A stretch of DNA of 34,132 nucleotides from Actinomycetota bacterium (GTDB lineage Bacteria > Actinomycetota > Actinomycetes > S36-B12): assembly GCA_017857875.1 (NCBI GenBank), contig JAFMCH010000017.1, positions 1 to 34,132 on the forward strand, written 5' to 3'. Both the position numbers and the translations under genes were made by a program. The notes below the pieces were generated by a model. That model made no database searches and was not told the DNA's origin. It saw nothing but the letters and a program-made list of their open reading frames with translations. The stretch's first letter is position 1. The number at the start of each line of letters is the position of its first letter. Of this stretch, positions 1 through 34,132 are shown in pieces.

Positions 1-171
1 CGGCTCGCCGAACAAATGGCTGAGTGTCTTGAGGGCGACGGTGTCGAGAGCTTCGGCTTCCGTGATCAGCGCGTCAAGGGCGGTGATGTCCTCATCATCG
101 ATATCCGCATTGCGCCAGGCAATCGCACGCTCGCGTAGTTGTCGATCAAAGATCGGTGACGCCGAGTCCAT
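1..171 (-). CDS. Phosphomannomutase/phosphoglucomutase-type enzyme, N-terminal fragment
   Basis: Only the first 57 codons lie in the window; the gene continues beyond base 1. The visible part is acidic and helical, with an AIAWRNADIDDEDI stretch and an ending SHLFGEP. That is where alpha-D-phosphohexomutases of the actinobacterial PmmB type carry their N-terminal W-x-DPD region just before the LxFGTAGLRG motif, which would begin right after the edge. The ATG at 171 is 4 nt past the stop of the purine nucleoside phosphorylase gene, so the two are probably cotranscribed. The same pair (deoD-pmmB) occurs in M. tuberculosis, and the enzyme could there convert (deoxy)ribose 1-phosphate or hexose 1-phosphate to the 6- or 5-phosphate. 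The catalytic serine is not visible, so the call rests on the N-terminus plus context. Confidence 0.6.
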   Translation of the reverse strand, partial: MDSASPIFDRQLRERAIAWRNADIDDEDITALDALITEAEALDTVALKTLSHLFGEP

Positions 172-175
172 GGGG

Positions 176-994
176 CTAAATCTGCCGGACGACATCAGCC
201 ATCAATTGACCCATGCGTTGGGCGGATGCTTGGCCCGCGGCGAGAACCTCCTCGTGATTGAGCGGTTCCCCGGTGATGCCAGCTGCGATGTTCGTCACCA
301 ATGAAATGCCGAGGACATCCATGCCGACAGCGCGTGCGGCAATTGTTTCCAGGGCGGTCGACATTCCGACCAGATCGCCACCAATCGCGCGCACCATCTC
401 TATTTCAGCCGGTGTTTCGTATTGCGGCCCATGGAATTGCACGTAGACGCCTTCTGCCAGTCCCGGGGCAATCGACTTGCACACCTTGCGTAGCTGCGGC
501 GAGTAGGCGTCGGTCATGTCGATGAATTGGGCGCCAAGAAGCGGCGTCACCCCGGTGAGATTGATGTGGTCGCGAATCAACACCGGCGTGCCCGGTTGCC
601 ATTGCGTATTGAGTCCGCCGCAGGCATTGGTCAAAATGAGTGTGCGACACCCGGCCGCTGCTGCGACACGTACGCGATGCACAACGGCGTCCACTCCGTG
701 CCCCTCATAGAGGTGGGTTCGACCAAGGAAAACAAGGACTCGATGATCACCCACCTGAATGCTTCGAACCCGGCCCTCGTGGCCGGCCACCCCTGCTGCC
801 CGGAAGCCGGGCAGGTCGTTGACGGACAAATCTAGGTCGGTGTCGCCCAAGAGATCGGCGGCGGGAACCCAACCCGACCCCAGAACGATCGCAATGTCGT
901 GCCGGGCGACTCCGGTCAGGCGAGCAAGCTCGGTGGCTGCCTCGCGAGCGAGAGTGTTCGGGTCGGTCATGTCGGTGCGCGTGGATTCAGACAC
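176..994 (-). CDS. deoD: Purine nucleoside phosphorylase (trimeric class)
   Basis: This cytosolic enzyme splits purine (deoxy)nucleosides with phosphate into free base and (deoxy)ribose 1-phosphate, for purine salvage. The 272-residue length fits the trimeric class (also called punA). Visible motifs in order: VLGSGW (phosphate site), GRTHLYEGH, LTNACGGLN, QFHGPQYETPAE, GMSTALET and LVTNIAAGITGEPLNHEEV, which carries the Asn that recognises 6-oxopurines. The start is GTG at 994, preceded by TAGCGT with a 7-nt gap, which suggests a leaderless transcript; an in-frame ATG eight codons later is the alternative. The mutase-like gene follows after 4 nt, so the sugar phosphate product could be handled by the next enzyme. 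Confidence 0.95.
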   Translation of the reverse strand: MSESTRTDMTDPNTLAREAATELARLTGVARHDIAIVLGSGWVPAADLLGDTDLDLSVNDLPGFRAAGVAGHEGRVRSIQVGDHRVLVFLGRTHLYEGHGVDAVVHRVRVAAAAGCRTLILTNACGGLNTQWQPGTPVLIRDHINLTGVTPLLGAQFIDMTDAYSPQLRKVCKSIAPGLAEGVYVQFHGPQYETPAEIEMVRAIGGDLVGMSTALETIAARAVGMDVLGISLVTNIAAGITGEPLNHEEVLAAGQASAQRMGQLMADVVRQI

Positions 995-1001
995 GGCGAT
1001 G

Positions 1002-1007
1002 ACGCTA
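1002..1007 (-). promoter_or_regulatory. Candidate -10 box for deoD (leaderless)
   Basis: TAGCGT on the minus strand ends 7 nt before the GTG start of deoD, and no Shine-Dalgarno sequence lies between them. This is the geometry expected when transcription starts at the first base of the start codon. Confidence 0.5.
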
Positions 1008-1034
1008 TCGCAATAACACGGGCTGGCGTCTTGC

Positions 1035-1490
1035 CTATCTGGGTCCGATACCGGTGCAGGGGTGCTGGCGGATCTGCGTCACGTAGTCACCCGGTGCGCC
1101 ACCGGCCTCAGCGGAGTCGGCGAGCATGCCCAGGTAGTGCGCGGACGGCAGGCCGCCCTCATAGGCATCCAGGACATACATCCAAGCGATGGTGTCGGTC
1201 GTGAGCAGGTTCACCCTGGCGCGAAGTTTGCGCCAATTGCCAAGGTCGAGGCCTTCCCAATCATCGAGTCGACGCTCATCGAGCGGATGCAGTTCGTAGA
1301 TTGCCACGAAGACCGCACTGCCGGCCTCTTCGACGACGGTCGCCAGGGAGCCGCCGAGACCAATGTCTTCACCCGCGAAGGTCAATCTCCAGTCGGTGAG
1401 CCAGCCGGTGTCCACAAGAGGTGACAGGGGTGCCCGCTCGGCCATGCGAGCCGGATGCAGGTTGGGTCCGTATGCGGCATACAGCACCAT
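1035..1490 (-). CDS. Gamma-glutamylcyclotransferase-like protein
   Basis: A 151-residue protein of the gamma-glutamylcyclotransferase / AIG2-like fold. The N-terminus MVLYAAYGPNLHP carries a variant of the family YGSN substrate-binding loop (Pro replaces Ser, residues 7-10). The DDWEGLDLGNW segment carries the conserved glutamate that acts as catalytic base in characterised members (about Glu79). The reaction in the family is release of 5-oxoproline from gamma-glutamyl amines or peptides; the true substrate here is unknown. I chose the ATG at 1490 because upstream in-frame residues do not look like this family and because TAGGCT ends 7 nt before it. The gene diverges from lpdA with only 58 bp between them. 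Confidence 0.75.
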   Translation of the reverse strand: MVLYAAYGPNLHPARMAERAPLSPLVDTGWLTDWRLTFAGEDIGLGGSLATVVEEAGSAVFVAIYELHPLDERRLDDWEGLDLGNWRKLRARVNLLTTDTIAWMYVLDAYEGGLPSAHYLGMLADSAEAGGAPGDYVTQIRQHPCTGIGPR

Positions 1491-1497
1491 GCGGGTC

Positions 1498-1503
1498 AGC
1501 CTA
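1498..1503 (-). promoter_or_regulatory. Candidate -10 box for the cyclotransferase-like gene (leaderless)
   Basis: TAGGCT on the minus strand ends 7 nt upstream of the ATG at 1490, with no ribosome-binding site in the gap. Confidence 0.5.
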
Positions 1504-1548
1504 TGTCCGCCGTGGCCGTCTTGGTAGGACGTGCGACACAATGGCGCG

Positions 1549-2967
1549 GTGACCAACGTCGTAATCATCGGGGGCGGCCCGGGCGGTTACGAGGCAGCTC
1601 TGGTGGCCACTCAGCTGGGGGCGCAGGTGACCATCGTTGATCGTGATGGTCTGGGCGGATCAGCAGTGCTGACCGACTGTGTGCCCAGCAAGACCCTGAT
1701 TGCCTCGGCTACGTTCGCGGCGTCGAGTGAGTTGTCCACTCGATTGGGCCTCAGCGGCTCGCACACTCCGCGGCGAAGTGATGTGGATCTGGGTCGCATC
1801 AACGAACGCATCAAGTCATTGGCGACAGCCCAAAGCCGTGATATCCACGATCGGCTCACTCGCGACGGGGTGCTGCTCGTGCGCGGCACCGGTCGGTTGA
1901 TCCCGGCCAGCGGAGCTACCGCTCCGTCGGTGTTAGTAACCAATGAGGATGGTGGCGAGCAGTTAATCGAGGCCGATGTCGTGCTGCTGGCTACCGGAGC
2001 CCGCCCACGCGTTCTGCCCACCGCTAAGCCTGATGGCTTCCGGATCTTGACGTGGGAGCAGGTGTATGAGCTTGAAGAGGTTCCCGAGAGTTTGATTGTG
2101 GTCGGCTCGGGAGTGACCGGAGCTGAATTTGCCTCTGCCTATCAAAGTTTAGGCAGTGCAGTCACGTTGGTATCAAGTCGTGATCGCGTGCTACCGGGTG
2201 AAGATTCCGACGCGGCGGCGGTCGTAGAACAGGTCTTCTCCGAACGCGGTATGACCGTGCTTAATGAATCCCGAGCCACGGGTGCCCGGCGAACCGATAC
2301 AGGTGTAGTCGTGACCTTGAGCGATGGGCGTGAGATTGTCGGCAGCCATGTGTTGGTGGCGGTGGGTTCACTACCCAACACGGACTCGCTGGGTCTGGCG
2401 GCTGCCGGGGTGAGCGTCGATGAGGGCGGATTTGTCACTGTCGACCGTGTGTCACGAACCTCCATGCGCGACGTATACGCAGCCGGAGACTGCACCGGGG
2501 TCAATATGCTGGCTTCAGTGGCTGCAATGCAGGGTCGCATCGCGATGTGGCACGCCCTCGGCGATTCCGTGCACCCGCTTGACCTCGACACAGTGTCCAG
2601 CACCGTATTCACCGATCCGGAGATCGCCACGGTCGGCGTGAGTCAACATGATGTTGACTCACAACACATTAGAGCCGAGTCGGTGATGCTGCCGCTGAGC
2701 ACTAATGCCCGGGCGAAGATGCAGAGCATCGAGCACGGGTTCGTCAAGATTTTTTGCCGACGTAGTTCACGCATCGTCATCGGCGGTGTTGTGGTGGGTC
2801 CGCATGCCAGCGAACTCATCCACTCGCTGGCCCTCGCGGTGGATGCCCGCCTCACGGTCGATCAATTATCGTCGGCGTTCACCGTTTATCCGAGTCTGAG
2901 CGGTTCGGTAGCCGAGGCGGCCAGGCGTCTACATGCCGCCGAAGTCACCCCCACCGAATCCACCTGA
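1549..2967 (+). CDS. lpdA: LpdA-type NAD(P)H quinone reductase (flavoprotein disulfide reductase family)
   Basis: A 472-residue flavoprotein with the two-dinucleotide-fold plan of dihydrolipoamide dehydrogenases: FAD motif VVIIGGGPGGYEAAL at the N-terminus, NAD(P) motif VVGSGVTGAEFASAY in the middle, and YAAGDCTG for the FAD ribityl. The active-site loop reads GGSAVLTDCVPSKT: the first of the two redox cysteines is alanine. The C-terminal His-Glu pair of true lipoamide dehydrogenases is also missing (VYPSLSGSVAEAARRL). M. tuberculosis LpdA (Rv3303c) has the same two losses and reduces quinones instead, so disulfide chemistry is not expected. GTG at 1549 puts the FAD motif at the usual distance; GTG at 1531 is a possible longer start. 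The 3' end overlaps the convergent TPM gene by 39 bp. Confidence 0.88.
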   Translation: MTNVVIIGGGPGGYEAALVATQLGAQVTIVDRDGLGGSAVLTDCVPSKTLIASATFAASSELSTRLGLSGSHTPRRSDVDLGRINERIKSLATAQSRDIHDRLTRDGVLLVRGTGRLIPASGATAPSVLVTNEDGGEQLIEADVVLLATGARPRVLPTAKPDGFRILTWEQVYELEEVPESLIVVGSGVTGAEFASAYQSLGSAVTLVSSRDRVLPGEDSDAAAVVEQVFSERGMTVLNESRATGARRTDTGVVVTLSDGREIVGSHVLVAVGSLPNTDSLGLAAAGVSVDEGGFVTVDRVSRTSMRDVYAAGDCTGVNMLASVAAMQGRIAMWHALGDSVHPLDLDTVSSTVFTDPEIATVGVSQHDVDSQHIRAESVMLPLSTNARAKMQSIEHGFVKIFCRRSSRIVIGGVVVGPHASELIHSLALAVDARLTVDQLSSAFTVYPSLSGSVAEAARRLHAAEVTPTEST

Positions 2968-4218
2968 GCCGAAATCACCGCCACCGAAATCACCGCCACC
3001 AAATCCACCGCCGTCTATGCCGGCTGCCATGCCGGTAGACGCCATGGCGGCCGGCATGGTGAACGCCTGCGCCAGCATGGTGCCCATGAAGATGGCCGGA
3101 AGGAGACCGGCAACATTGTCGAAGTACCCCCGCGCATAGGGAGCGTAGGCGGGGCCAGCATTCCAATACGGGCGCATCTGCCCATCCACCTCAACCTGGC
3201 GTGCTGGCGGCTCACCGCCGGTGCTGATGATCGTGGCGCATTCGGCGCATGCGGGCACAGCATGGGCGGGGGCGCTGACGTGCCCGCCGTGCCAGGAGAC
3301 ATCGGCGAAACTGACGCCGTGTCGCGGGTCAAAAAAACAAGGCGGCCGCCGAGCAGGTGGCTCGTGACCGCTCATCTGCGCATCTGCGCGAGCAAGCGCA
3401 TAGCGGCCATCATCAAGGGCTCGGGTTGTTCGCACGATATCGGCCTCGGACTGCAACGCCGCTGAGGTGGCACTGGCAGTGCTGTAGGCATCGAGTGCAA
3501 CAGCGAGGTCTTGCCGCGAACTGTCAGAGAGGCGGTCGTCTGCTTGATTGAATTGCCCGAGCCGTTCACCGAACTCGGTGATGTCCTCGGTCAACGTGGC
3601 GCCCACCTGCGCGAGTCGACGTTGTTCAAGCCGTCGACGAGAACGCCGTGCGCGAAGGAGTACGAGGGCAATCACGATGCCAATTGCCAGGAGCACCAGT
3701 ACGACGATGCCCATGCCTGAGGACGGGGTGTCGGCTGGCTGGTCGCTGACGGCAGCGACAAAAGTGGAAAGAACCGCGTAGGGGCCGTTGCTTGATTGGC
3801 TGGCGAAGGCTTCATTAGCTGCGGCGGTTACCGACTGCAGGGAACTGCCGGCGCGAAATGAATCGCCAACGACGAGCGCGAACGTGCCACCACCCCCGAC
3901 CGACGCCTCGATGCTGCTGAGAAGTTCATCGGGAGTGATCGGGTCTCCGGCCGTTTGGTTGAGCGCGGAGGCCGGCAGCACGGCGACATAGATCGGTTGC
4001 CCCGCTGTCGCCACCTGCGCGCGCAGTTCGGTTGCCTGGCCGGGGGTGAGTGCATTCTCGGCCAGCGGGTCGTTGAGCACCGGGTCAACGCGGAGGGCTG
4101 TGGCAATCTCGTTCACCGAAGGTTGCGCGTGTGCCGGTGCGCCCGAGGTCACCCACAGCACCGCCGTTACGAGCAAAGTGAGCAGCAGTAGCGGAGCGCT
4201 CCAGCGTTGTGCGGTCAT
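2929..4218 (-). CDS. TPM-domain secreted/membrane protein with glycine-rich tail
   Basis: A 429-residue protein. Residues 1-32 form a signal peptide (MTAQRWSAPLLLLTLLVTAV...APAHAQ). An extracytoplasmic alpha/beta domain resembling the TPM domain follows (about 33-160; note TFALVVGDSF), then a membrane helix (VLVLLAIGIVIALVLL) and an Arg-rich stop-transfer. A cytoplasmic helical segment leads to a Cys/His-bearing module (CFFDPRHG...CAECA). The tail is a glycine-aspartate-phenylalanine repeat (GGGDFGGGDFG...) encoded by near-identical 15-bp units. Proteins of this layout are common in actinobacteria but have no settled function. The ATG at 4218 is supported by the signal peptide and by TAACGT ending 7 nt upstream. 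The last codons lie antisense to the end of lpdA. Confidence 0.7.
   Translation of the reverse strand: MTAQRWSAPLLLLTLLVTAVLWVTSGAPAHAQPSVNEIATALRVDPVLNDPLAENALTPGQATELRAQVATAGQPIYVAVLPASALNQTAGDPITPDELLSSIEASVGGGGTFALVVGDSFRAGSSLQSVTAAANEAFASQSSNGPYAVLSTFVAAVSDQPADTPSSGMGIVVLVLLAIGIVIALVLLRARRSRRRLEQRRLAQVGATLTEDITEFGERLGQFNQADDRLSDSSRQDLAVALDAYSTASATSAALQSEADIVRTTRALDDGRYALARADAQMSGHEPPARRPPCFFDPRHGVSFADVSWHGGHVSAPAHAVPACAECATIISTGGEPPARQVEVDGQMRPYWNAGPAYAPYARGYFDNVAGLLPAIFMGTMLAQAFTMPAAMASTGMAAGIDGGGFGGGDFGGGDFGSGGFGGGDFGGM
2935..3013 (-). repeat. Degenerate 15-bp repeat encoding the GGGDFG tail
   Basis: Runs of the plus-strand unit gaaatcaccgccacc and close variants recur in phase and encode GGGDF-type repeats at the C-terminus of the TPM protein. 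Part of the array overlaps the last codons of lpdA on the other strand, so the repeats constrain both proteins. Confidence 0.6.
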
Positions 4219-4225
4219 GAGTTTG

Positions 4226-4231
4226 ACGTTA
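4226..4231 (-). promoter_or_regulatory. Candidate -10 box for the TPM-protein gene (leaderless)
   Basis: TAACGT on the minus strand ends 7 nt before the ATG at 4218; the gap holds no Shine-Dalgarno sequence. Confidence 0.5.
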
Positions 4232-4276
4232 CCGGTGAACCCGCACCGGCGCCAGATACGCGAGAGGGTGAGAGGG

Positions 4277-6046
4277 CTAGTCAGTGATCGCGCATAGTGC
4301 TGTCCCGGCTGGCACGGTGATGCCAATGTCGGCGGCGAGAGCAGAAACCGTGCCTGCCTTGTGAGCCGTGATGGGCTGTTCCATCTTCATGGCTTCGAGT
4401 ACGACGATCAGATCGCCCTGGGCGACGGTGTCGCCGTCGGCCACGGCGATCTTCACGATCGTGCCTTGCATAGGAGCGGTCACATCGTCACCGGAGGCTG
4501 CGCTGCCGGCCTTCGACCGCGCTCGTTTCGGACGCGCACTACCGCCCGGTGCCTGGGAACCATGAGTAGCAAGACCCGCTGGCAGCGTCACCACAAGGCG
4601 CTTTCCGTCAACCTCCACTACCAAGGACTGCCGCTGCTCGGCTAGTGAGTCCAGGGCAACCCCGTCACCTGCGTTGCTGCCGTGCTCGGGAATCTGGTTG
4701 ACGAACTCTGTTTCGATCCAGCGTGTATGAACGCTGAACGCGTCTTGGTCGTTGTCGGGGGCGAAAGCTGGGTCAGTGACCACGGCGCGGTGAAAGGTGA
4801 GCGCGGTGGCGATGCCGTCGATCTTGAACTCCTGAAGTGCACGGCGCGCCCTTTCCAAAGCCTGGCTTCGGGTGCTGCCGGTCACGATGAGTTTGGCCAG
4901 CAATGAGTCGAAGTTGCCGCCGATGGCATCACCGCTGCGAAATCCCGCGTCTACGCGGACACCAGGGCCGCTGGGCAGTTCCCAGACGGCCAGGTTTCCG
5001 GGCGCCGGTAGGAATCCGCGCCCGGGATCTTCACCATTGATTCGAAACTCGATGCTGTGACCGCGTACCTGCGGATCGGGGTAGTCGATCAGCCCACCCT
5101 CGGCAATGCGGAACTGTTCGCGCACCAGATCGATGCCGGTTACTTCCTCAGAGACTGGGTGTTCGACCTGCAGACGGGTGTTGACCTCCAAGAAGCTGAT
5201 GGAGCCGTCCTCGCCGATGAGGAACTCACATGTGCCGGCATTGACGTATCCGGCCTCGCGAGCGATCGCCTTGGAGGCTGAATACAACTGCTCAACCTGC
5301 TCATCACTAAGGAAAGGAGCCGGTGCTTCCTCGACAAGTTTTTGGTGACGTCGCTGCAATGAGCAATCTCGCGTGGACACAACGACCACGTTTCCTTGGA
5401 CATCGGCCAGGATCTGCGTTTCCACGTGCCGGGGTCGATCGAGATACCGCTCAACAAAGCACTCACCGCGCCCGAAGGCGGCAATGGCCTCGCGCACGGC
5501 GGAGTCGTAGAGCTCTGGGATCTCCTCGAGCGTGCGAGCGACTTTAAGCCCGCGACCGCCACCCCCGAACGCCGCCTTGATGGCGACGGGCAGGCCGTGT
5601 TCGCGGGCGAAGGACACGACTTCGTCGGCTGAGGAGACCGGGTCAGCCGTTCCGGGCACCTGGGGGGCGCCGGCACGTGCTGCGATGTGACGTGCCGAAA
5701 CCTTGTCGCCGAGGTCTCGAATAGCTTGGGGCGGTGGCCCGATCCACGTGAGGCCCGCATCCATGACGGCCTGGGCGAAATCTGCGTTCTCTGATAAAAA
5801 GCCATACCCGGGGTGCACGGCATCTGCACCGCTACGCCGAGCGACATCCAAGATCTTGTCGATTTGCAGGTATGTCTCGGCAGCGGTCTCACCGTTGAGC
5901 GCATAGGCCTCGTTGGCTACTTCGACATGCAGCGCGTCACGATCGGGATCGGCGTATACGGCTACGGAGTCAAGACCGGCATCAGCGCAGGCACGGGCTA
6001 TTCGGACGGCGATTTCGCCACGATTGGCGATCAGGACTTTGTGCAC
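4277..6046 (-). CDS. accA3: Acyl-CoA carboxylase alpha subunit (biotin carboxylase + biotin carrier)
   Basis: A 589-residue subunit that carboxylates its own biotin using ATP and bicarbonate and passes CO2 to the beta subunit. Domains in order: biotin-carboxylase N-domain ([20 protein letters not shown]), ATP-grasp with the glycine loop [10 protein letters not shown] at 161-170 and [14 protein letters not shown] at about 287-300, C-terminal biotin carboxylase domain, a linker, and a biotinyl domain with LEAMKMEQP, in which Lys554 takes biotin. The one-chain layout is the actinobacterial AccA3/PccA type. The start is GTG at 6046, which begins the canonical N-terminus exactly and follows TAGACT by 7 nt. 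Partners AccE and AccD lie beyond maf, and the biotin ligase just after them. The substrate (acetyl-, propionyl- or longer acyl-CoA) is set by the beta subunit. Confidence 0.95.
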
Positions 6047-6053
6047 GCGCTGC

Positions 6054-6059
6054 AGTCTA
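6054..6059 (-). promoter_or_regulatory. Candidate -10 box for accA3 (leaderless)
   Basis: TAGACT on the minus strand ends 7 nt before the GTG start of accA3, with no ribosome-binding site between. Confidence 0.5.
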
Positions 6060-6073
6060 GAGACCCCTGGCGT

Positions 6074-6079
6074 GGGAGG
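6074..6079 (+). promoter_or_regulatory. Ribosome-binding site for maf
   Basis: GGGAGG lies 8 nt before the GTG at 6088 and fixes that start codon. It stands out because many neighbouring genes have no such site. Confidence 0.65.
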
Positions 6080-6087
6080 CTGCTGAG

Positions 6088-6696
6088 GTGTTCATTCTGG
6101 CCTCCGCATCGCCGTCTCGGCTGCGTCTGCTGCAACAGGCGGGCATCAACCCACACGTCGTCGTGAGCGGTGTGGACGAAGAGGCCCTGGTGCGCGAACT
6201 TGCTGAACCCAGCCCGGATCAGGTCGCCTCAACGCTGGCGCGCGCCAAGGCGCGAGCGGTTGCAGATTCGATTACTGGACCTGCGCTCATTTTGGGTTGT
6301 GACTCAGTGTTTGAGTTCGATGGCCAATCATTCGGTAAGCCGCGTGATCGAACTGAAGCCTGGGAGCGCTGGGAACGTATGCAAGGTCGTTCCGGCATCT
6401 TGCACACTGGTCACTGTGTGGTGTCGACCACCGGGCGCACCGTGGCGGCACTCGTGTCCACGACCGTGCACATGGCACAGGCTTCGCAGGAGGAGATCGA
6501 GCACTACCTTGATTCCGGCGAGCCGATGCAGGTGGCCGGAGGGTTCACCCTTGATGGCCTCGGGGCGCCTTTCATCGAGAGGATCGAGGGAGATCCGGGC
6601 AACGTCATTGGTGTTTCATTGCCTGCCATTCGTCGCCTCGGCCATGAGCTGGGATTGTCCTGGCCTGATGTGATTGCGCTATCGAGGCAGGGCTGA
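6088..6696 (+). CDS. maf: Maf-family nucleoside triphosphate pyrophosphatase
   Basis: A 202-residue protein that hydrolyses non-canonical or canonical NTPs to the monophosphate, a housecleaning activity also linked to septum control. The family signature is at the N-terminus ([19 protein letters not shown]). The metal-binding and catalytic region reads [21 protein letters not shown] (seen in two pieces), with the Asp that follows GC. The C-terminal part [19 protein letters not shown] corresponds to the DKAGaYgIQG-like segment, here changed to QVAGGF. The start is GTG with a good GGGAGG. The gene is divergent from accA3 and its last 18 bp overlap the convergent accE, so transcription of maf runs into the carboxylase operon. 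maf sits in the same neighbourhood in M. tuberculosis (Rv3282). Confidence 0.92.
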
Positions 6697-6888
6697 GGCC
6701 CGCCAAGCACCTGCGCCGGCGGATACTCTGGGCCGCATCTGTCGAGATGGCGCGTTCCAAAGGCGTTGTTGTTGCACTGCTTGTGCTGGTGCACTGATTG
6801 ACATCAGGGCGGCGGTGATGGCGGCGACCTCCGCAGCAGTTGCGTTGCCCGTGATCGTGACAAGTGTTGCCGTGGCGGGGTCGGTCAT
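6679..6888 (-). CDS. accE5: Acyl-CoA carboxylase epsilon subunit
   Basis: A 69-residue protein of the actinobacteria-specific AccE/PccE family, which holds alpha and beta subunits together and stimulates the carboxylase. It shows the family pattern: a short N-terminal strand and helix ([22 protein letters not shown]), a variable linker and the conserved C-terminal ending [12 protein letters not shown]. The start ATG overlaps the TGA of accD5 by 4 nt (ATGA), so translation is coupled. Its 3' end overlaps maf tail to tail by 18 bp. It is small enough to be missed by automatic annotation, but the C-terminal signature and position leave little doubt. Confidence 0.9.
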
Positions 6889-8471
6889 AGCGGAATGTTT
6901 CCGTGTTTCTTAGGGGGTCGACTAGCGCGCTTGCCGCGCAGTGCGCGAAGGGCGCGCGTGACTTGACCGCGAGTTTCACTGGGTAAAATAACCCGATCCA
7001 CATAGCCGCGTTCGGCTGCGATGTACGGGTTGGCAAGCGTGGAGTCGTAATCGCTGATCCGCTCGGCACGAGTCGTCTCGGGATCCTTAGAGTTAGCGAT
7101 TTCATTGCGGTACAGAATGTTTACGGCACCTTGGGCGCCCATGACTGCAATTTGCGCCGTGGGCCAGGCAAGGTTGATGTCAGCTCCGAGGTGCTTTGAA
7201 CCCATGACGTCATAGGCGCCGCCATAGGCCTTACGCGTAATGACCGTGACCAGCGGAACGGTGGCTTCGGCATAGGCGTAGATCAACTTGGCGCCGCGAC
7301 GGATGATGCCATCCCACTCTTGGTCGGTGCCGGGCAGGAACCCTGGAACATCCACAAGGGTCAGGACCGGGATGTTGAAGGCATCACACGTGCGCACGAA
7401 GCGTGCTGCTTTCTCTGACGCATCAATGTCGAGGGTGCCGGCAAATTGCATGGGTTGGTTGGCCACCACACCTACCGGGTGGCCATCGACACGACCGAAG
7501 CCGCAGATGATGTTCGGAGCAAACAGAGGCTGAGTTTCGCAGAACTCTCCCTCATCGAGTATGTGTTCGATCACCACATGCATGTCGTAGGGCTGATTGG
7601 GGGAGTCTGGGATGATCGTGTCGAGTTCGAGGTCGTCTTCGTTGATCGACAGATCAACAGTTATGGGAAACACCGGTGGCTGGTCGAGGTTGTTACTCGG
7701 TAGATACGACAGCAGCGACCGAACGTAATCGAAGGCGTCGGATTCATCCTCGGCCATGTAATGCGCGACACCGGATTTTGTGTTGTGGCTGCGAGCGCCC
7801 CCGAGGTCTTCGAAGGCAACATCCTCACCGGTGACTGTCTTAATGACATCTGGCCCGGTGATGAACATATGTGAGGTTTTGTCGACCATGATCGTGAAGT
7901 CGGTGATGGCCGGGGAGTAGACCGCACCACCAGCGCACGGACCCATGATGAGCGAAATCTGCGGAACAACTCCCGAGGCCTGCACATTGCGATAGAAGAT
8001 CTCGCCGTACATGGCCAGCGATACGACGCCCTCTTGAATGCGGGCGCCCCCTGAGTCGTTGATGCCGATGACCGGGCAGCCGGTCTTGAGTGCAAGATCC
8101 ATAATTTTCACGATCTTTTCGCCGAAGACTTCGCCGAGTGAACCTCCGGCGACGGTGAAGTCCTGTGCGAACACACACACGGGGCGGCCATCGATCGTGC
8201 CGTAACCGGTGACGACTCCGTCGCCGTAGGGCCGGTTAGCCTGCATACCGAAGTTGGTGGAACGATGCCGCGCCAAACCGTCCACCTGGGTGAACGAATC
8301 TTCATCGAGGAGCGCATTGACGCGTTCCATCGCGGTGAGCTTGCCTTTGGCATGTTGCTTCTCGACGGCGGCGGATCGTCCATCGAGCGCTTCAGCGCGC
8401 CGCTCCAGGAGATCAGCAGCCTTTTGGGCGGTGGTCGGTGGTTGAGGTGGTATCTCCGGCGACGTCGTCAC
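6885..8471 (-). CDS. accD5: Acyl-CoA carboxylase beta subunit (carboxyltransferase)
   Basis: A 528-residue carboxyltransferase that moves CO2 from biotin to an acyl-CoA (AccD5/PccB group, most often propionyl-CoA, giving methylmalonyl-CoA). Landmarks: [21 protein letters not shown] near the N-terminus, the oxyanion-hole regions [13 protein letters not shown] and [13 protein letters not shown], and in the second half [23 protein letters not shown] and [18 protein letters not shown] prefer the GTG at 8471 to the ATG at 8510: TACAGT ends 6 nt before it, the family N-terminus begins about there, and the ATG would overlap the divergent birA start. accE is translationally coupled at its 3' end. Substrate range cannot be read from sequence alone. 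Confidence 0.93.
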
Positions 8472-8476
8472 GCCCG

Positions 8477-8483
8477 TACTGTA
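8477..8483. promoter_or_regulatory. Overlapping divergent -10 boxes of accD5 and birA
   Basis: The heptamer TACTGTA reads TACTGT on the plus strand (toward birA, about 20 nt before its GTG) and TACAGT on the minus strand (toward accD5, 6 nt before its GTG). RNA polymerase could occupy only one direction at a time. No biotin-repressor operator is obvious. Confidence 0.4.
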
Positions 8484-8502
8484 TCCAGATGGTGGTGCGG
8501 CC

Positions 8503-9384
8503 GTGATCATGAGAGACCTTCTCGGTGAGGCGCTGCGTCAGAGCGGCGCCTGGGGCTCGTGGCCCGAACCAATCGTGGTCGACGCAGTCGACTCCACGAT
8601 GAGGACGATGACGACCCTTGCCCATGACGGTGCGGTTGAGGGCCAGGTGGTTGTTGCTAGGTCGCAAACCGCAGGTCGAGGCCGCCACGGTCGAACCTGG
8701 GTGTCAGCGCTTGACCAAGGTGTGTGGCTGTCAATTCTCATGAGACCGACCGTTCCGGCCACGACCGCGAGCACACTGCCCTTGGTTGTGGGTTTGGCGG
8801 TGGCCGATGCGTTAGGTCGCGAGTGGGGCCTAGATGTCCGGCTCAAGTGGCCCAATGATGTGGTGGTTGCCACGATTGAGGGTGATTCGGCTAACACTGA
8901 TTGGACCAAGCTCGCCGGTGTACTGGCTGAGCGGATCGATGACGGCGGAATCATTATCGGTGTCGGCATCAACGTCAGTCAGCGGCGAACGGATCTACCG
9001 TCTGGGGCAACGTCATTGGTGACCTATGCGCGGAAGTTCAGTCCGGCAAAACCGGTCGATGAATCACCCGTATCGCTGATCGTACGGACCGCTGCAGCGG
9101 TGTTGGTCGAGGTTTCGTCTGCCTACCGGCACTGGGTATCGGGTGCATGGATGATCGATAGATATCGGCAGCAGTGCGTGACCATTGGGCGGAAGGTTCA
9201 GGTGGAGCACATCGCAATGTCGCAGGTAAGAAATGAGCGCATTCAGTCTGCGGGCACGTTCACGGCCGTGGATGTAGACGCAGCCGGTCACTTGATGGTG
9301 CGAGACGATTGCGGCGCGGTCCATGCAGTGACTGCCGGTGATGTGACGCTGACACCGTCGTGTCCGCCCGGAGATGCTCGATAG
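8503..9384 (+). CDS. birA: Biotin--[acetyl-CoA-carboxylase] ligase
   Basis: This enzyme makes biotinyl-AMP and attaches biotin to the carrier lysine of AccA3 nearby. It has 293 residues. The nucleotide loop reads GRGRHGRTW (residues 58-66), and the LKWPNDVV motif carries the conserved Lys115 that contacts biotin. [10 protein letters not shown] segment and a small SH3-like C-terminal domain follow. There is no N-terminal helix-turn-helix, so this is the monofunctional form that cannot repress transcription directly. GTG at 8503 has a weak GGTGG 7 nt upstream; ATG at 8509 is an equally plausible start. The gene is divergent from accD5, with a 31-bp shared control region. Confidence 0.94.
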
Positions 9385-9402
9385 CCGTGTCACTATGCCG
9401 GT

Positions 9403-9915
9403 ATGGGATACCCGCGCCGCCTGCTCAGTGATGACGAAACGATTGTGCTGGAGCTCAAGCCACACTGGCGAGCCCTGATCGTGCCGGTCATCGTGCTCCT
9501 GGCGGCGGTCTTTGTTGGAACATGGACGTTCTCGACGTGGGGTTCGTGGTTTTCCGGTCCGGTCGGTTCAATCGGGCGCTGGGCGATCCTGGCGGTCGCC
9601 GTCATCGTCGTGGTGGGGTTCGTGCTTCGCCCCTTCGCGCAGTGGTTGAGCACCCAGTACGTGTTTACCGACCGGCGAATCATCACCCGCTTTGGCATCT
9701 TGTCTAAGCACGGTCGCGACATGCCGCTGTCGAAGGTGAACAACGTTTCGTTTGAGGTCAGCATGTTTGGGCGTCTGCTGAATTACGGCCGCTTGGAAAT
9801 TGATTCCGCGAGTGGTGAGGGCCTACGCATCAGCGACGTACCTGATGTCGAGGTGGTGCAGCGGGAGATCTATCGGTTGCATGAAGAAGACGACGAGAGA
9901 CGCCGGCAGATGTAG
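9403..9915 (+). CDS. PH-domain (bPH2) membrane protein
   Basis: A 170-residue inner-membrane protein. Two hydrophobic segments (about 24-46 and 57-78) form a hairpin. They are followed by a cytoplasmic bacterial pleckstrin-homology-like domain with the typical pattern YVFTDRRIITRFGILSK, DMPLSKVNNVSFE and LLNYGRLEIDSASG. The gene follows birA by 18 bp, the same order as M. tuberculosis Rv3279c-Rv3278c, so it is probably cotranscribed. The family (YdbS/YdbT-like) has no firm biochemical role; membrane-associated assembly or protein interaction is the usual inference. Confidence 0.85.
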   Translation: MGYPRRLLSDDETIVLELKPHWRALIVPVIVLLAAVFVGTWTFSTWGSWFSGPVGSIGRWAILAVAVIVVVGFVLRPFAQWLSTQYVFTDRRIITRFGILSKHGRDMPLSKVNNVSFEVSMFGRLLNYGRLEIDSASGEGLRISDVPDVEVVQREIYRLHEEDDERRRQM

Positions 9916-9924
9916 ATCAGGGTG

Positions 9925-10467
9925 CTAGATAGGCGTGCTTGCGTCGCGTTCTGCAAGCTCGTGTTCGGGTGAATTTTGATCGGGTAGCGCCGGAAAGACC
10001 CAGCGTCGGTAGGACCAAAACCTAAAGATCGTGCCGAGGCCCAAGCCAATGACGTTGGCGCTGACGTTGTCAGCCAGAGCGCTCGTCAGGCCCAGCGCGT
10101 AGTGGCTGAACCACAGGCATGCCAGCGCGATCATCAAAGCGACGCCGTTGAGTAGGAAGAACATGATGTACTCGCGGCCCATGTGGGTGCGCCCACGATG
10201 ACGGAAGGTCCAAAAGCGGTTTCCGAAGTAGGCGACGGTCGTTGCTGCCACCACACTGACCACCTTGGCCGTCAGTGGCCGGTCATAGAACCACTCAGAG
10301 CCGCCACCGAAGCGCAAAAAGTTAAAAAGTCCTATGTCGACGATGAATGCGAAGAGTCCGACGATTCCAAACTTAGCGATCTCGCGAAACAGCGTGCTGA
10401 CCGTTCCGGTGACTGTCGCATGCAAACGACGCACCACGGAGGGTGCTTCGGCGACGGATTCAGGCAC
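9925..10467 (-). CDS. GtrA-like membrane protein
   Basis: A 180-residue protein with four predicted membrane helices and the GtrA-family opening FGIVGLFAFIVDIGLFNFLR, then KVVSVVAATTVAYFGNRFWTFRHRG, which is the family N-R-x-W-T-F signature. GtrA proteins are thought to help move polyprenyl-phosphate-linked sugars across the membrane. In M. tuberculosis the equivalent (Rv3277) also sits beside purK. The start GTG at 10467 is preceded by TACCAT with a 6-nt gap. The tail (PALPDQNSPEHELAERD) is charged and probably cytosolic. Confidence 0.88.
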   Translation of the reverse strand: MPESVAEAPSVVRRLHATVTGTVSTLFREIAKFGIVGLFAFIVDIGLFNFLRFGGGSEWFYDRPLTAKVVSVVAATTVAYFGNRFWTFRHRGRTHMGREYIMFFLLNGVALMIALACLWFSHYALGLTSALADNVSANVIGLGLGTIFRFWSYRRWVFPALPDQNSPEHELAERDASTPI

Positions 10468-10473
10468 CCGATG

Positions 10474-10479
10474 ATGGTA
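10474..10479 (-). promoter_or_regulatory. Candidate -10 box for the gtrA-like gene (leaderless)
   Basis: TACCAT on the minus strand ends 6 nt before the GTG start at 10467, with no ribosome-binding site. Confidence 0.45.
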
Positions 10480-10522
10480 CCTGCTTTCCAGCGCGATCCT
10501 GCGGTCACAAAGCGGTCATCAA

Positions 10523-10528
10523 TAGGAT
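10523..10528 (+). promoter_or_regulatory. Candidate -10 box for purK (leaderless)
   Basis: TAGGAT ends 6 nt before the ATG of purK at 10535; only CCACAG lies between, which cannot serve as a Shine-Dalgarno sequence. Confidence 0.55.
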
Positions 10529-10534
10529 CCACAG

Positions 10535-11686
10535 ATGAGCGCGAATCCGAGGGTGGGAATCGTCGGTGGCGGGCAGCTGGCGCGGATGACCGCCGGGCCT
10601 GCTGCAGCCTTGGGTATCGACCTGACCGTGTTGGCTGCCGACCCGGGTGATTCGGCCGCACAGGTCGTGCGCAACGTGCTGGTGGGCTCGCATGACGACC
10701 TGACCGCGCTTGAGGGGCTATCTGGCTCAGTGATCACTTTTGATCACGAGCAGGTGCCACCGGAGTTTCTCGTTGCTCTCCAGGCACGCGGTGAGGTTGT
10801 TCGGCCCGGGCCCGATGCGCTCATTTATGCGCAGGACAAGGCTCGAATGCGTCAGGCGCTGGCGCAACTTGGCGCCCCGGTGCCCGACTGGGCGATCGCC
10901 CAGGGCGCCCAAGACGTCGCCCGGTTCGCCCAGGAGCACTCCTGGCCGGTTGTCCTGAAGGCCTCGCGCGGTGGGTATGACGGACGCGGAGTGTGGGTGG
11001 TGGAATCGATCGAGCAGGCCGATGAACTGATCGGGAATGCCGTCTTGGCGCCGGGCGCGGTGTGGTTGGTCGAGCAGTTCCTGCCTTTTGGCGCGGAGAT
11101 CGCAGCCCAGGTTGCGCGCTCCCCGCATGGCCAGGCGGTGGCCTACCCGGTGGTGGAGACGGTGCAAGACCAAGGCATGTGTGCGCGAGTTATTGCACCG
11201 GCACCCGGTTTGAGCGATGACCAGGCGGTTGAGGCGACCCGACTGGCCCTCATGATCGCCCGGGAACTAGACGTGGTCGGAATGCTCGCTGTGGAAATGT
11301 TCGTGGTCGACGATCGACTTGTCGTGAATGAACTTGCGATGCGACCACATAACAGCGGACACTGGTCGATCGAAGGAGCGGTCACTAGTCAGTTTGAAAA
11401 CCACCTGCGCGCTGTGTTGGATTGGCCGCTGGGTGATCCGCGACTGATCGCGCCGCACGCCGTCATGGTCAACATAATCGGGCCTGATGGGCCCATCCCG
11501 CCGCTGCATGAGGCGTATCGTCATGTGTTAGCTCGAGATCCACAGTTGCATGTGCACCTGTACGGAAAGCAAACCCGACCGCGCCGCAAACTCGGTCACG
11601 TCACGGTGGTGGGTGATGACCTCGATGATCTATTGTCACGTGCTCAACACGCTGCCGACTACATGATGGGAATCGTTGATGAGTGA
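10535..11686 (+). CDS. purK: N5-carboxyaminoimidazole ribonucleotide synthase
   Basis: ATP-dependent carboxylation of aminoimidazole ribonucleotide on N5, a step of de novo purine synthesis. The 383-residue protein has the PurK N-terminus [13 protein letters not shown], the substrate segment ITFDHEQVP, an ATP-grasp core with [17 protein letters not shown], and the metal-binding end [21 protein letters not shown] followed by [14 protein letters not shown]. It ends in the overlapping purE gene: the purE ATG begins 8 nt before the end of the purK stop codon, so translation is coupled. The product is unstable and PurE uses it directly. Confidence 0.96.
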
Positions 11687-12203
11687 CCAGCGCGATCCGG
11701 GTAATCAATCGAGCAGTGCTCGAGTCGGCATCATCATGGGTAGTGATTCGGATTGGCCGGTGATGGAACAGGCCGCGATCGCGTTGGAGGAGTTGGGCAT
11801 CAAGGTCGAGACCGATGTCGTGTCGGCACATCGAATGCCCGATCAGATGATTGATTACGGCCGGTCAGCGCGCGCCCGCGGACTTAAAGTGATCATTGCT
11901 GGGGCTGGCGGCGCGGCTCATCTGCCGGGAATGATCGCCGCTGTCACGACTTTGCCGGTCGTAGGGGTTCCTATTTCGCTGCCACCGCTTGATGGCATGG
12001 ACTCGCTGCTGTCGATCGTGCAAATGCCGACTGGCGTGCCGGTGGCGACCGTGGCGATTGGCAATGCACGCAACGCTGGACTCGTTGCCGCCTCAATCCT
12101 GTCCACAGCAGATAGCGAACTCGCCGATCGACTTGACGAGTACCGGCAACAACTGCGCGCCTTGGCCGAAGCCAAGGGCGACCGGGTGCGCAATCGCGCG
12201 TGA
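11679..12203 (+). CDS. purE: N5-carboxyaminoimidazole ribonucleotide mutase (class I PurE)
   Basis: PurE moves the carboxyl group of PurK's product from N5 to C4 of the imidazole. At 174 residues it has class I features: [15 protein letters not shown] at the N-terminus, the catalytic SAHRMPDQM loop (His at about 51) and [15 protein letters not shown], followed by [21 protein letters not shown]. Its ATG at 11679 overlaps purK; a TTG one codon upstream is less likely. It is convergent with the thioesterase gene, with a short inverted repeat between the stops. Confidence 0.96.
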
Positions 12204-12218
12204 GGCCCGCGACGGCCT
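12203..12218. terminator. Weak convergent hairpin between purE and the thioesterase gene
   Basis: AGGCC at 12203-12207 and GGCCT at 12214-12218 form a 5-bp GC-rich stem with a 6-nt loop across the two stop codons. There is no strong T-run on either strand, so this is a tentative call. Confidence 0.3.
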
Positions 12219-12741
12219 AGTTGCTTTCCTCACTGCGCAATTGCTCGATTCGGCGCCGAAGGTTCATCCGGCTGTCGCGTCGTAGCTGTGCCTCGCGAAA
12301 TCGTCGCTGTTCGTCGGTGGTTTCGGCAAGCACTGGGCAGACGGGGGTTGGCTGTCCTGCCTCATCGATCGAGACGAACACCAGATAGGCCGAGCCCACG
12401 TGGATGTGTGCAGAACTACCTCGTCGTTGAACCTCAACGCGCACGCCCACCTCTAGGGATGTGTTGCCCGTCCAGTTGACCGATGCTTTGGTAATCAAGA
12501 TGTCGCTAAGGCGCACCGGTTCAAGGAATGCCATTTCGTCCATGAAAGCGGTCACGGCCGGCCCGCCGCAGTGGCGCGCGGCGCAAGTGCCACCGGTGGT
12601 GTCCACTGCTCGCAAGATCACGCCGCCGTGAACATTGCCCAGGTTATTGGCGTCCATGACCTCCATCACCCGCGCCAACGTCACCTGTGATTGCGAGACT
12701 GCGCGAGGCTCCTGAGCATTTTCAAGACCGGGGGTCGTCAT
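12217..12741 (-). CDS. Acyl-CoA thioesterase (hot-dog fold, YciA/Acot7-like)
   Basis: A 174-residue cytosolic protein of the hot-dog superfamily that would hydrolyse acyl-CoA to free acid and CoA. The signature NNLGNVHGGVILRAVDTTGGTCA contains the usual N-x-x-GNVHGG-x-I-L pattern and catalytic Asp of the YciA/BACH group. Later segments DEMAFLEPVRLSDILITKASVNWTG (in two parts) and VRVEVQ...VGSAYLVFVSID match the second half of the fold. The C-terminus is a charged helix. The ATG at 12741 is chosen because TAGTCT ends 8 nt upstream and longer in-frame sequence does not resemble the family. It is divergent from the UDP-glucose dehydrogenase gene with a 41-bp gap. Confidence 0.88.
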   Translation of the reverse strand: MTTPGLENAQEPRAVSQSQVTLARVMEVMDANNLGNVHGGVILRAVDTTGGTCAARHCGGPAVTAFMDEMAFLEPVRLSDILITKASVNWTGNTSLEVGVRVEVQRRGSSAHIHVGSAYLVFVSIDEAGQPTPVCPVLAETTDEQRRFREAQLRRDSRMNLRRRIEQLRSEESN

Positions 12742-12749
12742 GGGTCTGC

Positions 12750-12755
12750 AGACTA
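12750..12755 (-). promoter_or_regulatory. Candidate -10 box for the thioesterase gene (leaderless)
   Basis: TAGTCT on the minus strand ends 8 nt before the ATG at 12741. It lies 15 bp from the ugd box that points the other way. Confidence 0.5.
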
Positions 12756-12770
12756 GCGGGCTGTGGGCGC

Positions 12771-12776
12771 TAGCCT
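12771..12776 (+). promoter_or_regulatory. Candidate -10 box for ugd (leaderless)
   Basis: TAGCCT ends 6 nt before the ATG at 12783; the intervening GCCCGT is not a ribosome-binding site. Confidence 0.5.
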
Positions 12777-12782
12777 GCCCGT

Positions 12783-14099
12783 ATGCGACTGAGCGTGATT
12801 GGAACCGGCTACCTAGGTGCGACCCACGCCGCATGCATGGCCAGCCTGGGCCACGATGTGGTGGCCATAGATACCGACGCTGCCAAGATCGATCTATTGA
12901 CGCGTGGCACGTTGCCGTTCTTTGAGCCTGGCCTCGGCGAATTGATCGCCGAACAGTTAGCAACCGGACGGCTCCGGTTCACCACCGACATTTCAGCCGT
13001 GGCTGACGCGCAGGTGCATTTTATTTGCGTGGGTACACCGCAAAAGGCAAGTGCCTATTCCGCCGACCTCTCTCAGGTGTGGTCCGCGGTTGATGCTCTC
13101 GCCCCGTACCTCACCAAACCGACGCTGGTCGTTGGCAAGTCAACCGTTCCTGTGGGAACGGCAGCATTGATGGGCAGCCGATTGCATCAGGAGTCACCGG
13201 CAGGGGCGGCTGTCCATGTGGCTTGGAACCCGGAATTTCTGCGCGAGGGGCACGCGGTCTCCGACACGTTGAATCCTGATCGGCTTGTGGTCGGCGTTGA
13301 ATCTGATGCCGATGAGCAACTCCTGCGCGACGTGTACGCCGATCTGCTAGACCGTGAAACTCCATGGATCTCAACGGATTTAGCGACTTCTGAGCTGGTG
13401 AAAGTCTCCGCGAATGCGTTCTTGGCAACGAAGATTTCGTTCATTAATGCCATGTCTGAAGTGTGTGAGGCTTCGGGTGCTGATGTCGTGACTTTGTCGC
13501 AGGCACTGGGTATGGATCCGCGGATTGGTCATCAGTTTCTACGGGCTGGACTCGGGTTCGGCGGTGGGTGCTTACCCAAGGACATCCGGGCATTCATGGC
13601 ACGCGCGGGCGAATTGGGCGTTGACCAGGCGCTGACGTTCTTGCGTGAGGTAGACGAGATCAACCTGCGCCGTCGGACGCGGACCGTGGACTTGGCTCGC
13701 GAGTTGGTCGGCGGAACCTTTCGCGGGCGTCAGGTGGGAGTCTGGGGTGCGGCCTTTAAGCCGCATAGCGATGACGTTCGTGATTCGCCGGCATTAGATG
13801 TGGCGGCCGCGATGTACACAGAGGGTGCGGAGGTAATCGTTCATGATCCGCAGGCAATGGCAAATGCAGCGGAATCGTTTCCGCATCTGCAGTACGCTCA
13901 GTCGGCGTTGGCAGCAGCCCGCGATGTCGACGTGCTGCTGCTGTTAACCGAGTGGCCTGAGTACGTAGAAGCGGATCCGGAGATGGTGGCGCACGTGGTG
14001 CGAGAAAGGAACATCATCGATGCCCGCAATGTCTTGCGGCCCAGTTCGTGGCGTTCTGCAGGTTTCGTCTACCGGGGTCTAGGGCGACCTAACAGCTAG
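12783..14099 (+). CDS. ugd: UDP-glucose 6-dehydrogenase
   Basis: Oxidises UDP-glucose twice with NAD to UDP-glucuronate, a precursor for acidic surface polysaccharides. The 438-residue protein has the N-terminal Rossmann motif VIGTGYLGATHAACMA, FEPGLGELI, FICVGTP, STVPVGTA, the central NPEFLREGHAV, catalytic Lys217 in NAFLATKISFINA and the nucleophile Cys263 in GFGGGCLPKDIRAF. The C-terminal domain has GAAFKPHSDDVRDSPALDV. A glycosyltransferase gene lies convergent downstream, consistent with an envelope polysaccharide region. UDP-N-acetylmannosamine dehydrogenases are related, but the FLREGHAV and FGGGC context fits the glucose enzyme better. Confidence 0.93.
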   Translation: MRLSVIGTGYLGATHAACMASLGHDVVAIDTDAAKIDLLTRGTLPFFEPGLGELIAEQLATGRLRFTTDISAVADAQVHFICVGTPQKASAYSADLSQVWSAVDALAPYLTKPTLVVGKSTVPVGTAALMGSRLHQESPAGAAVHVAWNPEFLREGHAVSDTLNPDRLVVGVESDADEQLLRDVYADLLDRETPWISTDLATSELVKVSANAFLATKISFINAMSEVCEASGADVVTLSQALGMDPRIGHQFLRAGLGFGGGCLPKDIRAFMARAGELGVDQALTFLREVDEINLRRRTRTVDLARELVGGTFRGRQVGVWGAAFKPHSDDVRDSPALDVAAAMYTEGAEVIVHDPQAMANAAESFPHLQYAQSALAAARDVDVLLLLTEWPEYVEADPEMVAHVVRERNIIDARNVLRPSSWRSAGFVYRGLGRPNS

Positions 14100-14105
14100 G
14101 GAATC

Positions 14106-14132
14106 GGTGCGTGTTGCCCAACGCTAAGCACC
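14106..14132. terminator. Candidate convergent terminator between ugd and the glycosyltransferase gene
   Basis: GGTGC at 14106-14110 pairs with GCACC at 14128-14132, and inside it GTTG (14113-14116) pairs with CAAC (14119-14122). Together they form a two-part hairpin in the 24-bp gap. No T-run follows. Confidence 0.35.
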
Positions 14133-15134
14133 ACGAATAAAACCTGCGCCCCAACAGGTATGCATTGTTATCAGGGCTATGGGTATTCGCCACTTCACCG
14201 CAGGAGTCGCTCCTCGGCCGATATGCGCGCTTGCTGCCGCAACACCGCCCGCGTAACCCAGTGCGGGCAGCATTGAGACGGCAGACAACACCGATTTTCT
14301 GCTCCACAACGACACAATTGCCAGTGCTGTTCCGGCTGCAATCGCCGTCACCACCGCAGGCGGTGCCAGGTAGCGAGCCGACACGGTTTCGGGGTGACGT
14401 CGGGTCACTTCTCGACGCCATCGACCGTACTGCCAGTACTGGCTAGCCAGGGCTCGGACGCCAGCGCGCGGTCGATAAGACACCTGTAGGTCCGGGGTAA
14501 ACCAGATCAGCCCGCCAGCGGCCCTGATGCGATGGTTGAGTTCCCAATCCTGGGCGCGCACCATTGATTCGTCGAAACCACCCGCCGCTTCAATCGCCGT
14601 TCGTTGGAACACCCCGAGGTACACGGTGAGTGCTGGTCCGGGTTCGCCCCCGATGTGAAAGGCGGCGCCGCCGACCCCAAACCATGACCGCATCGCGGCG
14701 GCCACCGCTTTTTCGAAATCTGTCTCACCTTCGGCGGCCATGACACCGCCCACGTTGGCCGCACCCGTCGCGTTGAGGGTGGCCACGGCGGTAGACAGAT
14801 ACGTCGGCGGAATGAGGGCGTGGCCGTCCACGCGCGCAATGATGGAGTACCGAGCCTGGGCAACGGCGGCGTTAAGACCCGCTGCAGTCTTGCCGCTGGG
14901 ATTGCCGACCAGGCGAACGCGGTCATCGGCGTCGGCCAAGGCGGTCGCGACAGCATCCGTCGCATCATCGGATGGGCCCAATGCGAGGACAATTTCGATC
15001 GGGCCTGGGTAATCGCTGGCCAGAATGTTGGCGACAGCGTCACGAAGGTGACGCTCCTCATTCAAGATGGGGCTAATGACCGAGACGCCCGGATAGGTCA
15101 CGGGCGCTGGGACCATGTCATCTGAGCCGTTCAT
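14124..15134 (-). CDS. Family 2 glycosyltransferase (ExoA-like)
   Basis: A 336-residue GT-A fold enzyme that probably adds a sugar to a lipid-linked polysaccharide on the inner face of the membrane. Visible features: VSVISPILNEERHLRDAVANIL (the GT2 entry segment, in two parts), ALGPSDDATDAV, KTAAGLNAA, the metal-site region RVDGHALIPP in place of DxD, the acceptor-site segment AQDWELNHRIRAAGG, and YRPRAGVRALASQYWQYGRWRR. Two or three hydrophobic segments follow (VVTAIAAGTALAIVSLW, MLPALGYAGGVAAAS). This matches the succinoglycan ExoA type. The ATG at 15134 is supported by GGAG 6 nt upstream; ATG at 15116 is possible. The sugar and acceptor are unknown. Confidence 0.85.
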   Translation of the reverse strand: MNGSDDMVPAPVTYPGVSVISPILNEERHLRDAVANILASDYPGPIEIVLALGPSDDATDAVATALADADDRVRLVGNPSGKTAAGLNAAVAQARYSIIARVDGHALIPPTYLSTAVATLNATGAANVGGVMAAEGETDFEKAVAAAMRSWFGVGGAAFHIGGEPGPALTVYLGVFQRTAIEAAGGFDESMVRAQDWELNHRIRAAGGLIWFTPDLQVSYRPRAGVRALASQYWQYGRWRREVTRRHPETVSARYLAPPAVVTAIAAGTALAIVSLWSRKSVLSAVSMLPALGYAGGVAAASAHIGRGATPAVKWRIPIALITMHTCWGAGFIRGA

Positions 15135-15158
15135 CGATGACTCCACGATCAGGCAGGG

Positions 15159-15164
15159 TAGCCT
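15159..15164 (+). promoter_or_regulatory. Candidate -10 box for the anchored methyltransferase gene (leaderless)
   Basis: TAGCCT ends 7 nt before the ATG at 15172, which argues for that start over the longer in-frame option at 15115. Confidence 0.5.
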
Positions 15165-15171
15165 CCGCTTC

Positions 15172-16227
15172 ATGAAGTCGCGTGCGGGGCTGGTGGCTGG
15201 TGTCCTGCTCGGCGCTGTCTTAGGCGTAGCGGTCGGCCTCACCTGGGGTGCGCAAAGTGAGTCGACCTCGGCGATGTGGGCATTGCCGATCTCCCTAGCT
15301 GCTGCCTTCGGCGTGCTGATGGGTGCGGTGGGTCAAGTTGCCCAATGGGTGCGAGCAGCCGCAGGTAGCGCGAAACGGCTGGAATACGCCCAGGCGCGAT
15401 CGGCCGATGATGCCAAAGCCCTCAGGCGAAAACTAGACGATGTCGCGGTCAAGGTGACTCGAACCGAGCGTGACCTGCATCGGCGCACCGACACGTTGAC
15501 GCAGCAGATCACCCGGTTGACCGATCAACTGGCTCGCCAACGCGAAGAGATAGCCAGCCTGCGCAGCGCCACCCGTCAATCCCTGGATGACCAGATGGCG
15601 TTGGTGGAAGCCCACAGCCAGTTGCAGCGCCTGGTTCCTCTTGATCAAGCCATGCCCCGGCCGGGCACCTGGGCGGCCTCTGAGGATCTCCTGCTGTGGC
15701 TGGTCAGCCACGTTCTGTCCCAACAGCCCCGGTTGATTGTCGACCTAGGTAGTGGTCAGTCCAGTGTCTGGATGGCCGCTGCTCTGCGGCGGTCGGGGGC
15801 ACCAGGCCGTGTGGTGGCCATCGACCACGACCCCGAGTATGCCGCTGCAACCAGGGCATTGGCCGCTCATCACGGCGTGAGCCGATGGCTGGAAGTGCGT
15901 GTTGCGCCGCTGACCGATGTCGTGGTGGCCGGTCGGCCCTGTCGTTGGTATGACCCTGAGGTCTTTACTGACCTCCACGATATTGATCTGGTGAGTGTTG
16001 ACGGCCCACCCGGTCAAGGCGTTACCCAGGCGCGCTGGCCGGCGCTGCCGTTTCTCGACAGCCGCCTGAGTTCACGGGCGACAGTCGTGATGGATGACAT
16101 GATCCGAACCGATGAGCAGGACATAGTTGACGACTGGTTAGCCACCTACCCGCAGTGGCAGGTGCAGCGCCTAGATTTCGAAAAAGGTGCCGCGGTGTTG
16201 ACGTGTGGTGAGGCGAACCCGATTTAG
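15172..16227 (+). CDS. Membrane-anchored coiled-coil protein with SAM-methyltransferase-like domain
   Basis: A 351-residue protein in three parts. Residues 6-57 hold two hydrophobic helices (LVAGVLLGAVLGVAVGL and LPISLAAAFGVLMGAVG). Residues about 65-140 are a charged heptad-rich coiled coil (RRKLDDVAVKVTRTERDLHR and onward). From about 165 there is a Rossmann-like class I methyltransferase domain with IVDLGSGQSSVWMA as motif I, VVAIDHDPEY as the acidic residue at the end of strand 2, and VSVDGPPGQG as motif IV-like. The C-terminus has RATVVMDDMIRTDE. The domain resembles methyltransferases near glycosyltransferases that modify polysaccharides. It is divergent from the glycosyltransferase gene and overlaps the LCP gene by 4 bp at the stops. 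The substrate is unknown. Confidence 0.65.
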   Translation: MKSRAGLVAGVLLGAVLGVAVGLTWGAQSESTSAMWALPISLAAAFGVLMGAVGQVAQWVRAAAGSAKRLEYAQARSADDAKALRRKLDDVAVKVTRTERDLHRRTDTLTQQITRLTDQLARQREEIASLRSATRQSLDDQMALVEAHSQLQRLVPLDQAMPRPGTWAASEDLLLWLVSHVLSQQPRLIVDLGSGQSSVWMAAALRRSGAPGRVVAIDHDPEYAAATRALAAHHGVSRWLEVRVAPLTDVVVAGRPCRWYDPEVFTDLHDIDLVSVDGPPGQGVTQARWPALPFLDSRLSSRATVVMDDMIRTDEQDIVDDWLATYPQWQVQRLDFEKGAAVLTCGEANPI

Positions 16228-17699
16228 TTGCAACGCACAGTATTTGCGGTGGTGGGATCGGTAATCTGATCAGATTTGGAACCGTCGGATTCCTGCTCGC
16301 TCGCGGTCGATTCACTCGGTGTTGGCGAGTCACTCGGGGCTACTGGGTTCACACCGGTGAAGTCCGCGCCAATGACTATGGTGATGACCGTGCCACTGAC
16401 ATCTTCAACAGCCAATGCGCCCGGAAGTGCTGCGGCCATGGCCTCGCCGATCGCTTCTTGACCGGTGGGGTACCTGATTTCGGTCACCGAATAGTCCGGC
16501 CGATCAGCATTTGCGATGTCAACGATGGTGAAGCCCTGACCGCTCAATAAGGCGGCAACCTGTCCGGCTCGGCCAGCGATGCCGCTGCCGTTGAGGACAC
16601 GGAGGGAGATATCTGATGCAGACACAACAGCCCCAGAGTCTGTCGATCCACCGGACTCCTTCTTGGGTGTTAACCACGGTACGTCATCGGCGATCGATGC
16701 CCACAACCCCGCTGCTCGTTCGGTATCTATCACCACATTGGCGCCATCGCCGCGTTCGAGCCAGGGCATAGTCAAGAACGTGATGTCCTCAGGGCGCACA
16801 CCCCGAGCGCTCAGCACTGTGTCTTGGAGAACATCGCGCTGGGCCAGACCGGGGTCGGTCGTCAAGGATGAAGTGGCCGCATCCAACACCGAATACAACT
16901 GAACCGGATTGAGTAGCAGTTGGGTATCGGTCGCCTTGCGGATCATCGATGACAAGAAAGCCTGCTGGCGCTTGATTCGAGACAGGTCGGATCCGTCGCT
17001 CAAGGTTTTGCGGGCCCGCACGAAGGCCAGGGCCTGCTCTCCATCGACGACGCTCGTCCCGGCTGGCAGGACGAGCTTGCTTTGCGGGTCATCAACGGCT
17101 TCGGTCAGGCACACCTCGACGCCGCCAAGGGCATCAACGACCGTCTTGAAGCCGGCAAAGTCGATGACCGCGAAGTGGTCGATCTCCAGCCCGGTCATTT
17201 CCTCGACCAGCTTTTGGGTGCAGCCGGGCCCGCCGATTTCGAAAGCGATGTTGAACTTGTCCTCGAAACCTCCCGCCATCTCCCCAGTACCGGTGCGCGG
17301 GCACTGGGGAATGGTGACCCAGGTATCGCGCGGAATACTCACGGCGGTGGCAAAACTGCGATCGGCTGATACATGCAGCAAAATGGTGGTGTCAGATCGC
17401 TCGCCCGTGTAGATGGTGGGGTCGCCGTATCCGCCGTCATTGTCATCCTGGCGGCTATCAGAGCCCATCAGCAGCATGGTGATGGGCTTGTAGTTGCCCG
17501 CGTCATCAATCACCGTGGTGTTGGGTGCGCGACCCACGACCCCGGACACGTCGACGGTGTCGATGTTGTCCTGCAGCGTGCCGTATACGTAGTCCATGCC
17601 AGCACCCACGAGCGCGGTCGTCACGACAGCCAGGGCGGCGCCGCCGGCGACGAGTTTGGGCCAGCGACCTCGGGTGCGCGACTCAGCAGGTGTGCTCAA
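16224..17699 (-). CDS. LCP-family (LytR-CpsA-Psr) cell wall polymer ligase with LytR_C domain
   Basis: A 491-residue membrane protein: short cytosolic N-terminus, one membrane helix (LVAGGAALAVVTTALVGAGM), then the extracytoplasmic LCP domain with MGSDSR, SDTTILLHVSADR, VSIPRDTWV and the Arg-rich DLSRIKRQQAFLSSMI. These bind the polyprenyl pyrophosphate of the polymer donor. The C-terminal LytR_C domain begins at ISLRVLNGSGIAGRAGQVAALL. LCP enzymes attach glycopolymers to peptidoglycan. I chose the TTG at 17699 because AGGAGG lies 8 nt upstream; TTG at 17753 is the other option. Position beside TIGR03089 recalls M. tuberculosis Rv3267-Rv3268, although here a wall hydrolase lies between them. 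It likely works with the polysaccharide genes upstream. Confidence 0.92.
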   Translation of the reverse strand: MSTPAESRTRGRWPKLVAGGAALAVVTTALVGAGMDYVYGTLQDNIDTVDVSGVVGRAPNTTVIDDAGNYKPITMLLMGSDSRQDDNDGGYGDPTIYTGERSDTTILLHVSADRSFATAVSIPRDTWVTIPQCPRTGTGEMAGGFEDKFNIAFEIGGPGCTQKLVEEMTGLEIDHFAVIDFAGFKTVVDALGGVEVCLTEAVDDPQSKLVLPAGTSVVDGEQALAFVRARKTLSDGSDLSRIKRQQAFLSSMIRKATDTQLLLNPVQLYSVLDAATSSLTTDPGLAQRDVLQDTVLSARGVRPEDITFLTMPWLERGDGANVVIDTERAAGLWASIADDVPWLTPKKESGGSTDSGAVVSASDISLRVLNGSGIAGRAGQVAALLSGQGFTIVDIANADRPDYSVTEIRYPTGQEAIGEAMAAALPGALAVEDVSGTVITIVIGADFTGVNPVAPSDSPTPSESTASEQESDGSKSDQITDPTTANTVRCN

Positions 17700-17707
17700 C
17701 GCTTCGT

Positions 17708-17713
17708 CCTCCT
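17708..17713 (-). promoter_or_regulatory. Ribosome-binding site deciding the LCP start
   Basis: AGGAGG on the minus strand stands 8 nt before the TTG at 17699, inside the longer open frame. It is the strongest Shine-Dalgarno match near this gene and favours the shorter protein. Confidence 0.55.
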
Positions 17714-17855
17714 CATGAGTATCGCTCGTCGCCGGTTTCGTCGCGATGGCCAAGCCTAGGACGTGATCGGCGCCTGAGGCGTTCCCGCGCCGGTCACTTT
17801 GACCTCGGAGTTCTCCCGTTTTCTGGGAATGTGGTGGGAGTGACCTGTGTGACGG

Positions 17856-20800
17856 GTGAGTCGGCTTGACACCTTAGGGGAGCAGAGAGGCACCCTAACT
17901 CAAGTGAGAAGTTCAGTCGGCGTCCCCAGCGAAGCACCTCAGGGTCCTCGCAGGCGCGGATCCTGGCATCGGGTTGCAGCGGTGGGATCAGCCGCCCTGA
18001 TCATTCCCGCCACTCTTGCCCTACCGGTGGTCGATTTTTCCGCCGGTAGCCAGCCGGTTACCGGCCAAGAGCCGGTCACGCCCAGCGTGGCCAGCATGGC
18101 ACTTGCTGATGTGGACGAACAGGGCCTCGCTGATTCACCGGCACCGGCGATCGAAGTGCCCCTGATTGGCGACGACGGCAGTGCCGATGTGAGTGCCGAT
18201 GTGAGTGCCGACGGAAGTGTTGACGATCACGCTGATGAACGTCACACGCATCGTGACCCCACCGTGGCACTGGCTCCGGCGGCTGTCATGCCGCGCACCG
18301 AAACGGCTGATTTTGGTCTCGTTGGCATCACCGCGGCCGAGGCATTCGACCCAAATACCAGGGTGGTCATCCGCATTCGCGAGGCCGATGGTTGGACCAA
18401 TTGGGCGGAGTTGCCTCTCAGTGAGCATCGACCCGACCCGGGCTCCGACGAAGCGCAGTCGGCCCGCTACGCGACCGAGCCGTTGGCCACGAACGGGGCC
18501 GATGGCGTGCAGGTGCGTATCGATACGCCGACGGGCCTTGTTCCCGTTGACACCACCTTGACCATGATCGACAACCCGGTCACACCGGCCGATCAACTGC
18601 TGGGCACTTCATCTTTACCGGTTTCTTCGGCATCTGCAGCCGCGGCAAAGCCGACGATCATCTCCCGCTCGCAGTGGGGGGCAAATGAGTCACTTCGGCG
18701 TGGCACCACGACGTACTCCGACACCGTCAAGGTCGCCTTCGTGCACCATGTGGTGTCCAGCAATGACTATTCCCAAGCCCAGGCCGCCCAGCAGATGCGC
18801 AATGTGTACTCCTGGTTCACCCAGGGAATCGGGGTCAACGATTTCGGCTACAACTTCGTGGTTGATCGTTTCGGAAATATCTACGAGGGCCGTGCCGGTG
18901 GTATCGATGCCGCGGTGAATGGCGCGCACACACAGGGTTTCAATTCGCAGAGTTTCGCCGTGTCGTTCTTGGGCAACGCTGACACTCTGGATCCCACGAA
19001 ATCCCAGGCCGCGAAGATTATCAACGCGTTTGCCGACCTCATTTCCTGGAAGTTTGCCGTGCACCATGTCGATCCGCGCGGAACTGCAGTGCTGACCTCG
19101 TCCGGACCAGGCCCAGGCCAGGGCGGTACATCGATGTACTGGCCGGGGGTGCGTGTCTCTACGCCCACGATTGCCGGACACGGTGACATCGGCAATACCT
19201 CGTGCCCGGGGACTTTTCTGCGCCCCTACATCTCGACGTTGCGGACGAAGGTCCAAAGCCGTCAAGGTGCCACATTCTTCTACCCGTCGGTGACAGGTTC
19301 GGGTATGACCTGGGGTTCGGGATCGTCGGTCGTGGTCAGCCCGATGGCGACGGCCGAGTCGGCCTTTTCGATGACGGTGACGTCGGCTTGTGGTGATGTC
19401 TTGCGCAAGGTTTCGGCCAAGACATCATCGGCGGGCAAGGTGAACATTTCCTGGGACGGCAAGGACAATTCTGGCAGTCGAGTACCACCTGGCCGATACA
19501 CCCTGACGGTGAACGGATCGTCCCAGGGTGAGAATTTCTACCCCTGGAGCGGCGATGTTCGCATTGCTTCGGGTCCGGGAGCACCGCCGGATCCCTGCAG
19601 TCCGCCTAGTGAATTCACCGTTACCGGTACGGGCTACGGACACGGCGTAGGACTGTCTCAGTGGGGAGCGCTCGGGCAAGCCCGTGAAGGCCGAACCGCC
19701 GAACAGATTCTGAGCCACTATTACCCGAACACTCGAGTTGAACAGATGGCGCAGGCGCAAGACCTGCGGATCGGGTTGTTGTACCAGGTGAGTTTCGCTC
19801 AGGCAAAAACTGAGGCTATTGATCGGGCGGGGGGAGCACTGGAAATAGTCCTGGGCAGTCGCGTGATTCCTGGTGTTGCCGGCGCAAGTTACAACTTTGC
19901 CCCGAGCAATAAATACGTGCAGGTCAAGGTGACTGTCAATGGTGTTCAAAGCACCCTCGGGCGCGCTGAGAAGGTTTCGGTTCGTTGGGCTGGCACAGCT
20001 GACCCCGGCGCAACCGGAAATGCCGCTACCTTGTTGAACGTGATCGGACCTGGTGAGTCTTTTGCCTCTCCTCGACACCGATACCGCTACGGCACAGTCG
20101 AAATCACCAACCAAACAACATCCTCGGGTCGACGACTCGCGGTGGTGAATGTCCTTGCAATGGACGAATACTTGCGTGGCATCGCGGAAGTGCCTGCCTC
20201 GTGGCCGGCGGCCGCGCTCGATGCGCAGGTGATTGCGTCCCGGTCGTATGCCATGGCCAAGTACAAGGCCGGCGTGCGATCGGCGTGTGACTGCCATATG
20301 GATGATGGCGGCGGGCCCTACTTTGATCAAACTTTCCATGCCTGGGCGGTCGAAACCGGCGCAAGTGGCTCCCAGTGGGTGAAGGCGGTGCAGCGCACCA
20401 GTAATGCCAGCGGTCTTGGAACTGTGGTGACCTATCAGGGCGATCCCATTCCTGCCTTCTACACCGCAGCCACGGGTGGCCGCACGTCATCAAGCGCTGA
20501 TGTCTGGGGTGGTGCTGGCTATCCCTGGGCGCGGGGAGTTGATGACCGATGGAGCTTGACCGTCGATGGCAATCCCTATCGCACCTGGTCGGTGACCGCA
20601 TCGCAGTCGCGGATGAATCAGATCTTCGGTGTCAGCGACATCATGTCGGTGGCCGTGAGCGCCAAACTTGACTCTGATGCGGCTCGTACCATCACAGCAA
20701 CAACCTATGACGGAAATAGTGCCTCAATTTCTGCCACAGCATTCCGGTCGGCACTGGGGCTGAGGTCGACGTATCTGTCGTCCATCGCAGCCGACCAGGC

Positions 20801-21479
20801 CAACAGCACACCGCCGGCTGACCTGAACGTTTCGGTCTCCGTCCTGCGTCGCCCCACGGGAAAGATTACCGAGGGCGACACGGTGGTTCTCAAAGGTCGT
20901 GTGAAGCCGATGTCTAGCGGGTTGATCGTGCAGCGACAGGTGCGATGGGGGTCTTTGGCCTGGCAAAACCGCGAGCGCGTGATACCCGACTCCACCGGAA
21001 AATACGAATTCACCCTCGCCAACATTGGGCCGGTCGGCACAACGTATTACTGGCGGACGTTGGTGTTTGATGGAAGCACGCTGGTGGGCGCGAGCGGTGA
21101 GCGCAAGGGCACGGTGGTGGCCGCCAACACTCCATCCGCGCCAGTGCCGACACCGCCGGTGGCGACGGAGCCGCGCAGCGAGGTATCTGTGTCTTTAATC
21201 AAGCGCCCCAATGGCAAGGTCAAGTCTGGAACTGACGTCACTTTGCAGGGTCGTGTCGCGCCCATGAAGTCGGGGCTTTTGGTGACTCGCCAGGTCTCGT
21301 GGAACGGCGTGGGTTGGCAAAGTCGCGATGTCGTGAAGCCTGGTTCGAATGGCCGATTCAGGTTTGCGGTGCCCGATGTGTCACCGGCGGGGCGCACCTA
21401 TTCCTGGCGCGTGGTGGTGTCACAGGGGCCCAAAGCGATCGCCACGAGCAAGCCTCGCTCGGCCGTAGTCACAGATTAG
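17856..21479 (+). CDS. Secreted N-acetylmuramoyl-L-alanine amidase / SpoIID-LytB fusion
   Basis: A 1207-residue secreted wall protein. In order: signal region (about 33-60), an acidic low-complexity stretch with SADV repeats, and a beta-rich segment. An amidase_2/PGRP domain follows (about 265-470) with AFVHHVVSS, GYNFVVDRFGNIYEGRAGG and a zinc-ligand ending GHGDIGNTSCPGTFL. Next come a FlgD-like Ig domain (about 490-570), the SpoIID motif GYGHGVGLSQWGA (about 591-604), a beta domain, and the SpoIID core EYLRGIAEVPASWPAAALDAQ with FYTAATGGRTSS (about 770-880). Two tandem Ig-like repeats of about 100 residues (988-1090, 1107-1207) close the protein. The amidase would cut stem peptides from glycan, and SpoIID would act on denuded glycan. 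The GTG at 17856 is uncertain; GTG at 17904 also works. Confidence 0.85.
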   Translation: MSRLDTLGEQRGTLTQVRSSVGVPSEAPQGPRRRGSWHRVAAVGSAALIIPATLALPVVDFSAGSQPVTGQEPVTPSVASMALADVDEQGLADSPAPAIEVPLIGDDGSADVSADVSADGSVDDHADERHTHRDPTVALAPAAVMPRTETADFGLVGITAAEAFDPNTRVVIRIREADGWTNWAELPLSEHRPDPGSDEAQSARYATEPLATNGADGVQVRIDTPTGLVPVDTTLTMIDNPVTPADQLLGTSSLPVSSASAAAAKPTIISRSQWGANESLRRGTTTYSDTVKVAFVHHVVSSNDYSQAQAAQQMRNVYSWFTQGIGVNDFGYNFVVDRFGNIYEGRAGGIDAAVNGAHTQGFNSQSFAVSFLGNADTLDPTKSQAAKIINAFADLISWKFAVHHVDPRGTAVLTSSGPGPGQGGTSMYWPGVRVSTPTIAGHGDIGNTSCPGTFLRPYISTLRTKVQSRQGATFFYPSVTGSGMTWGSGSSVVVSPMATAESAFSMTVTSACGDVLRKVSAKTSSAGKVNISWDGKDNSGSRVPPGRYTLTVNGSSQGENFYPWSGDVRIASGPGAPPDPCSPPSEFTVTGTGYGHGVGLSQWGALGQAREGRTAEQILSHYYPNTRVEQMAQAQDLRIGLLYQVSFAQAKTEAIDRAGGALEIVLGSRVIPGVAGASYNFAPSNKYVQVKVTVNGVQSTLGRAEKVSVRWAGTADPGATGNAATLLNVIGPGESFASPRHRYRYGTVEITNQTTSSGRRLAVVNVLAMDEYLRGIAEVPASWPAAALDAQVIASRSYAMAKYKAGVRSACDCHMDDGGGPYFDQTFHAWAVETGASGSQWVKAVQRTSNASGLGTVVTYQGDPIPAFYTAATGGRTSSSADVWGGAGYPWARGVDDRWSLTVDGNPYRTWSVTASQSRMNQIFGVSDIMSVAVSAKLDSDAARTITATTYDGNSASISATAFRSALGLRSTYLSSIAADQANSTPPADLNVSVSVLRRPTGKITEGDTVVLKGRVKPMSSGLIVQRQVRWGSLAWQNRERVIPDSTGKYEFTLANIGPVGTTYYWRTLVFDGSTLVGASGERKGTVVAANTPSAPVPTPPVATEPRSEVSVSLIKRPNGKVKSGTDVTLQGRVAPMKSGLLVTRQVSWNGVGWQSRDVVKPGSNGRFRFAVPDVSPAGRTYSWRVVVSQGPKAIATSKPRSAVVTD
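18180..18227 (+). repeat. 12-bp tandem repeat in the amidase/SpoIID gene
   Basis: Two perfect copies of AGTGCCGATGTG (18180-18203) are followed by two diverging copies, encoding SADV-SADV-SADG-SVDD in the acidic linker after the signal region. Copy number may vary between strains by slippage. Confidence 0.7.
20818..21479 (+). repeat. Two tandem Ig-like protein repeats at the C-terminus of the wall hydrolase
   Basis: Residues 988-1090 and 1107-1207 align as repeats: RRPTGKITEGDTVVLKGRVK against KRPNGKVKSGTDVTLQGRVA, then QRQVRWGSLAWQNR against TRQVSWNGVGWQSR, and TTYYWRTLVF against RTYSWRVVVS. They probably bind the wall or act as spacers. Confidence 0.75.
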
Positions 21480-21501
21480 GGCAAGGTAGGTGGAGCCACA
21501 G

Positions 21502-22281
21502 TCAACGCCGGCGGTCGATGTAGGTGGCGGTGATCGCCTCGCCGGACACGTCGATCATCGGTGGTGACTCACCGTTATCCACCAGCACAACCGCTGCATC
21601 GGCCACCAACGGTACGGCCAGCAGCAGAAGCCAGGCGTCAAGCGATCCAATTGTCCAGTCGCTGCGTGACACGAGCAGGCGCCCGCCCGGACGTAGTTTG
21701 GTTTCTTGGACCACAAGAGTTGCTGCAGTAAGTAGTTGCGTATTGCTATAACGAGCGCCGTGGAGTTGTAGTGCTTCGTCATCGGCTGCTGGCCATACAA
21801 ACGGCGCGAACGTGTCTGGATGAGCGCGCGCCGCAACGGCAGCCTCAATCACGTTGTTGGGCAGATTTCGCCCACAAGGCATACCGAAGGCCGCTAACGA
21901 GACGCCGATTACGTCTGTGCCGGGAGCGTCGGACACACGTGCGGTATCAATCACCGTGAGTGCATTGCTGTCGATTTGCCATGGGCGTGCGATCGCACCG
22001 GTCAGTGCCAGTGCACCTATCCAGACTGAGGCCTGCCAGTGCAGCGGCAAGTCGACACCCACAACATCGCCCGGTTGGACATCTAGTTCATCGCGTAGCA
22101 GACCCGCGGCCTTAGCCGCACCGTTTGCCAGGCTGGCTGCCGAAAGCTCCATGCGCTCGGTGATGGTGCCGTCGGCGTATCTCAAGTAAGTAATCAGCGG
22201 CCGGGCAGGATCGCGCTGGGCTCGGTGAACCAGGAGTGAGGCAACGGTGAACGATGTGTTGGGGGGTGCGCTCCAGGCCAT
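21502..22281 (-). CDS. TIGR03089 family protein (acyl-CoA synthetase-like N-terminal fragment)
   Basis: A 259-residue actinobacterial protein related to the N-terminal half of AMP-forming acyl-CoA synthetases (FTVASLLVHRAQRDPARPLITYL, SLANGAAKAAGLLRDELDVQPGDVVGVDLP in two parts, WIGALALTGAI). It lacks the P-loop TSGTTGxPK and the C-terminal lid, so adenylation is unlikely. The natural length of the family is about this, so it is not a truncation. It is commonly adjacent to an LCP gene in actinobacteria, as roughly here. The ATG at 22281 follows TAACGT by 8 nt. The function is unknown; binding of an acyl or CoA-type ligand is only a guess. Confidence 0.8.
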   Translation of the reverse strand: MAWSAPPNTSFTVASLLVHRAQRDPARPLITYLRYADGTITERMELSAASLANGAAKAAGLLRDELDVQPGDVVGVDLPLHWQASVWIGALALTGAIARPWQIDSNALTVIDTARVSDAPGTDVIGVSLAAFGMPCGRNLPNNVIEAAVAARAHPDTFAPFVWPAADDEALQLHGARYSNTQLLTAATLVVQETKLRPGGRLLVSRSDWTIGSLDAWLLLLAVPLVADAAVVLVDNGESPPMIDVSGEAITATYIDRRR

Positions 22282-22289
22282 GTCTGGTC

Positions 22290-22295
22290 ACGTTA
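22290..22295 (-). promoter_or_regulatory. Candidate -10 box for the TIGR03089 gene (leaderless)
   Basis: TAACGT on the minus strand ends 8 nt before the ATG at 22281, with no ribosome-binding site in the gap. Confidence 0.45.
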
Positions 22296-22327
22296 TGCCA
22301 GCACTTTGCGCGGTGTGCTCGCGGCTC

Positions 22328-22333
22328 TAGACT
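22328..22333 (+). promoter_or_regulatory. Candidate -10 box for the DUF3039 gene (leaderless)
   Basis: TAGACT ends 8 nt before the ATG at 22342. It is the same hexamer as at accA3, and it favours this start over the longer frame from 22306. Confidence 0.5.
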
Positions 22334-22341
22334 CAGCCAGC

Positions 22342-22635
22342 ATGAGTAGCCCATTAGAACCGCTGCCCACGATTGATGAGCAAGGCAGCACCCTGGTGGC
22401 CGAGCGTCCGGCCTCCACCGACGATGGCGATCACGAGCGCTTCGCCCACTACGTGAAAAAGGACAAGATCGTGGAAAGTGCCGTGTCGGGCACTCCAGTC
22501 CGGGCGCTGTGTGGAAAGAAGTGGGTGCCAGGGCGCGACCCGTCGAAGTTCCCGGTATGTCCTGACTGCCAGCGGATTTATGAGGGGTTACCGCCAGGAG
22601 ACAACTCTGGCGATGACTCTCCAGACAAGTCCTAG
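22342..22635 (+). CDS. DUF3039 small putative zinc-binding protein
   Basis: A 97-residue actinobacterial protein. The conserved core is FAHYVKKDKIVESAVSGTPV, then ALCGKKWVPGRDPSKFPVCP and DCQRIYEGL. One Cys in ALCGK and a CPDC pair, plus the His in FAHYV, could bind one zinc ion. The N- and C-termini are acidic and variable. No enzymatic motif is visible, and the role of the family is not known; a small regulatory or RNA-polymerase-associated protein would be consistent but is unsupported. It is read alone from its own promoter-like TAGACT box. Confidence 0.85.
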   Translation: MSSPLEPLPTIDEQGSTLVAERPASTDDGDHERFAHYVKKDKIVESAVSGTPVRALCGKKWVPGRDPSKFPVCPDCQRIYEGLPPGDNSGDDSPDKS

Positions 22636-22735
22636 TCCTCGTTGCGCCTTCGCCAGATGGAGCGACAGGGGTACTAGTGTGCTCGTAGACCTATCGGGCC
22701 GATTTACTCGGATGTGGCTCGATCCTTTGCCTACT

Positions 22736-22740
22736 GGAGG
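22736..22740 (+). promoter_or_regulatory. Ribosome-binding site of the HdeD-like gene
   Basis: GGAGG lies 5 nt before the ATG at 22746. The 110-bp region upstream of the gene therefore probably contains a promoter with a true 5' leader. Confidence 0.6.
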
Positions 22741-22745
22741 CGTTA

Positions 22746-23369
22746 ATGTCCACTACTGGCTCAACTGATAACTCAGCCTATGCAAACCCACTGGGGGACC
22801 TTAGTTCCCAGGAGCAAAACATGGTGGTGTCAGCGATCGGCCGTAATTGGTGGATTCTGCTGGGTCTAGGCATCATCAGCGCGGTTGTCGGTGTGTTACT
22901 GATTGTGCGCCCGGCCGGCTCAACCTGGGTACTGGCCGTCATCCTGGCTGTCTATCTCCTGCTATCTGGCATCTTCGCGGTCGTACGTGGCTTCGCCTCA
23001 GGGCTCACCGGTGGCATGCGGGCGATTTTGATCATCGGCGGTGTGATCGGCATTTTGCTGGGCCTGCTGATGTTCCGATTTGGTCCCGACGAAAAAATCG
23101 AAATTCTCGGCATCTTCGTGGCCATCTGGTTCCTCTTCGCCGGCATTGAAGCCCTCTTCATCGCAGCGGCGGTCACCGAAGGTAGGGGTTGGCAGATTTT
23201 CAACGGCGTCATCTATCTGGCCGCCGGCATCGTCCTGCTTGTCAGCCCGTACGCCGTCGAGGTGTTTGTCTGGGTGGCGGGAATTTGGCTGTTGATTATT
23301 GGTCTGTTCCAGGTGATCATGTCCTTCCGCTTGAAGTCGGCCGGCGACAAGGCCGCTCGGGCTCTGTAA
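22746..23369 (+). CDS. HdeD/DUF308-family membrane protein
   Basis: A 207-residue integral membrane protein with six predicted helices in three hairpins (WWILLGLGIISAVVGVLLI, AVILAVYLLLSGIFAVV, ILIIGGVIGILLGLLMF, IFVAIWFLFAGIEALFIAAA, GVIYLAAGIVLLVS, WVAGIWLLIIGLFQVIM). The repeated helix-loop pattern is that of HdeD/DUF308 proteins, named for the acid-resistance protein of E. coli; the actinobacterial members have no proven role. The N-terminal 30 residues are polar and cytosolic. A 14-bp perfect palindrome overlaps its stop codon and precedes the IclR gene. Confidence 0.85.
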   Translation: MSTTGSTDNSAYANPLGDLSSQEQNMVVSAIGRNWWILLGLGIISAVVGVLLIVRPAGSTWVLAVILAVYLLLSGIFAVVRGFASGLTGGMRAILIIGGVIGILLGLLMFRFGPDEKIEILGIFVAIWFLFAGIEALFIAAAVTEGRGWQIFNGVIYLAAGIVLLVSPYAVEVFVWVAGIWLLIIGLFQVIMSFRLKSAGDKAARAL

Positions 23370-23380
23370 AGCCGGCTTTA
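23367..23380. promoter_or_regulatory. Perfect 14-bp palindrome, candidate IclR operator
   Basis: TAAAGCCGGCTTTA reads the same on both strands, starts with the stop codon of the HdeD-like gene and ends 17 bp before the TTG start of the IclR gene. IclR proteins often repress themselves from such sites. The link to this regulator is by position only. Confidence 0.4.
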
Positions 23381-23397
23381 GTCAGAAAGATTGGGCG

Positions 23398-24048
23398 TTG
23401 GCAGCGGAGACCTCGCAGACCCTGGATCGTGGTTTGCGAGTGCTCAAGCTGCTGGCGCACACTCCCGACGGGTTAACGATCACGGAGATTGCCGCATCGT
23501 TATCCATGGGACGCACGGTGGTCTATCGGCTGGTGGTCACCCTTGAACAACACGGGCTGGTGCGGCGCTCGGTTGATGGGCGCTGCAGGTTGGGGCTCGG
23601 AGTGCTGGCCCTCGCTCGGCAAGCGCAGCCTTTGTTGCGCGAGGCAGCGGCGCCGGTGCTGCGCACGCTGGCTGACACGACGGCGGCCACCGCCTACCTT
23701 GGGGTAGTCGATGCTGGTGAACTACTCACCATCGCCGGTGCCGAACCATCGCGGGCTGACGTACATGTGGCGTATCACATTGGCGCGCGCGCACCTCTTG
23801 AGCGTGGTGCGGCGGGAAGGGCCATCTTGGCCTCCCGCACAACCGGCGGGCGGCCGTTGGAGCCGCCCTGGGTGGTGTCTACGGGGGATGCTGCCACCGG
23901 CGGCTTTGGTATCGCTGCTGTGGTAACGGGGATTGCCGGGGTCGAGGCAGTCGTCGGTGTGATCGCCCTTGCCGAACCGCCAGAACAGGTAGTGGGGCCG
24001 TTAGTCAGCCAGGCCGCCACAGAGATTTCGATTGCCCTGATGGAATAG
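23398..24048 (+). CDS. IclR-family transcriptional regulator
   Basis: A 216-residue DNA-binding protein. A winged helix-turn-helix occupies residues 5-65 (SQTLDRGLRVLKLLAHTPDGLTITEIAASL in parts, SMGRTVVYRLVVTLEQHGLV, RRCRLG-like wing) and a shortened GAF-like effector domain follows (LRTLADTTAATAYLGVVDAG, HIGARAPLERGAAGRAILAS). Family members are usually about 250 residues; the C-terminal effector part here is about 30 shorter, and the ligand is unknown. The TTG at 23398 has a weak AGAAAG 8 nt upstream and gives the canonical N-terminus. Likely targets are the flanking HdeD-like and GH18 genes, since dyads sit upstream of itself and of GH18. Confidence 0.88.
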   Translation: MAAETSQTLDRGLRVLKLLAHTPDGLTITEIAASLSMGRTVVYRLVVTLEQHGLVRRSVDGRCRLGLGVLALARQAQPLLREAAAPVLRTLADTTAATAYLGVVDAGELLTIAGAEPSRADVHVAYHIGARAPLERGAAGRAILASRTTGGRPLEPPWVVSTGDAATGGFGIAAVVTGIAGVEAVVGVIALAEPPEQVVGPLVSQAATEISIALME

Positions 24049-24073
24049 GTACCGGGTGTCTGTCTAGCCGGCG

Positions 24074-24091
24074 TGAAATTAGGGAATTTCA
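24074..24091. promoter_or_regulatory. AT-rich inverted repeat upstream of the GH18 gene
   Basis: TGAAATT (24074-24080) and AATTTCA (24085-24091) are a perfect 7-bp inverted repeat with a 4-bp centre. They sit 26 bp after the IclR stop and about 100 bp before the GH18 start. It is unusually AT-rich for this window. It may be an operator, or a weak terminator for the IclR gene. Confidence 0.4.
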
Positions 24092-24103
24092 TCGGAAAAG
24101 TCC

Positions 24104-24114
24104 TCGTGACACGA
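24104..24114. promoter_or_regulatory. Short dyad TCGTG-A-CACGA upstream of the GH18 gene
   Basis: Perfect 5-bp arms around one base, 76 bp before the GH18 start. It is short enough to occur by chance; noted because it lies beside the larger repeat at 24074-24091. Confidence 0.25.
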
Positions 24115-24189
24115 CCGTGGTGAACCGCATGGAACGTCACCGCGTCGTACCGTGAAGTGTCGGTCTATCGATTCAAGAAAGGGTGCTCA

Positions 24190-26049
24190 GTGCGATTTCG
24201 AGCCCTAGGCACGGCCCTCATCGGTGCTGTCGCGAGCGGTGCTGTGGTCGCGGGGACGCTCCTCGCAGGCCCGGCTGCTGCTGATGTGGCACCTAAGCAG
24301 CTGGTGACGGGCTGGTTTGGCTATTGGGCCTCCGACGCCCAGGTGCGCGAGATGGCCGAGAAGTCCGCCGGTGTCGTCGATGAGGTCAGCATGTTCTGGT
24401 GGGCCTTCAATGGCGCCGATGAACCACTATGCACCTACGACAAGGCCGACCTCGATCGAGACGGCCTGACCGGTGAGTGTCAGGCCTCCTCAAGCACTCC
24501 GTGGACTAATTCCGGATTCGCTCGACAGCGCGATATTTTGCAGGAGGCTGGAATTCGCATCCAAGCCTCGATCACCGATCTGAGTTCCTTTCGAGCCGGC
24601 CAGTTATCGACATATCTGGGCAGTGAAAAGCGGCGCGCGGCTTATGCCCGCCAGATCGCCAACTGGGCGACCAAGGCCGGCGTTGACGGCGTCGACCTAG
24701 ACATGGAGAACTTCGCCTTCAACGATGATCGCGACACCTGGCCCGTGACGCAAAAGCGCTGGGTGGCCTTCATCGATGTGCTGGGATCGACCCTGCGCGA
24801 GGCAGGACTCACGTTGTCGGCAACGGTGCCCGGTGGTTGGGCAACATCGAGTCCTAGCACCGGTTATTGGGTGTACGCATGGGATCAAATCATCGACGAC
24901 ATCGATCGCCTCATCATCATGGCTTATGACTACAGTTGGAACTCTCCGGGCGCGATCGGCCCCAACGACTGGGCGGCCAAGGTGGTGGAGCGAGCCATCA
25001 CCGACGTCGGTGCGAACAATGCCGACAAGATTTGGATCGGGACGCCCCAGTACGGCCGGAATTGGATTCGGACCTCCAACGGCAGTGCCCTGACCGCCGG
25101 TAGCTGCCCTGCGAGCTGGACCCCGGATTCAAGCTTGACGCGGATCACGGTCACCCCTGCCTCGGCACTTGACCTAGCCGCACGCGAGGGCGTGACACCG
25201 ACCTGGAATCCCACCCAGGGCGAATGGAGTTTTCGATACAACCGGGTGACCTCGGGCTCCGCCAACGGCAAGAGCCGGGAGTGCACGGCCAAGCGTGAGG
25301 TGTGGTTCGCCGATACGCGCTCGGCGCTGACCCGCGCGAGCCTGGTGCCCGATTACGGAATCGGCGGCATCGCCGTATGGAACTTCGGCAATGTGCTGCC
25401 CGACTTCTATCCCCGCTTAGCCGAATATGGTCGCAAGATCGCCCCCGCACCGGTCACGGTTTCGGTGTCGGCACCCAAGCGTGTGACCTATGCGGGCAAT
25501 GCCCGAATCAACGTGACGGTCACCTCGGCTAAAGGTGCTCCGGCTAACGCGAAGGCCACCTTGTTGTGGGCTGCCGGCACTGACAAGGACCAAAACGCGA
25601 ACCAGGCAGATGCAACACCCGTCGCCACCACCAGTCTGGATTCATCTGGCAAAGCGACGTTTCGAACTCCGGTCACCGAGTCTGGACGTTTCTGGGTGAC
25701 CGTGGCCGCCACCACGCAGACAGGCGCCGGTGAATCTTCGGCCACGGTAACCAAGGCTGCCTGGCGGGTGTCGAAGGACGACAAGAGTCTGTCCACCACC
25801 GTTCGCCAGCCCGTTGCCGTGTCGGCTCAGGTATCCCCGGGAGTTGCTGGCGTCTCGGTTCGGGTGCAGCGGAAGTCCAATGATGGATGGAAAACCGTCA
25901 AGAAGCTCAACACCGATGCCGACGGCACGGTGTCCACGCAGGTATCGGCAACCAAACCCAAGCAGTTGCGCGTGCGGTTTGTTGCCGTGAGTAGCCAGGG
26001 CTATGTCGGTGGTCGCACCGGTGCCATCACGATCGAGGTCGTGAAGTAG
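24190..26049 (+). CDS. Secreted glycoside hydrolase family 18 protein with Ig-like domains
   Basis: A 619-residue secreted protein. The signal peptide covers about 1-34 (MRFRALGTALIGAVASGAVV...AAAD). A GH18 barrel spans about 40-415 with LVTGWFGYW at strand 1, the catalytic motif DGVDLDMENF (Asp166 to Glu173, the DxxDxDxE pattern intact), LIIMAYDYSW, and the last strand GGIAVWNFGNVLPDFY. Two Ig-like modules follow (from about 420 and 530), probably wall- or glycan-binding. Beta-1,4 linkages between N-acetylglucosamine units are the family target; chitin or peptidoglycan are both possible. GTG at 24190 is preceded by AGAAAGGG at 6-nt spacing and starts the signal peptide cleanly. The gene precedes clpS but is functionally separate. 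Confidence 0.87.
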   Translation: MRFRALGTALIGAVASGAVVAGTLLAGPAAADVAPKQLVTGWFGYWASDAQVREMAEKSAGVVDEVSMFWWAFNGADEPLCTYDKADLDRDGLTGECQASSSTPWTNSGFARQRDILQEAGIRIQASITDLSSFRAGQLSTYLGSEKRRAAYARQIANWATKAGVDGVDLDMENFAFNDDRDTWPVTQKRWVAFIDVLGSTLREAGLTLSATVPGGWATSSPSTGYWVYAWDQIIDDIDRLIIMAYDYSWNSPGAIGPNDWAAKVVERAITDVGANNADKIWIGTPQYGRNWIRTSNGSALTAGSCPASWTPDSSLTRITVTPASALDLAAREGVTPTWNPTQGEWSFRYNRVTSGSANGKSRECTAKREVWFADTRSALTRASLVPDYGIGGIAVWNFGNVLPDFYPRLAEYGRKIAPAPVTVSVSAPKRVTYAGNARINVTVTSAKGAPANAKATLLWAAGTDKDQNANQADATPVATTSLDSSGKATFRTPVTESGRFWVTVAATTQTGAGESSATVTKAAWRVSKDDKSLSTTVRQPVAVSAQVSPGVAGVSVRVQRKSNDGWKTVKKLNTDADGTVSTQVSATKPKQLRVRFVAVSSQGYVGGRTGAITIEVVK

Positions 26050-26072
26050 AAGGGTGCCCCACGGTGAGAGAT

Positions 26073-26078
26073 TAGGCT
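26073..26078 (+). promoter_or_regulatory. Candidate -10 box for clpS (leaderless)
   Basis: TAGGCT ends 7 nt before the ATG of clpS at 26086. Identical hexamer and spacing occur at the cyclotransferase-like gene. Confidence 0.55.
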
Positions 26079-26085
26079 AGGCCTG

Positions 26086-26394
26086 ATGCTGGTGACTGTG
26101 ACTGCCCCGACTGAGTTGGAAAGCCCCGTGGTCGACCCCGACGTGTGGGTTGACCATCCCTGGATCACGGTCGTGTGGAATGACCCGATCAATCTGATGT
26201 CCTATGTGACATACGTATTCACCTCGTACTTTGGCTACTCCAAGGAGCAGGCCGAAACGCTGATGATTCAGGTGCATGAAGAGGGCCGAGCGGTGGTATC
26301 AAACGGATCCCGTGAGGAAATGGAACGCGATGTAGCCGCAATGCATTCCTATGGACTGTGGGCGACACTGGCTAAGGATGGCCCGGGTACATGA
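26086..26394 (+). CDS. clpS: ClpS, adaptor of the Clp protease (N-end rule)
   Basis: A 102-residue cytosolic adaptor that binds proteins with destabilising N-terminal residues and hands them to the ClpC/ClpP machine. After a flexible N-terminus the family core is clear: [20 protein letters not shown], then [20 protein letters not shown], and the end [10 protein letters not shown]. The Asn-Asp pair in the WNDP segment contributes to the N-degron pocket. It is translationally coupled to the DUF2017 gene by an ATGA overlap, the same pair as in other actinobacteria (Rv1331-Rv1332). Confidence 0.95.
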
Positions 26395-26951
26395 GTGATC
26401 AGGTAGTGCACGGATTCACCCGTTCTGCCACTGGTCGCATCGTGTTGCGCATTGATGACCTTGAACGCGGGCTGCTGAGTAGTCTGCTCGAGCAACTCAT
26501 GGAGATCTTGCAACCTGAGGATCGTGAAGTGGGCGATCCGTTGCAGGATCTGGTGGGTATCGATGCGCACGCCGAGCCGCCTTCAGATGACGTTCTTGCT
26601 CGGCTTCTCCCTGATGCCTATTCCGATGATCTGGAGGCGGCTGCAGACTTCCGGCGTTTCACCGAGCGCGGCCTGCGGCAGGATAAAATTGCACACGCAC
26701 GTCAGGCTCTGGATTCGTTGGCTGCTTCGGGAGCGAAGGTGACGGTATCGCCAGACCAGGCGCATTCCTGGCTGCTCGCGCTCACCGATCTACGGTTGGC
26801 CCTGGGTACGCGGCTGGGTGTGAGTGAGGACAACCACGATGAGTTGATTGCCCGGGCCGAGCAAGACCCGCAGGCCAGCGCCATTCACGTGTATGACTGG
26901 TTGACCTACCTAGCAGAAACATTGGTGCGCTGCCTTCAATCCGAGGATTGA
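26391..26951 (+). CDS. DUF2017 protein
   Basis: A 186-residue, acidic, mostly helical cytosolic protein of the actinobacterial DUF2017 family, defined by the N-terminal segment [25 protein letters not shown] (in two parts), [24 protein letters not shown] and the C-terminal [20 protein letters not shown] then [15 protein letters not shown]. It overlaps clpS by 4 nt (ATGA), so the two are coupled and may act together in Clp-dependent proteolysis; the family function is not established. Its last codons form the left arm of a long hairpin shared with the rhodopsin gene's 3' end. Confidence 0.88.
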
Positions 26952-26968
26952 CGACAGCGCACCAATGT
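26919..26968. terminator. Long nested hairpin between the DUF2017 and rhodopsin genes
   Basis: A perfect 14-bp inverted repeat (26919-26932 with 26955-26968, arms ACATTGGTGCGCTG / CAGCGCACCAATGT) encloses a second stem, TCAATC(C) 26936-26942 with (G)GATTGA 26945-26951. The fold is nearly continuous over 50 nt and includes the DUF2017 stop codon. It lies 20 bp past the end of the rhodopsin gene, so it can stop transcription from both sides. Only a short T-rich run (TTTCT) follows on the rhodopsin strand. Confidence 0.65.
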
Positions 26969-26988
26969 GTTGTGCAGGAAGTAGCTGC

Positions 26989-27825
26989 TTACGCCGAGGC
27001 GTCAGCCTTCTTTGCTGGGATGTCCTTTGTTTCCTGTGCCTCGAAGGCAGGATCGTCATCGAAGCTCTTGATGCGAGCGATCTTGTAGATCAGCAGGCCG
27101 TACAGACACTTGGCTAGCACGTCTGCAACGGAATAGCCGATCTGGCGGTAGACGAACGAGTCTGCACCGTCGATCCCGAACATCGGGAACATGTACGAGA
27201 TCGGGTACACACCCCACGTGGCAAGGAGCAGCCAGCGCAGACCAGCGAGCTCTTTGCCGACCTGGTTGGGCTGGTTCTTTGCCGCACGGCTGAGTTCCAC
27301 GAACAAGACGTACAAGATGTAGAGGAACGGAATCGTCGATAGCGCACCCCACACCGCCTTGGGTGCGATCTCGTTGGTGATCTCACCGGGGTAGCCCAGA
27401 ATGATCATCAGTGCCGAAGCAGGAATCAACTTCCACAGCAGCGAACTGCGCACCGCGCGCGGCAACGCCAACACTGCGATCGTTTCAAACAACAACAGCG
27501 GCACGGTGAGCAGCCAGTCAACGTAGCGGTAGCCCTCGTTGAAGCCAACACCCTTAACAAGCTCGTAAGACTCCGCAACACCAGCCGTGTCAACCCCAAC
27601 AGCGATGTAAGCCTCGGAGAAGGAGTTGAAAATCCTGAAGTAGTGATACGCCGCGATCAAACACACCATCGACGAGACGACGAGGGCGATGCGATAACGC
27701 GGAAGAACCCGACCTTGAACAACAAGCAAGAAGATCGCCGTCGCCGCCATTGAGGCGAGGGCGAAGGACAAGACGTTATAGACAGCTTGGAACTGCCCAT
27801 TCGTCAGCATTTCAACATTTGCCAC
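26989..27825 (-). CDS. Proton-pumping rhodopsin (actinorhodopsin/xanthorhodopsin type)
   Basis: Seven-helix retinal protein of about 278 residues that uses light to pump protons out of the cell. Numbering from the ATG at 27831: His63 (AYHYF) and Asp105, Thr109, Glu116 in RYVDWLLTVPLLLFE give the D-T-E signature of an outward proton pump. Leu113 at the tuning position predicts green absorption. Asp237 and the retinal Lys241 are in SVADVLAKCLYG. Gly146 in MIILGYPGE matches the small residue that leaves room for a carotenoid antenna in xanthorhodopsin. GTG at 27825 is preferred because GGAGG lies 7 nt upstream; it is only 1 nt from the ATG. The gene is antisense in the middle of the clpS-mec-cysOM cluster; no retinal or carotenoid genes are in the window. 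Confidence 0.95.
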   Translation of the reverse strand: MANVEMLTNGQFQAVYNVLSFALASMAATAIFLLVVQGRVLPRYRIALVVSSMVCLIAAYHYFRIFNSFSEAYIAVGVDTAGVAESYELVKGVGFNEGYRYVDWLLTVPLLLFETIAVLALPRAVRSSLLWKLIPASALMIILGYPGEITNEIAPKAVWGALSTIPFLYILYVLFVELSRAAKNQPNQVGKELAGLRWLLLATWGVYPISYMFPMFGIDGADSFVYRQIGYSVADVLAKCLYGLLIYKIARIKSFDDDPAFEAQETKDIPAKKADASA

Positions 27826-27832
27826 TTTCATA

Positions 27833-27837
27833 CCTCC
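27833..27837 (-). promoter_or_regulatory. Ribosome-binding site deciding the rhodopsin start
   Basis: GGAGG on the minus strand is 7 nt from GTG (27825) but only 1 nt from ATG (27831). Spacing favours the GTG, which shortens the protein by two residues. Confidence 0.6.
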
Positions 27838-27872
27838 GGGTAGGGGGTCTGGTCAGCCCAGGCCCCGCCTGC

Positions 27873-27900
27873 ACCGGCTCGGTATCCGATTCAAGCCGGT
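27873..27900 (-). promoter_or_regulatory. Hairpin in the rhodopsin 5' leader
   Basis: ACCGGCT (27873-27879 on the plus strand) and AGCCGGT (27894-27900) pair perfectly, and TCGG-TAT-CCGA at 27879-27889 can form an alternative inner stem. It lies in the presumed 75-nt leader, between the -10 box and the ribosome-binding site. It could stabilise the mRNA or control its translation. Confidence 0.4.
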
Positions 27901-27907
27901 TGGAGGG

Positions 27908-27938
27908 ACCATACTCCTGTGCACGGCTTTGCGCACAA
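27908..27938 (-). promoter_or_regulatory. Candidate rhodopsin promoter
   Basis: On the minus strand TTGTGC (27933-27938) and TATGGT (27908-27913) are separated by 19 bp, a slightly long but usable -35/-10 pair. A 5-bp dyad TGTGC/GCACA (27918-27922 with 27933-27937) overlaps the -35 box. Confidence 0.45.
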
Positions 27939-27950
27939 GTTGAACCATTT

Positions 27951-27977
27951 TCGGCGCGTTTGTTTTCTACGCGCCGA
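27951..27977. promoter_or_regulatory. 9-bp inverted repeat between the rhodopsin and mec promoters
   Basis: TCGGCGCGT (27951-27959) and ACGCGCCGA (27969-27977) are perfect inverted arms with a T-rich 9-bp spacer. The repeat lies just upstream of the rhodopsin -35 box and about 40 bp upstream of the mec -10 box, a natural position for a regulator acting on either gene. Confidence 0.5.
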
Positions 27978-28016
27978 TCCTGCTGCGGCGGGACGAACCG
28001 CTCACGCGCACGGCTC

Positions 28017-28022
28017 TAGAAT
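28017..28022 (+). promoter_or_regulatory. Candidate -10 box for mec (leaderless)
   Basis: TAGAAT ends 6 nt before the ATG at 28029; only GCCGGC lies between. It is close to the TATAAT consensus. Confidence 0.6.
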
Positions 28023-28028
28023 GCCGGC

Positions 28029-28466
28029 ATGTTGAAAATCGGGGCTCATCTCATCGCCGATGTGATCGCCCATGCTCGAGCCGATCACCCCGATGAGGCC
28101 TGTGGTGTCATCGCCGGGCCAGCCGGTTCTCAGGTGCCAACCCGGTTTATTCCCATGGTGAATGCGGCCCGATCGCCAACCTTCTATGAGTTTGACTCCC
28201 GCGATCTACTCGCCCTGTACCGGGAGATGGATGACCTCGATGAAGAGCCGATTGTGATTTATCACTCACACACCGCGACCGAGGCCTATCCATCACGGAC
28301 GGATATCGCCTTGGCAGGCGAACCAGGCGCTCATTACCTCTTGGTATCAACCCGCGACGAGGGTGCTGGTGTCGGGACAAGCGATACAGATGTTGAGATC
28401 AGGTCGTTTCGCATCGTAGATGGCGTGGTGACAGAGGAGCCGGTGGAGATTGTGCCGATGGCCTAG
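28029..28466 (+). CDS. mec: Mec-type JAMM metallopeptidase (M67)
   Basis: A 145-residue zinc peptidase that in M. tuberculosis removes newly formed cysteine from the C-terminus of the CysO carrier. The JAMM motif is complete: Glu23 in DEACGVIAG, then His79 and His81 with Asp92 in YHSHTATEAYPSRTD (HxH-x10-D). The MoaD-like carrier CysO and the synthase CysM follow, so the three make the sulfide-carrier route to cysteine, which resists oxidative stress. The start is ATG at 28029. In M. tuberculosis the gene before it is a DmpA-type peptidase; here that place is taken by the rhodopsin on the other strand. Confidence 0.93.
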   Translation: MLKIGAHLIADVIAHARADHPDEACGVIAGPAGSQVPTRFIPMVNAARSPTFYEFDSRDLLALYREMDDLDEEPIVIYHSHTATEAYPSRTDIALAGEPGAHYLLVSTRDEGAGVGTSDTDVEIRSFRIVDGVVTEEPVEIVPMA

Positions 28467-28516
28467 GGCGTTCATTGGGCTGACTGCCGAGTCGCGGATG
28501 CCCACGCCCCTGGCAT

Positions 28517-28531
28517 AACCTGGGCCAGGTT
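28517..28531. promoter_or_regulatory. 15-bp palindrome upstream of cysO
   Basis: AACCTGG-G-CCAGGTT is a perfect 7-bp inverted repeat around one base, 57 bp before the cysO ATG in the 122-bp gap after mec. CATAAC just before it could be part of a -10 box. It is a candidate operator for sulfur or oxidative-stress control of cysO-cysM. Confidence 0.45.
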
Positions 28532-28588
28532 GGTGTCGCGCCACCGGCACGATCTGCTCATTAACTTGGTCAAGGGAGACCCGCTCAT

Positions 28589-28861
28589 ATGTCTATCGAG
28601 GTTCGCATTCCGACCATCCTGCGCCCGTACACTGACGGCGCCAAGCAGGTTGAGGCGACCGGCGACACGTTGGCCGCGGTTATCGCAGACTTAGATGCGC
28701 GCCATGTTGGGCTGCGCGATCGACTGGTCGAGGATGGCGCCCTGCGTCGATTCATTAACGTCTACCTCAATGACGAGGATGTGCGGTTTCTCGGCGGTAT
28801 CGACACCCCGGTGGCCGATGGTGACTCCATCACGATCCTGCCCGCGGTTGCGGGCGGGTAA
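28589..28861 (+). CDS. cysO: CysO-type sulfur-carrier protein (MoaD/ThiS fold)
   Basis: A 90-residue ubiquitin-like protein ending in the required VAGG. The C-terminal Gly-Gly is adenylated and thiocarboxylated by a MoeZ-like enzyme (not in this window), then supplies sulfide to CysM; Mec trims the product. Fold features: VRIPTILRPYTDGAKQVEATGDTLAAVIADLDARH in two parts, then LRDRLVEDGALRRFINVYLN and the hydrophobic ITILPAVAGG. The start ATG has AAGGGAG 10 nt upstream. A palindrome lies further upstream. cysM begins 13 bp downstream. Confidence 0.94.
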   Translation: MSIEVRIPTILRPYTDGAKQVEATGDTLAAVIADLDARHVGLRDRLVEDGALRRFINVYLNDEDVRFLGGIDTPVADGDSITILPAVAGG

Positions 28862-29821
<960 letters not shown>

Positions 29822-29832
29822 TCTGAACCACC

Positions 29833-30705
29833 ATGAGCCCTGCCAATATGCCTGATCGACCAATTGGAATCTTTGATTCCGGGGTGGGTGGACTCACCGT
29901 TGCGCGGGCGGTGCTTGATCAACTCCCGCACGAGCCCATTTATTACGTGGGTGACACCGCGCGCGGGCCCTATGGTCCGCTCTCGATCGCCCAGGTACGC
30001 GCCTTCGCCCTAGATGTCATGGATCACCTTGTGGATGCCGGCGTCAAAATGCTTGTGATTGCCTGTAATTCTGCGAGCGCGGCGGTGCTACGCGATGCGC
30101 GCGAGCGATATGACGTGCCGGTGGTTGAGGTCGTGCACCCTGCCGTTCGTCGCGCGGTTCGGGCTACTCGGTCGGGTCGGGTCGGCGTGATCGGCACGCA
30201 AGCCACTATTGCCAGCGGCGCCTATGCCGATGCTTTTGCGGCAGCCCCTGACCTCACGCTGTCAGCGCAGGCTTGTCCGAGATTCGTTGAGTTCGTCGAG
30301 CAGGGGAGTACCTCGGGCCCCGAACTGATCGACCTCGCCGAGGAATACCTCGCCCCGTTGGTCGAGGCAGACATCGACACGCTCGTCTTGGGTTGCACCC
30401 ATTACCCGCTGTTGACCGGGGTGATCTCCTACGTCATGGGCGAGTCAGTGACCCTCGTCTCAAGTGCTGAAGAAACGGCCAAGGATGTCTATCGCACGCT
30501 CGTGGCCTACGACCTCCTGCGTGCCGATGACGACCACGAGCCCCAGCACCGATTCGTCGCCACGGGTGACGCGGTTGACTTCGCACGCCTTGGACGACGT
30601 TTTCTGGGCCCCGAAATCGGCTTGGTGGAGCATGCCTTGCCGGTCTCACTGCCGGCCAATGACGACGGCCTACCGACATCCTCATCAGTACCAGCGCGCA
30701 GATAG
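29833..30705 (+). CDS. murI: Glutamate racemase
   Basis: Makes D-glutamate for peptidoglycan. The 290-residue protein has [16 protein letters not shown] at the N-terminus, [11 protein letters not shown], the first catalytic cysteine Cys78 in [12 protein letters not shown] and the second, Cys188, in [10 protein letters not shown]. The start could also be the ATG five codons in. The usual actinobacterial neighbours between cysM and rph (a rhomboid protease, and a metallo-hydrolase after murI) are missing here. The following rph gene starts 10 bp past the stop and its -10 box contains that stop codon. Confidence 0.95.
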
Positions 30706-30708
30706 AGT
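30703..30708 (+). promoter_or_regulatory. Candidate -10 box for rph inside the murI stop codon (leaderless)
   Basis: TAGAGT begins with the TAG stop of murI and ends 7 nt before the rph ATG; there is no ribosome-binding site. Confidence 0.5.
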
Positions 30709-30715
30709 CGCGGCC

Positions 30716-31462
30716 ATGACTCGCAGCGATGGCCGCAGTGCCCACGAACTTCGTCCAGTCACGTTTGAGCGGGGCTGGCTGGAGCAAGCAGAAGGCTCAA
30801 CGCTGGTGTCCTTTGGTCGCACTCGCGTGCTGTGCACGGCCTCGTTCACGCCCGGCGTACCCAGGTGGTTACGTGATTCCGGTCGAGGTTGGGTCACGGC
30901 GGAGTATGCGATGTTGCCCCGAGCGACCAACACCCGCAATGACCGAGAGTCGGTCAAGGGCAAACTGGGCGGGCGCACGCAGGAAATTTCCCGCCTGATC
31001 GGCCGCAGTCTGCGCGCGGTTATCGATACGTCCGCGCTGGGGGAAAACACCGTCGTGATCGATTGTGACGTGTTGCAGGCCGACGGTGGCACTCGCACCG
31101 CTGCTATCACTGGCGCTTATGTTGCCCTTGCTGACGCATTGACCTGGGCTCGCGAGCAGGGCTTCGTCAAGGGGGATCCGCTTCGCGACTCTGTTGCGGC
31201 GGTAAGCGTGGGCATCATTGATGGGCAAGTTCGGCTAGATCTGCACTATGACGACGATGTTCGGGCCGACACCGACATGAACGTCGTGATGACCGGCGAT
31301 GGGCGATTTGTCGAGGTGCAGGGCACAGCCGAGGGTGAGCCATTTGCCAAAGATCTCCTCGATCAACTGCTCTCCCTAGCCTCAGCCGGTTGCGCTGACC
31401 TGACGCGGATGCAACTGACCGCTCTTGATGGGCCTGTGATCGAACCATCGGGGCATCCATGA
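30716..31462 (+). CDS. rph: Ribonuclease PH
   Basis: A 248-residue phosphorolytic 3'-5' exoribonuclease that trims tRNA 3' ends. Conserved parts: [22 protein letters not shown] near the start (in two parts), [17 protein letters not shown], the RNA-binding [37 protein letters not shown] and, near the end, [11 protein letters not shown]. The ATG at 30716 gives the standard N-terminus ([14 protein letters not shown]); upstream in-frame codons are shadow sequence of murI. rdgB overlaps the stop by 4 nt (ATGA) and is translationally coupled. Confidence 0.95.
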
Positions 31463-32061
31463 CGCCCTCGGTTGTCTTGGCGACTCGAAACGCACACAAG
31501 CTCGATGAGGTGCGGCGTATCCTGGCCGACGTCGGTATCGCGATCGAGATCGTGCCCCTTCCCGACGACGCACCCGATGTGGTCGAGTCAGGTTCCACCT
31601 TCGGTGCCAATGCTGTGCTGAAGGCGCGCTCGGCTGCCGCACACACGGGTATGCCAGCCATCGCTGATGATTCCGGGCTCTGCGTAGATGCGCTCAACGG
31701 GATGCCCGGCGTGCTGTCTGCCCGGTGGTGCGGCCGTCACGGGGACGATCAGGCAAACGTGAATCTACTCCTCGCCCAGATGATGGATATCGCACCGCTA
31801 CGTCGTGGGGCACAGTTCGTGTGTGCTGTTGCGCTGGTGGTGCCGGACACAGGCAGCGAGCAATTGGTCGAAGGGGTGATGGAGGGCCGAATCGCTGAGC
31901 AGCCGCGAGGCAGTAACGGATTCGGCTATGACCCAATTTTTGTGCCCGACAGGATGTCTGAGACGACCGCGCAGATGAGCGCTGACCAGAAGGACGCCTT
32001 GAGTCACCGCGGCCAGGCGCTTCGATCGATGGCTTCGTTGATTGCCGCTGAACTCACCTAA
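31459..32061 (+). CDS. rdgB: XTP/dITP pyrophosphatase (RdgB/HAM1)
   Basis: A 200-residue housecleaning enzyme that hydrolyses deaminated purine nucleotides (XTP, ITP, dITP) to the monophosphate so they are not built into nucleic acids. Signature: [18 protein letters not shown] at the N-terminus, [37 protein letters not shown] with the catalytic Asp, [15 protein letters not shown], and SHRGQAL near the end. The rph-rdgB pair is conserved in actinobacteria. It is convergent with the tRNA-Leu gene, leaving only 3 bp between the stop codon and the tRNA 3' end. Confidence 0.96.
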
Positions 32062-32064
32062 CGG

Positions 32065-32147
32065 TGCGGGTGGAGGGACTTGAACCCTCACGTCCAAAGG
32101 ACACAGGATCCTAAATCCTGCGCGTCTGCCAATTCCGCCACACCCGC
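32065..32147 (-). tRNA. tRNA-Leu (anticodon UAG)
   Basis: A complete class II tRNA on the minus strand. Acceptor arms GCGGGTG and CACCCGC pair fully with discriminator A. The anticodon stem CAGGA/TCCTG holds the loop TTTAGGA (anticodon TAG, reads CUA). The long variable arm (GTCC-TTT-GGAC) identifies leucine, and the T-arm is GAGGG-TTCAAGT-CCCTC. CCA is not encoded. Confidence 0.97.
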
Positions 32148-32172
32148 GTAGCCGGCCCACTCTAATGGGTGG

Positions 32173-32283
32173 CTACACCACTCCCAACTCCCGGCGCAGG
32201 CGTTGACCGTGGCCGGTGCCCTTCACGTGATACAGCGCCTGTTCGACGAGTCCGCTGGCTCCGATAACGAAGGTGGAGAGCAC
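32173..32283 (-). CDS. Possible small ORF after the metal permease
   Basis: A 36-codon frame starting with GTG 4 nt past the permease stop, with GGTGGT about 14 nt upstream. Its product (LSTFVIGASGLVEQALYHV, then KGTGHGQRLRRELGVV) looks amphipathic and ends in a basic stretch, but I do not recognise it. It could be a small protein, or the remnant of a longer downstream gene such as a metal regulator. It is the only coding-like stretch in the 140 bp between the permease and tRNA-Leu. Confidence 0.25.
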   Translation of the reverse strand: MLSTFVIGASGLVEQALYHVKGTGHGQRLRRELGVV

Positions 32284-32287
32284 GTGG

Positions 32288-33163
32288 TCATGACACCACC
32301 TCTCGGGTTGGGCGAGGTGCGTGCGAATCCATGCCGGCTGATCTGCGCAGGCCGCGGGCTCCGGTCGCTGCCAGCACAATGATGAACAGCACGGCACCCA
32401 CCAACACGATCATGGTGCCCGAAGGAACCTCCGCGTAGTAACTGAGATACATGCCGGCTAGGCCCGAGAATGTGCCCGCGATCGTGGAAATGATGAGCAT
32501 CCGGGCGAAGGAATCGGTCAGCATGCGCGCGATGACGGCGGGAATGACCAGCATTGCCGCGACGAGCGTGACGCCGATAACGGTCAAGGTGACCAGGATC
32601 GCCAGGGACAACATGATCATGAGCAGCGCCTCGGTGCGACCAGTCTTCACGCCTGACACATTGGCGACCTCTGGATCAAAGGTCGTAAACATCAATGCTC
32701 GATAGCGCACAAACACAACGCCGACCGTGAACAAGGTGACTAGCACCAGCCACAAAATCTGAGAGTTCGTGATGCCTAGGATGCTGCCGAACAGTGCATT
32801 ATCAAAGGCCGGTCCACTGGTGCCGAATCTGGCGAATAGTGCCACACCCAGGGCGAACGAAGCCGTGGTGATAACGCCGATTGCGGCATCTGCTCCCAAG
32901 CGACTTCGCCGGGCGACATTGGTAATTGCCAGGGCCGAGGCGATGCCCCACAGCCCAGCACCCACGATATAAAGCTGGGCGGCAAACAACTGCATGGCTG
33001 CGAAGCCCCCGAAGATTGCATGCGATAGGCCATGGCCGATGTAACTCATGCCACGTAACACGATGTAGACACCGATGAATCCCAGGAGTGCACCTGAAAG
33101 CGCAGCGACGATCAGCCCTTTTTGGAAAAACGCATACGACAGCGGGTCCAGCAGTGTTTCCAT
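32288..33163 (-). CDS. Metal ABC transporter permease (ABC-3 family, zinc/manganese)
   Basis: A 291-residue inner-membrane protein with eight or nine hydrophobic segments. It starts with ETLLDPLSYAFFQKGLIVAAL, and the early conserved segment GFIGVYIVLRGMSYIGHGLSHA is typical of ZnuB/MntB-type permeases. Later, VVFVRYRALMFTTFDPEVANVSGV is the cytoplasmic coupling segment that contacts the ATPase. The ATG at 33163 begins the family N-terminus, 1 nt past the ATPase stop, so the genes are an operon (binding protein, ATPase, permease). The metal (zinc or manganese) cannot be decided here. Confidence 0.9.
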   Translation of the reverse strand: METLLDPLSYAFFQKGLIVAALSGALLGFIGVYIVLRGMSYIGHGLSHAIFGGFAAMQLFAAQLYIVGAGLWGIASALAITNVARRSRLGADAAIGVITTASFALGVALFARFGTSGPAFDNALFGSILGITNSQILWLVLVTLFTVGVVFVRYRALMFTTFDPEVANVSGVKTGRTEALLMIMLSLAILVTLTVIGVTLVAAMLVIPAVIARMLTDSFARMLIISTIAGTFSGLAGMYLSYYAEVPSGTMIVLVGAVLFIIVLAATGARGLRRSAGMDSHAPRPTREVVS

Positions 33164-33164
33164 C

Positions 33165-33935
33165 TCAGCCCGCCAATGGGTTGGGGCTGCTGGGATCAAC
33201 CACGACCAGTAGTCCCAGATGCTGCAGCACATCCATGCGAGCGCCGAATGTCTCCTCCAACACATCCGGAGTGATCACCTGCTCTGGTGACCCCTCTGCG
33301 ACAACCCGATGGTTCACGCACACCAGGTGCGGTAGGTGAGCGGCAATGCCATTGAGATCGTGGGTGGTGAGCACGATGCCCATGCCGTCGGCGTGCAGGT
33401 CGGCCAACAGGTGGAGCACATCGTGGCGCGTAGAGATATCGACTCCACTAGTTGGTTCATCTAGCAGCAGCAATTTGGGTTGGCGAATCAATGCTCGGGC
33501 AAGAAACATCCGTTGCTGTTGTCCGCCGGAGAGTTCGCGTATGTGCCGGCCCGCCAGATCGCCGATGCTTAGACGTTCGAGAACGGCTGCAACCTCGAGG
33601 CGTTCGGCCTTGCTGGTCCAGGGCACCCATCGTGCAGAGCGCGACATCAGTACACATTCTTCCACCGTGGCCGGAAAGTTCCAGTCAACGGTTTCCAATT
33701 GCGGTACATAGGAGACCGGAACGGACCCGGAGCGATCAATCACCCCTCGCTGGGGCTTTAGCGCCCCAAGTAGCAACCGCAGTAGCGTGGTCTTGCCCGC
33801 ACCCGATGGACCAACGATGCCGGTGAAGGAATCTTGGGACACCGAAAGGTTCACGTCGTGCAGGACCGTGCTATCGCGGTAACCGGCATCGACCTGGCGC
33901 AGCGATATCAACGGCGCGCTCATGGCCGACACCAT
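33165..33935 (-). CDS. Metal ABC transporter ATP-binding protein
   Basis: A 256-residue ATPase that powers metal uptake with the adjacent permease. Walker A is GPSGAGKTT (42-50), the Q-loop is in SYVPQLETVDWNFP, the ABC signature is LSGGQQQR (135-142), Walker B is LLLLDEPTSG (155-164), and the H-loop His192 is in TTHD. The YVPQ-x-VDWNFP pattern is characteristic of zinc/manganese ATPases (ZnuC/MntB/SitB). ATG at 33935 has AGGA 8 nt upstream; ATG at 33923 is an alternative. It begins 10 nt past the binding-protein stop. Confidence 0.93.
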   Translation of the reverse strand: MVSAMSAPLISLRQVDAGYRDSTVLHDVNLSVSQDSFTGIVGPSGAGKTTLLRLLLGALKPQRGVIDRSGSVPVSYVPQLETVDWNFPATVEECVLMSRSARWVPWTSKAERLEVAAVLERLSIGDLAGRHIRELSGGQQQRMFLARALIRQPKLLLLDEPTSGVDISTRHDVLHLLADLHADGMGIVLTTHDLNGIAAHLPHLVCVNHRVVAEGSPEQVITPDVLEETFGARMDVLQHLGLLVVVDPSSPNPLAG

Positions 33936-33945
33936 ATCGGTTGTC

Positions 33946-34132
33946 CTACTGAGGGTAGAACGCGTTGTCCGGGGGTGTGACGAATACGATCGCGTCGAGC
34001 GCGGCGGGGTTTCCGCCCAGGCCGGTGATCATGGTCCGGTAGTTGTAGCGCAACAACTCCAGTAGTGAGTGTTCTGGCTGACCAGGTGTACCGGGAAGAT
34101 CGTCATCACGGAGGGAGTCTTCATAGCGAACG
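33946..34132 (-). CDS. Metal ABC transporter substrate-binding protein, C-terminal fragment
   Basis: Only the last 61 codons are in the window; the gene continues past base 34132. The fragment reads YEDSLRDDDLPGTPGQPEHS, then LLELLRYNYRTMITGLGGNP and the end FVTPPDNAFYPQ. The DSL...DLPG...P.HSLL.LLRYN pattern is the C-terminal lobe of zinc/manganese-binding lipoproteins (cluster A-I) that deliver metal to ABC-3 permeases. Its position directly before the ATPase and permease genes supports this. The metal ligands are outside the window. Confidence 0.7.
   Translation of the reverse strand, partial: VRYEDSLRDDDLPGTPGQPEHSLLELLRYNYRTMITGLGGNPAALDAIVFVTPPDNAFYPQ

Follow-up and report, generated by a model that had tools for sequence, protein, structure and literature searches.

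An actinorhodopsin gene antisense in a conserved housekeeping block of Nanopelagicales, with a conserved promoter-like element and a mixed site history

The window, by which we mean the whole 34,132-nucleotide stretch of DNA analysed, carries eight housekeeping genes in the order ClpS, DUF2017, Mec, CysO, CysM, MurI, Rph, and RdgB and, antisense between DUF2017 and Mec, a rhodopsin gene (Table 1). Pfam matches and coordinates confirmed this arrangement as the original prediction had described it, and the flanks follow the order of the M. tuberculosis Rv1331-Rv1341 block, which comprises the same eight genes in that order. The open reading frame at 26989-27831 on the minus strand (280 amino acids counted from its ATG) matched Bac_rhodopsin (PF01036) with 126.5 bits (E 1.4e-36; cut-off 24.6), and its product is the sole member of this family in the 2.27-Mb draft genome (96.8% complete). 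Translation more likely starts at GTG 27825 than at ATG 27831, because GGAGG lies 7 nt before the former and 1 nt before the latter and because the ATG is missing from G003, a 90%-identical relative; a start at this ATG is possible but would lie too near the Shine-Dalgarno sequence. Identical junctions in the independent records G003/L033 and L032 exclude an assembly join at 26950-28030. Upstream of ClpS, 23398-26049 encodes an IclR-type regulator and a GH18-like secreted protein; both remain near the block in many relatives, the GH18-like protein diverging fast (28-74% identity). No Rfam leader element was found in the window, the sole match being a tRNA at 32065-32147.

Table 1. Genes and putative expression signals at the rhodopsin locus, in window coordinates
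Feature	Position	Strand	Basis or remark
ClpS	26086..26394	+	Pfam/NCBIfam
DUF2017 protein	26391..26951	+	Pfam/NCBIfam
Terminator-like hairpin, 14-bp perfect outer stem	26919..26968		-36.6 kcal/mol
Actinorhodopsin (xanthorhodopsin group) CDS	26989..27825	-	probable GTG start, 278 aa
Shine-Dalgarno sequence GGAGG	27833..27837	-	7 nt 5' of GTG 27825
-10-like hexamer TATGGT of putative rhodopsin promoter	27908..27913	-	A +30 and T +34 conserved
-35 region element TTCAACTTGTGCGC, 2-nt TG insertion vs order consensus TTCAASTTGCGGG	27931..27944	-	comparison
Upstream block ACGCGCCGAAAATGG, akin to the TCGCGYCA of many relatives	27945..27959	-	comparison
Putative -10 TAGAAT of Mec	28017..28022	+	exactly 6 nt before Mec ATG
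JAB-domain Mec-like protease	28029..28466	+	Pfam/NCBIfam
CysO-like ubiquitin-fold sulfur carrier (ThiS-like)	28589..28861	+	Pfam/NCBIfam
CysM/CysK-family cysteine synthase (PLP)	28874..29821	+	Pfam/NCBIfam
MurI glutamate racemase	29833..30705	+	Pfam/NCBIfam
Rph, RNase PH	30725..31462	+	Pfam/NCBIfam
RdgB/Ham1	31459..32061	+	Pfam/NCBIfam

Actinorhodopsins are common in freshwater actinobacteria. In the rhodopsin tree, the window copy groups with the Nanopelagicales actinorhodopsins, inside a 16-row clade of genera g1, g7, and g8 plus the copies of family f4 (SH-aLRT 98). Its best relatives with a solved structure are 9hfk, Gloeobacter rhodopsin (GR; 6nwd), psXR, xanthorhodopsin (XR; 3ddl), and Kin4B8. 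The key residues are H61, D103, T107, L111, E114, G160, and K239 in the numbering of the 278-aa protein (plus 2 for 280 aa). Alignment identified the retinal-binding Lys in helix G (ADVLAK, aligned to GR, XR, and 9hfk), the DTE pump triad of acceptor Asp, Thr, and donor Glu with the acceptor-linked His (RYVDWLLTVPLLLFE and HYFRIF), the Leu of green tuning, and a Gly at the position of XR G156 (AVWG vs IIWG in GR and LWG in XR), which stands for an open fenestration for a carotenoid antenna. Judged by these residues, the window rhodopsin is of the green-light proton-pump type and is predicted to pump protons.

Comparison supports the self-contained unit that the original prediction had made of the rhodopsin gene, with a promoter-like element of its own, a hairpin behind it, and a separate putative -10 in front of mec. 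A generic sigma-70 scan found no promoter at the window rhodopsin, so the evidence for one comes from comparison. The promoter-like element occupies the stretch 83-134 nt ahead of GTG 27825, and its pattern is TTCAASTTGCGG, 17 nt, and NANNNT, with a weaker TCGCGYCA block upstream. The consensus TTCAASTTGCGGG was matched at 10 or more of its 13 positions in 44 of 66 Nanopelagicales upstream regions (at fewer than 10 in the remaining 22) and in 3 of 20 from other actinobacteria. Within 150 nt of a rhodopsin gene there were 43 such sites, or 37 when redundant ones were removed, relocated copies included. These 37 were chosen solely on the 13 consensus positions, and outside that selection 35 had A at +30 and 35 had T at +34, which corresponds to NANNNT placed 17 nt after TTGCGG. 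Compared with G003, the window copy is longer by two bases and hence has a spacing of 19 nt. The element precedes native copies and several relocated ones, and it would act as the promoter of the rhodopsin gene. The same pattern, TTCGACTTGCGG, with both A +30 and T +34, recurs at a rhodopsin from outside the order, in a Frankineae record (L105, position 5815); either transfer of the element or an origin predating Nanopelagicales may account for this.

The exact 12-mer occurred 10 times in 15 genomes, with no enrichment over a reversed control. Four occurrences lay upstream of rhodopsin genes; of the six others, five were inside coding frames, and the sixth preceded a TetR-like gene but lacked the -10. 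Apart from one 9/12 match, the element was not found at blh or crtB loci. A light regulon sharing the element was rejected on these grounds, and, as the exact motif occurs essentially only at rhodopsin genes, it points to specific control.

On the other side of the gene, the terminator-like hairpin is common to the convergent 3' ends of DUF2017 and the rhodopsin gene, overlaps the coding end of DUF2017, and has a weak T-tract (TTTCT) on the minus strand. A hairpin with a stem of 9 bp or more followed the rhodopsin stop in 46 of 52 native-site genes and in 28 of 38 genes at other loci. A TANNNT placed 6 nt upstream of the mec start, or very nearly so, was present at 33 of the 38 occupied sites and at 12 of the 17 empty ones, and a control found it so placed at 1 of 288 other NTG start codons. 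Going by this placement, mec can probably be transcribed leaderless with or without the rhodopsin gene; since mec would keep its own -10 in both states, the boundary between DUF2017 and mec appears to tolerate a rhodopsin gene.

Among 59 Nanopelagicales genomes, the window's own included, 37 carried a rhodopsin gene and 22 did not. In 27 of the 37 the gene was at the native site, antisense beside DUF2017 and/or Mec, in families f1, f6, and f7 (the state of G025 was assigned from its contig), and in 10 it lay elsewhere in the chromosome. All four genomes of the window's genus have the site occupied in the same orientation. Outside the order, in Mycolicibacterium, Arthrobacter, Nesterenkonia, and others, the rhodopsin gene has other neighbors. 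The arrangement of the window is thus the common one in Nanopelagicales, and not the special insertion that had been predicted. That the rhodopsin gene had replaced a peptidase gene can likewise be rejected: the S58 peptidase (PF03576) had no match in the window genome or its genus, none was seen between DUF2017 and Mec in any of the 59 genomes (fragmented drafts), and the hits in 18 of the 59 always lay on a contig other than that of DUF2017.

Empty sites are closed, with 11-140 bp from DUF2017 to Mec. Comparison establishes a close pair of an occupied and an empty site in one genus, G022 and G029, whose flanks are alignable on both sides at 82-85% DNA identity and enclose 1068 bp (hairpin, rhodopsin gene, and promoter) in G022 and 11 bp in G029; the direction of change in this pair would be loss. 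One relocated f4 rhodopsin gene (L160, G042:C3, 2422-9066) lies downstream of frames that by eye resemble scpA-scpB-rluB-cmk-der, with an alpha/beta-hydrolase-like gene also nearby and DUF2017-Mec on a separate contig. Nine records (L032, L052, L053, L058, L060, L066, L088, L100, and L104) bear the titles Acidobacteria, Bifidobacterium breve, or Rubrivirga and hold contigs that cluster with those of Nanopelagicales or of other aquatic actinobacteria, which looks like mislabeling or mixed binning.

Rhodopsin identity was compared with that of five markers (ClpS, DUF2017, MurI, Rph, and RdgB), which also gave the marker tree. Between genera, the two identities correlated with r=0.76 for native-site pairs and r=0.36 for pairs including a relocated copy, and relocated copies were the main outliers. 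The two f4 genomes shared 84-85% rhodopsin identity with genus g1 at 62-63% marker identity, an excess of about 4.9 sd, and G016 showed an excess of 4.6 sd against g11. The window rhodopsin, with a highest value of 1.7 sd, is mid-range for native-site genes and no outlier. Relocated and native copies differed with p 0.0003 in a Mann-Whitney test, which treats kindred genomes as independent. The protein tree puts the f4 copies together with g1, but AU tests did not reject a constraint that held f1 together without them (p-AU 0.113 for protein, 0.71 for all codon positions, and 0.42 for first plus second positions), and for this reason we call transfer of the relocated copies probable. No relative of the rhodopsin was found in viral contigs or phage records as a sign of a phage vehicle, and plasmid-borne relatives were distant (<60% identity). 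At the native site, inheritance appears to have been mostly vertical. The original prediction had named the same rhodopsin at the same place in relatives, inherited vertically throughout, as an outcome that would speak against it: the shared site and the mostly vertical descent were found, but not for the relocated copies.

Taken together, these observations make it highly probable that the gene has its own conserved promoter and shares a hairpin with DUF2017, that it occupies a tolerated boundary, has done so from early on, and was mostly inherited vertically there, that it was lost or probably transferred elsewhere, and that it has no tie to cysteine metabolism. The rhodopsin gene would be transcribed alone from TTCAASTTGCGG, 17 nt, and NANNNT and end in the strong hairpin. 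It would have been at the native site since early in the order; some lineages would have lost the whole cassette, and others would have gained a rhodopsin gene at other chromosomal places, several with the same promoter element. We consider it unlikely that the site is instead a repeated landing or exchange spot, at which rhodopsin genes were swapped or regained by homologous recombination in the flanks. In its favor, the marker tree requires no fewer than 11 changes among the three states (occupied, no rhodopsin, and elsewhere), and the site is filled in G022 but empty in its sister G029 and in genus g14; against it, native-site rhodopsin identity tracks marker identity, and the DNA tree places the G022 rhodopsin, which is no outlier, with L064 and g12, its kin by the markers.

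The window genome encodes Blh (G000:C43) and CrtB with two adjacent lycopene-cyclase-domain proteins (G000:C108), so that the host can probably make retinal, as far as gene content tells (CrtE and CrtI were outside the search). Blh (PF15461) was detectable in 14 of the 37 rhodopsin-bearing genomes, and no genome among G000-G058 had Blh without a rhodopsin. Its lack in the other 23, together with the lipid scrambling that an acI actinorhodopsin performs without retinal (PMC12805836), would suit a protein that is mainly a retinal-independent membrane protein, such as a lipid scramblase, with pumping secondary. We regard this as quite unlikely for the window rhodopsin, given the retinal genes in its genome and its fully intact set of pump residues.

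The suggested link to an oxidative-stress-resistant cysteine pathway was not supported by comparison. Mec-CysO-CysM do adjoin the rhodopsin gene in many genomes, but the downstream partner varies, being Mec in the acI-like family, with no CysO-CysM beside it, and MurI in others; the relocated copies and the L084/L091 loci have no cysteine neighbors, and genomes with empty sites keep the cysteine genes without a rhodopsin. The adjacency is therefore best read as one of location, not function, and, the rhodopsin and mec units being divergent with separate putative promoters, retention beside cysO/cysM for a shared light or oxidative-stress function is very improbable. Just as improbable is a recent horizontal insertion into the block in the window's lineage in place of a peptidase gene: the block equals that of M. 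tuberculosis save for the rhodopsin, and relatives with empty sites exist, but the site is occupied in the same orientation throughout the genus and in three families, the gene is neither absent from close kin nor out of step with the markers, its GC content (0.57) is like that of its surroundings (0.57-0.63), and no relative has S58 at the site.

The conserved promoter element and the fixed site offer a way into the question of how these bacteria turn phototrophy on, and the lost and relocated states let vertical loss be told from horizontal regain. We offer, as a speculation that is more doubtful than not, that TCGCGYCA, about 6 nt, TTCAASTTGCGG, 17 nt, and NANNNT form the site at which a regulator dedicated to actinorhodopsin, and responsive to light or energy, would bind, and that gene and element are a portable phototrophy cassette of about 1 kb, lost at one ancestral site and regained elsewhere in Nanopelagicales. 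The searchable literature, which left most subscription papers (including those of 2008-2009 and 2018 on actinorhodopsin) outside its scope, held no account of the conserved site, the promoter element, or the regulation of actinorhodopsin. What is new here is modest, namely, a rhodopsin promoter that is conserved and possibly dedicated to this gene, and the history of its site.

Compared with the M. tuberculosis block, the window adds the antisense rhodopsin gene between DUF2017 and Mec, and its genome lacks the S58 peptidase. M. tuberculosis has a rhomboid gene between CysM and MurI; the gap there is 11 bp in the window, so that it has no rhomboid gene at this place, and about 500-800 bp in several relatives (L034, L043, and others). 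A gene, rhomboid in M. tuberculosis, was possibly lost from between CysM and MurI in the window.

Gloeobacter rhodopsin (aligned over residues 7-270, 265 bits) and xanthorhodopsin (residues 7-263, 219 bits) share the key residues with the window protein, among them the Gly at XR G156; both belong to other hosts, and the window protein is at most a candidate for carotenoid binding. In ActR-13023 a Gly also aligns with G156 of XR, and canthaxanthin binding is absent (PMC8113403). Actinorhodopsins, their pumping, and the frequent absence of blh in acI are already known (PMC5301498, PMC12805836, PMC8113403). The window genome differs from many actinorhodopsin-bearing relatives in encoding Blh. The window rhodopsin belongs to the same sequence group as acI ActR, ActR-13023, and Rhodoluna RlActR, whose hosts are freshwater actinobacteria (PMC8113403, PMC11790970), and has in common with them the pump motif, the tuning Leu, the fenestration Gly, and the retinal Lys.
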